Below, one piece after another: positions 1-64,000 of a stretch of DNA of 64,000 nt (positions are counted from its first letter, which is position 1; the number at the start of each line of letters is the position of its first letter). Below the pieces are notes generated by a model. The model saw only the letters and a list, made by a program, of their open reading frames with translations, was not told where the DNA came from and searched no databases. A program made the translations under genes and the position numbers. Origin of the DNA: Bacillota bacterium (GTDB lineage: Bacteria; Bacillota; Desulfotomaculia; Desulfotomaculales; Desulforudaceae); assembly GCA_040757205.1 (NCBI GenBank), contig JBFLXL010000008.1:1-64000 (forward strand), given 5' to 3'.

Positions 1-240
1 AACTCGATCCAAGAGGTCCGGGGGCCGGGAACGTCAACTGTCACGGCTCCCGGTGCCATCCACTCCCGGCAATGACGAGTGCCATTGGCACGCGTCAATC
101 AGTGACAAATAGCTCCGGCAGCAACAGTTACCGGCCAGTATAAAATCACGCAGCTGACTACAACCTCACCGTCACGGTTGAGGAGGCGGCTCCGAGGAGT
201 TCGCGGACCAACTTCCGCCGCCGGGCCAGGTACTCCTCGG
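1..240. other. Left edge, no gene recognised
   Basis: No convincing reading frame was found here. The stretch is unremarkable except for GC-rich inverted segments near 185-240 (a ctccgaggag / ctcctcggag pair). It may be decayed sequence next to the transposase unit that follows. Confidence 0.4.
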
Positions 241-321
241 AGGAAATTACGGGAGGAAATTACGGGAAGGAAAAATTACGGGGACACCATTGGGAAATTA
301 CGGGGACACCATACTGAATTA
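241..321. repeat. REP-like repeats, left flank of RAYT
   Basis: Short copies of a unit containing ttacggggacaccat occur at 275-290 and 297-321, preceded by two copies of ggaggaaattacggg. The longer copy at 297-321 is the near-perfect reverse complement of the units at 1042-1140. The transposase gene is therefore bracketed by inverted repeats, as expected for the DNA substrates of REP-associated tyrosine transposases. Confidence 0.75.
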
Positions 322-329
322 CTGAGTTT

Positions 330-1007
330 TTAGTCTGCTGTTTTTCTTTTCCGAGGCCCCTTGGGACCCGGCTTACGGGGTCGCAGATTCAGCCCTAATG
401 TTTTCTCAAGGGCAGCGAGAAATCCCTCATTCCCCAAGGGGCGCCCCGTTCTCTCGTGTTGCCCGAATACTTCGGCTTCCTCTGAAGAGATGGCCTTGGA
501 AAGATATTCCCTCCAATTACCGAACATCTCTAACAACGGTCTGGCACGAAGCAATACGTCGTCGCGCCCATCCATATGCGCTCTGGCACTACTCCAACGA
601 TACTGCCACGGCTCCTTTACTAACCCCGCACGTACAGGGTTGAGTTCTATGTAGCGTGCACCAACCCAAAGATGGGCTTCATCCATTGGAAACGAAGAGA
701 AACGTCCCTGCCACAGGTGACCGCTCCAGCCTTCCCGTGAGTTTACCCGGCGCGTGTAGCGGCGGTGGGCTTCTCCAATGGCGCCAGTCAGAGCTTCTTT
801 CGATGGCGGCACAGCAATCAAGTGTACATGATTGGGCATCAAACAATAGGCCCAGATTTCCACTTCCCAAAGGGAACACCACTGCGCCATCAACTCAAGG
901 TACTCCAGATAGTCCTCATTGCAGAAGAATGTCTGGAGGCGGCGGTTACCGCGTTGTGTGACGTGGTGAGGCACGTAGGGTGCCACCACGCGTGCTATTC
1001 TTGCCAT
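330..1007 (-). CDS. REP-associated tyrosine transposase (RAYT, Y1 family)
   Basis: A 225-residue HUH-type single-strand DNA transposase of the IS200-like Y1 family. The start MARIARVVAP is typical of the family. The HUH motif is His-Val-His at residues 60-62 in MPNHVHLI, and the likely nucleophile is Tyr84 in HRRYTRRV. The ARYIELNPVRAGLV segment is also typical. The frame stays open upstream to 1109 only because a 33-bp repeat, a multiple of three, is translated as ELRGHHTELL copies. The ATG at 1005-1007 is therefore preferred. The C-terminal tail is basic (RPRKPGPKGPRKRK). Such enzymes are thought to act on REP palindromes rather than a classic IS. Flanking inverted repeats support this. Confidence 0.9.
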   Translation of the reverse strand: MARIARVVAPYVPHHVTQRGNRRLQTFFCNEDYLEYLELMAQWCSLWEVEIWAYCLMPNHVHLIAVPPSKEALTGAIGEAHRRYTRRVNSREGWSGHLWQGRFSSFPMDEAHLWVGARYIELNPVRAGLVKEPWQYRWSSARAHMDGRDDVLLRARPLLEMFGNWREYLSKAISSEEAEVFGQHERTGRPLGNEGFLAALEKTLGLNLRPRKPGPKGPRKRKTAD

Positions 1008-1041
1008 ATTTATCTTATAACACAAACATTTGGTAGAAAGC

Positions 1042-1200
1042 AATAATTCAGTATGGTGTCCCCTTAATTCTTCCAATAATTCAGTATGGTGTCCCCTTAA
1101 TTCTTCCAATAATTCAGTATGGTGTCCCCTTAATTCTTCGTCCTTAATTCTTCCCCTTAATTCTTCAGAATTCTTCAGGTATGTCCCCTTAATTCAGGTG
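1042..1200. repeat. 33-bp tandem repeats, right flank of RAYT
   Basis: Three exact or near-exact 33-bp units beginning aataattcagtatggtgtcc start at 1042, 1075 and 1108. They are followed by degraded pieces (ccttaattcttc) up to about 1200. They are inverted relative to the units at 275-321. The 33-bp period preserves frame, so an 11-residue repeat is created on the minus strand. Confidence 0.85.
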
Positions 1201-1242
1201 GGGAATTTCAATTTGCCGTTGACAATCCCGCAGCCGCGGTGA

Positions 1243-2265
1243 TCAGGGCTGCACCCGGGCGATGCGCAAGGTATCCATCCTGACATTGCCGTACTTGTGC
1301 CCCCGGGCGTCCTGGATGTTGAAGTACTCCTTCTTGTATGCTATCCCGTTGGTTGAGCACTGACTGGACCAGTGATGCAGCCCGATAATGTGGCCGCTGC
1401 TGTCCCGGAGCCATTCGATGAACACCACGGTATGCCCGGTGTTATTTTCCCTGCCGAATTGCATGAAATCACCCGGCCGTGCCTCTTCAAGATCGGCGAT
1501 CCCCATGCCCAGGCCGTACTTCTCTACCGCGGCCACAATGTGGTGACCGGCCTGAGCGCCGCCGGCCATATACCAGCGCAGCAGAAAATCAAACAGTTCG
1601 TCAAAGGTCATCCCGTTGAAATCCCCCGGGTCGAGCCCCAGGTCAATGTTCCGCTGCTGCATGGCCTTGAAGAAAACCTCGAAGGTGATGCCCGTACAAT
1701 GACTGGCCCTGTTCCCGCTGGGATGGGCCCGGGCCAGCACCCAGCCCTTATATTCCAGAGTGGTGGTCACCCCGTTGTAGTTCTGATAGTCGGTGTTGAA
1801 CAGGTAAGGATAATCCCGGCCTTGATAGGTGTTGACGATATCCAGAACATAGGTGTTGAAGGACTGTATGGAGAGGTCTTTAAGGGGCACGGATTCCGGT
1901 GGCGGCGGCTGGGGCTGCGGTTGCGGCGCCGGCGCCGGCTGCGGCTGCTGGATCCGGGGTTTCTCGGCCTCAGCCGGGTGCCCGCTTTCGGCTTGAGCCT
2001 GCTCAGTCTCCGCCGGGGCTTCCTCGACAATAAACGCTTCTTTTCCCAGCGCCTCCGCGGAACCGCTGTCTGTGGTCTCATCGCCGCTCCTCCGGTCACC
2101 GGCGACCACAGATGCGGCATCCTGAGCCACGGTACCGCCGCCAACGTCCGGCGGAACCGCCTGCGCAGCATATACCCAGATGGTGATCATCACCGCCAAG
2201 GCCGTAACCACGATCTTGCCGCAGTGCGTTTTCCAGAACATGCTAAGATACCCCGCCGCTGCCAA
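1243..2265 (-). CDS. Exported CHAP/NlpC-P60-like cysteine peptidase domain protein
   Basis: 340 residues. A membrane anchor or signal segment lies at about 18-36 (IVVTALAVMITIWVYAA). It is followed by an acidic linker and a proline/glutamine-rich stretch at 105-125, typical of a cell-wall-spanning spacer. The C-terminal domain at 130-340 has Cys190 in SHCTGITF and His278 in NNTGHTVVFIEW, the Cys...His order of papain-fold CHAP/NlpC-P60 enzymes. It also has a PGDFMQF motif before the His. The likely role is peptidoglycan or surface-protein hydrolysis outside the cell. The exact family is uncertain and no close relative is recalled. Confidence 0.65.
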   Translation of the reverse strand: MAAAGYLSMFWKTHCGKIVVTALAVMITIWVYAAQAVPPDVGGGTVAQDAASVVAGDRRSGDETTDSGSAEALGKEAFIVEEAPAETEQAQAESGHPAEAEKPRIQQPQPAPAPQPQPQPPPPESVPLKDLSIQSFNTYVLDIVNTYQGRDYPYLFNTDYQNYNGVTTTLEYKGWVLARAHPSGNRASHCTGITFEVFFKAMQQRNIDLGLDPGDFNGMTFDELFDFLLRWYMAGGAQAGHHIVAAVEKYGLGMGIADLEEARPGDFMQFGRENNTGHTVVFIEWLRDSSGHIIGLHHWSSQCSTNGIAYKKEYFNIQDARGHKYGNVRMDTLRIARVQP

Positions 2266-2361
2266 GTTGCTTAAGGAAAACCACTGCAGTAAAAATTATC
2301 GTAGATGACCAGAATTCCTCTTGGTAAATCCATACAGCAAAGTAGGTTGGAAGAACGGGAA

Positions 2362-2389
2362 ATGGAAAAAACGAAGCCAGGCCCGCTTC
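2362..2389 (-). terminator. Weak terminator after the GGDEF/HD-GYP gene
   Basis: On the minus strand GAAGC/GCTTC (2373-2389) forms a short stem followed by a T-run (2365-2370). It lies 115 bp past the stop of the c-di-GMP gene. The stem is only five pairs. Confidence 0.4.
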
Positions 2390-2503
2390 ACTGTTTTCCA
2401 CCTCTGGGCAAAGCGTTCGCGGTTTCTTCCCGGGGTGGGTCAAGAATTACCCCGTCGCACCACTGAACACCGCCAGCCCGGCCGGAAGGACAAAGCATGT
2501 CCA

Positions 2504-5110
2504 TTACGACGTGCTTGCCGTTAAAGGCTTCAGGATTTCCACGAACAGCCGCACCAGTTCCGGGTCGAACTGCGAGCCGGTGCACCTCTCAAGTTCGGTA
2601 ACCGCTTCTCTGTGCGACATCGCCTTCCGGTAGGGGCGGTCGTTGGTCATGGAGTCATAGGCGTCGGCGACAGCCAGGATGCGGCATTCCAACGGGATTT
2701 CCTCGCCTTTCAATCCCAGGGGGTAGCCCTCCCCGTTCCATACCTCGTGGTGCTTCAGAATCAGGTCGGCAATGTGCACCAGGTCCGGGACCGAATGGGC
2801 GATGCGGTGACCGATCTCACAGTGCCGCTGCATTTCCGCCCTCTCCGCCGGGGAAAGGGGCCCCTTCTTGAATAAGATACGGTCCGGCACACCAACCTTG
2901 CCGATGTCGTGAAACTGGGCCAACAGGCGCAGGTCGTTTACCGTGCGCTCGGGCAGGCCAAGAGCCTGGGCCATGCGCAGGACCAAGTCTTGCATCCGTT
3001 CCCCGTGCCCCTCGGTAATGTGGTCCCTGGCTTCCAAGGTCTTCATCAATGTCTGGATGATCGCGCTGCGCGTACTCTGGCTGCGGTGCAGTTTATCCCG
3101 GTACATGTTGTTGTCGGCTTCCCGGAATAGGTTGTTTAAGTTGTCGGTATCGTCGTCACCCACCGCATAACCAACGGACAAACTCAAGGGAAGCTCCGGA
3201 TGAAGCAGGTTGTGGCGCTCCACCGCCTCCCGGATCCGTTGGCAGGCACCCTGGACGACTGTCTTATCGCTCTCCGGCAGGACCACGGCGAATTCGTCTC
3301 CCCCCACCCGGGCCACCACGTCGCTCTTGCGGAAAGCCTGCTGCAAAACCCCGGCCGCCGCCCTGAGCAGCGCATCCCCGGCATCGTGGCCCAGACTGTC
3401 ATTGACGAGCTTGAGTCCATCCACGTCACACACGACGAGGCCTACCGGCGCGAAGCGTCCGCCCTTCAGGCGCCGCATTTCCTCCTCGAAGTAAGCCCGG
3501 TTGTAGATTCCGGTCAGCGGGTCGTGCAGGCTCAGGTACCTGAGCCGCTCCTCCGCCTCCTTCCGTTCGCTCACATCGCGGATGGTTTCGATCGCCCCCG
3601 TCACATTCCCCTGGCCGTCAAACAGCGGCGACGCCTTCTCCCAGACGAAGGCCCCTTGGCCCCCGTAGACTGAAGGAACGAAACCCTCGGCATAGTAGGT
3701 GTTGCCTTTAATCTCAAAGCCCTGGTACTGCCACTCAATACCCTGGTCCCCCCCTATCACCAGGTCGATCAGCATGGGCCTCGGCCGCCCGTAAAAAGGT
3801 AAGGAGTAAGCATAGTCACCCTTACCGAGGATTTCGGCCTTCGAAATCCCCGTCATTTTCTCAGTGGCTAGGTTCCAAGCAATCACCCGCTTGTCGCGGT
3901 CGACGACAAACGTGGCGTCCGGCAAAAACTCGATAATGTCCTGCAACTGCTGGTGTGCAGTCTGGAGTTTCTCCGCCAGGCCGCGGTAGGACTCTTCACT
4001 GTCCTGCAATTGGCGGCCGGATTGCTCCAAGGCCGCCAGCATCCGGTTGATGGCGCCGGCCAGGTTTGACAGTTCGTCTTCTCCGGGGATAGCCAGGCGT
4101 ACCGACAGGTCACCGGTCTTTCGAATCTCTTCAACCCCGGAGTTCAGGCGCTCCAACCGGGAAAGAACCAAGTTCTTCAAAAGGAGCATCGTGCTTATGA
4201 TGATTACAAAACCGCCCGCCATGAGGAACCAGACAAAGAAGTTGATGGTGGCCAAACCCTGTTTGTAGATCGCCCGTGGACGGTCCACCTTCAGGACAAG
4301 CGCAGGTTCGCCGTGGATATCCTCGAGCAGCGCGTACCCCGCCACCGAATCCGCACTCACCGCCCGGGCGACAATTGGGGTTTGTTGCGACAAAAGACCG
4401 CGCGCCGCCTCGAAATCAGCCGGCGGCGTTGGGTCATCCAGGCGACTGGCGGAGAGATTCAGCTGTGTTACTTCAGACAAACGCGCTATTTCCAGATTGT
4501 CCAAATAACGGCCCCAAATCAGGGCTCCCTGGATCGGTCCCTGCCTTTCATTAGTCACGATGGGTCGCGAAGCAACCAATAGCGGTCCTTCCGGGAGAAG
4601 AACCAATCCACTGACACTGCTCTCCGGGTCGAAATGATCCAACAGGGGGCTGCCGTCCCCAAGGTGTGGCTCCAGGCTTCTCGGCAGCGGCATTTCCTCT
4701 CCGCTCTGCAGGTCAAAGGCCCGGCCGAACACAACCCGGCCGGGCGCATTGACGAAAAGCATTAAGTTCAACCGGAGATTATCAAATGTGGCATCCGGGA
4801 TGTTTCGGCGCACATAATCCGGATCGCCGGTCATGATAAACGCGTAGGTCTCATCCCACGCGGCCCAATCACCCACCCCGTTACTCAGTTCATCCAGTTG
4901 ACCGGCAATCAAACTCAGCGCCTGTTCGGTATAGTCGCGGGTCCTGTTCTCTTCCAAGTCCTCGTAGCTGTGCAGGAGTATATGGTGAGCGGCTGTATAA
5001 AGAATCACCAGTAAACCGAGGAGCATCGCCCCTATGAACATCAGGGTCTTCCTACGGAGTGTCAAGCACTCGCCCCCCGACCTTGGTTTCAACAGGATAC
5101 CATACGACAA
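2504..5110 (-). CDS. CHASE4-HAMP-PAS-GGDEF-HD-GYP c-di-GMP sensor enzyme
   Basis: 868 residues in the longest form. Order: TM at 22-46; extracellular CHASE4-type sensor at about 50-285; TM at 287-315; HAMP at 315-370; PAS at 385-515; GGDEF at 525-680; HD-GYP at 685-865. The diguanylate cyclase signature GGDEF is intact at 603-607. An RxxD inhibitory site (RKSD, 594-597) sits exactly five residues before it. The HD-GYP phosphodiesterase has HD at 734-735 and HHEVWNGEGYP at 787-797. Both synthesis and breakdown of c-di-GMP look possible, under control of an external signal. A TTG at 5065, preceded by GGGGGGCGAG, is a better start than 5110. A decayed relative of its GGDEF domain lies at 34424-34763. 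Confidence 0.92.
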   Translation of the reverse strand: MSYGILLKPRSGGECLTLRRKTLMFIGAMLLGLLVILYTAAHHILLHSYEDLEENRTRDYTEQALSLIAGQLDELSNGVGDWAAWDETYAFIMTGDPDYVRRNIPDATFDNLRLNLMLFVNAPGRVVFGRAFDLQSGEEMPLPRSLEPHLGDGSPLLDHFDPESSVSGLVLLPEGPLLVASRPIVTNERQGPIQGALIWGRYLDNLEIARLSEVTQLNLSASRLDDPTPPADFEAARGLLSQQTPIVARAVSADSVAGYALLEDIHGEPALVLKVDRPRAIYKQGLATINFFVWFLMAGGFVIIISTMLLLKNLVLSRLERLNSGVEEIRKTGDLSVRLAIPGEDELSNLAGAINRMLAALEQSGRQLQDSEESYRGLAEKLQTAHQQLQDIIEFLPDATFVVDRDKRVIAWNLATEKMTGISKAEILGKGDYAYSLPFYGRPRPMLIDLVIGGDQGIEWQYQGFEIKGNTYYAEGFVPSVYGGQGAFVWEKASPLFDGQGNVTGAIETIRDVSERKEAEERLRYLSLHDPLTGIYNRAYFEEEMRRLKGGRFAPVGLVVCDVDGLKLVNDSLGHDAGDALLRAAAGVLQQAFRKSDVVARVGGDEFAVVLPESDKTVVQGACQRIREAVERHNLLHPELPLSLSVGYAVGDDDTDNLNNLFREADNNMYRDKLHRSQSTRSAIIQTLMKTLEARDHITEGHGERMQDLVLRMAQALGLPERTVNDLRLLAQFHDIGKVGVPDRILFKKGPLSPAERAEMQRHCEIGHRIAHSVPDLVHIADLILKHHEVWNGEGYPLGLKGEEIPLECRILAVADAYDSMTNDRPYRKAMSHREAVTELERCTGSQFDPELVRLFVEILKPLTASTS

Positions 5111-5164
5111 AATCTTCCCTATTTCCTCTTATCGTCCAAAAAGCTTGCTCGTCAACACCACACG

Positions 5165-5210
5165 AAAAAAAACCCGCATAAGGCTTAGAAGCCCCAAGGG
5201 AGCTTACGGG
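5165..5210 (-). terminator. Leader hairpin with T-run upstream of the c-di-GMP gene
   Basis: On the minus strand CCCG-TAAG...CTTATGCGGG closes a hairpin followed by eight T residues (5172-5165). It lies 55-100 bp before the start of the CHASE4-GGDEF gene. No gene on this strand lies just upstream. It could be an attenuator in the leader rather than the end of another transcript. The classic c-di-GMP (GEMM) aptamer motifs were looked for and not seen. Confidence 0.5.
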
Positions 5211-5404
5211 AGTACTTCGAAGAACATGGCAGGGGCTAATGAAAGCACGTCGGCAGAAACATTCATACTTGAAGTTGAGGCGGATAAATTGACACTGACA
5301 GCCTGGCGGATAATGCGGTTCTTTGTGTAGCGGGCTGCGCGAATCAATACCCGCACCCATTATTAATATAGTTAATGGTAACATTAAGAATCTTAAATTA
5401 GCCA

Positions 5405-5433
5405 TTGACATCTTTGAGTTGACCGAATAGAAT
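5405..5433 (+). promoter_or_regulatory. SigA-type promoter for the DUF2089 cluster
   Basis: TTGACA at 5405-5410, a 17-bp spacer, and TAGAAT at 5428-5433. This is a near-consensus vegetative promoter about 100 bp upstream of the DUF2089 start, implying a leader of roughly 95 nt. Confidence 0.75.
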
Positions 5434-5535
5434 GGGCTCAAATCGAGCGTGCCGCCGATCCAAGTGCCGATCCAAAGACCGGTTCGGAGCACGATCTCAG
5501 GCCGTCCGAGGCCGGACCAAGAAGGGGGTGAATCA

Positions 5536-5934
5536 ATGAAGTACCAGGCGCCGCACTGCTGCCCGGTCTGCAATCAAGAATTGGTCATCAGCAGCCTGGC
5601 GTGCAGGCATTGCCAGACGCGGCTTGAAGGCGGCTTCACCTCCTGCAAGTTCTGCAAATTGCCGGCCGAGCAGCAGGAATTCATCGAGGTGTTCATCAAG
5701 TGCCGCGGCAGCATCAAGGACGTGGAAAAAGAACTGGGCATCTCCTACCCCACGGTGCGCAACCGCCTGGACGGGTTGATCCAGGCGCTGGGCTACCGGG
5801 TCGACCGGCCGCCCGCCGAAAGGCCCGACCACGCCGCAGAAAAGACCCGCAAGCAGGAGATCCTTACGGCGCTGGAGGCGGGGGAGATCACCGCCCAGGA
5901 GGCCGCCAAGCTGCTCAAGAAAACGGCTAAGTAA
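5536..5934 (+). CDS. DUF2089 family zinc-ribbon/HTH protein
   Basis: 132 residues starting at the ATG after GAAGGGGGTG. The N-terminus holds two CxxC pairs (CPVC at 9-12, CRHC at 23-26) and a further CKFC, giving a zinc ribbon. The middle (FIEVFIKCRGSIKDVEKELG) and the following segment (ISYPTVRNRLDGL) look like a sigma-70-like or HTH segment. The end carries a SHOCT-like helix pair (ILTALEAGEITAQEAAKLL). The role is presumably transcriptional control of the adjoining membrane and envelope genes. It is followed 34 bp later by another SHOCT-like protein in the same direction, so it probably heads an operon up to 7250. Confidence 0.85.
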   Translation: MKYQAPHCCPVCNQELVISSLACRHCQTRLEGGFTSCKFCKLPAEQQEFIEVFIKCRGSIKDVEKELGISYPTVRNRLDGLIQALGYRVDRPPAERPDHAAEKTRKQEILTALEAGEITAQEAAKLLKKTAK

Positions 5935-5968
5935 ACGGGACAAACAGGAAAGGGGTAAGTATAATACA

Positions 5969-6406
5969 ATGAGTGAGAAGAACAGAATCCTGCAGATGGT
6001 CCGGGACGGAAAGATCAGCGTGGACGAGGGGCTGGAACTCCTGAGCGCGCTGGACGAGACCGACGCCAAGGCCGCCCAGGCCGCCCAGGCCGCCGCTCAG
6101 GGCCCGTCCGCCAAGACCCGCGACCGCTTTCTCAGGGTGCGCGTGGACAGCGCCGACACCAAAGTCAACGTCAACATCCCGCTCGGCCTGCTGAAAGTGG
6201 CTTCGAACCTGATCACCATGGGCTCGGGCTTCATCCCGCAGGAGGCCCGCCGGGAAATGGAGGCCAAGGGGATCGACATCTCCAAGATCGACTTCGAAGA
6301 GCTCGTGAGCCTCATCGACCAGGGCCTGGTGGATGGGAAGCTTGTGGATGTGGACGTCGATGACCCGAAGGAAGGAAGGACCAAGGTGGAGGTCTATGTC
6401 GAGTAA
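5969..6406 (+). CDS. SHOCT-like domain protein (YvlB-related)
   Basis: 145 residues. The N-terminal helices KNRILQMVRDGKISVDEGLELLSALDE are the short SHOCT-like module found at the start of YvlB-type proteins. They resemble the tail of the DUF2089 protein upstream. An alanine-rich linker (about 33-46) leads to a C-terminal alpha/beta region (RFLRVRVDSADTKVNVNIPL) of the kind seen in bactofilin- or DUF4097-linked proteins. The RBS AGGAAAGGGG lies upstream. The gene overlaps the next one by 11 bp. Function is unknown. Context suggests an envelope-stress module with the YvlD-like protein. Confidence 0.75.
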   Translation: MSEKNRILQMVRDGKISVDEGLELLSALDETDAKAAQAAQAAAQGPSAKTRDRFLRVRVDSADTKVNVNIPLGLLKVASNLITMGSGFIPQEARREMEAKGIDISKIDFEELVSLIDQGLVDGKLVDVDVDDPKEGRTKVEVYVE

Positions 6407-6800
6407 GCGGCAGAGCCAGTTCCTGCTGATCAGGGTGTCTCAGGGCGGGTTCCGCCGGTTTGCGCTTCCGGTGCCCCTGTACGTCCTGGACCTGACCCTG
6501 GACGCTTTCTCCGACCTGGCCGCCCTGGCCGACACGCTGGCCCCGGGGCGGCTCGGGGCCCTGAAGCGGGCAGACCCGGGGGGCCTCGGCGGTCCCGGCG
6601 GCGGTAGTGTTGCCGGCAGCCTCATCAACGGCGGCGGTAATGCTGACGGCGGCTCGGCCGGCCGCCGTGGCCGCCGGTTGTCCGTGGAGCGCGTTCTCGC
6701 GCTCGTGCTGGCGCTCTTTCGGGAATTGCGCCGGCACGGCCGGTTGCGCGTGGTGGAGGTGCAGGCCGGCAAGGTGCGGGTATCCATCGACTTATACTAG
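6396..6800 (+). CDS. Hypothetical protein, Gly-rich linker
   Basis: 134 residues. The start ATG lies inside the end of the previous gene (ATGTCGAGTAA), which suggests translational coupling. The N-terminus (SQFLLIRVSQGGFRRFALPVPLYVLDLTLDAF) and C-terminus (VVEVQAGKVRVSIDLY) look folded. Between them lies a Gly/Ala/Asn-rich low-complexity linker (about 50-85). I do not recognise a family. Because it sits between a SHOCT-like protein and a YvlD-like membrane protein, a role in the same module is likely. Confidence 0.6.
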   Translation: MSSKRQSQFLLIRVSQGGFRRFALPVPLYVLDLTLDAFSDLAALADTLAPGRLGALKRADPGGLGGPGGGSVAGSLINGGGNADGGSAGRRGRRLSVERVLALVLALFRELRRHGRLRVVEVQAGKVRVSIDLY

Positions 6801-6890
6801 ACCGGAGAGGCTAAAGCAGCCGCGTAGGGCAACTCCGGCCTAAAAGTTATCCGTCGGCTTGTACTAGACTAGACCAAAGAGGTGGTCCGG

Positions 6891-7250
6891 ATGAGTAGGC
6901 TCGTTTTCAGGATGGTGGCCAACACGGTGGCCGTGTACGTGATCGCGCTGGTGATTCCGGTCGTGGTCCTGGAGAGCGCGTGGGTGGGGCTTCTGGCCGG
7001 CGCGGTGCTCACCCTGCTGAACGCGCTGGTGCGGCCGTTACTGCTGTTGATCACTTTGCCCGTCAACCTGATCACTCTGGGCCTTTTTACCCTGGTGGTC
7101 AACGCCTGGATGCTGATGCTCACCAGCCGCCTGGTGGAAGGGTTGACGATCCCCGGGTTCTGGTGGGCCCTGGCCGCCGCCCTGCTGGTGACGCTCGTCA
7201 ACGTGCCCTTAAATCAGTTGTTCGGAAACCGCCGTTTCAGGATGTGGTGA
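6891..7250 (+). CDS. YvlD-like phage-holin-family (DUF360) membrane protein
   Basis: 119 residues with four predicted membrane segments. The start ATG at 6891 follows AAAGAGGTGG by six bases. The sequence LNALVRPLLLLITLPVNLITLGLFTLVVNAWMLML carries the N-x-L-V-R-P-L-L and P-x-N-x-x-T-x-G-L-F motifs typical of YvlD and Phage_holin_4_2 proteins. These are small integral membrane proteins of unknown mechanism, often beside PspC and YvlB genes and linked to envelope stress. It is last in the clear part of this operon. Confidence 0.88.
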   Translation: MSRLVFRMVANTVAVYVIALVIPVVVLESAWVGLLAGAVLTLLNALVRPLLLLITLPVNLITLGLFTLVVNAWMLMLTSRLVEGLTIPGFWWALAAALLVTLVNVPLNQLFGNRRFRMW

Positions 7251-7564
7251 ACTGCCGGAAAAGGGCGCGCCGGCACCCCGGAGGCGGAGTCCCTGCGGCA
7301 CTGATCAAGAAAGCGAAACCCGGCGGGTCTTTTCATCGGGCTGGCGCTGTTCGGGTTAACCGGACGGAAAGAGTTCAGCGGGCAGTTTGGGGAGAGGCGT
7401 TTGGCCGGTTCGGATTGAGGCGGCGGGTCAGGAGCCTGCGCGCCACGTTTACTTCGCGGAAAGCCGGACGGCTGCAGGCCGATTTGCGTCGGCGGGCCGA
7501 ACAACTGGAGAGGGAATACCGCGTTTGCGAAGAGGCCCTGCGGAACACGGCGGGAGAACTCTGA
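7251..7564 (+). pseudogene. Possible frameshifted small gene after yvlD
   Basis: Two plus-strand frames look protein-like in turn. One gives a short hydrophobic piece (LFIGLALFGLTGRKEFSGQ), ending near 7418. The other, open from the GTG at 7247 that overlaps the yvlD stop, ends with AGRLQADLRRRAEQLERE. A single frameshift near 7415 would join them. It may be a decayed or mis-sequenced small gene. No family was recognised. Confidence 0.3.
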
Positions 7565-7590
7565 ACAACGGCAAGGAACGGTCGGCCGGC

Positions 7591-7704
7591 CCGTAGGTGC
7601 CGAAAGGGGAGTCCTTTAGGCGCCGTCAGCGAGAAAGACAAGGTGCTCCGGGTGGTGGTCCGGTCCGTAGATGCCGGAGGGGGGTCTTTAGGCGCCGTTA
7701 GCGT
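7591..7704. repeat. Imperfect 74-bp tandem duplication
   Basis: The segment ccgtaggtgccg...tttaggcgccgtcagcg (7591-7632) recurs in altered form from 7665 (ccgtagatgccg...tttaggcgccgttagcg). The offset is 74 bp. It adjoins the duplicated gatB tail, so this gap seems built by slippage or short duplications. Confidence 0.6.
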
Positions 7705-7746
7705 CCGCTGTGCTCCGGCAGTCCGAATACAGCGGTTGACCTTCCG

Positions 7747-7859
7747 TTCAGCCCTGCAGTTTGTCGCGCAAAAGCCGGTTCACCTTGCCGAGCATGTTGC
7801 CGAAGCTGTTGGACCGGGTGATTCAGCCCTGCAGTTTGTCGCGCAAAAGCTGGTTCACC
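7747..7859. repeat. Duplicated 3' end of gatB
   Basis: A 38-bp segment (7747-7784) repeats the last coding bases of gatB (7822-7859) with one mismatch, 75 bp apart. On the minus strand both copies read LLRDKLQG followed by stop, so the downstream copy is a non-coding echo of the GatB tail. Confidence 0.85.
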
Positions 7860-9265
7860 AGCTGCGGGTTCGCCTTGCCCTTGGTCTCCTTCATCACCTG
7901 GCCCACCAAAAACCCGAGCGCCCTCTCCTTGCCGCCCCTAAAGTCGGCGGCCGGCCCGGGGTGGGCGGCGATCACGCGGTCGGCCACCGCACCCAGTTCG
8001 CCGGCGTCGGCGATCTGCACCAGGCCCTTTTCCTTCACGACCGCCCCGGCGTCGGCGCCGGTGGTGAACATCTCATCCAACACGTCCTTGGCCATCTTGC
8101 CGCTGATGACGCCCTCGCGCACCAGCTCCAGCAATTCCGCCAGCCGCCGCGGGGTGAGGCCGGTTTCCTCGATCTCCCGCCCGGCCGCGTTCAGGCAGCG
8201 GCTCACCTCGCCCATGAGCCAGTTGCTCACCGTCTTAGGCTCGCCGAAGAGTGCGACCGTCTCCTCGTAGAAGTCGGCCATCGCCCGCGAGGCGGTGATC
8301 ACTTCGGCGTCGTAGGCGGGGAGCCCGTGCTCGTCCACCAGGCGCGCACAGCGGGTGTCCGGCATCTCGGGCATCGTCCGCGCAAGCTCCGCCACCCAGG
8401 CCGGGTCGATCTCCAGCGGGGGCACGTTCGGGTCCGGGAAGCAGCGGTAGTCGGTGGCCAAATACTTGGTGCGCATTGCCCGGGTCATGCCCCGGGCCTC
8501 GTCCCAGTGCCTGGTCTCCGGGACCACCGGCTCCCCGTTTCGCACCAGGTCCATCTGCCGGGCCACCTCGTACTCGATGCCCCGGGCCACGGCGCGGAAC
8601 GAGTTCATGTTTTTAATCTCGGTCTTCTGGCCGAACACCGCGCTGCCGCGCGGCCGCACCGACACGTTGGCGTCGGCGCGCATCGACCCTTCCTCCATCT
8701 TGCAGCCCGACACCCCGGTGTAGCGGATCAGGGAGCGCAGTTTTTGCAAGAAAAGGCGCGCCTCCTCGGGGTCGCGCACGTCGGGCTGGGTGACGATTTC
8801 CACCAGCGGCACCCCGGCCCGGTTGAAGTCGACCATGCTGTAGGGCGAGTCGGTGATGTTCCCCAGGTGCAAAAGCTTGCCGGTGTCCTCCTCCAGGTGG
8901 ATCTGGCGGATGCGCACCCGCCGGGTCTCGCCGTTCACGTGCACGTCCACGTGCCCGCCCACGCCCATGGGGTAAAAGTACTGGGAGATCTGGTAGCCCT
9001 TCGGCAGGTCGGCGTAGAAATAGTTCTTGCGGTCGAAGGTGACGTAGGGCACGATCTCGCAGTTTAGCGCCAGGGCGGCCCGGGCGTGGTACTCCACCGC
9101 CCGCCGGTTCAAGACCGGCTTGTGGCCGGGGAGTCCCAGGCAGACCGGGCAGACCTGGGTGTTCGGCGCGGCGCCGAAGGCGGCGCTGCAGCCGCAGAAC
9201 ATCTTGGTGCCGGTGCCGAGTTCGATGTGGATCTCCAGGCCGATTACCGCTTCAAGCTCCTGCAC
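7823..9265 (-). CDS. gatB: Asp-tRNA(Asn)/Glu-tRNA(Gln) amidotransferase subunit B
   Basis: 480 residues, full length. GatB binds the misacylated tRNA, phosphorylates the Glu or Asp side chain and transfers ammonia from GatA to give Gln- or Asn-tRNA. Visible family marks are the opening VIGLEIHIEL, the metal and cradle motif CSAAFGAAPNTQVCPVCLGLPG, YFYADLPKGYQISQY, and EIKNMNSFRAVARGIEYE. The C-terminal YqeY/GatB tail ends NPQLVNQLLRDKLQG. It is the last gene of gatCAB, starting 3 bp after the gatA stop. The end of the gene is duplicated downstream. Confidence 0.97.
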   Translation of the reverse strand: MQELEAVIGLEIHIELGTGTKMFCGCSAAFGAAPNTQVCPVCLGLPGHKPVLNRRAVEYHARAALALNCEIVPYVTFDRKNYFYADLPKGYQISQYFYPMGVGGHVDVHVNGETRRVRIRQIHLEEDTGKLLHLGNITDSPYSMVDFNRAGVPLVEIVTQPDVRDPEEARLFLQKLRSLIRYTGVSGCKMEEGSMRADANVSVRPRGSAVFGQKTEIKNMNSFRAVARGIEYEVARQMDLVRNGEPVVPETRHWDEARGMTRAMRTKYLATDYRCFPDPNVPPLEIDPAWVAELARTMPEMPDTRCARLVDEHGLPAYDAEVITASRAMADFYEETVALFGEPKTVSNWLMGEVSRCLNAAGREIEETGLTPRRLAELLELVREGVISGKMAKDVLDEMFTTGADAGAVVKEKGLVQIADAGELGAVADRVIAAHPGPAADFRGGKERALGFLVGQVMKETKGKANPQLVNQLLRDKLQG

Positions 9266-9268
9266 TTT

Positions 9269-10747
9269 TCAGTATCCCTCCGTATTCGTAAACGCGATCG
9301 GCGGCACGTGCCGGTAGAAACCGATGTCCTCCTCCAGGGCGCGGGCCGCGCGCAACAGCACGCCCTCCCCGAAGGCCGGGCCCACCAGGTGCAGGCCCGC
9401 GGGCAAGCGTCCGGCGAACCCCATCGGCAGGGAGAGCGCCGGGAGCCCGGCCAGGTTGGCCGGCAAAAGCGCCGCGTCCCGCAGGCGCGCCGCCAGCCCG
9501 TCCAGTTCGGCGTCCGCCCAAGGGGGGGCCGGCGCCGGGGCGGTGGGGGCGGCCAGGAGGTCGAACTTGGCGAAGGCGGCGTGGAAGTCCTGGCGCACCA
9601 AGGTGCGCACCTGCTGGGCCTTCACGAAAAACTCCTCGAAGTGGCCGGCGCTCAACACCAGCGTGCCGAACAACTGGCGGCGCCGGAGGTCCGCGCCAAA
9701 CCCCTCGCGCCGGGTGCGCCGGTACATCTCGTGCAGGTGGCGCGCCTCGGCCCGGTGGCCGAACCGCACCCCGTCGAAGTTCGAAAGGTTGGAGAACGCC
9801 TCGGCGGACGAGATCACGAAGTAGGCGGCCACGGCGTGGGCGGTGTGGGGGAGCGAGGTCTCCTCCACCCGGGCGCCGAGGCCGGAGAGCCGCGCCAGGC
9901 ACTTCTCGAAGAGCGCGCGCACCTCCGGGTCCATGTCCGGGGAAAGGTACTCGCGCGGCACGCCGACGGCGAGCCCCCGGACGTCTTGCCCGAGGCGGGC
10001 GGTGTAGTCCTCGCCCGCCGCCCCCGTGGTCAGCGGGTCGGCCGGGTCAGGCCCGGCCAGCACGGTGAGCGCCGCCGCGCAGCCGGCCACGTCCACCGTG
10101 AGCGGCCCCAGGTGCTCCAGCGAGGGTGCGCACTCCACCAGCCCGTGGGTGGGAATGAGCCCGTAGGTGGGTTTCAAACCCACCGCGCCGCAGTAGGCGG
10201 CCGGCAGGCGCACCGACCCGCCGGCGTCCGAGCCCAGGGCCAGGCAGACCTGGCGGGTCACCACCGCCACCGCCGCCGCCCCGCTCGAGCCGCCCGCCAG
10301 GCGCGAGTCGTCCCAGGGGTGGAGGGTGGGTCCGAAACGCGAGTTCCGGTTGGTCGTCCCCAGCCCGAACTCGTCCAGGTTGAGCTTGCCGACCGGCACC
10401 GCCCCGGCCCGGCGCAGCCGCTCGTAGACAAGAGCGCTGAACGGGGGCACGAACAGCTCCAGCATGCGAGAGGCGCAGGTGGTGCGCACGCCGGCGGTGC
10501 AGATGTTGTCTTTTACGGCGAAGGGGATGCCGGCGAGGGGGCCGGGGTCTTCGCCGCCGGCGATCTTTTGGTCCACCGCCCGGGCGTCGGCCAGGGCCAG
10601 GTCCGCGGTCACCGTGATGAAGGCGTTCAGGGGTTCCTGCAGCGCGTCGACCCGGTCGAGCACGGCGTTCGTCAGCTCCTCCGCCGAGAACTCGCGGGCC
10701 ACGAGCAACTCACGGAGGCGGCCGATCCGCGCGTCGTTGAGCATCAA
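9269..10747 (-). CDS. gatA: Asp-tRNA(Asn)/Glu-tRNA(Gln) amidotransferase subunit A
   Basis: 492 residues, full length. This is the amidase-signature glutaminase that supplies ammonia to GatB. The catalytic Lys-cisSer-Ser triad is visible as Lys79 (PFAVKDNI), Ser154 (AGGSSG) and Ser178 (SDAGGSVRLPAA). These are the same numbers as in the well-studied Staphylococcus enzyme. The glycine-rich loop reads GGSSGAAAV instead of the more common GGSSGGSAA, a mild variation. Other family blocks include NLDEFGLGTTNRNS and GLKPTYGLIPTHG. It sits between gatC (39 bp gap) and gatB (3 bp gap). Confidence 0.97.
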   Translation of the reverse strand: MMLNDARIGRLRELLVAREFSAEELTNAVLDRVDALQEPLNAFITVTADLALADARAVDQKIAGGEDPGPLAGIPFAVKDNICTAGVRTTCASRMLELFVPPFSALVYERLRRAGAVPVGKLNLDEFGLGTTNRNSRFGPTLHPWDDSRLAGGSSGAAAVAVVTRQVCLALGSDAGGSVRLPAAYCGAVGLKPTYGLIPTHGLVECAPSLEHLGPLTVDVAGCAAALTVLAGPDPADPLTTGAAGEDYTARLGQDVRGLAVGVPREYLSPDMDPEVRALFEKCLARLSGLGARVEETSLPHTAHAVAAYFVISSAEAFSNLSNFDGVRFGHRAEARHLHEMYRRTRREGFGADLRRRQLFGTLVLSAGHFEEFFVKAQQVRTLVRQDFHAAFAKFDLLAAPTAPAPAPPWADAELDGLAARLRDAALLPANLAGLPALSLPMGFAGRLPAGLHLVGPAFGEGVLLRAARALEEDIGFYRHVPPIAFTNTEGY

Positions 10748-10786
10748 GGAAGCCTCCTCAAAGTATTTCAGATGAAGTTTTCTTTT

Positions 10787-11083
10787 CTATTCCTCGATAA
10801 TCCGCGGCACCCGGAAGCAGCCGCTCTCCTCCTCGGGCGCGTTCGCCAGGGCGGTCTCCAGGGGCAGCGACGGCCGGGGCTCGTCCGGCCGCGTGACGTT
10901 CTTCAACGGGCGGACGTAGGCGGTCGGCGCCACACCCTCCACGTCCAGCGTCGCCCACTGCCGCTCCACGAAGGCGAACAGGGCGTTCACCGCCTCCAGA
11001 AAGCCGTCCAGCTCCGCAGCGGGGATCTCCATGCGCGCCGCCTCCGCGGCCTGCGCCAGCTCCTCGGCACTGATCATCGGCAA
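10787..11083 (-). CDS. gatC: Asp-tRNA(Asn)/Glu-tRNA(Gln) amidotransferase subunit C
   Basis: 98 residues, usual length. GatC is the belt-like subunit that stabilises the GatA-GatB complex. The family pattern is present: N-terminal helices (AEELAQAAEAARMEIPAAELDGF) and the later TAYVRPLKNVTRPDEP and NAPEEESGCFRVPRII. The best start is TTG at 11081-11083, nine bases after GAGGA; an ATG lies two codons further in. It is first in the minus-strand gatCAB operon. Confidence 0.95.
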   Translation of the reverse strand: MPMISAEELAQAAEAARMEIPAAELDGFLEAVNALFAFVERQWATLDVEGVAPTAYVRPLKNVTRPDEPRPSLPLETALANAPEEESGCFRVPRIIEE

Positions 11084-11131
11084 AAAACACCGTCCTCAAA
11101 CCAAGATAATACAAATTTGCCCCATTTTCGT

Positions 11132-11161
11132 ATTATACCAGCACCGCACCCCGCAAGGCAA
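11132..11161 (-). promoter_or_regulatory. Promoter of gatCAB
   Basis: On the minus strand a perfect TATAAT (11137-11132) is preceded at 18 bp by TTGCCT (11161-11156). It lies about 50 bp upstream of the gatC start codon. Confidence 0.6.
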
Positions 11162-11242
11162 TGATCCTGCAGTAGCCCGCGTCCAATCACTTCTGGAAAG
11201 ATTGCAAAGTGAGCGGCATAGCGAAGGGGCGTCATTGGAATC

Positions 11243-11476
11243 TCAGTAAATTCTCTTCTCGGGAATGGCTTCGCGGATTCCACCACGTGGGTCTTCGATG
11301 TCCCCTGCATAACGGGGAATGAGATGGACATGACAATGCCAGATGGTCTGGCCGGCGGCTTCTCCGATGTTAATGCCTACGTTGTAGCCTTGAGGATTGT
11401 ACTTGGTCTGGAGCAACAGTCAGCAGTCGTCTAAAAGGCGCGGTCGTAAATAGCGAAGGTTAGATTGTTCGGTCAC
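11243..11476 (-). pseudogene. HIT-family protein remnant
   Basis: Translating from GTG 11476, which follows GGGGGTG by six bases, gives 18 codons and a TGA. In the same frame the next codons read LLLQTKYNPQGYNVGINIG and then GQTIWHCHVHLIPRYAGD, ending at 11243. The HCHVHL block is the histidine triad of HIT nucleotide hydrolases. The usual HIT N-terminus is missing and a stop interrupts the frame, so this is a truncated, broken gene. It sits directly after the DUF2357 nuclease, probably fused there by a deletion. Confidence 0.75.
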
Positions 11477-11488
11477 TATTATCACCCC

Positions 11489-13978
11489 CTAGGGTACCCT
11501 GCCCAGGGTCCGATCCGTGATTGCGCCCATAAGCGCTAGCATCATGCGACCTTCCCTAAGATCGCTCACCGCAAATGTTCGCTGTCCATCTGATCTATCG
11601 TCCCACACCCCGAATTCACCGCGGCCCTGGTAACGAATTCGTATCCTTTCGCTGTCCAGTAAGAAGGTGGTCCGTCCCCGGGGATCGTCCGGGTCGATTG
11701 AGGCCGCTTGGCCGGCCTTGGTCGTGAACGTAATGCCGGCTTGGCGTAACTCCTCCCACAGCCGGCGTTCGGCTTCGGTTTCCAAATAGAGTTCGCTCAT
11801 TGTCTTTGAGTGCTCTAACGAGTAACGCGTTCCCCAGCGAAAAAGAACCCGGTGCCGGTCGGTGTTCCAGATAGGCCGCTGGAGCTTCTCCAGTGGATCA
11901 AGGTGAAACAGGATGTAGGGTTCATCCGCCGATCCACGTCCAGTCCAAGGGGTGTGGATGTCACCCCGCCGACGCATCTCAATGCCATGCACCCTGGCGC
12001 AATAGCGGACGCCGCCGTAGTCCTGGCCGGTGAGGGTGACTGGTTCGAAAAAGGCGAGCCATCTTACATTCATACGGCGCTCTTTGCTGATCCGGGCCAG
12101 TGGTGCCAGATAGAGTCGATGCTGGCGAATCCAGACCCATTGCTCAAGACCGTGTCCTATTACCCCAACCAGCACTACCTCAGCCATCTTAGCCCGGTTG
12201 GCCAATTCCTCGTCACGCAATACCACCCCGACTGCCTTTTCGGCGAAGTGGGTACCCGAGCGGCGGCAGTTCCTGGCCAGCCACTCTTCCACGTAGCTGG
12301 TCTCCGAAGGTAGGAAGGGCAACGCCCCAATACCGATGGCGTCTAGGCTGCGAAAGAGACGGTTGTCACGGAATTCCAAGTTCTGTGTATCCCGAAAGGG
12401 GAAGAGAGCCAGCGCTTCGACAATGCGCCGGCGGGGCGGAATGGCATTGTCCACGATAGCGTCGCGGTAGCGGTACAATTGGTTCACCGCATCTTCAGGC
12501 GGGCCGGGAGTGCCGTACTTATCCAAATAGTCTTGGTTTCCCACCACCCGGTACTTTGCATCCAGGACTACCTCGACCGGGGTCTCCCAGCCCGTTGGGT
12601 GAAAGCTGAGCAGGATGTCGGGACGCTGGGCGCCGGTGGCCGAGACAATTCTGGGATTGTATCGCATGGTGCAGACCGTGCGGCCGTGTCGGCGGACTTC
12701 CATCATCAGATGTCTTCCGCGGCGCAGTCGGATAGTCAAGCCTCCTGGGCTACGTTCAACCAGCGTTTGGGGTTCAAACCGACCACCGGTACGAGCCGAA
12801 ATGATGCCCAACAGGGCCAACACGCACCAGTACTCATAAAGTTCGCTTACGTCTTTGAGGGAAAGCTGCAGGGCGTCAGCCTGGATGCGCAGACCCAGAC
12901 GCAGAGTAAGACAGCAGCGGAATGCCTCCCGGTAGCCGGGTGCAGCTCGGAAAACGAGAGAAGAATGGGCGGTTGGGGATGCGCCGGTTACCGAGGCCAG
13001 GGGTTCCAAGCGCATGATTTGGTCGAGGCGGGTCTCAAGGTGCCTGACCTGAGCGGCGGCTTCTCGATAATGTGCCCGGCCCGAGGCGACCCCCGCGGCC
13101 CGAACCCGGGTGTGCATGTCGGCGAGGCGCCGGCGGACCAAATCCAATTCATAGCGCAGCCATTTGTTCTCTGGGGTGTTTAGGTTAGGGCGGGGGCGAT
13201 TAGCCCGGAGACGGTCCGGAATGGGCACTTGGTCCACGAGAGTGCAGGAAAGAACACCACGGCGCGCCGCGCTACGCACGGCTGCTCGGACGAACCGGTC
13301 AGACCGCTTCACACGGGCTGATGGTCCGTACATTGGTTCGGGAACCAGGGCCCGGTGCGGCTGGCGGGCGATTTGATGCACTGCGCGTTCCAGGTCCTGA
13401 AAGACATAGTCCAGCAGCAAAAGCCACTCTAAATCGGTTTGTGTGCCGGCAGGCTTAGATGGTACGGCACCCTGGTAGGTGGCCCGGAGGTAATCAAAGG
13501 CGAGGTTGTAAACGTACTTGGAGACTTCGGCCAGCAAGTCCCAGTAATCTTCGTCGTAGTCGAGCTTGGTGGGGAAGACTTCAAGTTCAAGCGTTAGATG
13601 CTCTTGCCGGCCGAGAAGGAAAGTGAAAGAGCTTAGCCCCACCCGATCTTTGAACGTAAAAGTACCAGTGCTAACACTGGGGTCGATAGCCGAAGGGTAG
13701 AAGCCCTGTTGCACCAGCGGGTCGCGATGCCGGATTGAAGGTGTTGCTCCCGGCTTTTTAGCCCGAACGATTAGTTGATAGGTAGTGTTTTCAAAGAAGG
13801 TCGGTTGCGCTTTAGGTTCGGATGGGTCCAAGGTGTACGGTTGGTTGGTGCGCAAGCGTAGGCGGGGATAACGGCGCCTGGGACCAAGAGGTACGACCGC
13901 TTCCGGCACCCCTTCCGGTCCCCAGATTTCCACGGCCAAGTCGGCAGTCTCGATGAACAACAAACGTGTGGGCTTCAC
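11489..13978 (-). CDS. DUF2357 PD-(D/E)XK nuclease, McrC-like partner
   Basis: 829 residues, GTG start 4 bp after the end of the McrB-like gene. The N-terminal two-thirds match the DUF2357 architecture (beta-rich start, helical region at about 140-330). A PD-(D/E)XK nuclease core follows: PD at 453-454, the VVLDAKYR strand with Asp473 and Lys475, and a downstream QLYRYRDAI helix at 500-508. A further C-terminal region (about 595-829, with GVIGHGLEQWVWIRQHRLYL) is unassigned. The likely role is DNA cleavage driven by the neighbouring AAA+ motor, as in modification-dependent McrBC systems. It is longer than ordinary McrC (about 350 residues). Target specificity cannot be read from sequence. Confidence 0.8.
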   Translation of the reverse strand: MKPTRLLFIETADLAVEIWGPEGVPEAVVPLGPRRRYPRLRLRTNQPYTLDPSEPKAQPTFFENTTYQLIVRAKKPGATPSIRHRDPLVQQGFYPSAIDPSVSTGTFTFKDRVGLSSFTFLLGRQEHLTLELEVFPTKLDYDEDYWDLLAEVSKYVYNLAFDYLRATYQGAVPSKPAGTQTDLEWLLLLDYVFQDLERAVHQIARQPHRALVPEPMYGPSARVKRSDRFVRAAVRSAARRGVLSCTLVDQVPIPDRLRANRPRPNLNTPENKWLRYELDLVRRRLADMHTRVRAAGVASGRAHYREAAAQVRHLETRLDQIMRLEPLASVTGASPTAHSSLVFRAAPGYREAFRCCLTLRLGLRIQADALQLSLKDVSELYEYWCVLALLGIISARTGGRFEPQTLVERSPGGLTIRLRRGRHLMMEVRRHGRTVCTMRYNPRIVSATGAQRPDILLSFHPTGWETPVEVVLDAKYRVVGNQDYLDKYGTPGPPEDAVNQLYRYRDAIVDNAIPPRRRIVEALALFPFRDTQNLEFRDNRLFRSLDAIGIGALPFLPSETSYVEEWLARNCRRSGTHFAEKAVGVVLRDEELANRAKMAEVVLVGVIGHGLEQWVWIRQHRLYLAPLARISKERRMNVRWLAFFEPVTLTGQDYGGVRYCARVHGIEMRRRGDIHTPWTGRGSADEPYILFHLDPLEKLQRPIWNTDRHRVLFRWGTRYSLEHSKTMSELYLETEAERRLWEELRQAGITFTTKAGQAASIDPDDPRGRTTFLLDSERIRIRYQGRGEFGVWDDRSDGQRTFAVSDLREGRMMLALMGAITDRTLGRVP

Positions 13979-13982
13979 AACA

Positions 13983-15701
13983 TCACAACCAGTAAGAAGT
14001 GTAGCCGTCGCGGTCCAACCGCTCCAGCATTATCCGGAGCTTGGCTGCAGTTTGAGGGTACCGGAAAGAATCTAAGCCCGGAGTATGACGCAGCAAATAC
14101 GAGAGCTGCTGATCTCCCGAGCGCACTTCGGCAATCAGGCTGCGATACTCAGCAGAGTTGTTGCGGAGAGTAAGCTCGAGCAGGTCGAGCATTATCTCCT
14201 GCAGGGTTGCAGCACCTCCGTGAATCCGCGGCAAAACCTTAGCGCAAAGCACGTAGTCGAGGGCAGTGTTCTCCGGAAAAACGTCCGAGATCGTGCTGGC
14301 GTGGCACACGAAAAGGCAGGCCTCGTCACGCACGCGGTAGCCCACTTGAAGTTGGGCCTTTTGGAGGCTCCGGTTTACACGTGCGAGCAGGTCAATCACT
14401 CGCATACACGTTTCCCAATGCGGTTCATCGGTTAGCTCACTCAAGGTCAGGGCCAACGGCTTGAACAGTTCCAGGCTGACAACAGAGCCGGTCGGTAGTG
14501 CGTCCGGCTCCAAGTTTGAGCCAAACTGGTGCAGATCCACTTCCGAAAACTCTAGAGTGAAGGCGCGGTCCAATACCTTGCGGCTAAAACCGTGAGTGGT
14601 CTCGTCCATGTTTACCGTACCGACGATGAAGAGGTTCTCTGGAAGGCCGATCTCGTGCCATTTTGCAGCTAATGGGTCATCATTCAGTTCTTCCGGGGCC
14701 ACTAGTTGGTCGGTGACCACCTTACCATCCTCGCGGCGACGGCTCTCGATTTTGCTCAGTACATCGGCCAGGTAGTGTTCTACGCGGGCCAGGTTCATTT
14801 CATCCAGTACAAAAACGTGGGGTCGGGCGGGTGATTTGGTTGCTTCGCCGGCAAACCCCAGTAGTCGCCCGGGCCGGAAGTTCTCCTTAAGGTCCCGGTA
14901 GCCAATCAGGTCTGCGCTGTCGGCCCAGTCCGGACGGACGGCTTCCAACCGCAACTTGGCACCGATGGCCTCGGTAAACAGCCGTGGCAGGCGGGTCTTT
15001 CCGGTCCCGGAGATTCCGGCGAGAATCACAAACGGTTTGGTACGCAGGGCACAATAGAAGGCCGCGACTTGCGGCAGGGTGAAGTGGAATCCGCGTGCGC
15101 TGATGTACCCGTGTACCATGCGGATGGCTTCGCTGGTCGCGCTCACCGAGGTCACACCTCCCTGGGGACTATTAAGTCCACTGGGTTCCGGCCACTCGCT
15201 GGCTAGCGCCTGACTTTGTTCGGGAGTGAAATTGTGGACCTGGCCGCCCCCCAAAGCCACTAACTCGGCGTGTAACTCCGGAGGAATCTCACGGATGGAA
15301 TGCTGCTGGTTGAAACCTGGCTGAGCTGAGATTTGCGCTCTTAGGTCAGAGGTTAAGGGGTACGGCTCAGGGAACGGTATGAACTCCTTGAAGTGCGCCC
15401 GGTAGCGTCGACGCCGATTCTTATCTACCCCATCGTCCTCGATGGTGCCGAACTCACCGTGCCCGACTAAGACCACATTACCGCCTTCGCGCCGGTCCAT
15501 AACAAACCGTACACCAGGTTGAATCCGCGTATATCGTGGAACCGTCTGACCGTACTGGTAGGACTGACCCTCAGCATCTTGCCAGTTCGAATCCGGGTTA
15601 GAACGGATTATGAGGCAATACTCAAACGAAGTAATGGGCATCATCGCACCCCGCCAATTCGTTAGTCCAGGTTTTCGACATCTGACACTAAATTCCTGCA
15701 T
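13983..15701 (-). CDS. McrB-like AAA+ ATPase/GTPase of a restriction system
   Basis: 572 residues. Walker A GISGTGKT is at 229-236, Walker B VFVLDEMN at 296-303, and the McrB-type NxxD-like block GTVNMDETTHGFSRKVLDRAF around 361-381. The N-terminal 150 residues are rich in aromatic and Gly segments (FEYCLIIRSNPDSNW, GVRFVMDR, HGEFGTIEDD). They could be a PUA/EVE-like domain that reads modified bases; this is inference. A second possible start is the Met pair at residues 20-21 (near 15644), which would begin just before that domain. The pair with the downstream nuclease is a two-gene defence module. Confidence 0.82.
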   Translation of the reverse strand: MQEFSVRCRKPGLTNWRGAMMPITSFEYCLIIRSNPDSNWQDAEGQSYQYGQTVPRYTRIQPGVRFVMDRREGGNVVLVGHGEFGTIEDDGVDKNRRRRYRAHFKEFIPFPEPYPLTSDLRAQISAQPGFNQQHSIREIPPELHAELVALGGGQVHNFTPEQSQALASEWPEPSGLNSPQGGVTSVSATSEAIRMVHGYISARGFHFTLPQVAAFYCALRTKPFVILAGISGTGKTRLPRLFTEAIGAKLRLEAVRPDWADSADLIGYRDLKENFRPGRLLGFAGEATKSPARPHVFVLDEMNLARVEHYLADVLSKIESRRREDGKVVTDQLVAPEELNDDPLAAKWHEIGLPENLFIVGTVNMDETTHGFSRKVLDRAFTLEFSEVDLHQFGSNLEPDALPTGSVVSLELFKPLALTLSELTDEPHWETCMRVIDLLARVNRSLQKAQLQVGYRVRDEACLFVCHASTISDVFPENTALDYVLCAKVLPRIHGGAATLQEIMLDLLELTLRNNSAEYRSLIAEVRSGDQQLSYLLRHTPGLDSFRYPQTAAKLRIMLERLDRDGYTSYWL

Positions 15702-15872
15702 TTCCAGACTGCTTTTGGCGGGGGTCGCCCCAGGCAGAACGGGCGAAGCATTTCGAGTCTGACAGCTCCAGGAAGGATTTGGTGTTTTTTATGTCGAATT
15801 GATGACCAATACGTTTCCAATGAATCAGACTGATCGATGGGAACCGCGGTTGAAACTTAGGGGATTAAGGCG

Positions 15873-16016
15873 ATGGTGTTGATCTATACAAGTGCAATGG
15901 GAGCAATTATCATTCCGCTGAGAGCATTTGAAAGCAAGGAGCAGGCGGAAGGATTTATCCAGATGGCTAAGTCCTATCATTCAGCGGCAAGAGCTGTTGT
16001 ACCAGTTGAAAGATAA
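15873..16016 (+). pseudogene. YcxB-like C-terminal fragment
   Basis: 47 codons from ATG 15873. The peptide contains AMGAIIIPLRAFESKEQAEG, which resembles the conserved end of YcxB-family membrane-associated proteins, where a beta strand leads to IPxRAF. The upstream membrane part is absent, so it looks like a stranded gene end. Confidence 0.45.
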
Positions 16017-16020
16017 GGTT

Positions 16021-16141
16021 CCGGGGTTCGCCCTACGGTGTGCGGCGAGGGGTGCGGGAGGTCCTGCCCGAAGTAAGCAACTTCTGCTTGGCGGACCTCG
16101 CCTAATCGGTCAAGCAGTGTCTCCAGGCAGCAACATCAGGT
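16021..16141 (+). ncRNA. Candidate structured RNA, unassigned
   Basis: No gene covers this stretch. It can fold into an outer GCGAGG/CCTCGC stem (16047-16052 with 16105-16110 approximately) with an inner GAAGT-AAGCA-ACTTC hairpin. The downstream hairpin with T-run at 16142-16165 would terminate it. It does not carry the SRP, tmRNA or RNase P hallmark motifs I checked. It could be a small RNA or only decayed sequence. Confidence 0.25.
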
Positions 16142-16165
16142 GCCCGGCTTCACGGGCTTTCTTTT
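16142..16165 (+). terminator. Rho-independent terminator
   Basis: GCCCG-gcttca-CGGGC followed by tttctttt on the plus strand. It ends the region after the YcxB-like fragment. Confidence 0.6.
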
Positions 16166-16277
16166 AATCAAAACCGAGTCCGAACCCGCCTCCGGTGGGA
16201 CCCACCTCCGGTAGGTGCTCCCGGGCCTCGTCCCAGTCGATGAAGATTATACGCGACGTGGCGGGGGGTATGCGCAT
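16164..16277 (-). CDS. Small ORF or gene fragment, 37 residues
   Basis: ATG at 16277 to TAA at 16164. The peptide includes RIIFIDWDEAREHLPEVG and ends in a Gly/Phe-rich tail. It looks protein-like and may be the stranded C-terminus of a larger gene. It is unrecognised. It overlaps the plus-strand terminator, and no RBS is evident. Confidence 0.3.
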   Translation of the reverse strand: MRIPPATSRIIFIDWDEAREHLPEVGPTGGGFGLGFD

Positions 16278-16294
16278 AACCCTCCCTGTCTATC

Positions 16295-16324
16295 TTGACA
16301 CGGGTAAATCATACGTATTACATT
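16295..16324 (+). promoter_or_regulatory. hicAB promoter and possible operator
   Basis: TTGACA at 16295-16300 and TACATT at 16319-16324 (18-bp spacer) precede hicA by 14 bp. The palindrome atacgtat (16311-16318) lies between the two boxes. That is a natural place for repression by the HicB ribbon-helix-helix protein; this last point is inference. Confidence 0.6.
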
Positions 16325-16337
16325 AAGGGTGTGGAGA

Positions 16338-16550
16338 ATGAAAAGCTACTCCTCAAAAGAGATACTGGACGTGCTTCAAGATGACGGCTGGGTGTTCAAG
16401 AATCAGAGGGGATCGCATGTGCAGATGATCCACCCTGCAAAACCCGGGAAAGTGACCGTCCCCCATCCCAGAAAGGACCTTGACCCCAAGACCGTCAGGA
16501 GAATCGTGAATCAGGCGGGGATAAACCCAGGCGAGCTGCAGGGAGGGTAA
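16338..16550 (+). CDS. hicA: HicA toxin, mRNA interferase
   Basis: 70 residues from ATG 16338 after GTGGAG. The sequence SYSSKEILDVLQDDGWVFKNQRGSHVQMIHP is the HicA double-stranded-RNA-binding-like fold with the catalytic His in GSHVQM. It is followed by the family block TVPHPRKDLDPKTVRRIVNQAGI. HicA cleaves mRNA and is neutralised by HicB, encoded 3 bp downstream. The toxin-first order is usual for this family. Confidence 0.95.
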   Translation: MKSYSSKEILDVLQDDGWVFKNQRGSHVQMIHPAKPGKVTVPHPRKDLDPKTVRRIVNQAGINPGELQGG

Positions 16551-16553
16551 AAC

Positions 16554-16961
16554 ATGGACAGCTACATATTCCCGGCCGTTTTTGAGCCGGGGGAAATCAA
16601 GGGGTACATCGTAACCTTTCCCGACCTGCCGGGGTGCGTCACCGAGGGTGACACTCTGGAAGAAGCCCTCAGAATGGCCAGGGATGCATTGGAGCTTCAC
16701 CTGTACGGTATGGAGGAGGACGGGGATGAAATCCCGGGCCCGACTCCTCCTGAGAAAGTCGGCGTTCTCAAGGGCGCTTTCGTCGTCCCCATTGAGGCGT
16801 GGATGCCGCTGGTTAGGGACGAGATGGCCAACAGGTCGGTGAAGAAGACCCTGACCATCCCCAAGTGGCTCAACGACCTGGCCGAGGAGAGGCAGGTCAA
16901 CTTCTCGCATATTTTGCAGACCGCTTTGAAGGAACGTTTGGGGATTAGGAATTATCCGTAG
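16554..16961 (+). CDS. hicB: HicB antitoxin with C-terminal RHH domain
   Basis: 135 residues. The N-terminal degraded RNase H-like HicB fold is shown by FPAVFEPGEIKGYIVTFPDL followed by PGCVTEGDTLEEALRMARDA. The C-terminus (KKTLTIPKWLNDLAEERQVN to the end) is a ribbon-helix-helix DNA-binding domain for autoregulation. It forms a translationally linked pair with hicA. An intact toxin-antitoxin unit inside a region of broken genes suggests it is retained by selection or addiction. Confidence 0.95.
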   Translation: MDSYIFPAVFEPGEIKGYIVTFPDLPGCVTEGDTLEEALRMARDALELHLYGMEEDGDEIPGPTPPEKVGVLKGAFVVPIEAWMPLVRDEMANRSVKKTLTIPKWLNDLAEERQVNFSHILQTALKERLGIRNYP

Positions 16962-17023
16962 TGGTGACAGCCGAGATTGTTGGTGCGCCTTGTAAACTTC
17001 TACGCAGACGCCACTAGAGACGG

Positions 17024-17401
17024 ATGCGCCGGCTGATTCTGAGCGTTCGTCGGGGGTGCCCCTTCTATGCGGGGCGGCATGGGGGCGCGGCAGCGCAGAG
17101 ACTTGGCCGAGCGGCTGGCGGGGATACCGGACGGGGAAGAGCGGGTACTCATCGCCACCGGCAGGTACATCGGCGAGGGTTTCGACGACCCCCGGCTCGA
17201 CACCCTGTTCCTGGTGATCCGATCTCCTGGCGGGGTACGCTGCAGCAGTACGCGGGCCGACTGCACCGGCTGAACCACGGCAAGCCGGTGGTGCGGATCT
17301 ACGACTATGTGGATGAGCGGGTGCCGGTATTGTTGCGGATGTACGAAAAGCGGCTGAAGGGTTACGGCGCCATCGGCTACCGGGTGAGGGACGGCTGCTA
17401 G
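17024..17401 (+). pseudogene. Superfamily 2 helicase C-terminal fragment
   Basis: Pieces of one helicase C-terminal domain appear in two frames. One frame reads GARQRRDLAERLAGIP and VLIATGRYIGEGFDDPRLDT (17085-17210). The other continues WRGTLQQYAGRLHRL and ends in KPVVRIYDYVDERVPVL and a stop at 17401. The frame changes near 17215-17230. The motif V and VI-like segments (IGEGFDDPRLD, QQYAGRLHRL) are clear. The N-terminal motor domain is missing. This is a frameshifted remnant. Confidence 0.75.
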
Positions 17402-17668
17402 CGGGTAGCGGGAGAACAAGACCTGGTTGTTGTTGACCACGCACAGTCCGGACTTGATCAGTCGTCTGCCGGTTGGATGCTTTGCGGACGCAACGGCTGT
17501 AAGGGCTATCCCCCTTGTTATCGGCCTGAGGTGTATTGGGCGAAGAGTAAATCAGGGGTGCGGTGCGCCGGAGGTGAAAAATGCAGGAAGGAAATTGCAG
17601 GCGCAACAAGGGGTGCCGCCGCATCCACGACGTCGAGTTCGCCATCCTCGATGCGGGCGGTCAGCACG
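17402..17668. other. Gap with no recognised gene
   Basis: Only short frames are seen. A plus-strand stretch reads MLCGRNGCKGYPPCYRPEVY with several cysteines and could be a scrap of a zinc-ribbon protein. Nothing firm can be said. Confidence 0.3.
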
Positions 17669-17717
17669 GTTACTTGTTATCAAGTGACTGACAGTCCCCG
17701 GTGCAGCCGCTGCACCC
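17669..17717. repeat. 49-bp dispersed repeat, copy 1 (end of mocR)
   Basis: This segment, centred on the palindrome acttgttatcaagt, is shared with 25438-25486 with about five differences. Here it overlaps the last codons and stop of the MocR gene (minus-strand VQRLHRGLSVT-stop). Confidence 0.75.
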
Positions 17718-19158
17718 CGGCGGCGATCCGCTCCGGTTCCAGGTGCCCGTATCCCAGGATTACTTTGTGCCGGTGCCGTCCCTTCTCGAGGGCGTGCCGC
17801 TCCACCGGGTAAACCCGGACCCCCTCTTGTTCTAGCCGGGCAAGCAACTCCTCGGTGAAGTCCACCCCCGGGAACTCAACCACCAGGTGCAGTCCGGTGG
17901 AGTCGCCGCTGACCGTGTGCGCGCCGGGGAAATGGCGGCCCAAGGCCTCCTTGGTGGCCCGCCGCCGTGCGGCGTACACCCGCTTCATTCGGTTGATGTG
18001 CCGCTCGAGCCGGCCGTCGTCGATGAGGCGGGCCAGCGCCAACTGGTCGAGCGACGGGGTGTGGATGTCCGCGTAGCGTTTGAGCTCGCGGCAGCGCACC
18101 ATCAGCTCCGGGGGGAGGATGACGTAGCCCAGGCGCAGGGCCGGGGCCAGCACTTTGCTGAAGGACCCGGCGTAGATGACCCGCTCCGGGTCAAGCGAAT
18201 GCAGGGTGCTCAAGGGCGGCCCCTCGTGGCGGAACTCGCTGTCGTAATCGTCTTCCACGATGAAACAGTCCTTATCGCGGGCGTAGGCGATGAGTTCGAT
18301 GCGGCGCTGCACCGGCAGGATGCCGCCCAGGGGGAACTGGTGGGACGGGGTGACGTAGACGAAGCGGGGGCTTGCGTCCGCCGGCAGGAGCGCGGTGTCA
18401 AGGCCGTGGGCGTCGACGGGCACGGGGATGAAGCGGTACCCGGCGCCGGCGAATATCCGCTGCATGCCGATGTTGACCGGGTCCTCCACCACTGCCGCGG
18501 CGTCCGGCAGATAGAGAAGTTTGGCCACCAGCGCCAGACCCTGCGTCGCCCCGGTGGTGATCAGCAGCCGGTTGGGGTTGCACATGAGGCCCCGCGCCCG
18601 GAAGAGGTACCCGGCCAACGCGCGCCGCAGCTCCGGGCGGCCTTCCGGGCGGTCGTACATCAGCAGGGACCCCGGGGCGTCCAGGCAGACCTCGTGGACG
18701 AGCCGGCCCCACTTTTTGAGCGGGAAAACGTCCACCGCCGGGATCCCGGAGCGGAAGTCGATGAGGTCTTTGGGCGCATCCGCTGCAGGGGGCGGCGGGT
18801 TCCCCGGCGGGTGCCCGGCAAGGATCCCGCTGGGTATGCCAGCGGGCATGTGGGCGGGCCTCCAGGCGGGCGTCCGGGAGGGGGCCGGGGGCTTCCCCCC
18901 AAGCCGCCCCAGGCTGGCCCCGGCCGCCACCCGGGTGCCCGAGCCCTGCCGTCCCTCGAGGTACCCCTCGGCGGTCAAGAGGCCGTAAGCCTCGAGCACC
19001 ACGTTCCGGGAGACCCCCAGCACCGTGGCCAGCTCCCGCGTCGAGGGGAGCCGCTCGCCGGCCGTGATTCTCCCCTCCAGGATCAAGTCCCGCAGCCGGA
19101 TGTAGACCTGCCGGAAGAGGGGGGTGGGGTCGCCCCTGGTGACCGTGATGCCCAGCAT
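17680..19158 (-). CDS. MocR/PdxR-type GntR regulator with aminotransferase domain
   Basis: 492 residues. The N-terminal winged helix (RQVYIRLRDLILEGRITAGE, LPSTRELATVLGVSRNVVLEAY) is GntR-type. A Pro/Gly linker (about 80-125) leads to a class I aminotransferase-like domain. That domain has a PLP lysine region GSFSKVLAPALRLGYVILPP, with the Lys in GSFSK, and VEDDYDSEF. Such proteins bind PLP and often act on vitamin B6, amino-acid or transporter genes. It is divergent from an EamA exporter at 19252. The shared intergenic region has two tggtaccat boxes, so that transporter is the likely target. Confidence 0.92.
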   Translation of the reverse strand: MLGITVTRGDPTPLFRQVYIRLRDLILEGRITAGERLPSTRELATVLGVSRNVVLEAYGLLTAEGYLEGRQGSGTRVAAGASLGRLGGKPPAPSRTPAWRPAHMPAGIPSGILAGHPPGNPPPPAADAPKDLIDFRSGIPAVDVFPLKKWGRLVHEVCLDAPGSLLMYDRPEGRPELRRALAGYLFRARGLMCNPNRLLITTGATQGLALVAKLLYLPDAAAVVEDPVNIGMQRIFAGAGYRFIPVPVDAHGLDTALLPADASPRFVYVTPSHQFPLGGILPVQRRIELIAYARDKDCFIVEDDYDSEFRHEGPPLSTLHSLDPERVIYAGSFSKVLAPALRLGYVILPPELMVRCRELKRYADIHTPSLDQLALARLIDDGRLERHINRMKRVYAARRRATKEALGRHFPGAHTVSGDSTGLHLVVEFPGVDFTEELLARLEQEGVRVYPVERHALEKGRHRHKVILGYGHLEPERIAAGVQRLHRGLSVT

Positions 19159-19183
19159 CTTCGACCGCCTCCAACAACCAAAG

Positions 19184-19243
19184 TGGTACCATCAAAAACG
19201 TCTTGAAGTGGAACTTCTGCGACCACTCCGCCGATGGTACCAT
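19184..19243. promoter_or_regulatory. Paired tggtaccat boxes between mocR and eamA
   Basis: TGGTACCAT at 19184-19192 and ATGGTACCAT at 19234-19243 lie 50 bp apart between two divergent genes. Direct repeats spaced by helical turns are typical MocR operators. This assignment is inference from position. Confidence 0.6.
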
Positions 19244-19251
19244 TATAGCCG

Positions 19252-20190
19252 ATGAAGACGAACGTTTCCGCCTACCTTTGCTTGGCCGCGGCGATGGCCC
19301 TCGCCGGCAGCTCGGTGGTGGCCGGCAAGGTCCTCACCCAGCAGCTCCCGGTGTTTCTGGCCGCGGCCGCGAGCCTCCTGACGGCCCTGCTGGTGCTGCT
19401 CCCCCTCGCCTGGAAGATCGGCGGGGGGCTTTGGAACGTCCCCAAAAATGACCTGAAGCTGCTCGCCCTTCAGGCGCTGACCGGCATGGTTGGGTTCCGG
19501 ATCTTTCTGTTGTACGGCCTGAAGACCACTTCCGCGGCCGCAGGAGGGATCATCACCAGCACGATGCCGGCGGTGGTGGGGCTCATTTCGTTTCTGGTGC
19601 TGCGGGAGAAACCCACGTGGCACAAGGTCGGCGGCATTGCGGCGGTGGTGGCGGCGGTGCTCGTCCTCAACCAGGCGGGCCGGTCGGGAGTGGGAGACTG
19701 GTCGTTCTGGGGGAACGTCCTCGTCTTCTTGGCGGTACTGGGGGAAGCCCTGTTTGTAATTCTACAGAAGTGGATCTCCAAGGAGACCCTGGCGCTGACC
19801 CGTACGGCTCTGGTCAGCTTGTTCGGCTTTATCTTCTTTTTGCCGTTCGCCGTCTACGAGGGGCTCAAGTTCGACTTCGCGGCCCTGGGTTGGGTGGATT
19901 GTCTCGTGGTGGTCTACTACGGGGTGGTCGTGACGGCACTCGCGTACATCCTTTTCTACAAGGGGGCGGCGGCCGTGCCGGCCACCACCGTCGGGGTGTT
20001 CGGCGGGTTCATGCCGATAGCGAGCGTGCTGCTCTCCAGCCTGATTCTGGGCGAAGTGCTGTTGTTTCAACACCTGTTGAGCCTGGGCCTGGTGGTGGCT
20101 GGGATCGTTTTGATCGCGGCGGGTCCGGAAACGGATCACCTTCTCCCCGCTGCGTTCGGACAGAAGCGGCGTCGTCGAGAGAACAATTGA
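19252..20190 (+). CDS. EamA-family (DMT) exporter
   Basis: 312 residues, ten hydrophobic segments in two EamA repeats. The first begins AYLCLAAAMALAGSSVVAGK and the second SFWGNVLVFLAVLGEALFVI. Drug/metabolite transporters of this type export amino acids or related metabolites across the membrane. The start ATG has no Shine-Dalgarno and lies 8 bp after the second tggtaccat box, so a leaderless or very short leader transcript is possible. MocR control is likely from the divergent arrangement. Confidence 0.9.
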   Translation: MKTNVSAYLCLAAAMALAGSSVVAGKVLTQQLPVFLAAAASLLTALLVLLPLAWKIGGGLWNVPKNDLKLLALQALTGMVGFRIFLLYGLKTTSAAAGGIITSTMPAVVGLISFLVLREKPTWHKVGGIAAVVAAVLVLNQAGRSGVGDWSFWGNVLVFLAVLGEALFVILQKWISKETLALTRTALVSLFGFIFFLPFAVYEGLKFDFAALGWVDCLVVVYYGVVVTALAYILFYKGAAAVPATTVGVFGGFMPIASVLLSSLILGEVLLFQHLLSLGLVVAGIVLIAAGPETDHLLPAAFGQKRRRRENN

Positions 20191-20360
20191 CAATACGCGG
20201 GATCTAAGCGGCCGGGATATTCGAAAGGCTTTGAGACTTTTCCGGAAGTCAAATCCGCCGCGGCCAACTGCTCAACCGTGGCACGCACCGCGCCAGGAAT
20301 CACGGATAACCGTTCCCGGTCATCCTCGTTTTCGAGCTGGATTTCCTCAAAACTGCTCAA
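20136..20360 (-). CDS. Small ORF coupled to the SWIM gene
   Basis: 74 residues from TTG 20360, which lies inside the end of the SWIM gene (…TTGAGCAGTTTTGA). The first 57 residues (FEEIQLENEDDRERLSVIPG, then AVRATVEQLAAADLTSGK) cover DNA used by no other gene and look folded, with acidic helices. The last part runs antisense into the EamA gene. I do not recognise it. It may be a real partner of the unusual C-terminal extension encoded just upstream, or a remnant. Confidence 0.4.
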   Translation of the reverse strand: MSSFEEIQLENEDDRERLSVIPGAVRATVEQLAAADLTSGKVSKPFEYPGRLDPAYCQLFSRRRRFCPNAAGRR

Positions 20361-21756
20361 GCACCAGGCAAAGGTATCCGATTTCCCGGTTCAACTTGAC
20401 CCTCCCGCCCTGGTAGATACTCTTTCTGACCAGGTAGGTAGATGTCTGCATCTCTTCGGCGATTTGCCGAGTTGTAAAACCCATTGACTGCAGGAGCATC
20501 GCTTCCAGCACCATCAACCGGGCCGACTTCTCTTTTTCCCTTGCCTCTTGATAGTATTTTTCCGTCTCGGCCTTCCGTTTCAGCCTGTTCGCCTCGGCCC
20601 GCCGCTTCCTTTCCGCCGCGATCAGCCGCCGGTCATGGTCGGTAAGCCCGGTCTCAAACCGCCATTTGACCTGAGCAAAAGTTATTGCGGGCGATCTCAG
20701 CAGGCTCCCGGCCCGGGACATTACCGCGCCGATGAAGTCACTGCTCCGGTTCGCCAGCAGACTGTCGATGTATCTCTGCAACATTCTGGACTGGGAGCGG
20801 TACATTTCTTCAAAACTTTCGTGTACGCCGCCATCTCTATTCAGTCTCTTGTCCCGCCGTCTGATCCGCACCGCCTTGCTGCGGGCGCGCACCGCGACCA
20901 CCCGGTAATATTCCCGCAACGCCTGCAAGTACGCGTCGGGGTCGGGCTGGGCGAACGGAGGCGGGACAAGCGCCTTCAAGACGGCTTCCAACCGGGCGTC
21001 GGCAGCGTCCGGCGACAGGCGGGCCCGGCGGTCCCATTCCTCTCCGCCGTCCCAAAAGTGCTGCTGTTCGCCGGCCGTGAGCGTCCAATATTCCGGATCA
21101 TCGCCGCCGGCCGCCGCACCGGAATCTGCCGCATACTCCGCCGCCGGCCCGGTGGTGGACACCGCCGCTCCTGCCGCCGCCCCCGCTGCCCTTGCCGCCG
21201 CCCCCGCCCCAGCCGCCCCGCCAGCCCATTGCTCCCGAAGCGCCGCCAGAAGCGCTTCGCGGGAACGGCCGCGCAGTTCAAAAATCAGGAACGGATTCTG
21301 ATCGAACTCCCGGGCCAGCACGTAATGCACGGCGGCGATGTGCTTGCACGGATTCGCCCAGTCCGGACAGGAACACTCGGCCTGCAGTTCCCGGGGCGAA
21401 AACGGTAAAAGGTGGCAATCGGCGGCCACAAAAGCCTGCTCGATCTCCGCCGGCATCTCCCCGGCCAGCAAGCGGGCGGCAAAATCGGCCCGGCCGGCCA
21501 TGACCTTGATTGCCTTTTTCCAGGCGGCGTTCGGCAAAGTGTCGATCCGCATGTACACATGGTAGGGGCGCGGGCGGGAACCCCGCACCTGCGCTTTCAC
21601 CAGGCCGGCACCCAGCAAGATCTCCTGCACGCGGCCGCTGCGGGCATAAGTGCGGCCCCGCTGCAACCGGCCGGCCCAGCCGAACGACTGCAGCACGGCA
21701 ACCCAGCGTTGCCCCCACCAACTCACTCCAAATTCCTGGCGTCGCGCCATCTCCAT
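20347..21756 (-). CDS. SWIM zinc-finger protein with C-terminal HTH extension
   Basis: 469 residues. The SWIM finger CxCxnCxH is present as CSCPDWANPCKH near residue 130. The N-terminus (EFGVSWWGQRWVAVLQSFGW, LQRGRTYARSGRVQEI) is typical of bacterial SWIM proteins found beside SNF2 helicases. Residues about 185-225 are an Ala/Gly-rich linker. After the usual end of such proteins (near residue 290) it continues about 180 residues. These are a basic region, a charged coiled coil (AAERKRRAEANRLKRKAETE) and a likely helix-turn-helix (MGFTTRQIAEEMQTSTYLVR). That extension is unusual and may be a fused module. It precedes or accompanies the SNF2 helicase at 21857 in the same direction, probably as one complex. 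Confidence 0.85.
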   Translation of the reverse strand: MEMARRQEFGVSWWGQRWVAVLQSFGWAGRLQRGRTYARSGRVQEILLGAGLVKAQVRGSRPRPYHVYMRIDTLPNAAWKKAIKVMAGRADFAARLLAGEMPAEIEQAFVAADCHLLPFSPRELQAECSCPDWANPCKHIAAVHYVLAREFDQNPFLIFELRGRSREALLAALREQWAGGAAGAGAAARAAGAAAGAAVSTTGPAAEYAADSGAAAGGDDPEYWTLTAGEQQHFWDGGEEWDRRARLSPDAADARLEAVLKALVPPPFAQPDPDAYLQALREYYRVVAVRARSKAVRIRRRDKRLNRDGGVHESFEEMYRSQSRMLQRYIDSLLANRSSDFIGAVMSRAGSLLRSPAITFAQVKWRFETGLTDHDRRLIAAERKRRAEANRLKRKAETEKYYQEAREKEKSARLMVLEAMLLQSMGFTTRQIAEEMQTSTYLVRKSIYQGGRVKLNREIGYLCLVLEQF

Positions 21757-21847
21757 CCCCCCTCCGCGCCTGGCGCCTGCTTCTGGATCGGCAGGCGATT
21801 CGTCCAGCGCCTCCGTGGACGTCGCGCCATCTCCATCTCCTCCCGCG
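21741..21847. repeat. 90-bp offset duplication before the SWIM gene
   Basis: The 17-bp segment gtcgcgccatctccatc at 21741 recurs at 21831. Each is followed within a short distance by gcgcctgcttc. The duplicated piece covers the start codon and ribosome-binding region of the SWIM gene. Confidence 0.7.
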
Positions 21848-21856
21848 GCGCCTGCT

Positions 21857-25237
<3,381 letters not shown>

Positions 25238-25382
25238 TCCCTAAATCCGGTCAACACCAACCAATATCCGCGATCCGCGCCCCGGTTCGCAAATTTAGCC
25301 CCATATCCCCAAACCATTGAAACTCCAAATGAATAGGTCTGGTTCAACGAACAAACTCGATTTCCTGCGGAGGTGAGAAATA

Positions 25383-25529
25383 ATGCGGCGTCTTTCGGAA
25401 GGTTTGCGCCAGACATCGGAAGGTTTGGGCCAGACGACGGTCACTTGTTATCAAGTGACCGAAAGCCCCCGGTGCGGCCGCTGCATGACGGATTGCCTGG
25501 TGGTATTCACCCAGGCGGTGATGAACAAA
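25383..25529 (+). other. Start-like sequence with short repeats, antisense side of sspH
   Basis: A plus-strand frame begins ATG 25383 after a strong GCGGAGGTGAG. It opens through a 20-bp tandem repeat (25395-25414 and 25416-25435) and the dispersed repeat (25438-25486), then runs antisense across sspH to 25817. A real short peptide is possible but unproven. The sspH strand is clearly the coding one beyond 25530. Confidence 0.3.
25438..25486. repeat. 49-bp dispersed repeat, copy 2
   Basis: Closely matches 17669-17717. On the minus strand it reads MQRPHRGLSVT-stop, against VQRLHRGLSVT-stop at the end of the MocR gene. It is probably a stranded piece of a MocR-type gene end. The central palindrome ggtcacttg-ttat-caagtgacc is perfect here. 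Confidence 0.7.
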
Positions 25530-25736
25530 TTACTGATGGCGTTGGGAGCGGCCCTCCTCGAGCTGGATCACCGGGACGTCGAAGATCTTTTCCCCGGTGC
25601 GGTTCAATGGTTTTACCCTCGCCCGGCGGTTTTCGGAGTCCAGTTCCTCGATCCAGACCGGAAAACCGTTCAGCAGCACCTCGATGGTGTCGTCGGCGGC
25701 GACGATCTCGCGGGCCCTTTCAAAGTCCATTTTCAT
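25530..25736 (-). CDS. sspH: Small acid-soluble spore protein, H type
   Basis: 68 residues. The sequence MDFERAREIVAADDTIEVLL followed by NGFPVWIEELDSENRRARVK matches the SspH pattern of an N-terminal helix, then xIEVLxNGxPVWIE and a strand with xxARVxPL. H-type SASPs are minor DNA-associated spore proteins made in the forespore. Two Met codons lie at the start, with GGGAG just before the first. It is strong evidence that the host forms endospores. It is monocistronic. Confidence 0.9.
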   Translation of the reverse strand: MKMDFERAREIVAADDTIEVLLNGFPVWIEELDSENRRARVKPLNRTGEKIFDVPVIQLEEGRSQRHQ

Positions 25737-25813
25737 TTCGCTCCCTTTTTTTATGGCTTTCCAGTGGGTTGGTGCTTAGGAGATAGTCTTCCCCGCCACC
25801 GGGAAAAAACATC

Positions 25814-25842
25814 TTGACAGGTTCGTAGAAGATTCATAATAT
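25814..25842 (+). promoter_or_regulatory. SigA promoter of riboswitch 1
   Basis: TTGACA at 25814-25819, 17-bp spacer, TAATAT at 25837-25842. It sits about 10 bp before the Mn2+ aptamer. An almost identical promoter (same boxes and spacer length) is found before riboswitch 3. Confidence 0.85.
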
Positions 25843-25849
25843 TAGGTTA

Positions 25850-26022
25850 AGTAGGGGGGAGTAGCTCTTAAGCAGCGGCGGACATCGTCAGCACGTCCTG
25901 CGTTAACGTGGGGCCGGTGCCGCAGATCAGGGCACAGAACGTATTTGTGCCTGATGAGCAAGACCTCTGCCAGGCGCGATGCTTTTAGACAAGCGTTCGT
26001 CCGGCAGGGGTCGTTTGTTTTA
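25850..26022 (+). ncRNA. yybP-ykoY Mn2+ riboswitch 1 with terminator
   Basis: Aptamer marks are GGGGGGAGTAGCTC near 25853-25866, CATCGTCAGCACG, and GAGCAAGACCTCTGCC at about 25956-25971. All are conserved in the yybP-ykoY class, known to bind Mn2+ and usually to switch gene expression on. The last block also starts a terminator stem: GACCTCTGCC (25962-25971) can pair with GGCAGGGGTC (26003-26012), then GTTTGTTTT follows. It is the first of two in series. No gene start follows it, only an orphan RBS at 26030-26036. Confidence 0.92.
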
Positions 26023-26087
26023 GTATCGGAAAGGAGATTGTCCAGGTTAGTATTTCGGAAGCTAAGCAAATATAACCCTGTATTGGG

Positions 26088-26262
26088 TTAAGTAGGGGGG
26101 AGTAGCTCCCGGCAGCGGCATCGTCAGCACGTCCTGCGTTAACGTGGGGCCGGTGCCGCGGATCAGGCGCACAAGACGTATTTTGTGCCTGATGAGCAAG
26201 ACCTCTGCCAGGCGCGATGCTTTTAGACAAGCGTTCGTCCGGTGGGGGTCGTTCGTTTTTTC
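26088..26262 (+). ncRNA. yybP-ykoY Mn2+ riboswitch 2 with terminator
   Basis: About 90 percent like riboswitch 1 and offset by about 240 bp. It has the same GGGGGGAGTAGCTC, CATCGTCAGCACGTCCTGCG and GATGAGCAAGACCTCTGCC blocks. Terminator arms are GACCTCTGCC (26200-26209) and GGTGGGGGTC (26241-26250), followed by GTTCGTTTTTT. No good separate promoter was seen before it. The two units may therefore share the promoter at 25814, giving a tandem gate for the UPF0324 gene at 26666. Confidence 0.92.
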
Positions 26263-26460
26263 TGATGAACGCAAAAACAGTGCCGGGAGGTGAGTAACGC
26301 CGATACTCAGGTGAAGGCGGCTTAAACGCCGTGCTCTTGTCGAGCGGGGGAACCTGCACGAATCCGAACCTTGACCCTTCAGGGAAATCTTACCGCCAAA
26401 GGAGGTGCCCGGCCCTTATTATCAGGGGATGCAGGGGATGAAAAAATAAACTTTAATTTT
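26263..26460 (+). promoter_or_regulatory. Structured leader of unknown class
   Basis: Between riboswitch 2 and the first gene is about 200 bp with clear helices (GGCGGCTT/AACGCC and similar). The short blocks GCGGGGGAACC and GAATCCGAACC recall parts of the ydaO/yuaA c-di-AMP riboswitch. The order and remaining core do not match well. It could be an unusual or degenerate riboswitch. Confidence 0.35.
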
Positions 26461-26477
26461 GTGATGGAGGTATTGCC

Positions 26478-26609
26478 GTGTCTCAAGCTACTTTAAACCC
26501 GGTAAATGCAAATTATGTTGAAGGCATTCGCAAGGCTCTCCCGGGCTTGATTCTGGTGGCCGCGCTGGGCGGGTTCGCCTTCTGGGCGGACGGTTACATA
26601 TTTATGTGA
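26478..26609 (+). CDS. Small single-TM protein, 43 residues
   Basis: GTG at 26478 with the RBS GATGGAGG eight bases upstream; stop at 26607-26609. The peptide has a polar start (SQATLNPVNANYVEGIRKAL) and one membrane segment (PGLILVAALGGFAFWADGYI). The pattern resembles the N-terminus of UPF0324 proteins, so it is either a truncated paralogue or a small subunit of the next gene product. It is the first gene after the tandem riboswitches. The gap to the next start is 56 bp. Confidence 0.6.
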   Translation: MSQATLNPVNANYVEGIRKALPGLILVAALGGFAFWADGYIFM

Positions 26610-26665
26610 AACATTTTCTCATAGGTCCCAAAAATATTCCTTAATTAACGGGGGTGTGATAAGAA

Positions 26666-28447
26666 ATGAAAGGACAGGCTCCTCGTCCTGCGGACGATGT
26701 GGTGGTGCTGGATGAATCCCCTAAAAAAGGATTTTCGGAACTCTTTAAAAGCGAGGATTATTGGGCCATTTGGTTGGGTGCCGTCGTTTTGCTGATGGGG
26801 TTGTTTCTTTACGTGGTCCTGGGTCCGGTGACCGATGCCCGTCAGAAGATAGACGAATACAATGCCGTTATGGCCGCGGAAGCCCAGAGAGCCCCTTTTA
26901 AAACCATGGCCTGGCACCAAGCCCGGGAGGCTAAGGAAAAAGTAACCACCAGATCGGAGCCGGCCAAAATACTGGAACAATATCTGGCCCGGCCCGGCAG
27001 ATGGGATACCAGCCCCGCGGCTTCATTCTACCTGAGCCCGGAAGAGGCCAAAGCCGTCAGTGAGGCCAACAAACCCAAGTTCGAGGCGGCCCAAAAGGAA
27101 AGGGAGGAAGCGGAGGCAAAGGCTAAAATAGCCGAGGCAGACGCTGCCGCCGCCGGTTATAAGGATGCCGCTCTAAATGCTCAGGCGGGGTCACAAATCG
27201 ACGCATGGATAAAGGCCCGGGAAGCGGAAGCAAAGGCGAAAAAAGCCGCCGAAACCAAACCATATAATCACTTTGTATCTCTGGGCGTACTGTGCGTGGC
27301 CCTGGGACTGTTCTTTTCGATCGGCATGAAGATAATGGGCGCCAGTCTGCGCCGGTTTTTGCTCGGTTTTCCTTTTGTGTTTCTCCTGGCGGCACTGGCC
27401 TATTTCCTGGCCGCCCAGGTTGACATCAGGGCGTGGGGATTGGAGTATGTCCTCTGGGCCATTATCATCGGCCTTTTGATCAGCAATACCGTCGGCACCC
27501 CCAAGTGGGTGATGCCGGCGGTGCAAACCGAGTATTATATTAAAACAGGCCTGATTCTACTGGGGGCCAGTATTCTTTTCGGCAAGATCATTCTGGTGGG
27601 GCTCCCGGGATTGCTCATTACCTGGGTGGCTTGCCCGGCGGTGCTGATCTTTACGTACTGGTTCGGCCAGCGCATATTGAAAATGGAATCCAAGACTCTG
27701 AACATTGTGTTGTCCGCCGATATGTCGGTGAGCGGCGTGTCGGCGGCCATAGCCACCGCCGCCGCCTGCCGGGCCAAAAAAGAGGAACTTACCCTGGCCA
27801 TCGGCATCTCCATTATTTTCACTTCCCTCATGATGTTTGTCATGCCTGCTGTGGCCAAAGCCGTGGGAATGCACCCGGTGCTGGCCGGCGCATGGATGGG
27901 TGGTTCCATTGATTCCACCGGGGCGGTGGTGGCAGCGGGCGCACTGCTGGGAAACGAAGCCATGACTGTGGCCGCCACCATCAAAATGATCCAGAACATA
28001 CTGATAGGGATCGTGGCCTTTGGTGTGGCGGCTTACTGGACCACGGTGGTGGACCGCACCCGCGCCGGCGAAGTGGAACTCACCGCAGGCGCAGCAGTCA
28101 GGGAGATTTGGAAGCGTTTCCCAAGATTCATCCTGGGCTTTTTGGGGGCTTCCCTGGTATTCTCCGCCATTTATCAGTACCTGGGCCCGGACATGGGCAA
28201 GGCGGTGCTGGACGAAGGAATGATCAGGGGTTGGAGTTCAATCCTGCAAGGCTGGTTTTTTGCCTTGGCTTTTGTATCCATCGGCCTGGGGACCAACTTC
28301 CGGGAGCTGAAAAAATACCTCAAGGGCGGCAAACCGGTAATACTCTATATTGTGGGTCAGTCCGCCCAGTGGATAATCACCCTGGTCATGGCCTACCTGC
28401 TGTTCTTTGTACTGTTTAGGAGTATTACGGATAGGCTCATGATGTAA
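26666..28447 (+). CDS. UPF0324/YeiH-type membrane protein with N-terminal extension
   Basis: 593 residues. After a membrane segment (about 34-56) and a charged, alanine-rich coiled coil (about 130-195, AEAKAKIAEADAAAAG), the UPF0324 core begins near residue 210. It has about ten membrane spans and family blocks IIIGLLISNT, KTGLILLGASILFG, VLSADMSVSGVSAAIATAAA and HPVLAGAWMGGSIDSTGAVV. Members are called putative sulfate exporters, but function is unproven. Standard members are about 340 residues, so the 210-residue extension is notable. Placed behind two Mn2+ riboswitches, it may export Mn2+ or a counter-ion; this is inference. The start ATG follows GGGGGTGTGAT. Confidence 0.88.
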   Translation: MKGQAPRPADDVVVLDESPKKGFSELFKSEDYWAIWLGAVVLLMGLFLYVVLGPVTDARQKIDEYNAVMAAEAQRAPFKTMAWHQAREAKEKVTTRSEPAKILEQYLARPGRWDTSPAASFYLSPEEAKAVSEANKPKFEAAQKEREEAEAKAKIAEADAAAAGYKDAALNAQAGSQIDAWIKAREAEAKAKKAAETKPYNHFVSLGVLCVALGLFFSIGMKIMGASLRRFLLGFPFVFLLAALAYFLAAQVDIRAWGLEYVLWAIIIGLLISNTVGTPKWVMPAVQTEYYIKTGLILLGASILFGKIILVGLPGLLITWVACPAVLIFTYWFGQRILKMESKTLNIVLSADMSVSGVSAAIATAAACRAKKEELTLAIGISIIFTSLMMFVMPAVAKAVGMHPVLAGAWMGGSIDSTGAVVAAGALLGNEAMTVAATIKMIQNILIGIVAFGVAAYWTTVVDRTRAGEVELTAGAAVREIWKRFPRFILGFLGASLVFSAIYQYLGPDMGKAVLDEGMIRGWSSILQGWFFALAFVSIGLGTNFRELKKYLKGGKPVILYIVGQSAQWIITLVMAYLLFFVLFRSITDRLMM

Positions 28448-28484
28448 CCTCCGAAGCACAATGGCAGAATGCGGAATACGGGGA

Positions 28485-28784
28485 ATGATGATGGAAAAGG
28501 ACAGATATGCCGAAAGACCCGGCGGACCCAAGGGTCCGCCGGGCACAAACAACAAATGGCTCGTTTTTTTGCTGACGGTGTCGCTCCTGATGATTTTCGC
28601 CTTTGTGTTGCTTCCCGGACTCCCGGGCCTCTTGGGCCTCAAGCATAGCCATAATCTGATCATCGAAGAGGGTATCGAAGCGGGGGCTTTTTTTTACCCC
28701 GATGTAAAAAAAGTCGGGGAAGCCGAGTCCTACTTGCGGGATTCCCGCGACTACGCCCCACCGGGGTGCGACATTTCCCAGTAA
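28485..28784 (+). CDS. Small single-TM hypothetical protein
   Basis: About 100 residues, beginning at one of three consecutive ATG codons (28485-28493) after GGGG. A Gly/Pro-rich start, one strong membrane segment (WLVFLLTVSLLMIFAFVLLP), then a hydrophilic C-terminus (IEEGIEAGAFFYPDVKKVGE). It is unrecognised. It follows the UPF0324 gene by 37 bp and precedes riboswitch 3, so it probably belongs to the first Mn2+-controlled transcript. Confidence 0.6.
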   Translation: MMMEKDRYAERPGGPKGPPGTNNKWLVFLLTVSLLMIFAFVLLPGLPGLLGLKHSHNLIIEEGIEAGAFFYPDVKKVGEAESYLRDSRDYAPPGCDISQ

Positions 28785-28825
28785 TACCAATGCTTTTCCG
28801 GATTACGTTTTTTGGCGAAAACATC

Positions 28826-28854
28826 TTGACAGGCCCCAAGAAAAATCATAATAT
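28826..28854 (+). promoter_or_regulatory. SigA promoter of riboswitch 3
   Basis: TTGACA at 28826-28831, 17-bp spacer, TAATAT at 28849-28854. The surrounding bases (aacatcttgacag…tcataatattaggg) match the promoter at 25814 closely, so both units derive from one ancestor. Confidence 0.85.
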
Positions 28855-28857
28855 TAG

Positions 28858-29025
28858 GGTAGGTAGGGGGGAGTAGCTCCGAGTAGCGGGCATCGTCAGC
28901 ACGTCCTATGTTGTGTGGACCGGTGCCGCAAATCAGAGTGTTGGTGTATTATGTCTGATGAGCAAGACCTTTACCAGGTATGGCACTTTTATGCAAGTGC
29001 GTCTGGTAGGGGTTTATTTATTTTT
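28858..29025 (+). ncRNA. yybP-ykoY Mn2+ riboswitch 3 with terminator
   Basis: The GGGGGGAGTAGCTCC, CATCGTCAGCACGTCC and GATGAGCAAGACCTTTACC blocks are conserved. The terminator pairs GACCTTTACCAG (about 28966-28977) with CTGGTAGGGGTT (29003-29014), followed by a T-rich tail. It precedes a P-type cation ATPase by 50 bp. It is more diverged from copies 1 and 2 than they are from each other. Confidence 0.93.
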
Positions 29026-29075
29026 ATTGTTTCTACTACTAACTGACCAATAACTGACCGAAAAGGAGATTATCC

Positions 29076-31733
29076 ATGCCGACATCTTCACGGTGGCACT
29101 GCCTGAGCGTTGAAGAAACGCTCGGGGAACTCAAGACGTCGCAGAGTGGACTGACCTCGGAAGAGGCCCGGGAGCGCCTTGCCGTCTACGGCCGCAATGA
29201 GCTGGAAGAGAAGAAAAAGAGGACGCCACTCATGATGGCCCTGGACCAGTTCAAGGATTTCCTGGTCGTCGCGCTGCTCATTGCCGCGGTTGTCTCCGGC
29301 GTCGTTGGGAAGCCCACCGCCTCCCTGGCGATTCTCGCTATCGTGATCTTAAACGCGATCATCGGCTTTATTCAGGAGTACCGGGCCGAAGAGGCCATGG
29401 CGGCGCTGAAACGAATGGCGGCGCCCCTCGCCACTGTCCTGCGGGACAATGTGCCCGCGCAGGTCAAAGCCGCCGAGCTTGTTCCCGGAGACCTGGTGCT
29501 GCTGGAGGCGGGCCAAATCGTACCTGCGGATCTGCGCGTGGTGGAAACGGCGAATATGCTGGTGGAGGAGGCCGCCTTGACCGGGGAATCCGTTCCCGTG
29601 GAAAAGCACACCAGAAAGCTTCGCGACCCCCATCTCCCCCTCGGCGACAGAAAGAACATGGCCTATCTGGGGACCGTGGTCACTTATGGCCGCGCCTCCG
29701 GGGTCGTCGTCGCCACGGGCATGGGCACGGAAATGGGGACGATCGCGACCCTGCTTCAGGAAGAACAAGCGGCGAAAACCCCCCTTCAGCAGCGGTTTGC
29801 CGTTTTCGGCAAGCGGCTGGCGGCGGCGATTTTCGTGATCTGCGCCGTCATATTCGTGGCGGGTCTGATGCGGGGAGAGCCGGTCTTCCTGATGCTGCTC
29901 ACCGCCGTCAGTCTTGCCGTGGCGGCCATTCCCGAGGCCCTGCCCGCCGTTGTCACCATCACCCTGGCCATCGGCGCAAAGAAGCTGGTAAAACAGAATG
30001 CCCTGGTGCGAAAGCTGCCCGCCGTCGAAACCCTCGGCTCCGTAACCTATATCTGTTCGGACAAGACCGGCACCCTTACGCTCAACAAGATGACGGTGGA
30101 AGAGGTGTACGCCGAAGGACGTCTGGCGGCGGCCGAGGAACTGCGCGGCGCTCCTTCGGCCGCGCATGCGGCATCCTCCTTTACCACGCTGCTCACGGCC
30201 ATGAGCCTGTCGAACGATGTAAAGGTCGGCGCGGGCGGCGCCGTAAATGGCGACCCCACCGAGGTGGCGCTTTTTGCCCTGGCGGAGGAGAGCGGGTTCG
30301 GCAAGGCCGCGATGGAGAAAAAGTACCCGCGCCTCGCGGAATTGCCCTTTGATTCGGACCGCAAGCTCATGACCACCTTTCACGCCTGGGAGGACGGGAA
30401 GATCGTCTCGTTTACGAAAGGCGCGGTCGAGGTGGTCTTGGACCAAACCGAGGGGATGCTCACGGCGCAGGGCGAGACCGCCCCCATTTCTCCCGAGGTC
30501 GAATGCGTGAGCGAGCAGATCGCCGGGGACGGGCTGCGGGTCCTGGGCTTCGGGATGCGGATCTGGGAGAGGCTCCCCGACGACCTCTCACCCGCCGGCG
30601 TGGAGACCGGGCTCACCCTGATCGGTCTCGCGGGCTTGATGGACCCGCCCCGGCCGGAGGCGGTGGATGCCGTGGCTGTATGCCGGTCGGCCGGCATTAC
30701 GCCCGTGATGATCACGGGCGACCACCCGGCCACGGCGCTTACCATTGCGCGGCGCGTCGGCATCGTGACGGACGGCGCGGAGACGGTGATGACCGGCCGG
30801 GACCTCGAAAAATTGCCGCCGGAGGCGTTCGAGGAGCGGGTCGAGCACATCCGGGTTTATGCGCGCGTGGCGCCGGAGCAAAAACTCAGGATCGTCAGGG
30901 CCCTGCAGGACCGGGGCCAGTTCGTGGCCATGACGGGCGACGGCGTGAACGACGCGCCGGCGCTCAAGCGGGCGAATATCGGGGTCGCCATGGGGATCAC
31001 CGGAACGGACGTGTCCAAGGAGGCGTCGAGTTTGATTCTCCTTGACGACAACTTCGCGACGATCGTAAAAGCGGTGAAGGAAGGACGGCGCATTTACGAC
31101 AACATCCTTAAATTCATGAAATACTCCCTGACCTGTAACGCGGGGACCGTCTGGGCCGTGTTCCTTGCGCCCTTTTTCGGACTGCCTCTTCCCCTTCTGC
31201 CACTGCAAATATTGTGGATGAACCTCCTGTGCGACAGCCTTCCCGGGATCGCCTTGACCGCGGAGCCCGCCGAGAGCAGGGTGATGCAACGTCCTCCCCG
31301 CAGGCCGGACGAGGGAGTCTTCGCTCAAAACCGCGGCCTTTTCATTGTCCTCTTCGGGCTGGTCATCGGCGCCTCGGTCCTTCTTTTTCAGGCCTACAGC
31401 ATGCACGCGGGGCTGGCGTGGCAGACCATGGTATTCACCGCGCTGGTGCTCGGAAGAATGGCGGCCATCCTGGCCATGCGCTCGGAAAATGACTTGCTGC
31501 TCTCCATCGGTGTCTTCAGCAACAGGTCGCTCCTGGGCGCGGTGCTCCTCGTCGTCCTGCTCCAGATGGCGGTCGTGTATCTGCCGTTTGCAAACGACAT
31601 ATTCGACACCACGCCGCTTACGTTCCACGAGCTGGCGCTCACGCTCGCCCTGTCGGTCGTGATGTTCCTGGCCCTCGAGGTTGCAAAGGCGTTCAAACCG
31701 CGGGCCCGGCTGCAACCGTATTCAATGTCGTAG
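29076..31733 (+). CDS. P2-type cation ATPase (Ca2+/Mn2+ exporter type)
   Basis: 885 residues, full length. Actuator motif TGES (ALTGESVPVEKH) at about 170; M4 motif IPEALP in place of the commoner IPEGLP; phosphorylation site ICSDKTGTLTLNKMTV; N-domain GDPTEVALFALAEESGF; hinge [20 protein letters not shown]; six C-terminal membrane spans. This is the PMR1/SERCA-like class that pumps Ca2+ and/or Mn2+ out using ATP. Its Mn2+ riboswitch points to a role in Mn2+ efflux. The start ATG follows AAAAGGAG by nine bases. Confidence 0.95.
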   Translation: MPTSSRWHCLSVEETLGELKTSQSGLTSEEARERLAVYGRNELEEKKKRTPLMMALDQFKDFLVVALLIAAVVSGVVGKPTASLAILAIVILNAIIGFIQEYRAEEAMAALKRMAAPLATVLRDNVPAQVKAAELVPGDLVLLEAGQIVPADLRVVETANMLVEEAALTGESVPVEKHTRKLRDPHLPLGDRKNMAYLGTVVTYGRASGVVVATGMGTEMGTIATLLQEEQAAKTPLQQRFAVFGKRLAAAIFVICAVIFVAGLMRGEPVFLMLLTAVSLAVAAIPEALPAVVTITLAIGAKKLVKQNALVRKLPAVETLGSVTYICSDKTGTLTLNKMTVEEVYAEGRLAAAEELRGAPSAAHAASSFTTLLTAMSLSNDVKVGAGGAVNGDPTEVALFALAEESGFGKAAMEKKYPRLAELPFDSDRKLMTTFHAWEDGKIVSFTKGAVEVVLDQTEGMLTAQGETAPISPEVECVSEQIAGDGLRVLGFGMRIWERLPDDLSPAGVETGLTLIGLAGLMDPPRPEAVDAVAVCRSAGITPVMITGDHPATALTIARRVGIVTDGAETVMTGRDLEKLPPEAFEERVEHIRVYARVAPEQKLRIVRALQDRGQFVAMTGDGVNDAPALKRANIGVAMGITGTDVSKEASSLILLDDNFATIVKAVKEGRRIYDNILKFMKYSLTCNAGTVWAVFLAPFFGLPLPLLPLQILWMNLLCDSLPGIALTAEPAESRVMQRPPRRPDEGVFAQNRGLFIVLFGLVIGASVLLFQAYSMHAGLAWQTMVFTALVLGRMAAILAMRSENDLLLSIGVFSNRSLLGAVLLVVLLQMAVVYLPFANDIFDTTPLTFHELALTLALSVVMFLALEVAKAFKPRARLQPYSMS

Positions 31734-31787
31734 TACGGGTGGTCGCCGCAAACCGGCCAACAAACCGGGGTGGGCCGCGTCAGAGCC

Positions 31788-31824
31788 TGAAAAAGAAAGG
31801 GGGGCCTTCATTAAGGAAGGCCCC
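31788..31824 (-). terminator. Terminator between the ATPase and hcp
   Basis: GGGGCCTTC (31801-31809) and GAAGGCCCC (31816-31824) form a nine-pair stem. The T-run lies on the minus strand (31790-31798). It serves hcp transcripts, and perhaps the ATPase on the other strand. Confidence 0.65.
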
Positions 31825-32001
31825 TCACGAGTTGGTTTCGGCGGGACGCATGGGCAGCGGCCGGCGCGCGGCGGCGGCTGGGAGCGCGGGGGGCGCGGCC
31901 GGGGGCGCAACCTGAGAAATAACCAGTTGCGGCTATTTTCACGCAGCGGGCGTGGAGCTTTTTTCTGCTCCCAGTCCGGGACAGCCGCCTTTTCTTTTGA
32001 C

Positions 32002-33636
32002 CTAGCCCAGGATCGCCGCCAGGTCCTGGTCCGGCGTGGTGATCGGCTTGAGGTCAAAGGCCTTGACCAGCGTTTCCAGGACGTTTGGGGAGACAAACGC
32101 CGGCAGGCTGGGCCCCAGGCGGATATTCCTGATCCCGAGGTGCAGCAGGGTGAGCAGGATGGCGACCGCCTTCTGCTCGTACCAGGACAGCACCATGGAA
32201 AGCGGCAGGTCGTTGACGCCGCACTTAAAGGCGCCGGCCAGCGCCACGGCGATCTGGACGGCGGAGTAGGCGTCGTTGCACTGCCCGATGTCCAGCAAGC
32301 GCGGGATGCCGCCGATGTCGCCGAGCTTTTGATCAAAGAAACGGAACTTGCCGCACGCCAGGGTCAGGACCACGGTATCCCGGGGAGTCTTGGCCACGAA
32401 CTCGGTGTAGTAGTTGCGGCCGGGCTTCGCCCCGTCGCAGCCGGCGACCAGGAAGAAGTGCTTGATGTCCCCGTTCTTTACGGCGGCGATGACCTTGTCG
32501 GCCACGCCCAGCACGGTGTTGCGGGCGAATCCCACCAAGACGCTTCCCCGGTCCTCGTCGGCGGCGAAACCGGGCAGCGCCAGCGCCTTCTCGATGACGG
32601 GGGCAAAATCCCCGCCGGCGATATGCTTGACTCCCGGCCAGCCGACGACGCTGGTGGTGAAGATGTTGTCGGCGTAGGCGTCCTTCGGTTCCTGGAGGCA
32701 GTTCGTGGTCATCAGAATCGCCCCGGGAAACTGGGCGAACTCCTTCTTCTGGTTCTGCCAGCCGGTGCCGAAGTGCCCGTAGAAGTGCGGGTGCTTTTTG
32801 AGTTCCGGGTAGCCGTGGGCGGGCAGCATCTCACCGTGGGTGTAGACGTATACGTCCCGGCCCGCGGTCTGCTGGAGCACCGCCTCCAGGTCCTTGAGGT
32901 CGTGACCGGACACCAGGAGGCACTTCCCCTGCTTGTGCCCGAGGGGCACCGCGGTCGGAACCGGGTGGCCGTAAGTGCCGGTGTGGCCCGCGTCCAGAAG
33001 TTCCATGGCGCGCAGGTTGACCTCGCCGCACTGCAACGCCAGCCCGACCCAATCGTCAAGCGTCAGGGCCGGATCGGTCAGGGCGGCCAGGGCCCGGTGG
33101 ATGAAGGCGTAGACCGCGTCGTCCTCCTGCCCCAGGGCTTGCGCGTGCAGCGCGTAGGCCGACATCCCGCTGACCCCGATGACCGTGATCGACTGCAGGG
33201 ACTGTACGTCCGGGTCGGCGCCGCGATCGTAGGGCAGGCCCACCTCTTGCCCCTGACGGATCAGGCCGTCCAGGTCGGGAGCCGGCTGGAAGGAGGCCGC
33301 CGGATCGGAGAAGCCGGTGTTCCCGCCGGCCAGGCGCACCTTTTCCCGGAGTTGGGCCGTCAGCGCGGCGCACCGGCGGATGAGCGCCTCCAGGCGCGCC
33401 GGATCGAAGTTGACGTTGGTCAGCGTCGCGAACAGGCCCTCGGTGGTGAACCGGTCGGCCTCCCGGTCCACGACCCCCACGCGCCGCCCCTCGTGGGCGT
33501 AGAGCGCCAGGCCCTTCACCGCGTGGAGCAAAAGGTCCTGAAGCGCGGCCACCTCGGGCTTCTTCCCGCAGACGCCGGTAACGGTGCAGCCCTTACCCTG
33601 GGCGGTCTGTTCACACTGGTTGCAGAACATCTTCAT
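32002..33636 (-). CDS. hcp: Hydroxylamine reductase / hybrid-cluster protein
   Basis: 544 residues, usual length. The N-terminal cysteine set C5-C8-C17-C23 (MKMFCNQCEQTAQGKG, then CTVTGVC) holds the [4Fe-4S] cluster of the class found in anaerobes. Later Cys/His/Glu residues for the hybrid Fe-S-O cluster lie in GTYGHP, LVAGCDGAKPGRNYYTE, LACGKFRF and DIGQCNDAYSA. Hcp acts as an NO or hydroxylamine reductase and as an S-nitrosylase in nitrosative stress. An Rrf2 regulator lies upstream on the same strand, so NO-responsive control is likely. Confidence 0.97.
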   Translation of the reverse strand: MKMFCNQCEQTAQGKGCTVTGVCGKKPEVAALQDLLLHAVKGLALYAHEGRRVGVVDREADRFTTEGLFATLTNVNFDPARLEALIRRCAALTAQLREKVRLAGGNTGFSDPAASFQPAPDLDGLIRQGQEVGLPYDRGADPDVQSLQSITVIGVSGMSAYALHAQALGQEDDAVYAFIHRALAALTDPALTLDDWVGLALQCGEVNLRAMELLDAGHTGTYGHPVPTAVPLGHKQGKCLLVSGHDLKDLEAVLQQTAGRDVYVYTHGEMLPAHGYPELKKHPHFYGHFGTGWQNQKKEFAQFPGAILMTTNCLQEPKDAYADNIFTTSVVGWPGVKHIAGGDFAPVIEKALALPGFAADEDRGSVLVGFARNTVLGVADKVIAAVKNGDIKHFFLVAGCDGAKPGRNYYTEFVAKTPRDTVVLTLACGKFRFFDQKLGDIGGIPRLLDIGQCNDAYSAVQIAVALAGAFKCGVNDLPLSMVLSWYEQKAVAILLTLLHLGIRNIRLGPSLPAFVSPNVLETLVKAFDLKPITTPDQDLAAILG

Positions 33637-33664
33637 TTCTTTTTTCCTCTCCCTTCGGTTTTTT

Positions 33665-33682
33665 GGGGGTTTTAAAACCCCC
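33665..33682. promoter_or_regulatory. 18-bp perfect palindrome before hcp
   Basis: GGGGGTTTTAAAACCCCC lies 29 bp upstream of the hcp start codon. A perfect dyad this close to the start could be an operator or an RNA hairpin at the 5' end. Which one is not clear. Confidence 0.5.
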
Positions 33683-33859
33683 GGAAGACACTTGCCGGTT
33701 CAAAATGCTGGGCTTGTTGGAATCGCTTTTAGCTTGGGCGCATCTGATTGGGTGGTCGCAAAGTCTTTGTGCGTCTTGTGCCTAATCCCCCCATAATCCC
33801 CCCTTAGATGTAATGGATGATATTTGTCCTCTATGCCCGAAAAAAATTTGGTCCCGTGC

Positions 33860-34303
33860 TCAGGCCGGGGCGCCCCGGGCATCGTGCCCGTGCCCGGACC
33901 GCTCCAGCGCCACGATCTCCGCGAAAGTCTTGCTGTTGAGTTCCGCCACGAGGGCCTGCTGGGCGCTGGTCAGGATGCGGTGGATATGGCACGTGCCCTT
34001 GTTGGGGCACTCGTTGCCGTAGGCGAGGCAGACGTTTATCGCCAGCGGCCCTTCGATCGCCGTAATGACGTCGCCCAGGCGGATCTCGGAACTGGGGCGG
34101 GCCAACCGGACGCCCCCCTGGACGCCGCGCTGGGTGTGCACCAAACCGGCCCGGGCCAGGAGCTGGATGGTCTTTTTCAGGAAGTCTTCCGGGATCTCCT
34201 GGCGTTCGGAGATCACCTTGGCCGGCAGTATTTCGCCGAAGGGCAGCCGGGCCAACTCCAGCAGGGTGTGAACGGCGTATTCCGTTTGACGGGTGATCTG
34301 CAC
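33860..34303 (-). CDS. Rrf2-family regulator (NsrR/IscR-like)
   Basis: 147 residues from GTG 34303, eight bases after AGGAGAG. The Rrf2 winged helix is clear (QITRQTEYAVHTLLELARLP; EIPEDFLKKTIQLLARAGLV; RGVQGGVRLARPSSEIRLGD). Three cysteines in CLAYGNECPNKGTC match the Fe-S ligand loop of NsrR/IscR types. It probably senses NO or Fe-S status and controls hcp downstream. The frame also stays open to 34336, but that start lacks an RBS. An imperfect dyad aggactaaaatcatcct at 34322-34338 in its leader may be an autoregulatory site. Confidence 0.92.
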   Translation of the reverse strand: MQITRQTEYAVHTLLELARLPFGEILPAKVISERQEIPEDFLKKTIQLLARAGLVHTQRGVQGGVRLARPSSEIRLGDVITAIEGPLAINVCLAYGNECPNKGTCHIHRILTSAQQALVAELNSKTFAEIVALERSGHGHDARGAPA

Positions 34304-34423
34304 GGTGCGCTCTCTCCTATAGAGGACTAAAATCATCCTATTTATCTTATACTACAACAGAAGCATAAGGCAACGCAAGTGCCAAACGCAAAAATTTTAG
34401 AAAGCAAGTACCGGTCGGTGCGA

Positions 34424-34763
34424 CATGCCCTGCTCAGATCGGCCGCCGGGGTTTTGCAGCAGGTTTTCCGGGGAAGCGACGTGGTGGCGCGGGTAGGGGG
34501 AGACGAATTCGCCGTCGTACTGCCGGAGAGCGACAAAACGGTGGTCCAGAATGCCTGTCAGCGGATCGGGAGGCGATTGAGCGGCACAACCTGGACCATC
34601 CCGAACTGCCTTTCTGCTTGTCGATTGGTTTTATGGTCACCGACGAGGATGCAGAGAGCCTGGGCGACTTGTTCAGGGAGGCCGACAACTGCCCCGTATA
34701 CTGAGCGCATAAAGTCAGAAAGACGGCGGCCGAAAAAGGAAAGAACAGGGTGAGTGTGTAACT
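34424..34763 (+). pseudogene. GGDEF-domain remnant
   Basis: The frame HALLRSAAGVLQQVFRGSDV then VARVGGDEFAVVLPESDKTV is about 85 percent like residues 580-620 of the CHASE4 protein at 2504. After CQRI the frame shifts and continues as REAIERHNLDHPELPF, then LSIGFMVTDEDAESLGDL and a third frame. The GGDEF motif is intact, but the gene lacks its start and has at least two frameshifts. Confidence 0.88.
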
Positions 34764-34819
34764 AGTATGCAGGGTGCGTGTTCCGGGTTCCGCCTGGGCG
34801 GGGGGCACCGGGCGGGATA

Positions 34820-35170
34820 ATGGAGCGCCTGATGGGGGAGGTTGCAGGCGGCGTGGGCAACATTCCGACCAAGCCGGCGGACGGCGTGGAGGCCGACCCC
34901 CGGTGCGGCAGGGCCTGGTGCCCGTACTGCGCGGACGCGCTGGAGTACGTCTGGGACGCCGCGCTACGGATCGCCCGCTGTCCGGGATGCGGGGTTAGTA
35001 CCCGCGACTTTCACGTCATGCAGGCCAACGGTTTCTGGAATGAAGGCTTTAGGAAGCGGTTCGACGCCGGGGTGAAAAGGTCCCGGCGCAGGTGGGTCAA
35101 GGGCCGGGGGCAAATGCGGAGCCAGCGGGTGCTCTGGTTGCCGATACCTAGAGACCCCGGACCAGATTGA
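34820..35170 (+). CDS. Zinc-ribbon hypothetical protein
   Basis: 116 residues from ATG 34820 (MERLMGEVAGG). A CxxC pair (CPYC) and a second (CPGC) about 24 residues later form a zinc ribbon in CPYCADALEYVWDAALRIAR. The tail is very basic (KRSRRRWVKGRG). It is unrecognised; perhaps a nucleic-acid-binding protein. There is no strong RBS. It ends 30 bp before the convergent methyltransferase gene. Confidence 0.5.
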   Translation: MERLMGEVAGGVGNIPTKPADGVEADPRCGRAWCPYCADALEYVWDAALRIARCPGCGVSTRDFHVMQANGFWNEGFRKRFDAGVKRSRRRWVKGRGQMRSQRVLWLPIPRDPGPD

Positions 35171-35199
35171 CGCCGAGCACCAATGAAGACGATCTTTTG

Positions 35200-36180
35200 C
35201 TAACGGGGGTGCAGGACAAACCCGCGGACGACGTACTGCTTTCGGTCGCTGAAGGCCCAGACCCAGTCCATGGCGTGGACCGGGGTGAAAAGGCGGGTCA
35301 GGTTTTCCGGCACTGCCCCGGCATTCTTCAGGTGACTGTAGGTACGGAGCAGTCCCTCGACCGCCGCCGGGTCGATCTTTTCGGAATCCGGCGCGAGCGG
35401 GGCCGGCCCACAGTCCTTCCCGAGCCGGGCCGCATTCCATTCCAGGATGTCCGTGGCGAAAGCAACGGCGCCGGCGGGCGTAGCGGTGCCGGCGGGTGCG
35501 ACGCTGCGGTGCATGATTTCGCCTAGCCGGTCGGACAGGGCCCGGGTGACGCCGGCGGCGGCGGCGTGGATCCGGTCCCGGATGGGGGAGTGGCCGGCCA
35601 CCGCCCCGATGAAGGGTACGAACAGTTGGGTGGCCACGCAGACGGAGACCACCAGGTCGTAGCCGCAGCCGAGTTCGGGCGGCGGCGGCAGCCCGGCTTT
35701 TCTTCGGAGAGTGAGGAGGTAGCGGGCCAGGTCGGGCCACCGGCCGTGCCGGGCGAGGCGTACGACGGTTTCCGCCGCGCCCGAGGCGGCGAGCCCGGTC
35801 AGGTCGCCCGTGAGCAGGCGCACACCCGCCTTTTGGGGGGCGGTGAGTCTGCCCGCGCCCGCCGCCAGCGCGGTTTCGTCGAGGTCGAAGAGGGTCAGCT
35901 CGGTGAAGGTGTCGGCCAGGTGGCCGAGCGGGATGTCGTTGCCGTTGCCCGCCCCCAGCACCAGGCACCGCTCGCGGCGGGTCCCGGCGGCGGCCCGGTC
36001 CACCAGTTCCCGCACCAGCTCGCGGTGCCGCGTCCATCGGCCGTAGAAGGGCCGGGAAGCGTCGTTGCCCAGGCACAGCAACAGCCGGTACGCGTCCCGG
36101 TCGGCGGCGTCTTTGCCGCAGCACTGCAGGAATGCTCCCCCGGCGATACAGGAACACGGTTGGGACAAACGCTCCGCCAC
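35200..36180 (-). CDS. Class I SAM-dependent methyltransferase-like protein
   Basis: 326 residues. The SAM motif I (CLVLGAGNGNDIPL) is followed by the acidic loop LTLFDLDETAL and a GDLTGLAA post-motif. The N-terminus is Cys-rich (CSCIAGGAFLQCCGKDAADR), which may bind a metal. A DLVVSVCVATQLFVPF segment occupies the usual motif IV area. Substrate is unknown. The gene is monocistronic, between a zinc-ribbon gene and a protease. Confidence 0.7.
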   Translation of the reverse strand: MAERLSQPCSCIAGGAFLQCCGKDAADRDAYRLLLCLGNDASRPFYGRWTRHRELVRELVDRAAAGTRRERCLVLGAGNGNDIPLGHLADTFTELTLFDLDETALAAGAGRLTAPQKAGVRLLTGDLTGLAASGAAETVVRLARHGRWPDLARYLLTLRRKAGLPPPPELGCGYDLVVSVCVATQLFVPFIGAVAGHSPIRDRIHAAAAGVTRALSDRLGEIMHRSVAPAGTATPAGAVAFATDILEWNAARLGKDCGPAPLAPDSEKIDPAAVEGLLRTYSHLKNAGAVPENLTRLFTPVHAMDWVWAFSDRKQYVVRGFVLHPR

Positions 36181-36386
36181 CCCTTCTCCGAAACGGCATT
36201 ATTCCGCATTGTATCACTTCCGCACCGCGCCGACCCGCTAACGCGGGTACCCCGGCCCATCGCCGGCAGACACGGTCATAATAAGGTTACAAATACTAGT
36301 AATTAGGTCATAGTTGAACATATCCTCCGTTCGTCCGGCTGCCCGCCCGTCAGGTTTGACGGGCCTGAGGCTGGCGGTAGAGGAGC

Positions 36387-37412
36387 CTACAAGGCGATTC
36401 CCAAGAGGGAGAGCACATTCTGGATGCGGTTGCAGACCGTGGCCCGGTTGGAACCGGCAAAGAGCAAGCCCACAGCCCGGTTTTGCCCGTCCAGGACCAG
36501 GGAGCCGCTGTCTCCGGGGCTGCTCATCGGGCCGGTCAGAAATTGGTCTGTAAAGACGGCGGAACGCCCGCCGGAGAAACCTACCACCATCTTGACCGCG
36601 ACATAGGTGACCTGCCCGTGGGTGAGCCCGGTGGTGCGCCCGCTCTTCTTAACCGCCATCCCCAACGCGGCTTCGGCCGTGCCCTGCACCACGCCGATTT
36701 CCAGGATTTCGGCTTTTACGTCCGCGGGGTCCAGCGGGGCGGCCACGGCGGCGTCCACCAGGTTCTCCCCGGTCTGTCGCTTGTAGATCTTTACAAAATA
36801 GTCCGGTTGGAAAAGGCGGACCAGGCGGTTTAAAGCCTTTTCAAACCGGCGCGCCGTGGGACAGCTGGGTTCCTGGCTTTGGCTTTCAAAGCGGATCGGG
36901 ATGAATTTCAGGAGCCGCCCGATGGTGTCCATTTCGGGGTTGCCCTTGTCGTGGACGCCCGGCTGGACGATGGGGTCCCCGACGGTACAGCGGCCGTCGG
37001 TGCCGTTCGATTCGTTAGCGATTACGTGGTTGTTGGACAAAATCAACAGCCTGCCGGTAGATTGCTCGGTGACCTGAGCGCCCAGGGTCCCCGCCGTGAC
37101 CCGGAAATGACCGACGCTTACCCCCGGCGGTGCGGGCCTCCACTTTTCCGTCCGCCCGGCGTGAATCTGAATCCGGCCCACTTCGACCACGTCGGTGGGC
37201 ACATTCCCCAACTGCTTGGGGACCAGGGCAGCCGCCGGCAACGCCTGGGACGGCAGTTTTTCGCTGACGAACACTGCCAGGGACCTCTCCGAAGTATTTT
37301 TTTGCCCCGTGATTTTGTATCCCAGCCCAACTCCTACTACATTTGGCAGTAACATCAGTTGAGGCGCGTGGCGTTCAAGTACTGAACGATGGTTCTTCAC
37401 GTTTTCCCACAC
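36387..37412 (-). CDS. Trypsin-like serine protease
   Basis: 341 residues. The catalytic triad is readable: His129 in LSNNHVIA, Asp220 in ENLVDAAVA, Ser302 in SPGDSGSLV. The oxyanion glycine and the turns GRTTGLTHG and FAGSNRATVCNRI fit the chymotrypsin fold. There is no signal peptide; the N-terminus (MWENVKNHRSVLERHAP) is soluble. Similar cytosolic-looking proteases occur singly in many soil and subsurface bacteria with unknown targets. Confidence 0.85.
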   Translation of the reverse strand: MWENVKNHRSVLERHAPQLMLLPNVVGVGLGYKITGQKNTSERSLAVFVSEKLPSQALPAAALVPKQLGNVPTDVVEVGRIQIHAGRTEKWRPAPPGVSVGHFRVTAGTLGAQVTEQSTGRLLILSNNHVIANESNGTDGRCTVGDPIVQPGVHDKGNPEMDTIGRLLKFIPIRFESQSQEPSCPTARRFEKALNRLVRLFQPDYFVKIYKRQTGENLVDAAVAAPLDPADVKAEILEIGVVQGTAEAALGMAVKKSGRTTGLTHGQVTYVAVKMVVGFSGGRSAVFTDQFLTGPMSSPGDSGSLVLDGQNRAVGLLFAGSNRATVCNRIQNVLSLLGIAL

Positions 37413-37647
37413 CTTTCTTATGGTGGAATGATTTGCCTGGATGCTGGTGACAGTCTATGTGGGAGAGGAACAACAGGTGCCAAGCTGAAGAGCGGGCAAT
37501 CGGCTTAGGCGGCGGAACGGCGACTCCCAAATGACACGATCAAGCCTTGTTGCCGACTGTAAAGCAAAATTTACGTAATCCTCACGCTCTCTTAACATTG
37601 CACCGGTAAAATAAGAGGCGTAAACCGGTCGGAAAGAGTGAGTGCGG

Positions 37648-38211
37648 ATGACCGCGTCACTGGCAGTGAGCATTCGGCAACAGAATACATATCGTGTCGG
37701 CGAAAGTGCCGCTTTCCGTGCGGCCGACGAAATCACGGCGGACGCGGTTGACGGTTGTCTGGCCTTGGTGACGAGGGAAATCAATCAGTCCTTTGCTTTG
37801 TTGGACGCGGCCGTAAAACCGATGGTTGCTTCCAGAGAGACGACGGCGGTCCGGATTGTCTCGCATTTCGTGCAAACAGGTTTTTCGGAGAACCTGATGG
37901 AACGGATAAACACCATTTTCACGGCATCGTTGCAAGCGCGTTTCGACGGTGTTCGGACCGATGTGCAAATCACTTTGAGTGATGATGTCCTGCCTCCCGT
38001 GGACTGGTTGTCCGAGGCTTTTTATGAGCGGCGCAGAACACGATTTGTGCAGCGTCTGATGTCGGCCTTGGCGGAAAACAGTATTCAACTAACCATGGAG
38101 ACCATTTCTGCGGGAAAAGTGAGCAGCGGTACGTGCAAGCGCTTGGATATCGGCGGCACGTTGGTCCGGATGCTGATGGACAGGGTGGTGCACGAGGACT
38201 TCATTGGATAA
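37648..38211 (+). CDS. Hypothetical protein, unrecognised
   Basis: 187 residues from ATG 37648, nine bases after GGAAAGAG. Mixed alpha/beta, with hydrophobic heptads in SFALLDAAVKPMV and a basic segment FYERRRTRFVQRLM. No motif is known to me. GC content and codon use appear lower than in the neighbours, and the gene runs directly into a broken P-type ATPase, so it probably arrived with that fragment. Confidence 0.55.
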   Translation: MTASLAVSIRQQNTYRVGESAAFRAADEITADAVDGCLALVTREINQSFALLDAAVKPMVASRETTAVRIVSHFVQTGFSENLMERINTIFTASLQARFDGVRTDVQITLSDDVLPPVDWLSEAFYERRRTRFVQRLMSALAENSIQLTMETISAGKVSSGTCKRLDIGGTLVRMLMDRVVHEDFIG

Positions 38212-39200
38212 CCTGGGCAAAAAAATCACCGTGAGTTGCCTGGCCGCCTGTGGCTTGGTGGTGGCCATCGGTCTCATAAACGGTCAGCCGCCGCTGCAAA
38301 TCATCCGCACGGGTATCAGTTTGGCGGTTGGGGCCATACCGGAGGGATTGCCCGCCGTCGTTACGATTGCCATGGCCTTCGGCGTACACCGGATGGCGAG
38401 GAAGAACATGGTCGTCCGCAAGCTGAATGCCGTAGAAACGCTTGGTTCTGCCACCGTGATCTGCACGGACAAGACCGGAACGCTGACCAAGAACGAAATG
38501 ACGGTGACGGACATTGTGGGCTATAGCCGGCATTGGCAGGTTACCGGGGAAGGATATCTGCCCCAGGGGCGGTTTCACAGCCAAGGCCGCGTGGTTGATC
38601 CCGCTCAGGATGCGGAACTGCGCCAAATCCTCAGCATTTGCACCTTATGCAATAACGCCGGCTATGACGGCGACAACGGCCATATTCAGGGTGATCCAAC
38701 CGAAGCGGCGTTGAAGGATCCGCCCAAACCGGGGGTCAAACAAGCGGTAGCCAAATGCCGCCGGGCCGGGGTCAAGGTTTTGATGATCACCGGGGACCAC
38801 CCCGCCACCGGTATGGCTATTGCCAGGCAACTGGACATTTTGCGGCATGGTCGCCTGCTGACCGGCAGCGACATTGAAAAAATGAGCGAGGAAGCACTAG
38901 GTGAATGTCTTGAACGAGTGGAAGTGTGTGCGCGTGCCACGCCGGAGCATAAGCTGCGCATTGTGCGCGTGCTGAAACGAAACGGTCATGTGGTCGCCAT
39001 GACGGGTGATGGGGTTAACGATGCGCCGGCGGTCAAAGAAGCCGATGTGGGCATCGCTATGGGTTGAGCGGCACGGAAGTGACCAAAAGCGCCTCTTCCA
39101 TTGTACTGACCGACGATAACTTTGCCACTATTGTTGCCGCACTGGAAGAAGGGCGCAAGCAAGCTATAGACAAGGATATTGCGGCGGTCGAGCACAGTCC
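38204..39200 (+). pseudogene. Truncated P-type cation ATPase
   Basis: Begins in the middle of a PMR1/SERCA-type ATPase at the M4 region ([20 protein letters not shown]) and keeps [16 protein letters not shown]. It jumps from GDPTEAAL straight to DPPKPGVKQAV, losing most of the nucleotide domain. It shows [16 protein letters not shown] and then a frameshift at 39067, followed by [20 protein letters not shown]. The N-terminal and C-terminal membrane parts are absent. It is clearly dead, distinct from the intact gene at 29076 (PEGLP against PEALP). Confidence 0.92.
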
Positions 39201-39214
39201 CGCAGGAGGGAGCC

Positions 39215-39391
39215 ATGGAAGAGAAACTGACGGTTTTGCGAACAAAACTTCGTGAAGCGATAAGCCTCTTGAAAGAAGCCGTGGAAATCAGCCTGGAAAT
39301 GAAAGCGGCGGGAACTGTTGCCGAACGTGAAGCAAACGGGTTGTGGAGCCTGTTTTTACAGGAATTCTTGGCGTATGCAAAAAAAACGTAG
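39215..39391 (+). CDS. Small helical protein, 58 residues
   Basis: ATG at 39215 after GCAGGAGGGAGCC, a strong RBS. The peptide [20 protein letters not shown] and the remainder are almost all helix (likely coiled coil). No family recognised. It sits right after the dead ATPase, and the start codon and RBS look intact, so it may be a living small gene. Confidence 0.55.
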
Positions 39392-39628
39392 CCGCGAAAC
39401 AAAACAAAACTTTTTGGCGGGAATACGTTTGCCCCGCTGAGTTGGGGTGACGATACGCAACGGCGGCCACGATCAGCCTTGAGCCGGCGGCGCTCTTGAT
39501 CTTCTTGGGAAAAAGCAAGGACAATAAGCGCCAGGTTACGCGGACCCGAGACCCTGGCGGGTGCCGGGAGCGGCCGGGGCCGGGCGCGACTAGTTAGGCC
39601 GACCCCCTGTCGCGGGCGAATGCCTTTC

Positions 39629-40102
39629 CTACCGGTGGTCGTAGACTACGCAGGTCCCGGCGATAAGGTCGTGCAAGCCGCGCTTTTCCTTATGGAAGGC
39701 CACCAACACGAAGCCCAGCCCCAAAAGGAGCGCGCTGACCGTATAGCCGAGCAGGCAGCGCAGCAGCGCCTTGCCGTAGCCGAATTCCTGCCGGTCCCGG
39801 TAGGTGACGATCCTAATGCCCATGATCTTTTTTCCGGGCGTCTTGCCGCCCCAGTGCACCCAGAAGGCGACCGTGACGGAGACCGAGAGCAGGAAATTCA
39901 CGAAGTCGGCCCGGCCGGAGGTCGCCCCGCCGGTATACCATTCCCAGCCGAAGAGGGAGGAGACGAAGATGGTGATGGGAATGCCCAGGATGAAGCCGTC
40001 CAGAATCGTGGCCACCGCCCGGACCCAGAAACCGGCGTATTCCACCGGTACCGCCGGTACCACCGGTTGCTCCGGGTGGTCGAATTGGTCCTGATCGTAC
40101 AT
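39629..40102 (-). CDS. RDD-family membrane protein
   Basis: 157 residues. The RDD domain is shown by YAGFWVRAVATILDGFIL (the Arg and Asp-Asp positions reduced to R..D) and GKTPGKKIMGIRIVTYRD, with four membrane segments. RDD proteins are small membrane proteins of unsettled function, some proposed as ion or drug exchangers. A Pro/Glu-rich start precedes the first span. The RBS GGAGG lies before the ATG at 40102. Confidence 0.88.
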   Translation of the reverse strand: MYDQDQFDHPEQPVVPAVPVEYAGFWVRAVATILDGFILGIPITIFVSSLFGWEWYTGGATSGRADFVNFLLSVSVTVAFWVHWGGKTPGKKIMGIRIVTYRDRQEFGYGKALLRCLLGYTVSALLLGLGFVLVAFHKEKRGLHDLIAGTCVVYDHR

Positions 40103-40157
40103 ACCTTCAAACCTCCTTGGTGGTCATGTTACTGCCACAATATATGCGGCCGCCCGC

Positions 40158-40368
40158 GGTCTAGGAGACCGCTGCAAAACTGCGCCTGGCTTTGTCAGGC
40201 TCGCCGTCCGATGCTCACGTACCACCCAGTACGCTCCGCGCCGTCCGGCTTCGCCGCATCAAGCCATGCTTGTTTTTCGCGGCCTCCAGTCTTTTGGAAT
40301 AGTTATCCATAAAGGCGTTTAGATCTAATTCTTGTCCAATTTCTGGTTTTGCAACACTCTCCTAGACC
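40158..40368. mobile_element. 211-bp MITE-like element with terminal inverted repeats
   Basis: The 23-bp ends ggtctaggagaccgctgcaa (40158) and its inverted partner (40346-40368) match at 20 of 23 positions. Inside, the minus strand has an open frame with the peptide GQELDLNAFMDNYSKRLEAA, probably the start of a lost transposase. The element is too short to be autonomous and is likely an internally deleted IS. Confidence 0.75.
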
Positions 40369-40409
40369 GGCCCGGGCCATTCCGGTTTCGCCGGCTGCCG
40401 CTCGTCTCT

Positions 40410-40880
40410 TTACGCCCGCAGCTCGTCCCGCAGGCGCATCAGCAAGACCCCGAGCCGGTTTCTCCCCGTGCCCTGCTTCCCGACTCCCCAGCGGTAGTCA
40501 TCGGGGGAGTCGTACACCAACTCCTCGTCACCGGTGGCGAGCAGTCCTTCCTTTAGTTCGGGATGCTGCGTGAATTTGGCCCGGAAGGCGCTTTGCATCA
40601 CCTCTTCCTGAACCGTGTCCCAGTCGGCCCGCAGGGGCAGGTCCCGCCTGCGGCCCTCGATCGCGGCCATCTTGGCGGTGGCCTGGCAGCGCACATGCTC
40701 GCGGATGGAGATGGTTTTGCCGCTCGTGTAAGTGATTTCGGCGTTCTCGTCGAACTTGCCGGCCTGGTAATAGTGTTCCACGGTCGGCCAGAAGCGGCCG
40801 TCCAGCTCAAAGCCGTAGGGCGAAACGGTGTTCATGAAGCCGTAGGGTTCAAGTGTCTTCCAGAACCTGATCACCGGCAA
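40410..40880 (-). CDS. NADAR-family protein (YbiA-like)
   Basis: 156 residues. NADAR blocks are LEPYGFMNTVSPYGFELDGR, FWPTVEHYYQAGKF, HVRCQATAKMAAIE, FTQHPELKEGLLATGDEELV and DYRWGVGKQGTGRNRLGVLL. Enzymes of this family remove ADP-ribose or cleave N-glycosides of aminouracil-type intermediates. They appear in defence and riboflavin-damage control. It is a single gene with no linked ADP-ribosyltransferase in sight. Confidence 0.88.
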   Translation of the reverse strand: MPVIRFWKTLEPYGFMNTVSPYGFELDGRFWPTVEHYYQAGKFDENAEITYTSGKTISIREHVRCQATAKMAAIEGRRRDLPLRADWDTVQEEVMQSAFRAKFTQHPELKEGLLATGDEELVYDSPDDYRWGVGKQGTGRNRLGVLLMRLRDELRA

Positions 40881-41437
40881 GCCCCCTACCTGTGTGTGAA
40901 CTTGGGGATTGGGCTAGTTGCATTTGTTATATTCGACGTGATCCAGGGTTTTCCTTCTTCTGTCATTGAGGATTGGCGGCCGAGATTGACCGGCGGATCA
41001 AAAAAGGCCGCGATATCAGCACGGTAACGGCGCCGTGGGAGGCGGCGGAACACCAGATGCCGGCCGTTGCGGTAAACGACCCGCGCCCCGGTGAGGGGGC
41101 TTCCGGCAAGCGGGATATGATAATCCCAAACCTTAAATGGGACGGCGGCGAATAATAGGACGGAAAGGCAAAGAGAGGAAAAAGCACATAATGCGCGAAG
41201 GACTTAAGACCAAGGACGCCCGACCGCCCAGAGACCGCGAAATGGTGAGGAATACCGGGTTTCCCGGTGCGCGCACCAAGTGGCCGATGCGGCACAGGGA
41301 CGGCGACACGCCGGCGGCACGGGACGGTTCTCTGCCGCCAATCGACACGGGGGATTGCGACACGGGGAAGGTCCCCTCGGCGCCCAAGGAAAAAGGAACG
41401 CCGCCGCAAAAAGTACCGGAGATTGGGGGAATAGAGG
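40881..41437 (+). other. Gap with two weak small frames
   Basis: A frame at 40973-41155 (IDRRIKKGRDISTVTAPWEA) and another from ATG 41191 after GAGAGGA (to 41460, overlapping mscS) look only partly protein-like. The second is rich in Pro and charged residues. Either may be a real small gene. I found no family and no strong promoter. Confidence 0.25.
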
Positions 41438-41446
41438 GTGGACGGA

Positions 41447-42304
41447 ATGACCTTTTTTGAAGAGCTCAGGGCGAGCACGCAGACGTACCTCCTGGACGCC
41501 GCCTTTTGGTTGCAGGCGGTTGAAGTGGCGGTCCGGGTACTGGTCGTTGTCGCCGCCGCCTACCTGATCGTCCGGTTGGCGCGCAAGGCCATTCAGAAGC
41601 TGCTTCAGCAGCGGGAAAAGGGCCTCGTCAAGTTGGACGAGCGCCGGCTCGGCACGGTGAGCGCGCTGCTCGGCAACGTCGTCGGCTACGTCGTGTATTT
41701 CGTGATGGTGCTGATGGTCCTCGCCCAACTGGGCTTCAACCTCGGCCCGGTACTGGCCGGCGCCGGCATCATCGGCCTGGCGGTCGGATTTGGGGCGCAG
41801 AACCTGGTGCGGGACGTGATCAGCGGTCTTTTCATCATCCTGGAGGACCAGTACGCCGTGGGCGACGACGTGGCCATCGGCAATTTCACCGGCACGGTTC
41901 AGGAGGTTGGCCTGCGGATCACCAGGATTAAGCAGTGGACGGGGGAAGTCCACTTCATCCCGAACGGGAGCATCACCCAGGTCACCAATTTCTCCAAGGA
42001 GAACAGCGCCGCCGTGGTGGACGTCGGGATCGCCTACGAGGAGAAGGTCGAAGAGGCCGTCAGGGTGCTGGAGGCCCTGCTGGCTCACCTGCGGATGGAG
42101 ATCGAGGACATCATCGGCGAGGCGCGGGTCCTGGGGGTGCAGAGCCTCGGCGATTCCGCCGTGGTGCTGCGGGTGATGGCCGAGTGTAAGCCGATGACCC
42201 ACTTCGCCGTGGCCCGCAAGCTGCGGGAGATGATCAAAGCCGAGTTTGAGCGGGAGAACATCGAAATCCCGTACCCGCGCACGGTGGTGTTCCGGCGGGA
42301 GTAG
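41447..42304 (+). CDS. Small-conductance mechanosensitive channel (MscS family)
   Basis: 285 residues (an in-frame GTG at 41438 is the alternative start). Three membrane helices; TM3 and the pore-lining segment LAGAGIIGLAVGFGAQNLVR match MscS. The beta domain motif DVISGLFIILEDQYAVGDDV is followed by RITRIKQWTGEVHFIPNGSI and an alpha/beta C-terminus. It opens under membrane tension to release solutes on osmotic down-shock. It is monocistronic. Confidence 0.95.
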   Translation: MTFFEELRASTQTYLLDAAFWLQAVEVAVRVLVVVAAAYLIVRLARKAIQKLLQQREKGLVKLDERRLGTVSALLGNVVGYVVYFVMVLMVLAQLGFNLGPVLAGAGIIGLAVGFGAQNLVRDVISGLFIILEDQYAVGDDVAIGNFTGTVQEVGLRITRIKQWTGEVHFIPNGSITQVTNFSKENSAAVVDVGIAYEEKVEEAVRVLEALLAHLRMEIEDIIGEARVLGVQSLGDSAVVLRVMAECKPMTHFAVARKLREMIKAEFERENIEIPYPRTVVFRRE

Positions 42305-42421
42305 CCCCGCAGCATTCTAAAAAGTATTGGACAAACCGGAAAACCATGTTAAAGTGCAATTAGTTGGCCAATATGAAGTAAGCTGTCGCATTTGTACGGA
42401 TTAGTTCGAATCCTGGAGAGG

Positions 42422-43796
42422 ATGAGGGCCTATCCACCGACCAACTGCCGCCACGCTCCTGTCCGCCGTTCTGCTGTGCCTGGCGCTGTTTGTCCTGACG
42501 CCGTCCGGGACGGCCGGGGCCACGGCCGTAAGCACCAACGTCGGCGTCATCATCAACGCCGTACCCTTGGCTATTCCCGCTGCCGATCAGCAGCCGTTCA
42601 TCAAGGACGATCGAGTGTACGTGCCGCTGCGCGCGGTCGGCGAGGGCTTGAACTTCGAGGTGCAGTGGGTCGGCGCAACCAGGCGGGTGGTCATCACCAC
42701 CGGGGGACGGGACGGGGCGCAGCTCCCGGCCCGGACGGGCGGCCTGAAACCGGTGCAGATCGTGGTGGACGGCCGGGTCAAGGAGATTTCTCCCGGCCAA
42801 GGCGAGCCCTTCGTGACCGCCGCAGGGCGGACGGTGGTTCCCCTGCGGGCGGTGGGCGAGGCGCTCGACTGCGCGGTGGACTGGGACAGCGCGGCGCGGC
42901 AGGTGACCATTCGGTCCAAACCGAAGCCTCCGCCGCCCCCGCCGCCCAGCCGCGGGCCGGAGGAGTACGGGGAAACGAGGCCCATGCCGCCGCCCGGCGG
43001 CGGTCTGCTGGCGGAGCTCGCCGCCTACCGGACCAACATCCTGCTGCTCGGCGGGACGCGCATCAACACGGCGGAACTCCTGGGCCGGGACGAAGGAACT
43101 TTCAGCCCGGCCCAACTGGATAAGTTCCGGAGCGACTTGGATGAACTCAGAAAGTTCGATGCGCGGGTCAGGCTCCCGGACGGCCGGGAATGGGCCGTCG
43201 CCGAACTGACCATTCTGGGGCCGGCAATCGCCACCGCCGACCAACTGCGTGCCTGGCTGGAGGCTGAAGCCCGGAAGCGCGTGCGGACTGAGCAGTGGGG
43301 GCGGGAGTTCGTCCCCTTCCCGGACCTGGTGGGCCTCTACCTGCGGATCGGCGCCGAGTACGGCGTCCGCGGCGACCTGGCCCTGGCCCAGGCGGCCAAG
43401 GAAACCGGGTACTGGCAGTTTACCGGCCTGGTGCAACCCGACCAGAACAACTTCTGCGGGCTGTGGGCGATCTCCAGAGACCGTCCTTTGACCGGCAGGG
43501 AACCCCTGAACGGGGCCGACCCGAGCCGGGTCCGTCTGGAGGCGGGGCGCCATGGCGCCACCTTCGCCACGCCGGAAGCCGGGGTCGAGGCGCACATTCA
43601 GCACCTTTACGCCTACGCCACCAGTGCCGCCACGGACCTGCCGCCCGGTAAAACTCTCCTGAGCCCCCGGTTTGTCTATGTACAGCGCGGGTGCGCTCCG
43701 ACCTGGCAGGGGCTGAACGCGCGCTGGGCGGTTCCCGGGACGACTTACGGCCAGAGCATCATCCGCGACTACTGGCTGAAAGCTTTCGATTACTAA
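42422..43796 (+). CDS. Stalk-domain glucosaminidase (secreted wall hydrolase)
   Basis: The frame is clear from 42426. A hydrophobic signal (TLLSAVLLCLALFVLTPSGT) leads to two copper-amine-oxidase-like stalk repeats (DRVYVPLRAVGEGLNFEVQW; GRTVVPLRAVGEALDCAVDW). A Pro-rich linker and a C-terminal glucosaminidase domain follow (LALAQAAKETGYWQFTGLVQ; NNFCGLWAIS). It has roles in peptidoglycan cleavage outside the cell. The ATG at 42422, with GGAGAGG just before it, is one base out of frame with the signal peptide. In-frame ATG starts are absent until far inside. A one-base insertion (atgAgggcc) or a non-standard start is implied. Confidence 0.82.
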
Positions 43797-44098
43797 TCAA
43801 GACCGGCCGGTCCGTCGTGCTTTGTTTGGGCCTTCACGGGCATGATCGCTGCGGGCGCTGGGCGGTGGCGCGTTTCTCCCGCACCGGACAACACCCCCAT
43901 TCACCCTTTTTGAGCAGACGGACTCCCGATTGCGCGCAAAAGGCCGACCGGAAGTCTCCGGATTGGATAATGGCCCTCAGCCGCCCTCATTCCAGTTATT
44001 TCCTCTTTACGGAAGGATGCCAAACCAACTTCGCTAGGTTACAATAACTGGGTGAACAGTAAATTATTGCCCATTGCGGAATCTGCATTGACGGGTGG
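43797..44098. other. Gap with no gene seen
   Basis: No supported frame. A -10-like TACAAT lies near 44040 without a matching -35 box. The region presumably holds the promoter of the 3D-domain gene. Confidence 0.4.
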
Positions 44099-44914
44099 GT
44101 GTTGGCTCTGAGTTCTTCGGAATGGCACACGCTGACCTCCCGGAACAGGAACACGTGTGCCAGGATATCGCTCACCGGCGGGGTAACCGCATCGGCGGTC
44201 CGGCCGGCGCCGGATGAAAAGAAGAGCCGGGGTTCCAGCGGCCTGTTCCTGATCTCGGGCCTGGCGGTATTGCTGGTGGTATGCGGCACGGCTCTCTTCG
44301 GGCTCAAGGGTGACACCGGGCCGCCGACGATCCCCGCGGTGGCGGCGGTGGTCTCGCACGCGCCTGCCGCCGACCTGCCGGCCCGACCCGCTGACCCGGC
44401 CCGATCCACTGGTGTTGGTGCCCCGGTTGGGCGCCCCGAGCAGGCACCTGGGGATACCCCGGGCGGGTATTCCCAGGCAGCCCCGTTGCCCGACCGGGTG
44501 GACCGTTCCCAGGAAGCCGCCCCCGGCCCACCCCCCCCGGAACCAACCGTTCACCAGTCGGCCCAAACCGCAAATGCGCGCATCCCGGAGCGTTCGAAAA
44601 CCGAACCGGCCACCCGGGGCGGCGGGCGGATGCTGGCCATGCTTGCCACGGCCTACACCCCGGACTGCGGCACCGGCGACGGCTACACCGCGACCATGAC
44701 CAGGCCGCGGATCGGGGTGATCGCGGTCGACCCCGAGGTCATCCCTTACAAGACACTCGTTTACGTCGAAAACTACGGCTACTTCCGGGCCGAGGACACC
44801 GGCGGGGCCATCAAGGGCAACCGGATCGATATCTACATGCACACCAGGGAGGAAGCCCTGCAGTTCGGCCGGCGCTGGGTGGACGTCAAGATCATCGGGA
44901 AAATAGAAGAATAG
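44099..44914 (+). CDS. 3D-domain (RlpA/YuiC-like) exported protein
   Basis: 271 residues in the long form; the true start may be nearer the membrane segment. A TM or signal segment at about 50-70 (SGLFLISGLAVLLVVCGTAL) is followed by a Pro/Ala-rich spacer to about 175. The C-terminal 3D domain is shown by TAYTPDCGTGDGYTATMTRP, IGVIAVDPEVIPYKTLVYVE and the last Asp block FRAEDTGGAIKGNRIDIYM. Proteins of this fold (Sps/YuiC type) are peptidoglycan lytic enzymes, some used in spore germination or resuscitation. Confidence 0.87.
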   Translation: MLALSSSEWHTLTSRNRNTCARISLTGGVTASAVRPAPDEKKSRGSSGLFLISGLAVLLVVCGTALFGLKGDTGPPTIPAVAAVVSHAPAADLPARPADPARSTGVGAPVGRPEQAPGDTPGGYSQAAPLPDRVDRSQEAAPGPPPPEPTVHQSAQTANARIPERSKTEPATRGGGRMLAMLATAYTPDCGTGDGYTATMTRPRIGVIAVDPEVIPYKTLVYVENYGYFRAEDTGGAIKGNRIDIYMHTREEALQFGRRWVDVKIIGKIEE

Positions 44915-44920
44915 CAGCTT

Positions 44921-45922
44921 TCAACGGGCGGAGCCGGCCGACCCGCGAATGCGGGTACCCCGGAGAGTGCCCGGCGCGCCGTCGGCCGCCTTGCCGTTAA
45001 CCTGGCGGTCCCGGAAGACGCCGGCCACCCCGAGCAGGATGAGGGCCGCACCCCCGAGGGTCCACGCGGTGATTGCCTCGTTCAGGATCAGCCGGCCCAG
45101 AATCACGGCGATCACCGGGTTGACGTAGGCGTAGGTCATGACGATGTTGGTGGGCAGGCTGCGCAAGGCCCGCACGAACGAGGTGAAGGCGAGCAGCGAC
45201 CCAAAAACCACGAGGTAGCTCCAGGCCCACCACGCGGCGGGCGAGGGGTTCGGGAGTGGCTCGTTGAAAACCAGGACGAGCACGGCAAAACCGATTCCAC
45301 CGAAGAGGTGCTGGTAGGCCGAACTGGCAATGACGCTCATGCCCACCGGTTTCCGGTTCAGGAGCAGGGAGCCGATTCCCCAACTGACGGTGGCGGCCAG
45401 CAAAGCGATAACGGCGAGGGTGTCGGCCCGCGTGCCGGTGGCCAAGACGGGGGCGGTCAACAGACCGAGGCCGGCAAACCCGATCAGCAGCGAACCGGCC
45501 AGAAGCCAGGACGGGGGCTTGCGGTCCAGGAAGGCCACCATGACGGCCACCCAGATGGGCATTGAGCCGACCAGGAGGGCGGCGTAGGCGGAATCGGCCC
45601 GCTGTTCGGCCCAGATCACCAACCCGTTTCCCCCGGTCCAAAGCAGGAGGCCTGAAGCTGCGAGGACCAAGAGTTCCCCTTTTGCCGGACGCAGGCGGCT
45701 CCGGGTCAGGCCGGCCCAGAGCAGCAACAAAACCCCGGCGGCCATAACGCGCATCGCCCCCATAATGAACGGGGGAAAGCCGCCGCCTTCGCCCACGGTC
45801 ACCCGGATGGCCAGGTAGGTGCTGCCCCAGACGACGTACACCACCAGCAAGTCGAGGTAGGCGGACCAGTTTTCCTTTCCGGCCGAATTCAAACCGCCGG
45901 TCGGGGTCGGCGCGGCGCTCAC
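44921..45922 (-). CDS. EamA-family (DMT) transporter
   Basis: 333 residues, ten membrane segments, two EamA repeats. The first starts LVVYVVWGSTYLAIRVTVGE and carries a conserved WGS(T)Y motif. The second includes ALLAATVSWGIGSLLLNRKP. It exports small metabolites. The gene is convergent with the 3D-domain gene, just 6 bp apart. Its promoter is at 45973-46001. The C-terminal tail is charged and probably cytoplasmic. Confidence 0.92.
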   Translation of the reverse strand: MSAAPTPTGGLNSAGKENWSAYLDLLVVYVVWGSTYLAIRVTVGEGGGFPPFIMGAMRVMAAGVLLLLWAGLTRSRLRPAKGELLVLAASGLLLWTGGNGLVIWAEQRADSAYAALLVGSMPIWVAVMVAFLDRKPPSWLLAGSLLIGFAGLGLLTAPVLATGTRADTLAVIALLAATVSWGIGSLLLNRKPVGMSVIASSAYQHLFGGIGFAVLVLVFNEPLPNPSPAAWWAWSYLVVFGSLLAFTSFVRALRSLPTNIVMTYAYVNPVIAVILGRLILNEAITAWTLGGAALILLGVAGVFRDRQVNGKAADGAPGTLRGTRIRGSAGSAR

Positions 45923-45972
45923 GTCCGGTTTTCGCCTCCCGGAGTCCGGAGTCTATAGATAATGACTTCTCC

Positions 45973-46001
45973 ATTATAGGAGTGCAAAAGTTGGGCGTCA
46001 A
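45973..46001 (-). promoter_or_regulatory. SigA promoter of the EamA gene
   Basis: On the minus strand TTGACG (46001-45996), 17-bp spacer, and TATAAT (45978-45973). It lies about 50 bp before the start codon at 45922. Confidence 0.8.
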
Positions 46002-46169
46002 AAGAAAATTTACAGGCTGCCAGGACCCCGTTTCCAAGAAAACGGGTCAAATCCCGGTGCAAAAAAGGGCGCCGGGGTTTTTCCAGTCCGATAGAAAAAT
46101 TTTGCAGCCGCACAAAGGAGAATACCGGATTTTGTCAAATGTTTACTTTGGATGCGGAAGGATGTGCCG

Positions 46170-47423
46170 ATGCACGGAGTGAGGTGTCACGGTTTGTCGG
46201 CTGACGGGCGGTCAACGGATTGTGGCCTGGTGGGACAATATCTGGGGTCGAATGGTGAACCTGGTGAACCTGGGAATGGTGAGGCGCCGACGGCGCTGGA
46301 TGCCTTCGGCAGGCGGGCGACCGTCGCCGTGGAAACGGCCCCGCTTTACGAGGTCACCCGGCGGCAGAGCGGGGACCTTTTGAACTCGCTGCGCCACGGC
46401 ATTATCGTCACCAACCGCGAGGGCACGGTGACGGCGGTCAACCATGCGCTGAAGAGTGTCCTGGATCCTTGGGGCATTTCGGTGCAACCCGGACAGTCGT
46501 TGGCGGGGCGGGGTTTCGGACGGCGCCTGGAGGCGGCCGTGCACCACGCCATTGCCACCGGCGAGGCTCATCCAAAAAAGCAGGAGATCCTGGGTGAGGG
46601 CGACAAGGCGCTGTATCTATGCTGGGACGTCGTTCCGCTGCGGCGGGGGGACGGCTCGGTGACGGGCGCCATCGCGGTGTTTGAGGACGCCACGGAGACG
46701 GTTGTCCTGCGCCGGAAGATCCGGGACTGGGAGAAACTGGCCACCGCCGGCGAGGTCGCGGCCGGTCTGGCCCATGAACTGCGCAATCCCTTGGCGGCCG
46801 CGATCGGGTCCATCCAGCTCTTCAGCCTGGCGGGCGATGAGGTCAATCGGCAGGAGTTGTTGAATAAGCTCCAGGCCGAACTGGAACGGATGAACACCAT
46901 CCTGAGCAGTTTTTTGTCCCCGGCCCGCCCGGGCCGGAAAAAGCATCTGCGGCGGGTGAGCCTGGTCAAAATCTTGGACGACTTGAAATTCACCATCGGC
47001 GGCGAGGCCCGCCTGCACGACGTCGACCTGGTGGTCGGCAGGACGCCGGAGGACTTTCCCCTGGTCAAGGGGGAGGCCGGCGGTCTGAAGCAAGTGTTTT
47101 TGAGTATCGCCAAGAATGCCGTCGAGGCGATGGCTGAGGGCGGGCGGCTGGAAATTGAGTTCGACCGGGACGAGAACCACGCCTGGGTTTCTTTCCGGGA
47201 TACCGGTACAGGAATTCCCCGAGAAAACCTGGAGCACATCCGGCGGCCCTTCTTCACGACCAAGCTGGCCGGAGCCGGACTGGGGCTGGCGGTTTCGTCC
47301 GCAATTGTCCAGGACCTGGGGGGTCAGTTGCGAATAGAGAGCGAGGTGGATCGGGGGACAAGGGTGCAGGCCGTGTTCCCGATCGCGGGCGCTAATCCCG
47401 CGGTTCAGGCGGAGTTGTTCTAA
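46170..47423 (+). CDS. PAS histidine kinase (NtrB/KinA-like)
   Basis: 417 residues from ATG 46170 after GGAAGGA. A PAS domain (GIIVTNREGTVTAVNHALKS) precedes the HisKA helix with phospho-accepting His at about 202 (LAHELRNPLAAAIGSIQLF). The HATPase blocks are N-box FLSIAKNAVEAMAEGG, G1 FRDTGTGIPREN and G2 GAGLGLAVSSAIVQDLGG. There is no membrane segment, so it is a cytoplasmic sensor. It is co-transcribed with a lone receiver domain 12 bp downstream. NtrB-type arrangement; output unknown. Confidence 0.93.
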   Translation: MHGVRCHGLSADGRSTDCGLVGQYLGSNGEPGEPGNGEAPTALDAFGRRATVAVETAPLYEVTRRQSGDLLNSLRHGIIVTNREGTVTAVNHALKSVLDPWGISVQPGQSLAGRGFGRRLEAAVHHAIATGEAHPKKQEILGEGDKALYLCWDVVPLRRGDGSVTGAIAVFEDATETVVLRRKIRDWEKLATAGEVAAGLAHELRNPLAAAIGSIQLFSLAGDEVNRQELLNKLQAELERMNTILSSFLSPARPGRKKHLRRVSLVKILDDLKFTIGGEARLHDVDLVVGRTPEDFPLVKGEAGGLKQVFLSIAKNAVEAMAEGGRLEIEFDRDENHAWVSFRDTGTGIPRENLEHIRRPFFTTKLAGAGLGLAVSSAIVQDLGGQLRIESEVDRGTRVQAVFPIAGANPAVQAELF

Positions 47424-47435
47424 GCAGTAAGGAGT

Positions 47436-47810
47436 GTGACAGTGGAGAGGGTGGACGTGGTGGTTATCGACGACGACGACAGTGTGCGCTGGCTCATGGA
47501 CGAGATACTCACCGCCGGTGGGGTTTCGCACCGGACCGCCGCCTCCGGCCCGGAGGGGCTCCGGTTGATCGCGGAACACCGGCCGCGTTTGGCGGTTGTG
47601 GATGTGAAGCTGGGGGCGATGAACGGCTTGGATGTCGTCCGGCGGCTGCACACGGTTTGCGGCGAGACCCGGGCGCTCTTCGTGACCGGATACGGGGACG
47701 CATTGGACGGTCAATTGGACGCGGACCTGCCCGTGGAAGGGATCATCGAGAAACCGTTCGACGTGACGGCTTTTCTGCAGCGGGTCAGGGGAGTGCTCGC
47801 CCGGCGCTAA
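47436..47810 (+). CDS. Stand-alone response regulator receiver
   Basis: 124 residues, REC domain only. The acidic pocket is at DDDD (12-15), phospho-Asp at 56 (AVVDVKLG), Thr84 (LFVTGYG) and Lys106 (IIEKPFDV). No output domain is present. It probably relays phosphate to another regulator, much like Spo0F, or titrates the kinase. It is a two-gene operon with the PAS kinase. It is convergent with the TSUP exporter, which it overlaps by a few bases. Confidence 0.92.
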   Translation: MTVERVDVVVIDDDDSVRWLMDEILTAGGVSHRTAASGPEGLRLIAEHRPRLAVVDVKLGAMNGLDVVRRLHTVCGETRALFVTGYGDALDGQLDADLPVEGIIEKPFDVTAFLQRVRGVLARR

Positions 47811-48577
47811 AAACCGAACAATTTGTGCACGCCCAGGAGCTTTCCGGACATCACCAGCACTGAGACCACCAGGAACACCCGGATCCATTCGTCCCCTTTG
47901 TACACGGCGAACGCGCTGCCCAGGTAGGCGCCGATCCCGTTGCCGGCGGCCAGGGCGAGGCCGAGGACCCAGTCCACCTTGCCGCTCAGTACGAACACCA
48001 GCAGGGAGGAGAGCATGTAGATGGCCGTGACGAACACCTTCACGCTGTTGATCTTCACCAGCGACATGCCGGTGATCAGCGCGAGGGCCGCGATGATGAT
48101 GAACCCGACGCCGGCCTGAATAAAACCGCCGTAAAAACCGATCCCGAAGAAGGCGAGCGCGGCGGCCCCGAGGCGGACCGGAGTGAAGTTCTCCACTTCC
48201 GCCTGAAGGAAGTACTTCTCCGGCCGCACGATGATGAGCACCATCACCAGCAGCATCACGAACGCCAACACCTGGTTGAACATTTCGTCCGAGAGGGAGA
48301 GGGCGAACCGGGCCCCGACGATCGACCCTATGACCGCCGGCACCCCCAGGAAGACGCTGAACTTCGGATAGAAAAACCCTTTCTGCCGAAAATAGCCGAT
48401 GGCCACCAGGCTCTGGACCATCAGCGCCACGCGGTTCGTACCGTTGGCCACCGCCGAGGGCAGGCCGGCGAAGATGAGCACCGGCAGCGAGATCAGGGAA
48501 CCGCCGCCGCCCACCGTGTTCACAAACCCAGCCACAATCCCGGCCACAAAAATAAGCGCGATCTGCAATTCATCCAA
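47807..48577 (-). CDS. TSUP (TauE/SafE) family exporter
   Basis: 256 residues from TTG 48577, eight bases after GGAAGGAG. A longer frame (to 48631) would need translation of a hairpin and is not preferred. Eight membrane segments, with TSUP marks FVAGIVAGFVNTVGGGGSLI, GLPSAVANGTNRVALMVQSL and LGIGFYGGFIQAGVGFIIIAAL. Family members export sulfite, sulfoacetate or similar anions. The hairpin ggggccaggcccc with T/A runs lies just before its RBS (48597-48619). Confidence 0.9.
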   Translation of the reverse strand: MDELQIALIFVAGIVAGFVNTVGGGGSLISLPVLIFAGLPSAVANGTNRVALMVQSLVAIGYFRQKGFFYPKFSVFLGVPAVIGSIVGARFALSLSDEMFNQVLAFVMLLVMVLIIVRPEKYFLQAEVENFTPVRLGAAALAFFGIGFYGGFIQAGVGFIIIAALALITGMSLVKINSVKVFVTAIYMLSSLLVFVLSGKVDWVLGLALAAGNGIGAYLGSAFAVYKGDEWIRVFLVVSVLVMSGKLLGVHKLFGF

Positions 48578-48596
48578 ACCCAACTTCTCCTTCCGA

Positions 48597-48742
48597 AAAA
48601 GGGGCCAGGCCCCTTTTTTGACTTTTCCCAAGCGCCTCCGGGCCTGAAAAAGGGGGACTGTCCCCCTTTTTGCAAAGGGGCGGATTCCTTTCTAGTTTTC
48701 GAGCCGGTTGTCTGGAAAAGGGGGACTGTCCCCCTTTTTTTT
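48597..48742. repeat. Palindromic AAAAGGGGGACTGTCCCCC repeats and hairpin
   Basis: A related hairpin aaaaaggggcc-ggccccttttt lies at 48597-48619. Copies of aaaagggggactgtccccc follow at 48647-48671 and 48716-48742. The last overlaps the 3' end of the FadR-type gene, giving its KKKGDSPPF tail. The same core appears twice at 53754-53799. Confidence 0.85.
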
Positions 48743-49441
48743 CTGGGCGGCGGCCTGCAGGTAGGCATGCCGGGACCGGTTGACGTGTTCCCTGGCGACA
48801 TGTTCGGCCAGGTCGCCGTCCCGGAGCCTGATGGCGGCCACCAGCCGGCGGTGTTCGTCAGTGGCCTCGGTCAGGCGCCCGGGGTGGGCATAACCCACAC
48901 GCACAAAGAGGTCGATGTAGTCGGCCATGGACGTCACCATGTCGTACAGGCGGGGGCTTTCAGCCGCTCTGTAAATTACGTGGTTGAATTCCCGGTGGAC
49001 ACTCTCCAGCTGGTGCGTTTCCCCCCGGTCCGCCAGGTCTTCGATCTGTTCCAACAAGGATTCCAACCGCTTCAGCCGGCGGGGGCCGATCCGCTCGGCG
49101 GCCATGCGCGCGGCCAGACCTTCCAGGACGGCCCGGATGCGGTAGATCTCCTGCACCTCCCGGCTGTCCAACCGGGCCACCACCGCGCCGCTGCGGGGCA
49201 TATGGTATACCAAGCCTTCCTGTTCCAAGGCGCGCAACGCTTCTCTTACCGGGGTCCGGCTGACCCCGAGTTCAGCGGCCAGTTTGCGCTCCACCAACCG
49301 GTCCCCGGGCTCATACCGGCCCTCAAGCAAGGCGCGGCGCAGCTCCCCGTGAACCTGGCCCCGCACCTGGTCGGCACTATCCGTTCCCGTTCCCGGGTGT
49401 TGCCCGTCTCCGGCCAAGGGCTTCACCTCCCGTTTGAACAC
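48692..49441 (-). CDS. GntR/FadR-type (FCD) transcriptional regulator
   Basis: 249 residues. The winged helix (GQVHGELRRALLEGRYEPGD, RLVERKLAAELGVSRTPVRE) is followed by an FCD ligand domain (EIYRIRAVLEGLAARMAAER, VHREFNHVIYRAA). It has the metal-binding His positions in HREF.H and DEHRRLVAAI.RD. The C-terminal KKKGDSPPFPDNRLEN is derived from the palindromic repeat and may be a recent extension. A perfect TGGTATACCA palindrome lies just upstream, so it is autoregulated. Targets are unknown; the TSUP exporter next door is a candidate. Confidence 0.92.
   Translation of the reverse strand: MFKREVKPLAGDGQHPGTGTDSADQVRGQVHGELRRALLEGRYEPGDRLVERKLAAELGVSRTPVREALRALEQEGLVYHMPRSGAVVARLDSREVQEIYRIRAVLEGLAARMAAERIGPRRLKRLESLLEQIEDLADRGETHQLESVHREFNHVIYRAAESPRLYDMVTSMADYIDLFVRVGYAHPGRLTEATDEHRRLVAAIRLRDGDLAEHVAREHVNRSRHAYLQAAAQKKKGDSPPFPDNRLEN
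49203..49212. promoter_or_regulatory. Second TGGTATACCA palindrome, inside the FadR-type gene
   Basis: The same 10-bp palindrome as at 49448-49457 occurs about 240 bp into the coding region. Paired sites could support DNA looping; this is inference. Confidence 0.5.
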
Positions 49442-49444
49442 GTA

Positions 49445-49460
49445 AAATGGTATACCATTT
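49445..49460. promoter_or_regulatory. 16-bp operator palindrome of the FadR-type gene
   Basis: aaaTGGTATACCAttt is perfectly symmetrical over 16 bp and ends a few bases from the start codon. It matches the GntR/FadR operator style (TGGTnnnACCA). Confidence 0.8.
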
Positions 49461-49563
49461 CGTCAATTGTAGCGCAGCCTGCAGGACAGTGCAAGTAGTC
49501 AATCGAAAAAACCCGCCGCCGGTGGTTCGGCCGACCTGGAAACAAGGCGGCCGTTCAGGGAGG

Positions 49564-49673
49564 GATGGAGCGGGCCAGTATAGAATAAACGTTCGGTCTC
49601 TTCGACATACCGCATGAATGGCGGCGTCTGGCAGGAGATGGAGCGGGCAGGTATAGAATAAACGTTCTGTCTC
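49564..49673. repeat. 37-bp direct repeats upstream of the methyltransferase
   Basis: gatggagcggg...tatagaataaacgttc at 49564-49600 and 49637-49673, 34 of 37 bases identical, offset 73 bp. The shared core TATAGAAT resembles a -10 box. Confidence 0.8.
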
Positions 49674-49701
49674 CAAATTATGAGGGGCTGAAGGCTGAAT
49701 A

Positions 49702-50484
49702 ATGGACGGCAAGACCTGGCTGCGGTATTCCATCAGTATCTGGGACGACATCCAAAAGGACCGGGAGGAGCGGGGCTACAATCACCCGGCGATGTTTCCG
49801 GCCCGCCTCACCGACCGCCTGGTGGAGATCTTCGGCCGCAAAGCGGTAGCGGGCGGCCTGGTGCTCGACCCCTTCATGGGCAGCGGCGGCACGCTGTGCT
49901 CGGCCTACCGCCGCGGTCTTAAGTCCGTGGGCTTTGAACTCTCGGCCGGGTACATCGATATCGCGCGCGAGCGACTGGCGGCGCTCGCGGCCGACCCGGG
50001 CGCGCCGCACTACCCGCGGATCATCCGGGACGACAGCCGGCGGCTTCTGGACTACGTGGCCCCGGACTCCGTGGGGCTCTGCGTGACGTCCCCGCCGTAC
50101 TGGGACATTTTGAACCAGCGGCGCACCGCCGACGGCAAAACCATCCGCAACTACGGGAGCGACCCGGACGACCTGAGCCGGATCAAGGATTACGGCGCGT
50201 TCCTGGACGCCCTGCAGGCGGTGTTCGCGCGGGTGCGCCAGACGATGGTCGCCGGGGCCTACTGCGTGGTGGTGGTGATGGACATCCGGAAGAAAGACGA
50301 CTTCTTCCCCCTGCACATGGACCTGGCCGCCCGTCTCCGGGACACCGGGCTCACCCTGGACGACATCATCATCTGGGACCGGCGCCCCGAATACAATAAC
50401 CTGCGCCCCCTCGGCTATCCCCACGTCTTCCGCGTCAACAAGGTGCACGAATTCATCCTCATTTTCCAGAAGCGGCCGGGCTGA
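49702..50484 (+). CDS. Orphan site-specific DNA methyltransferase (N6A/N4C type)
   Basis: 260 residues. Motif I LVLDPFMGSGGT precedes motif IV VTSPPYWDIL, so the catalytic loop is SPPY. This is the form used by N4-cytosine and some adenine methyltransferases. NHPAMFPARLTDRLVEIF matches the family lead-in. No restriction gene is next to it. It may serve regulation or protection. The repeats just upstream may be part of its control. Confidence 0.9.
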   Translation: MDGKTWLRYSISIWDDIQKDREERGYNHPAMFPARLTDRLVEIFGRKAVAGGLVLDPFMGSGGTLCSAYRRGLKSVGFELSAGYIDIARERLAALAADPGAPHYPRIIRDDSRRLLDYVAPDSVGLCVTSPPYWDILNQRRTADGKTIRNYGSDPDDLSRIKDYGAFLDALQAVFARVRQTMVAGAYCVVVVMDIRKKDDFFPLHMDLAARLRDTGLTLDDIIIWDRRPEYNNLRPLGYPHVFRVNKVHEFILIFQKRPG

Positions 50485-51079
50485 ACTCCCAGCACCCGTA
50501 GTCCCCGTCCTCGAAGTAGTCGACGAGTTCGAGGCCGGCCGTCTTGGCCTGCCCGGCGAGGTCGGCCTGCAAAAACTCCTTGTAGTGGCTTTTTTCCAGC
50601 CACTCGACAAAGGCGTAGCGCAGCCGGTAGCGTCCGGGGGCGTAGTCGATGACCACCACCCGCTCGGTGGCTAGCCGGGCGATCCTGGACAAGAGCAGGA
50701 GCCGGTCGGCGGGGGCGAACACGTGCAGCAGGAAGGCGGTGAAGCAGTAGTCGAAGGTGCCGTGGTCCTCCGGGGTGAGTTCAAAGGCGTTCATCCGGCG
50801 GAAGGTCACGTTGTCAAAACCGCGTCTCGTCATCTTCCGGGCGGCCCGCTCCAGCATCCGGGCGGAGAAGTCGATGGACAGCACCCGGGCCATTACCACG
50901 GCGAGGGTGACGGTGAGGTTTCCGGTGCCGCAACCCACCTCCAGGGCCGACTTCCCGGGAGCGATCTCCAGGTTCTTCACAATGCGCCGGTAGGGCCGGA
51001 TGTTATGGCTGGCGACAATGTCGTAGACGGGCACAATCCGGTCGTAGAAGTCGACCGGGGTCTGGATGACTTTTTTCAC
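50459..51079 (-). CDS. Class I SAM methyltransferase
   Basis: 206 residues. SAM motif I ALEVGCGTGNLTVTLA, motif II LSIDFSARMLERAA, the post-motif FDYCFTAFLLHVFAPADRLL and the ending DYFEDGDYGCWEFSPA fit a ubiquinone/menaquinone-like small-molecule methylase. The gene ends convergently with the DNA methyltransferase, overlapping by 26 bp. Substrate unknown. Confidence 0.85.
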   Translation of the reverse strand: MKKVIQTPVDFYDRIVPVYDIVASHNIRPYRRIVKNLEIAPGKSALEVGCGTGNLTVTLAVVMARVLSIDFSARMLERAARKMTRRGFDNVTFRRMNAFELTPEDHGTFDYCFTAFLLHVFAPADRLLLLSRIARLATERVVVIDYAPGRYRLRYAFVEWLEKSHYKEFLQADLAGQAKTAGLELVDYFEDGDYGCWEFSPAASGK

Positions 51080-51395
51080 GGGCGGAGCACACCCCCCGAC
51101 TTCCGCCTTGCCTATCTTAGATTAGTTTACCATAGAGCCCGTCCACCGCAGGCAAAAATCTTGCCGGCCCCGGACGGCGCCTCCGAAGGCGGTGCCGCCT
51201 CGTGGTTGCAGCCAATCTGATCCGGCTTTTGACTGGTCTTTATGCGCCAAACACCCCCCACCTTCCGGTGAAATCGCTCCTCGCGCGCCGCGCCGACCTG
51301 TTTTCGCGCCGTGTTTTTCCCACACGATTTGCAACCAATTCGTGAGCCTGGACGTCTATTAACATGTGCGGTAAGGTATAGCAAGAAGGGCGGGG
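51080..51395. other. Gap with no gene seen
   Basis: A minus-strand frame is protein-like in part (KAGSDWLQPRGGTAFGG), but no start, RBS or family supports it. The leader of the next operon lies at its right end. Confidence 0.3.
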
Positions 51396-51812
51396 ATGAT
51401 TTTGGAATTGCCGAAGCCGACCGATGGTTTGCCTCCGGATAGGCCCTCCCGGTCAAAGAGAAGGACGAACCCGTTCTGGCGGCGATTCGGAATGATCGCC
51501 GGTTCACTGGCCGTCTGGGGCGGACTGCTGTACGGCGCTTACTACTACGCCACCGATTACATCGACACTTCGATCCGCATGGTCCAAGAGAGCAACGCTC
51601 TGCACGTGCAGGCCCTGAGCGAGCGGCTGGACGCGATTCAACTGGAGGTCGCGGAGGTCAAGGAGACGCTGGCCGATACCGACCAGGTGCTGGCGCGCTC
51701 CGATCAGACCAGGGAGGCCTTAAACCAGCGGATCAGCGAACTGGACCGCCAGCTCGGGCAACTGCAGGAGAGCCTGAACACCCTGAGGAAGTCGCCCGAT
51801 GTGGCGCGTTAA
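51396..51812 (+). CDS. TM plus coiled-coil protein (partner of NAGPA protein)
   Basis: 138 residues. A basic start (SKRRTNPFWRRFG), one TM (MIAGSLAVWGGLLYGAYYYA) and then a long coiled coil (about 60-130, with heptads such as ALSERLDAIQLEVAEVKETL). It is a type II membrane protein facing outward. It overlaps the start of the next gene by 14 bp and is therefore part of the same operon. The next protein has the same TM-plus-coiled-coil plan, which suggests pairing. Confidence 0.75.
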   Translation: MILELPKPTDGLPPDRPSRSKRRTNPFWRRFGMIAGSLAVWGGLLYGAYYYATDYIDTSIRMVQESNALHVQALSERLDAIQLEVAEVKETLADTDQVLARSDQTREALNQRISELDRQLGQLQESLNTLRKSPDVAR

Positions 51813-52836
51813 CATGTTTTTCTTCTTTTTCGCGGCACCCCTGATCGGGGTGCTGATCGCCGTTTCTTCCTTCGGCCGGGCGGCGCAAGGCCTGGACCTG
51901 CCGGCGGCCGGGCTGCAGCCGGCCGTGGGGCGGCTGGCGGACGAGGTCTACCAGTTGCGGTATGAGGTCGGCACCGTCCACGAGTCCCTGGAGGAACAGC
52001 AGCGCCGCTACGAGGAGCAGCAGGAACAGCTTGCGGCTCTGGCCGCCAAGAGCGGCGAGCATAAACGACTTTCGGACGATATCTACGAGCAGCACATCCT
52101 CGACAAACTGGGGCCGCCGGTCCGGGTGCACCGTTCGGCGCGGGTGGAGGTCAAGGTCTTTGAACTGAAAGGCATCGGGTACCGCGGTTACATCGCCAAG
52201 GTGAAACCGTTTGACCCGGGCGTGCTGCGGGTGACGTACCGGGAGGGGCCGGGTGAGACGACGAGCGGCGCCGTCCGGCGCACCGGGGCGGTCCTGGGGG
52301 TGAACGGGGGCGGTTTCCACCGGGCCCCGGCCAACGGGCAGATGCACAGCCTGCCCATCGGGAACACGATGGTGGACGGGAAGCTGGTCGGGAACTTCCA
52401 GTCGCCCCGCGAGGATTTGTTCTTCGCCGGGTTTGACGGGCGGGGGCGGCTGGTGGGCGGCATCTTCAACGACCGCGCCGCCTTGCTGGGCACCGGCGCC
52501 CGGCAGGGGGTCAGCTTCGTGCCGATCTTGATCAAGGACCGCCGGCCGGTGCCGATCCCGGAAAAGTGGCGAAACCAGCGGCAACCGCGCACTATTCTGG
52601 GCGAGTACGCCAACGGCGATCTGATCATGATCGTGGTCGACGGGCGGCAGGCCGACTGGAGCAGCGGGGTGACCCTGGAGGACCTGCAGGTGACGCTGAT
52701 CAAGTTCGGGGTGATCGACGCCTACAACATGGACGGCGGCGGGTCCAGCGTGTTCGTGTTTGGAAACGAGATTCTAAACCGCCCCTCGGACGGCCGGGAG
52801 CGGGTGATGGCCACTAATATCGTGGTTTTACCGTAG
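51799..52836 (+). CDS. Phosphodiester glycosidase (NAGPA/DUF2233) family protein
   Basis: 345 residues. TM at about 4-22 and a coiled coil at about 50-85 (TVHESLEEQQRRYEEQQEQL) precede the NAGPA domain. Domain marks are GAVLGVNGGGFHR, NTMVDGKLVGNFQS, IVVDGRQADWSSGVTLEDLQ and DAYNMDGGGSSVFVF. Family members cleave or transfer sugar-phosphodiester bonds on extracellular glycopolymers or act in exopolysaccharide handling. Membrane-anchored by an uncleaved signal. It forms an operon with the preceding coiled-coil protein. Confidence 0.9.
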   Translation: MWRVNMFFFFFAAPLIGVLIAVSSFGRAAQGLDLPAAGLQPAVGRLADEVYQLRYEVGTVHESLEEQQRRYEEQQEQLAALAAKSGEHKRLSDDIYEQHILDKLGPPVRVHRSARVEVKVFELKGIGYRGYIAKVKPFDPGVLRVTYREGPGETTSGAVRRTGAVLGVNGGGFHRAPANGQMHSLPIGNTMVDGKLVGNFQSPREDLFFAGFDGRGRLVGGIFNDRAALLGTGARQGVSFVPILIKDRRPVPIPEKWRNQRQPRTILGEYANGDLIMIVVDGRQADWSSGVTLEDLQVTLIKFGVIDAYNMDGGGSSVFVFGNEILNRPSDGRERVMATNIVVLP

Positions 52837-52953
52837 TGTCGAACCAAACAGTCGGGCAGGAGAAACGATGGGAAACGGCGAATTGTTATGCTGGCATTCC
52901 CGGCAGAGGCGGGCATATAAGGAGCCGGGCCTGCAAAGGGGGAGGGTCGGGGA

Positions 52954-53502
52954 ATGAGGAGAGCAGTAAGGCCCACAGTGAGGCCCATAGTGGTGTTGTT
53001 GCTGATCGGGTTGCTCGCGTTTGCAGCGGGCTGTGGGGGGGCCAAGCCGGTGCCGCCGCCGGTGACCGCGGAGGTGACCGTGTACTTCTACCTGAGCAGC
53101 GACGGGATGACCCTGGAACCGGTGGTGCGGGAAGTGACCTTGAAGGAGGACACCCTGGAGGCACGTTTGCAAGCCGCAATGGAAGAACTCCTGAAAGGGC
53201 CTTCCGCGGAGGAAGCCGACCGGCTGGTCAGCCAGTTACCGGAGGATGTGAAACTGCTTGGTGTGGAGGTCAGCCCGCCGTACGCCACCCTGGACTTGAG
53301 CGCGGCGCTGGAGCAGATCGGCGGCTCGGCCAGGGTGCTCGGCATACTCCAGCAACTGACCTACACGGGCACCCAGTTTGAGGAAATCACCGACCTGGTC
53401 CTCGAGGTGGAGGGAGTCCGGGTCGGCACCAACGAGCGGCCGTTTTCCGGAGAGGGAGCGCTTTTCGAAACCCTTACGCGCCAAGGCGACCAGCCGCTGT
53501 AA
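52954..53502 (+). CDS. GerMN-domain lipoprotein
   Basis: 182 residues. Signal with lipobox LLAFAAGC (Cys at about 28), then a GerMN domain: VTVYFYLSSDGMTLEPVVRE, LQAAMEELLKGPSAEEADRL, LSAALEQIGGSARVLGIL and the strand ITDLVLEVEGVRVG. GerM-like domains occur in spore-formation and germination proteins and in ABC-transport-linked lipoproteins. Combined with sspH, this supports sporulation. It ends convergent to a Gmad2 lipoprotein across a strong terminator. Confidence 0.9.
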   Translation: MRRAVRPTVRPIVVLLLIGLLAFAAGCGGAKPVPPPVTAEVTVYFYLSSDGMTLEPVVREVTLKEDTLEARLQAAMEELLKGPSAEEADRLVSQLPEDVKLLGVEVSPPYATLDLSAALEQIGGSARVLGILQQLTYTGTQFEEITDLVLEVEGVRVGTNERPFSGEGALFETLTRQGDQPL

Positions 53503-53608
53503 ACCTGGCGGGGTGCGGAGGTTCCCAAAGCACGAACCGGTGGAGGCCGGGTGGGCCTGACCCTCGATCACCGAGTCGTTCCCGCCGGGCGAGCATATTC
53601 ATCCTGAT

Positions 53609-53649
53609 GCGGCAGCCCGGGCCGAAAGCCCGGACTGCCGCCTGCTTTT
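53609..53649. terminator. Strong bidirectional terminator
   Basis: GCGGCAGcCCGGGC-cgaaa-GCCCGGaCTGCCGC forms a long stem (53609-53641) with T-runs on its right side. It separates the convergent GerMN and Gmad2 lipoprotein genes. Confidence 0.85.
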
Positions 53650-53659
53650 GTCTTGTGGA

Positions 53660-54559
53660 CTACCGGCGCAGGGTGAGCGGGATCTCGAATTCGTCAAGTA
53701 TCGGTCCGCCGCCCTCGTGGGGGTACCCTGCGTTGTAGGTGAAGACGCGCAGCAAAAGGGGGACTGTCCCCCTTTCTTCCAGGGGACTGTCCCCTTTTTG
53801 CTCCGGCAGCTCCACGATCTCCCGGAAATAGCCCCAATCGCCCATCGCTCCGGTAGTGAAGTGCTCCAGCAGCAGTTCCCCATCCTTGGTTTCGACCCGG
53901 AAGTTCACCGTACCTTCGAAGGTGTTGGCAATGCCCCGGAAGACGAACGGGTCGGGCACCGTGCTCTCCGGCGCCGGGGCGAACACCTGGATGCCGCCGC
54001 GGCCGGCCACGATGGGCGGCAGATGATCGATGCCCAGCAGGGTGGGCACCTGCGGCCACTCGGTGGCGCTCTCGAACCGAACTTCTTTCTCGGTGGGTGC
54101 GGTCACCACCAGGTCGTACGGGTAGGTCAGCGCTTGGGTTACCGGTTGGCCGGGCGGCGGGTCCACGAACTGGACTCTCACTACCAGGGCCTCCGGGGTA
54201 TCTCGGATGTCGGTGATGTTCACGTCGTAACCGCCGGTGGACTTCTCGCCGTAGGTGACCAGAATGTACAGGTAGTTCCCGAACAATCTGGACTGGCCGA
54301 GCATGATCGGCCGGGAGTTGTCGACCCAATCTCGGATCTCCTCCGGGAGCGTGTCGTAGGCGGGACGGGCGAAGCCCCCGTTCAGGTCGTAGGCCGGTTT
54401 CGGCGGGTCGGCCGGCTCCTTCGCACCGGGTTCGGGTGCGGGTATGGGTGCGGGGTCCGGACCGGGCTGGATCCCGCACCCGGCAAGCAGCAAGACGGTC
54501 AGCATTAAAGCAAACACGAGGAACCGAGCGTGCCGAGCACCGGTTGTTTGTTTTTGCAT
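53660..54559 (-). CDS. PrcB-like plus Gmad2 domain lipoprotein
   Basis: 299 residues from ATG 54559 (a longer start at 54625 exists, created by a duplicated start region). Lipobox LMLTVLLLAGC. A PrcB-C-like region (GYDVNITDIRDTPEALVVRV) is followed by a Gmad2 domain (IQVFAPAPESTVPDPFVFRG and ELLLEHFTTGAMGDWGYFRE). Inside Gmad2 the segment EQKGDSPLEERGTVPLLLRV is encoded by the palindromic repeat at 53754-53799, an in-frame insertion. Gmad2 and GerMN proteins often occur together in spore-formers. Function is not well known. Confidence 0.85.
   Translation of the reverse strand: MQKQTTGARHARFLVFALMLTVLLLAGCGIQPGPDPAPIPAPEPGAKEPADPPKPAYDLNGGFARPAYDTLPEEIRDWVDNSRPIMLGQSRLFGNYLYILVTYGEKSTGGYDVNITDIRDTPEALVVRVQFVDPPPGQPVTQALTYPYDLVVTAPTEKEVRFESATEWPQVPTLLGIDHLPPIVAGRGGIQVFAPAPESTVPDPFVFRGIANTFEGTVNFRVETKDGELLLEHFTTGAMGDWGYFREIVELPEQKGDSPLEERGTVPLLLRVFTYNAGYPHEGGGPILDEFEIPLTLRR
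53754..53799. repeat. Palindromic GGGGGACTGTCCCCC repeats inside a gene
   Basis: Two copies of the hairpin found near 48650 (aaaagggggactgtccccc, then aggggactgtcccctttt) lie in-frame in the Gmad2 gene and add about 15 residues to the protein. Confidence 0.85.
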
Positions 54560-54625
54560 GGTGAGCTTCAAGCTCGGGTAGCCATCAGGTCGTAGAGGGC
54601 GTCTCCCACTTTTTTGTAGTTGCAT

Positions 54626-54887
54626 TGGTGAGCTTCCAACCTCCTTGGTGATAACGAAGTTTGGGTTGGCAGATGCGCTTTAGGCCCCTGAATAAAGATC
54701 CCCCGCATTCTATAGGACGAATCAGGAGCACAAAAGGTTTCGCATTTTCCAGTCGTTGTGTCGTTGTTGCTTTGACTGCTCGGCGGCCGGGCTTCTGGGG
54801 CTTGGCGCCCATCGCGCCCGGCCCATTCTAAAAAATCGGCAGGGACACCTTCCTGGAAGATGCCTTTCCTTGCAATACGCGACAGGC
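54626..54887. other. Gap before DUF362, no gene seen
   Basis: A piece of the Gmad2 gene start (gcattggtgagcttc) recurs near 54623 and 54557, showing another short duplication of about 66 bp. Otherwise only short uninformative frames are seen. Confidence 0.4.
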
Positions 54888-55673
54888 TCAACTGTCGGGC
54901 GCGCGGCCAAGCAGGCCGTCTGCCTGACGGATGTGCGCAACTCCGGTCCAGTGGTGTCCCAGGAGACTGGCCCCGGCAGCGTCAACGGCGACCGGGTCGG
55001 TTCCGGCTACGATCATGCGGGCCGGCGGGTCCAGGGGTAAGCCCCGGAGGTGCGAACCGCGCAAGCCCACCGCGCCGTCGATTACGGCCAGATTTATCGG
55101 ACAGTAGAGATTAATGTCCAGGATGGCCCGGTTCAGGTCGGTCTGGTGCACCCGGGACTTGCGGAAGCTCCAGAACCCGCTGAACTCGCCGGCCGGGCAG
55201 ATGCCGATCATGTTCTTCAGGCTCAAGGTAACGGTGGTCATGGAGTGCTCTTTGAGGACGGGCACGGAGATGACAAAGGCGCCGTCCAGGATGGTGGGAA
55301 GGGGGAAACGGTCGTAAAGCACGGCCCGGGGGTCGCTCTTAATGGTGAACCGTATCCGGTCTAGGTCCACCAGCCTGATGCCCAAGCGCCGGGCCATCGC
55401 CTGGTAGCCCAGCGTCTCGAAACACCGTTCGGTGTCGGAGCCCCCGGAGCCCTCGGCCACCACCACCTCGGCGGCGGAATGTTCCAGGCAGAAACGGGCC
55501 ACCGCCTCGACACAAGCCACGTCGGTGGTCACCGGGGGCGGGTCCGGGAGTACCAGGTTGGGTTTGATCACGATCCGCTGCTCTCGCTTCAAGACGGCCT
55601 CCAGGCCGAGGCGCCTGAGCGCGTCGGTCACCGAGGTCTCGTAATTTTTGAATTGCAGGCTCACCATGCTCAT
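54888..55673 (-). CDS. DUF362 domain protein
   Basis: 261 residues. DUF362 marks are VIKPNLVLPDPPPVTTDVAC, VVVAEGSGGSDTERCFETLG, VPVLKEHSMTTVTLSLKNMIG and VAGTDPVAVDAAGASLLG. The usual C-terminal ferredoxin domain of many relatives is absent, so this is the short form. Family function is unclear; some are linked to Fe-S or corrinoid redox proteins. RBS GAGGGTGAT lies before the ATG. Single gene. Confidence 0.88.
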   Translation of the reverse strand: MSMVSLQFKNYETSVTDALRRLGLEAVLKREQRIVIKPNLVLPDPPPVTTDVACVEAVARFCLEHSAAEVVVAEGSGGSDTERCFETLGYQAMARRLGIRLVDLDRIRFTIKSDPRAVLYDRFPLPTILDGAFVISVPVLKEHSMTTVTLSLKNMIGICPAGEFSGFWSFRKSRVHQTDLNRAILDINLYCPINLAVIDGAVGLRGSHLRGLPLDPPARMIVAGTDPVAVDAAGASLLGHHWTGVAHIRQADGLLGRAPDS

Positions 55674-55723
55674 CTCATCACCCTCCTCATCCTAGCCAAT
55701 AAGCCAAATGGGGTCAATCCTTT

Positions 55724-58309
55724 CTAGGTGAAGAGAAGGGAGGCGTCCTCGTCCAGGGTGACGCGGACGGCCCGGCCGGGGGTGATTTCCCCGGCCAGGA
55801 CGGCCTTCGCCAGCGGGTTCTCCAAACGCTTTTGGATCACCCGCTTCAGGGGCCGCGCCCCGTACACCCGGTCATACCCCTCCCGGGCCAGTAACTCCTT
55901 GACCTCCGGCGTGACCTCCAGGGCGACGTTCTGCTTGGCCAGCCGGGCACTCAGACGCTCCAGCTGGATGTCGACGATGGCCTGCAGGTGCTCCGCGCCC
56001 AGCGGCTCGAACACCAGGATTTCGTCGATCCGGTTCAGGAACTCGGGACGCAGGTGCTGCCGCAGGGTCTCCAGCACCAGCCCCTCGATCTCGGTCCGCG
56101 GCCGCCCGGCCATTTCCCGGAAGTAGTGGCTGCCCACGTTGGAGGTCATGATCACCACCGTGTTGGTGAAGTCCACCGTCCGGCCGTGCCCGTCGGTCAG
56201 CCGCCCGTCGTCCAGGAGCTGGAGCAGAATGTTGAACACCTCCGGGTGGGCCTTCTCCATCTCGTCGAAGAGCAGCACGGCGTAGGGCCGGCGGCGCACC
56301 GCCTCGGTGAGCTGCCCGCCTTCCTCGTACCCCACGTACCCCGGGGGCGCCCCGATCAGGCGCGCCACGGCGTGTTTTTCCATGTACTCGCTCATGTCGA
56401 ACCGCTGCAGGGCGCGCTCGTCGTTGAACAGGAACTCGGCCAGCGCCTTGGCCAGTTCGGTCTTGCCCACCCCGGTCGGCCCCAGGAACATGAAGGAGCC
56501 CATCGGCCGGTGCGGATCCCCGATGCCGGCCCGGGCGCGCCGGATGGCGTCCGCCACGGCCTCCACCGCGTGGTGCTGCCCGACGACCCGGCGGTGCAGG
56601 TTCTCCTCGAGCCGGATCAGCTTCTCCGTCTCCCCCTCCAGCATCCGGGACACCGGAATGCCGGTCCACTTGGCGACGATCTCGGCCACGTCCTGCTCGT
56701 CGACCTCTTCCTTGAGCAGCCGTCCGGGCCGGTTCTCCAGCCGGGTCTTCAGTTCGGCCAGCTCTTTCTGGAGTCCGGGGATCACCCCGTAGCGGATTTC
56801 GGCCAGCCGGGTGAAGTCGGCGTTCCGCTCGGCGGCCTCGTCCTCGGTGCGGGCGTTCTCGATCCGCTCCTTTAAGAGCCGGCCCTGCTGAATCAGGTTC
56901 TTCTCCTCGTCCCACAGCGCCTGGAGCTTCGCCAGCCGCTCCTCGGCGCGCGCCTTTTCCTCCTCGAGCCGGGTCAGCCGGTCCCGGCTGGCCTCGTCCT
57001 CTTCCCGGAGGAGGGCCTGGCGCTCAACTTCCAACTGGCGCACGCGCCGGTCCACCTCGTCGATCTCCGCCGGGCGCGAGTCGAGTTCGGTGCGCAGCTT
57101 GGCGGCCGCCTCGTCGATGAGGTCGATCGCCTTGTCCGGCAGGAACCGCTCGGTGATGTACCGGTCCGACAGGGTGGCCGCCGCCACCAGGGCGGTGTCC
57201 TTGATGCGCACCCCGTGGTGTACCTCGTACCTTTCCTTCAGCCCGCGCAGGATGGCGATGGTGTCGGCCGCGTCGGGCTCGCCGACGTACACCGGCTGGA
57301 AGCGCCGCTCCAGCGCCGGGTCCTTCTCGATGTGCTTCCGGTACTCGTCCAGGGTGGTCGCCCCGATGCACCGCAGCTCACCCCGGGCCAGGGCGGGCTT
57401 GAGCATGTTGGCGGCGTCGATCGCCCCCTCGGCCTTGCCGGCCCCCACCAGGGTGTGCAGCTCGTCGATGAACAGAATGATCTCGCCGTGGCTTTCGGCA
57501 ATCTCCTTGAGCACGGCCTTCAGCCGGTCCTCGAATTCGCCCCGGTACTTCGCCCCGGCCACCAGCGCGCCGATGTCGAAGGCGAGCAGGCGCTTGTTCT
57601 TGAGCGTTTCCGGGACGTCCCCGGCGTTGATCCGCCGGGCGAGCCCCTCGGCGATCGCCGTCTTGCCGACGCCGGGCTCGCCGATGAGCACCGGGTTGTT
57701 CTTGGTACGCCGCGACAGGACCTGCATCACCCGCCGGATCTCGTCATCCCGCCCGATGACCGGGTCGAGTTTGTTCCGGGCGGCGAGTTCGGTCAGGTCG
57801 TGGGTGAACCGGTCGAGTGCCTGGAATTTGTCTTCGGGGTTCGGGTCGGTCACCCGCTGCGTGCCCCGGACCTCTTTGAGCGCCTGGAGGATCCGGTCGG
57901 GCGTCACGCCGTGCCGCTTGAGCAGCGCGGCCGCGCCGCCGCCGCCGGGTCCGGCCAGGGCCAGCAGCAGGTGTTCGGTGCTCAAAAACTCGTCCTTGAG
58001 TTTGGCGGCCTCCGCCCAGGCCCGCTCCAGGGCCTTTTGCACGCCGGGCGTGACGTACACCTGGCCGTCGCCGTCGCCGGCGCCGGTCACCCGGGGCTTG
58101 CGGCCGAGTTCCTCGCGGAGGCGCTCTGCAAGCGCGGCCGGAGTGACCTCGAGGCGGCCCAAAATCAGGTGCACCGTACTCTGTTCCGGTTGCAGCAGGC
58201 CGGCCAGCAAGTGTTCCGAATCGATCGCCTGATGATTGTATTGTTCGGCTGCGGCCCTGGCGGCTTGAAACGCTTCCTGGGCCCGGACGGTCAGTTTGTC
58301 CAGCCGCAT
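55724..58309 (-). CDS. clpB: ClpB disaggregase
   Basis: 861 residues, full length. Clp N domain ([20 protein letters not shown]), first AAA+ with Walker [17 protein letters not shown]-domain coiled coil (about 410-520), second AAA+ with [17 protein letters not shown], and the C-terminal Clp-B domain ([30 protein letters not shown]). ClpB unfolds aggregates with DnaK/DnaJ. It is last in the hspR-hsp20-dnaJ-clpB operon. The IGF-type loop for ClpP binding is not present, as expected of ClpB. Confidence 0.98.
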
Positions 58310-58414
58310 TGTTGGATCACCTCTTTAATATTAGAATCCAGAATCCAGAATCCAGAATAGAAGCCGTTCCCTGTCGCACGATAACCGTCGCCTGTTGCGG
58401 GCCGTCCCCGTGTC

Positions 58415-59389
58415 TTAGACTGTGAGGCCGGCGCGGGGGTTGAACCGGGAGACGTCCCGCAGCTTCTCAAGCAATTCCTTCTCCGCTGCACTCGGGCGCT
58501 CCGGGAGGCGGACCTCCAGCCGGACCAGCAGGTTGCCGGGGGGCTTGCCATCCGCGCCCGGGAGCCCGAGCCGCTTCAGTCGCAACACCGTGCCGTTCTG
58601 GCTGCCGGGCGGCACGTTCACGGTGACCGTCCCTTTCAAGTAGGGGAACTCCACCTTGGCCCCCAGAGCGGCCTCGGGCACCGTCACCGGCAGTGTGCAC
58701 TCCAGGTCCCGCCCCTTCAAGCCGAAGAAATGGTGGGGGCGCACCCGGATATGCACGTATAGGTCGCCGGCCGATCCGCCGTAGCCACCGGGTTGACCCC
58801 CGCTCGGCACCCGGATCCGGGTTCCGTCCTCGGTGCCTGCCGGCACCTTGAGCCGGAAAGTCTGCCCGTTGAGGCTGAGCTGCTTCTCGCTGCCGTGGAA
58901 GGCCTCCCGCAGGCTGATCTCTACCGTGCCTTCCAGATCCACGCCCCGGTAGGCGCCGCGGCCCTCGCCGAAAACGTCGCGGCCCCCGAACGGCCCTTCC
59001 ATCCCGCCACCAACGCCGCCGCCGCCGAAGAATATCCGGAAGAAGTCGCTGAACCCGTCGGCGCCCTCGCCGCCGAAGGTGAACCGTACTCCCTGGCCGC
59101 CGTTCTGGGCCCGCCCCCACGGGCCGGCGTGCCGGAAGCCGCCGTCGGCCCGGTGAAAACCGAACGCCTCGTTCCAGTCTTCCGGAATCTCGTCGTACTT
59201 CGCCCGCTTATCCGGGTTGCCGAGCACCTCGTAGGCCTCGCTGATTTCCTTGAAACGGGCGGCCGCGTCCGGCTCCTTGCTCTGGTCGGGGTGGTATTTC
59301 CGCGCCAGTTTGCGGTAGGCGGCCTTGATCTGCTTCTGGTCGGCTTTCCGGTCCACACCGAGTATAGCGTAATAGTCCTTGTATTCCAC
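58415..59389 (-). CDS. DnaJ/CbpA-type co-chaperone (no zinc finger)
   Basis: 324 residues. J domain with HPD at 33-35 (KLARKYHPDQSKEPDAAARF). A Gly/Phe-rich linker follows (about 75-145, including GGGGVGGGMEGPFGG). The C-terminal peptide-binding region (VEISLREAFHGSEKQLSLNG, FFGLKGRDLECTLPVTVPEA) lacks the four CxxCxGxG repeats, so it is of the CbpA (type II DnaJ) class. It stimulates DnaK ATPase. It is part of the heat-shock operon, 105 bp upstream of clpB. Confidence 0.95.
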   Translation of the reverse strand: MEYKDYYAILGVDRKADQKQIKAAYRKLARKYHPDQSKEPDAAARFKEISEAYEVLGNPDKRAKYDEIPEDWNEAFGFHRADGGFRHAGPWGRAQNGGQGVRFTFGGEGADGFSDFFRIFFGGGGVGGGMEGPFGGRDVFGEGRGAYRGVDLEGTVEISLREAFHGSEKQLSLNGQTFRLKVPAGTEDGTRIRVPSGGQPGGYGGSAGDLYVHIRVRPHHFFGLKGRDLECTLPVTVPEAALGAKVEFPYLKGTVTVNVPPGSQNGTVLRLKRLGLPGADGKPPGNLLVRLEVRLPERPSAAEKELLEKLRDVSRFNPRAGLTV

Positions 59390-59526
59390 TCCGGCACACC
59401 TCCTTCACCGGGTAATCCTATCCTAAAGAAAGAGCGAGGGGGAAAACCGCCTCGCTGCTTAAAAACTACGTCGGGGGGAGTTGATCTGACTCTTACAGGA
59501 CTCAGCCAACCGGTACTCAGCCAACG

Positions 59527-59967
59527 TTACTCTTCGATCTGAATCTGGATCTGCTTCGGCCGCAACTCGTCGGACTTGGGCAGCACGATCTCCAGCACCC
59601 CGTTGCGCAGGGCGGCCTTGACGGCGTCCTGCTTCACCGGCACGCCGATGGTGAAACTCCGTTGCGCCGTGCCGTACGGCCGTTCCAGCCGCAGCTGCCG
59701 GGCGTTCTCCGGCACAACTTGAGCCCGTTCCGCCTGGACGACGAGCTGGTTCCCCAGGAGCTGGATCTTGATGTCTTCCTGCTTCACCCCGGGCACATCG
59801 AGGTAGAGGAGCAGGCTGTCCACCGTCTCGAAAAAGTCGGCGCTGCCGAACGTGTCGTGGTGGTTGCGCTCGACGGAGCGGAGCAGGCTGTCGTCGAACA
59901 GGCGGTTCATTGCCCGCTGCAGGTTCTGCATGTCCCGGAATGGATCCCACCGCACCAATGTCATCAC
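59527..59967 (-). CDS. Hsp20/alpha-crystallin small heat-shock protein
   Basis: 146 residues. The alpha-crystallin domain runs from about 45 (SLLLYLDVPGVKQEDIKIQL) to 140 (ALRNGVLEIVLPKSDELRPK). The A-x-x-x-n-GVL motif and the C-terminal IQIQIEE are typical, and the IxI/V motif is represented by IQIQI. It holds unfolding proteins for ClpB/DnaK. It is second in the HspR operon, 54 bp after hspR. Confidence 0.96.
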   Translation of the reverse strand: MMTLVRWDPFRDMQNLQRAMNRLFDDSLLRSVERNHHDTFGSADFFETVDSLLLYLDVPGVKQEDIKIQLLGNQLVVQAERAQVVPENARQLRLERPYGTAQRSFTIGVPVKQDAVKAALRNGVLEIVLPKSDELRPKQIQIQIEE

Positions 59968-60021
59968 TTGAACACCTCCGAGTGAATTAGAGTTTTTGGA
60001 TCACCGAGACTCCCCCGACGT

Positions 60022-60312
60022 TCACTCCCTTTCGCGTTCCCGCGACCCCGTGATCACCGGACCCAGGATTTCCTCCAGTTGGAGGATGATCTGCACCCCG
60101 GCCAGGTTGACCCCCTTCACCTGGGTCAGGTAGCGGACCCTCTGGATCAGTTCCAGGTCCGCCCGCGAATACAGGCGGATGTTGCCCTTGGTCCGGGCCG
60201 GCCGGACCAAGCCGCACTCCTCGTAGATGCGCAGCGTCCGAGGGTGGATCTCCAGCATTTCGGCCGCTATCCCAATTACGTATACAGGCTCTCTATCTCC
60301 GATCCTGAACAT
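60022..60312 (-). CDS. hspR: HspR-type MerR heat-shock repressor
   Basis: 96 residues. A MerR helix-turn-helix (YVIGIAAEMLEIHPRTLRIY, EECGLVRPARTKGNIRLYSR) matches HspR, where HPRTLRIYEExGLVxPxR is a signature. The coiled coil ends with VNLAGVQIILQLEE. HspR represses its own operon by binding HAIR elements (CTTGAGT-N7-ACTCAAG) together with DnaK. I did not find a clean HAIR copy upstream. It is first in an operon with hsp20, dnaJ and clpB. Confidence 0.95.
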   Translation of the reverse strand: MFRIGDREPVYVIGIAAEMLEIHPRTLRIYEECGLVRPARTKGNIRLYSRADLELIQRVRYLTQVKGVNLAGVQIILQLEEILGPVITGSRERERE

Positions 60313-60351
60313 TGGATGACCCTCCTAGACGTCAGCCCACCTACTAAGTTG

Positions 60352-60382
60352 ATTATATACACCCTAACAATATTATTGTCAA
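60352..60382 (-). promoter_or_regulatory. Heat-shock operon promoter
   Basis: On the minus strand TTGACA (60382-60377) and TATATA (60359-60354) are 17 bp apart; an overlapping TATAAT is 19 bp away. It is about 40 bp before hspR. Confidence 0.75.
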
Positions 60383-60397
60383 GTGGTCTGGATTTTT

Positions 60398-60502
60398 ATG
60401 CATGACGGGCCTGACGGCCGGGCGGCCCAGCTGTGGCAGATAGCTTTGTTTTACTTGGCGAGGCGCCTGTTTGCACCGAAATACGGCCTTGGAGACAGGT
60501 AA
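60398..60502 (+). CDS. Small ORF, 34 residues
   Basis: ATG 60398 to TAA 60500-60502. The peptide GRAAQLWQIALFYLARRLFA is amphipathic and the frame ends just before a terminator. There is no clear RBS. It may be real or a fragment. Confidence 0.25.
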   Translation: MHDGPDGRAAQLWQIALFYLARRLFAPKYGLGDR

Positions 60503-60513
60503 TCCCGGATATT

Positions 60514-60540
60514 GCGCTTGGCCCCCGAAAGCGCTTTTTT
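60514..60540 (+). terminator. Rho-independent terminator
   Basis: GCGCTT (60514-60519) and AAGCGC (60529-60534) form a stem, followed by TTTTTT. Confidence 0.6.
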
Positions 60541-60697
60541 CGGGCCGGAATCCGAGTAGAGGAGGAGTTCGGTTGTGGCTGTCGAAAATCTTTTGTCGTC
60601 GCGGTGGGCAGAGTAGAATCAGCGACAGTCCCGCGGGGGCGGAACGGAACAGTTCACCGGCGCGGCTGGAAAGCCGGCAGGCGGGAGTGAACCGGAG

Positions 60698-61192
60698 ATT
60701 ATTATCGGCGTCATCGCGGACACTCACATCCCATCCCGGGCCCGGGCCGTTCCGGCTCCGGTGCTGGAGGCGTTCGCACGGGTGGACCTCATTATCCACG
60801 CCGGGGACCTGACCGACCTGAAGGTACTGGACGACTTGTCCCGCCTGGCGCCGGTGGCGGCCGTGGCCGGGAACATGGACTCGTGGGAGGTCCGGCGCCG
60901 GCTGGGCGAGACCAGGCTCCTGGAACTGGAGGGCTTCCGGATCGGCATCCTGCACGGGCACGGAGGCTACGCGGGCGCTCAGCACCGCGCCCTGGCCGCC
61001 TTTCCCGGAGCGCACTGCGTGGTGTTCGGCCACACCCACGCCCCGTACTGCGAGCGGAGTTCGAGCGGTGTACTGCTCTTCAACCCCGGTTCGCCCACCG
61101 ACCGCCGCCGGCAGCCCCGTGCCTCGTACGGATTGCTGCACCTGGGGCGGGAGATCAGGGGCGAAATACGATATCTGGATGGAGGGGATTAG
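60698..61192 (+). CDS. YfcE/MJ0936-type metallophosphoesterase
   Basis: 164 residues if started at ATT 60698. The five metal-site blocks are present: IGVIADTHIPS, LIIHAGDLTD, VAGNMDSWE, ILHGHGGYA and FGHTHAPYC. The first lies upstream of the next available GTG (60761), so a start there would remove the essential Asp-x-His. The only stop upstream is at 60614-60616, with no ATG, GTG or TTG in between. Initiation at ATT, ten bases after GGGAG (60683-60687), is the simplest reading. It likely hydrolyses phosphodiesters (family activity). It is followed by a small gene 3 bp later. Confidence 0.85.
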   Translation: MIIGVIADTHIPSRARAVPAPVLEAFARVDLIIHAGDLTDLKVLDDLSRLAPVAAVAGNMDSWEVRRRLGETRLLELEGFRIGILHGHGGYAGAQHRALAAFPGAHCVVFGHTHAPYCERSSSGVLLFNPGSPTDRRRQPRASYGLLHLGREIRGEIRYLDGGD

Positions 61193-61195
61193 GAG

Positions 61196-61483
61196 TTGGA
61201 GTACAAGCCGAGACCGAGAAAAGTGGAACTGCGGGACGCCGTGGACATTTTTCTGGACAGTCCGGACATCCTCCCCATCTACACCGTCAAAAAGGGGGAC
61301 TACGCCGTCCAGATCCAGGAGGACCAGCACCTGTACCTGATCTTTGAGACCCGGGGCCAGGGCATAGTGATGGGGAAGTTGCCGCCGGACCTGGTCCGCC
61401 TGATCCCCGTCGAGGACGAGGAAGCGCACTACGAAGCCCGGTCGTTCATGCTGCGCCGCCTCAAGGAGGCGGGGCTGGCTTAG
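61196..61483 (+). CDS. Small hypothetical protein, 95 residues
   Basis: TTG start at 61196 just after AGGAG and 3 bp after the phosphoesterase stop, so translational coupling is likely. Mixed alpha/beta (DAVDIFLDSPDILPIYTVKK, HLYLIFETRGQGIVMGKLPP). No known family. Possibly a partner of the phosphoesterase. Confidence 0.65.
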   Translation: MEYKPRPRKVELRDAVDIFLDSPDILPIYTVKKGDYAVQIQEDQHLYLIFETRGQGIVMGKLPPDLVRLIPVEDEEAHYEARSFMLRRLKEAGLA

Positions 61484-61598
61484 GAGAAAGCCGGACCGGT
61501 TGGGCCGCGGCGGGCGCCGGTGCCGCGGGCTTGCCGCTGACATAGGGAGGGCCCAATAGCGGGGAAGTCGTGGGGACCCGTAGAAAGAGAAGGTGACC

Positions 61599-61639
61599 AG
61601 GAAGCGCGGACCCGGAGGCAAGGGTCCGCGCTTCCTTTC
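61599..61639. terminator. Strong terminator, 15-bp perfect stem
   Basis: AGGAAGCGCGGACCC (61599-61613) pairs perfectly with GGGTCCGCGCTTCCT (61622-61636), followed by TTT. It lies between convergent genes. The surrounding 61484-61819 gap has no supported gene; a basic Arg/Pro-rich frame (61593-61811) is judged spurious. Confidence 0.85.
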
Positions 61640-61819
61640 GGCCGGCCGCAGGCCTGTGTCTAGGCGGACCGGCGATTCGCCGGCCCCGGCGACACGGCCC
61701 GTGAGACGGCCGGCCCGGATGCCGGCCGGGAAAAGGGCCCGGCTGGTGAAGTACGGCAAGGCCAAGGCTTGGCTAAAGACCCCGCCGGCCTATTCCGAGC
61801 CGGTTTCCTGACTTTTTTG

Positions 61820-62746
61820 CTAGCCGCTCTTCCCCAGCGCGTCCTTGAGCGCCTCGGCGAGGTTTGAGTAGCGGTGCTGGAAGCCGAGCCCCTTCATGCG
61901 GGCCGGGAACACGCGCTGGCCGGTCAGCAGGAGGTCCGCCATCTCGCCCAGGACCAGGCGCAGGGCGGCGGACGGCACGGGCAGAAACGCCGGCCGGCCC
62001 AGAATCCGGCCCATGATCCGGGCGAACTCGATGTTGCGCACCGGGTGCGGGGCGGTCACGTTCACCGGGCCGTGCAGTTTGTCCGCCTTCAGGGCCAGCG
62101 TGACGGCGGCGGCGGCGTCCTCGAGGTGCACCCACGACATCCACTGCCGCCCGCTGCCGAGCGGGCCGCCCAGCCCGAGCTGGAACGGGGTGATCATCCG
62201 GGACAGGAGGCCGCCCCCCGGCCCCAGCACCATGCCGAAGCGGGCGGCGACCACCCTTGCGCCGAATTCCCCCGCCGCCCGGGCCTCCGCCTCCCAGGCG
62301 ACGCAGACGCGGGCCAGAAAGTCGTCCCCGGGCTCGGACTCCTCGTTCAAGTCTTCATTGCCCCGGTCGCCGTAGTAGCCCACCGCCGAGGCGCTGACCA
62401 GGATCCGCGGCCGGGGGTCGGCGGCCTGCAGGGCTTTCACCAGCGCCCGGGTGGTGTCCACCCGGCTGGAGAGGATGCGCTGCTTGGCGTCCGCCGACCA
62501 GCGGCCGAGGGCGATGGACTCCCCGGCCAGGTTGACCACGGCGTCCGCCCCGGTGAACAGGGCGGGGTCGGGCAGGACCGGGTTCCAGCGCGCCAACTCG
62601 GTGTTGCGCGGCGCGGACAGGGCCACCGCCTTGATGTCGGCGGGCGACTCGCGGGTCAACACGGTCACCCGGTGCCCGCGGTCGGCCAGGTGCCGGGACA
62701 GGGCCCGGCCCACGAAACCTCTTCCCCCCGTGATCACAACGTGCAC
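61820..62746 (-). CDS. TIGR01777-family epimerase (SDR, YfcH-like)
   Basis: 308 residues. The dinucleotide motif is VITGGRGFVGRALSRHL. The catalytic-type SAVGYYGDRG carries a Ser/Tyr/Lys-variant site, and AARFGMVLGPGGGLLSRMIT is characteristic. The C-terminal DUF1731 is RVFPARMKGLGFQHRYSNLAEAL. An NAD(P)-dependent sugar-nucleotide epimerase/dehydratase-like protein; substrate unknown, with a suggested link to cell division in some bacteria. The start ATG follows AGGAGGTATCCAC. Confidence 0.93.
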   Translation of the reverse strand: MHVVITGGRGFVGRALSRHLADRGHRVTVLTRESPADIKAVALSAPRNTELARWNPVLPDPALFTGADAVVNLAGESIALGRWSADAKQRILSSRVDTTRALVKALQAADPRPRILVSASAVGYYGDRGNEDLNEESEPGDDFLARVCVAWEAEARAAGEFGARVVAARFGMVLGPGGGLLSRMITPFQLGLGGPLGSGRQWMSWVHLEDAAAAVTLALKADKLHGPVNVTAPHPVRNIEFARIMGRILGRPAFLPVPSAALRLVLGEMADLLLTGQRVFPARMKGLGFQHRYSNLAEALKDALGKSG

Positions 62747-63138
62747 GTGGATACCTCCTCTTTAGAAGCCTTAGAAGCCCGCAAGCTGATTCCCGGTCAC
62801 AAACCAAAGCGTGCCCGGCGGGAGCGGCGGCTGGTGCCGGTTGGGACCGCCCCCTGGGCTTTTCCACCATATTACCACAGAACCGGCAGGGTGTGGCATT
62901 TGGGAAGCACCGGTTTTTTGGGGCTGCGGAGGTGTTTTAGGTTCCGCTCCCGCCGGGCCGGGGTTTATGGGGGTTTGGCGGCTGATTGGGACGGGCAGGG
63001 AAGGGGGAACGCCGGCGGCTGCCCGGAGGCGCTTTTCTTCCGGGCAGGGGTTTGCGCGGGGCGCAAAAATAAGTTTACAATACCTCTTGGAGCGGAAAAC
63101 AAGAGCCGGTAAACAAACAAGGAGAGGATGAGGGTTGA
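62747..63138. other. Divergent promoter region, no gene
   Basis: No supported gene in 392 bp. The left end carries the AGGAGG RBS of the epimerase gene. At the right, TTTACA near 63073 and AT-rich sequence probably form the promoter of the YkgJ-type gene. The middle is GC-rich with inverted gcccgg/ccgggc segments. Confidence 0.45.
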
Positions 63139-63897
63139 TTGGAGAAAAATAAGCGCCGGGTGGCTCTGAACGGGAGCCCGATTTTCGAGGCCCACGAGAC
63201 GTTCCGGTGTTCCTGCCACGCCGGTCTGCCGTGCTACAACTCGTGCTGCGGGGACATCGACATCTTCCTGTCCCCGTACGACGTGGTGCGGATGAAGAAC
63301 CGGCTCGGGGTGACTTCCGGGGAGTTTTTGCGCGCCTACACCGCCCGGGTCCCCACCAGGGGGGGGCTTTCCCTGGTGCGGCTCGAGATGCGGGACGACG
63401 CGGGAAAGACCTGCCACTTCGTGGCATCCGAGGGCTGCCGCATTTACCCCGACCGCCCCTGGGCCTGCCGGATGGCGCCGATCGACATCAACAGCCAGGG
63501 TGAGTACCACTTCATTTTCAACGACTCGCAGTGCCTGGGGCTCAAGGAAAAGGCGGAGTGGACGGTCGAGACCTGGATGCGGGACCAGGACATGCTCGTT
63601 TACGACGAGCTGGAAGCCGTGTTCCGGGACCTTCCTTCCCGGCTGCGCTTCCCCGGCTTGCCGAGCCTGGACCGGCACGTCGCCGAGATGTACTTCATGG
63701 CCTGCTACGACGTGGACCGGTTCCGGAGCTTTGTCTTCGACACGGACTTCATCCGGGAGTACGGGGTGACGGACGGGGTGGCCGCGCTGCTCAGGGCCGA
63801 TGACGCGGCGCTGATGCAGTTCGGCTTTGGCTGGCTCGCGGGCGGGGTGGACGTGCGCAAGACCATGGAACTGCGGGACCAGCTGCAGTCCGCCTGA
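63139..63897 (+). CDS. YkgJ-family cysteine-cluster protein
   Basis: 252 residues from TTG 63139. A CxCHxxxxCxxxCC-type cluster (RCSCHAGLPCYNSCCGDIDI) and a later C..GC...YPxRPxxCR block (CHFVASEGCRIYPDRPWACR) define the zinc/iron-chelate YkgJ family, proposed to bind an Fe-S or Zn centre. The C-terminal 120 residues are an extra helical region specific to longer family members. Function is unknown. The RBS is not strong (GAGGATGAGGG). Confidence 0.85.
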   Translation: MEKNKRRVALNGSPIFEAHETFRCSCHAGLPCYNSCCGDIDIFLSPYDVVRMKNRLGVTSGEFLRAYTARVPTRGGLSLVRLEMRDDAGKTCHFVASEGCRIYPDRPWACRMAPIDINSQGEYHFIFNDSQCLGLKEKAEWTVETWMRDQDMLVYDELEAVFRDLPSRLRFPGLPSLDRHVAEMYFMACYDVDRFRSFVFDTDFIREYGVTDGVAALLRADDAALMQFGFGWLAGGVDVRKTMELRDQLQSA

Positions 63898-64000
63898 TTC
63901 GGTTGGGTCAGCCGTTTGGGAGCCGCCGCCAGGGCGCCTGATTTGGGCGGGCGGCGGCAACGGTCAGGGGTCGCCGCCGCCGGGGCCGCCGGTCGTCAGG
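63898..64000. other. Right edge, no gene recognised
   Basis: The last 100 bases are GC-rich (gccgccgcc-type repeats) and hold no supported gene. Confidence 0.4.

Follow-up and report, generated by a model that had tools for sequence, protein, structure and literature searches.

The yybP-ykoY class of riboswitches senses Mn2+. In the ON switch of L. lactis, Mn2+ stabilises the switch helix (P1.1) and blocks a terminator (PMC11087558), and the invariant adenine of loop L3 (A41 in L. lactis) binds the metal through N7 (PMC6754395, from which the residue roles of L1 A10 and the L3 adenine are taken here). A 'pseudo-cooperative' principle has been described for riboswitches arranged in tandem (PMC9481103). 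The same 2022 survey remarks on a 'surprising lack of tandem Mn2+ riboswitches', counts the class among those never seen in tandem and leaves this absence among more than 5,000 members unexplained.

Located in the window, the 64,000-nucleotide stretch of DNA analysed here, is a pair of such riboswitches in front of a gene for a UPF0324 membrane protein (Table 1), confirming that Mn2+ riboswitches previously reported absent in tandem do exist. As the class has been published as never paired, the locus is a rare and testable natural double gate. The preliminary description had placed two near-identical aptamer–terminator units, each about 175 nt long, at 25850–26022 and 26088–26262, and 163 of the 173 ungapped positions are indeed identical between them; the UPF0324 gene that it named behind them matches PF03601 at 153.9 bits (cut-off 24.5) and starts about 400 nt 3' of unit 2. 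We count as a pseudo-cooperative tandem two complete units of one class with a gap below 300 nt and no ORF between them. Here the gap between the aptamers is 121 nt, each unit has its own terminator, and no plausible ORF lies between units 1 and 2. Overlooked in that description was a third unit, directly 5' of the P-type ATPase gene, which came to light because a search of the window with GGGGAGTAGCTC, allowing at most one mismatch, returned three matches, all of them exact (0.33 expected).

Table 1. Features of the tandem Mn2+ riboswitch locus and of the downstream ATPase gene (window coordinates).
Feature	Position	Strand	Details
Promoter of tandem leader	25814..25842	+	TTGACA then CATAAT (15-nt spacer) or TAATAT (17-nt spacer)
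Unit 1 aptamer–terminator span	25851-26012	+	Mn2+ (yybP-ykoY) class
Unit 1 Mn2+ aptamer	25851..25970	+	R1 43.4 bits, E 2e-11; predicted fold
Unit 1 motif sites	from 25856; 25890		L1 GGGGAGUAG (from 25856); invariant L3 adenine (25890)
Unit 1 intrinsic terminator	25962..26021	+	-32.6 kcal/mol, z -5.6
ATPase ribosome-binding-site remnant CGGAAAGGAGATTGTCCA	26027..26044	+	16/18 identity to CGAAAAGGAGATTATCCA
Unit 2 aptamer–terminator span	26092-26250	+	Mn2+ (yybP-ykoY) class
Unit 2 Mn2+ aptamer	26092..26208	+	R1 49.8 bits, E 2e-13; invariant L3 adenine 26126
Unit 2 intrinsic terminator with U-tract	26200..26260	+	-29.3 kcal/mol, z -3.6
43-codon ORF	26478..26609	+	GTG start, GGAGGT ribosome-binding site, one probable membrane helix
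UPF0324 (PF03601, YeiH-like) membrane protein, 593 aa	26666..28447	+	Pfam PF03601
Small membrane protein, 107 aa	28461..28784	+	Sequence read directly
Unit 3 promoter	28826..28854	+	Same sequence as tandem-leader promoter
Unit 3 aptamer–terminator span	28863-29014	+	Own promoter; whole stretch 28826-29022
Unit 3 Mn2+ aptamer	28863..28974	+	R1 49.0 bits, E 3.5e-13; invariant L3 adenine 28898
Unit 3 terminator and U-rich tail	28966..29022	+	Predicted fold
P-type cation ATPase, 885 aa	29076..31733	+	TIGR01522 699 bits (cut-off 798); Pfam

The 43-codon ORF between unit 2 and the UPF0324 gene, which has a good ribosome-binding site, has no relatives among the loci compared; it was considered as a broken copy of YeiH and rejected, there being no similarity among those loci. 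A divergent riboswitch in 26263–26480 was likewise discarded, as nothing in Rfam matches there and the fold is no better than those of shuffled sequences.

Computation shows the arrangement to be rare in the samples searched. A pattern search across the phylum (398 genomes) returned about 104 sites, spread over 90 genomes, against 2 control sites; a same-strand pair occurs only in the window genome. Matches to the covariance model R1, described below, occur in 187 of the same 398 genomes, and among the approximately 150 listed, the stronger ones, there is no further tandem. The window genome also holds the only tandem among 113 genomes of its taxonomic class, a tandem-pattern match in another of these (G042) being due to chance with no aptamer present. 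A scan of 84,980 genomes over a limited spacing range yielded one tandem, in Clostridium mobile (NZ_JAHLQF010000001.1; locus L043, reverse complement, 878–1195), where two near-identical units (62.8 and 59.3 bits) precede a P-type ATPase gene. A search of open-access literature found no later report of tandem Mn2+ riboswitches. Two divergent Mn2+ aptamers lie back to back, about 150 bases apart, in a further genome (G169, C1 3264714–3265048).

Assignment of the units to the Mn2+ class does not depend on Rfam. The preliminary description had named RF00080 as a check on both units, and the outcome was negative: there is no match at the gathering score (45 bits) nor at E ≤ 10. RF00080 was dropped as the deciding test and does not settle class membership, since its cut-off excludes the verified E. 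coli mntP leader (41.6 bits, Rfam 15) and the E. coli K-12 alx leader, also verified, is not listed at E ≤ 1. Among 20 loci carrying the pattern GGGGAGTAGC-N60-90-GCAAGACC, which has matches in 18 of 60 genomes of the window's order (reversed control pattern, 0), RF00080 scored eight, all at 21–36 bits and under the cut-off. The missing match reflects a shortcoming of the Rfam model, not of the finding; in its current form the model seems insensitive.

R1 is a covariance model derived from 24 aptamers of families other than the window's, with the structure set by hand; this alignment was used because a 46-sequence MAFFT alignment, tried as the basis, contained few pairs. The three units score 43.4–49.8 bits under R1 and the next best match in the 64 kb scores 10.8 bits, part of each score reflecting the two terminal motifs by which the members of R1 were picked, with the L3 loop and the helices independent of that choice. 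Two Mn2+ riboswitches published for E. coli, alx and mntP, score 44.4 and 41.5 bits, and the window units thus score like them. All three units keep L1 GGGGAGUAG with A10, L3 UCA with the Mn2+-binding adenine, and the 3' motif GCAAGACC; P1, P3 and P4 form in the predicted fold, and P2 is not evident. The independent covariance model, the conserved ligand-site nucleotides and a terminator overlapping the switch helix together sustain the assignment to the class as well as the reading as two units in series. Computation shows the units to be members of the Mn2+ (yybP-ykoY) class, with intact ligand-site nucleotides in all of them, and they would be expected to bind Mn2+. That they merely resemble the class and sense another ion or small molecule, as the silence of RF00080 might suggest, is very improbable, given that R1 recovers alx and mntP and scores the units as highly, that the Mn2+-ligating nucleotides are unchanged and that unit 3 precedes a P-type cation ATPase gene.

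Folded without its 3' part, unit 1 forms a terminal helix (GUAGGGG/CCUCUGC), a GCUC/GAGC helix, P3 with its UCA loop, and P4. The whole unit folds into the terminator instead, the 5' arm of which, GACCTCTGCC, is the 3' strand of the switch helix, a layout shared with the L. lactis ON switch (PMC11087558). The segment GACCUCUGCC is common to the aptamer fold and the terminator, and the two helices are mutually exclusive. Across four units the 21-pair terminator stem is retained in 98.8% of cells, and all 61 aptamer and terminator pairs are standard in units 1 and 2 despite 10 substitutions. Covariation among the four closest units, which are too few and too alike to be informative, does not clearly exceed that of the shuffle control, which leaves R1 as the basis of the structural case.

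From this architecture we propose that a single transcript starting at about 25845 would pass through two complete Mn2+-activated switches, one after the other. Mn2+ would hold the terminal switch helix of each unit (GUAGGGG paired with CCUCUGC); when the metal is lacking, the terminator would take the 3' strand of that helix and transcription would stop. Read-through into the UPF0324 gene would require both gates to be open, so that output would be the product of two Mn2+ curves, and compared with one unit the pair should leak less, rise more steeply and switch at a higher threshold. The steeper or higher-threshold response is thus a prediction of the architecture, and the ON direction in vivo and the action in series would follow the same plan. 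We consider it probable, with fair confidence, that the leader is a pseudo-cooperative tandem Mn2+ riboswitch, that is, two switches in series derived as a copy of an ATPase leader.

The single clear promoter noted in the preliminary description, with TTGACA at 25814 and a -10 element near 25835–25842, was recovered. The separate promoter before unit 2 that would have spoken against a shared transcript did not emerge: the best promoter-like match there (8/12) has the most frequent score in shuffled sequence, and scoring against shuffles detected no promoter above chance 5' of unit 2. By sequence scoring, both units would lie on one transcript, although a weak promoter 5' of unit 2 may exist. 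If it did, or if unit 1 were a leftover of duplication, UPF0324 would in practice be under one Mn2+ riboswitch. In keeping with such a single gate are the ribosome-binding site that resembles the ATPase one and lies between the units, marking the arrangement as a duplication scar, the presence of a promoter-like site before each unit of the Clostridium mobile tandem, and unit 1 itself, which has the lowest R1 score and the weaker U-tract (GTTTGTTTTAG), short and interrupted, so that its terminator may be leaky. We regard this as unlikely, because unit 1 has lost none of its core nucleotides and none of its 61 pairs, its differences from unit 2 fall in loops or preserve pairing, as if still under selection, and the only good promoter is that of unit 1.

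The series arrangement can probably be traced to a copying of the ATPase leader upstream, because a ribosome-binding site like that of the ATPase gene survives after unit 1. The segment at 26027–26044 agrees at 16 of 18 positions with the site immediately 5' of the ATPase start codon, a score reached in 0 of 2,000 shuffles. Units 3 and 2 are identical at 122 of 165 positions, and the unit 3 promoter is identical to that of the tandem leader. In a genome of the same genus (G002), one such unit precedes the gene for an ATPase that shares 88% identity with that of the window, and the UPF0324 gene lies elsewhere without a unit.

Unit 3, with its own promoter, would control the ATPase gene downstream of it. 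The product is closest to the PMR1 (Ca2+/Mn2+) type: TIGR01522 gives the best score of all subtypes, 699.2 bits, below its cut-off of 798.3. Among the targets surveyed here, cation ATPases are the commonest family, with 35 of the 96 different genes that follow aptamers of the class, ahead of TerC (24), Na/Ca exchanger-type proteins (12) and M48 peptidases (7). At 38213–39159 the window also contains a second P-type cation ATPase in pieces, in different frames with stops between, which is a broken gene. In locus L022 (2483–2640), a TwoAYGGAY RNA (RF01731) scores above the gathering score 3' of a TerC gene that itself lies behind a Mn2+ aptamer.

The UPF0324 gene is an unusual target, since none of the 96 surveyed genes matches it and no such riboswitch accompanies its relatives in the family. 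The survey of other genomes suggested in the preliminary description thus failed to extend the association: no UPF0324 match occurs among the loci of the 96 genes (25 of 35 Pfam families listed), no aptamer lies near the UPF0324 relatives in the family, and no paper in the open-access library searched names both yybP-ykoY and UPF0324. The protein is the only copy in its genome and scores 69.5 bits against the YeiH subfamily model TIGR00698, under the cut-off of 232.6. Its relatives adjoin Mrp-like genes in four of five genomes (G001, G002, G003 and G005; Mrp named by reading of the sequences), and in Salmonella the distantly related YeiH confers resistance to sulfite (PMC12880088). Mn2+ control of UPF0324, taken as predicted regulation, is well supported; the step from there to a role of the protein in Mn2+ handling, made in the preliminary description, is weak in view of the riboswitch-free relatives, the survey and the sulfite role of YeiH, and a function in Mn2+ handling or metal stress can be suggested only as what the leader might imply. 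UPF0324 and the small membrane protein together adjoin Mrp-type Na+/H+ antiporter genes in four of the loci compared, and a gene similar to that for the 107-aa protein also follows UPF0324 in G002. The closest Mrp-like genes of the window genome are on another contig.

These observations bear on whether the leader might instead be wired for the ATPase through a long transcript, with UPF0324 and its small neighbour as passengers unrelated to Mn2+. Every unit is similar to the ATPase leader, that of G002 included, and the stretch from the small gene to unit 3 contains no predicted terminator; the UPF0324 relatives, riboswitch-free and in four genomes beside Mrp-like antiporter genes, and the sulfite role of YeiH point the same way. 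The ATPase gene, however, is served by a promoter and riboswitch of its own some 250 bases 5' of it and so does not need a distant leader, and in this lineage UPF0324 has left the Mrp neighbourhood and lies intact behind the gates. We hold wiring for the ATPase to be a substantial possibility, somewhat short of even; it concerns the target and is compatible with the pseudo-cooperative reading of the leader. The most far-reaching version of that reading, in which the locus is the first natural single-promoter Mn2+ AND-gate with a steep, high-threshold response and UPF0324 belongs to a Mn2+-excess regulon and contributes to Mn2+ tolerance, is doubtful.

Together with the independent Clostridium mobile locus, the window locus establishes that tandem Mn2+ riboswitches exist and makes a published puzzle testable. 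Should both gates work, it would provide a natural ON-ON series switch in which the sharpening of a metal response by a tandem could be measured. That Rfam scanning leaves mntP below threshold and misses alx and the window units suggests one reason why such pairs could have been overlooked.

Compared with L. lactis yoaB, a transcriptional ON member of the yybP-ykoY class, the window units have a like L1/L3 core and a switch helix shared with the terminator, and unit 3 likewise has a P-type ATPase target. They differ in the long P4 arm, in the UPF0324 target, in the presence of two complete units in series behind one promoter and in the lack of a clear P2 hairpin, as in many TerC-type members and, apparently, E. 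coli alx. The UPF0324 protein shares with YeiH the membrane core (PF03601, about 330 aa, 154 bits), but is extended N-terminally by about 200 aa and has a metal-type leader in place of the sulfite regulator YeiE. Clostridium mobile likewise has two near-identical aptamer–terminator units, 186 nt apart from start to start, and differs in having a promoter-like site for each unit and the ATPase itself as target. Like the TPP, Mg2+-I and glutamine doublets described as pseudo-cooperative (PMC9481103), the window tandem consists of two full aptamer–terminator units with no ORF between them; unlike those doublets, it belongs to the Mn2+ class, which that survey lists as never in tandem.
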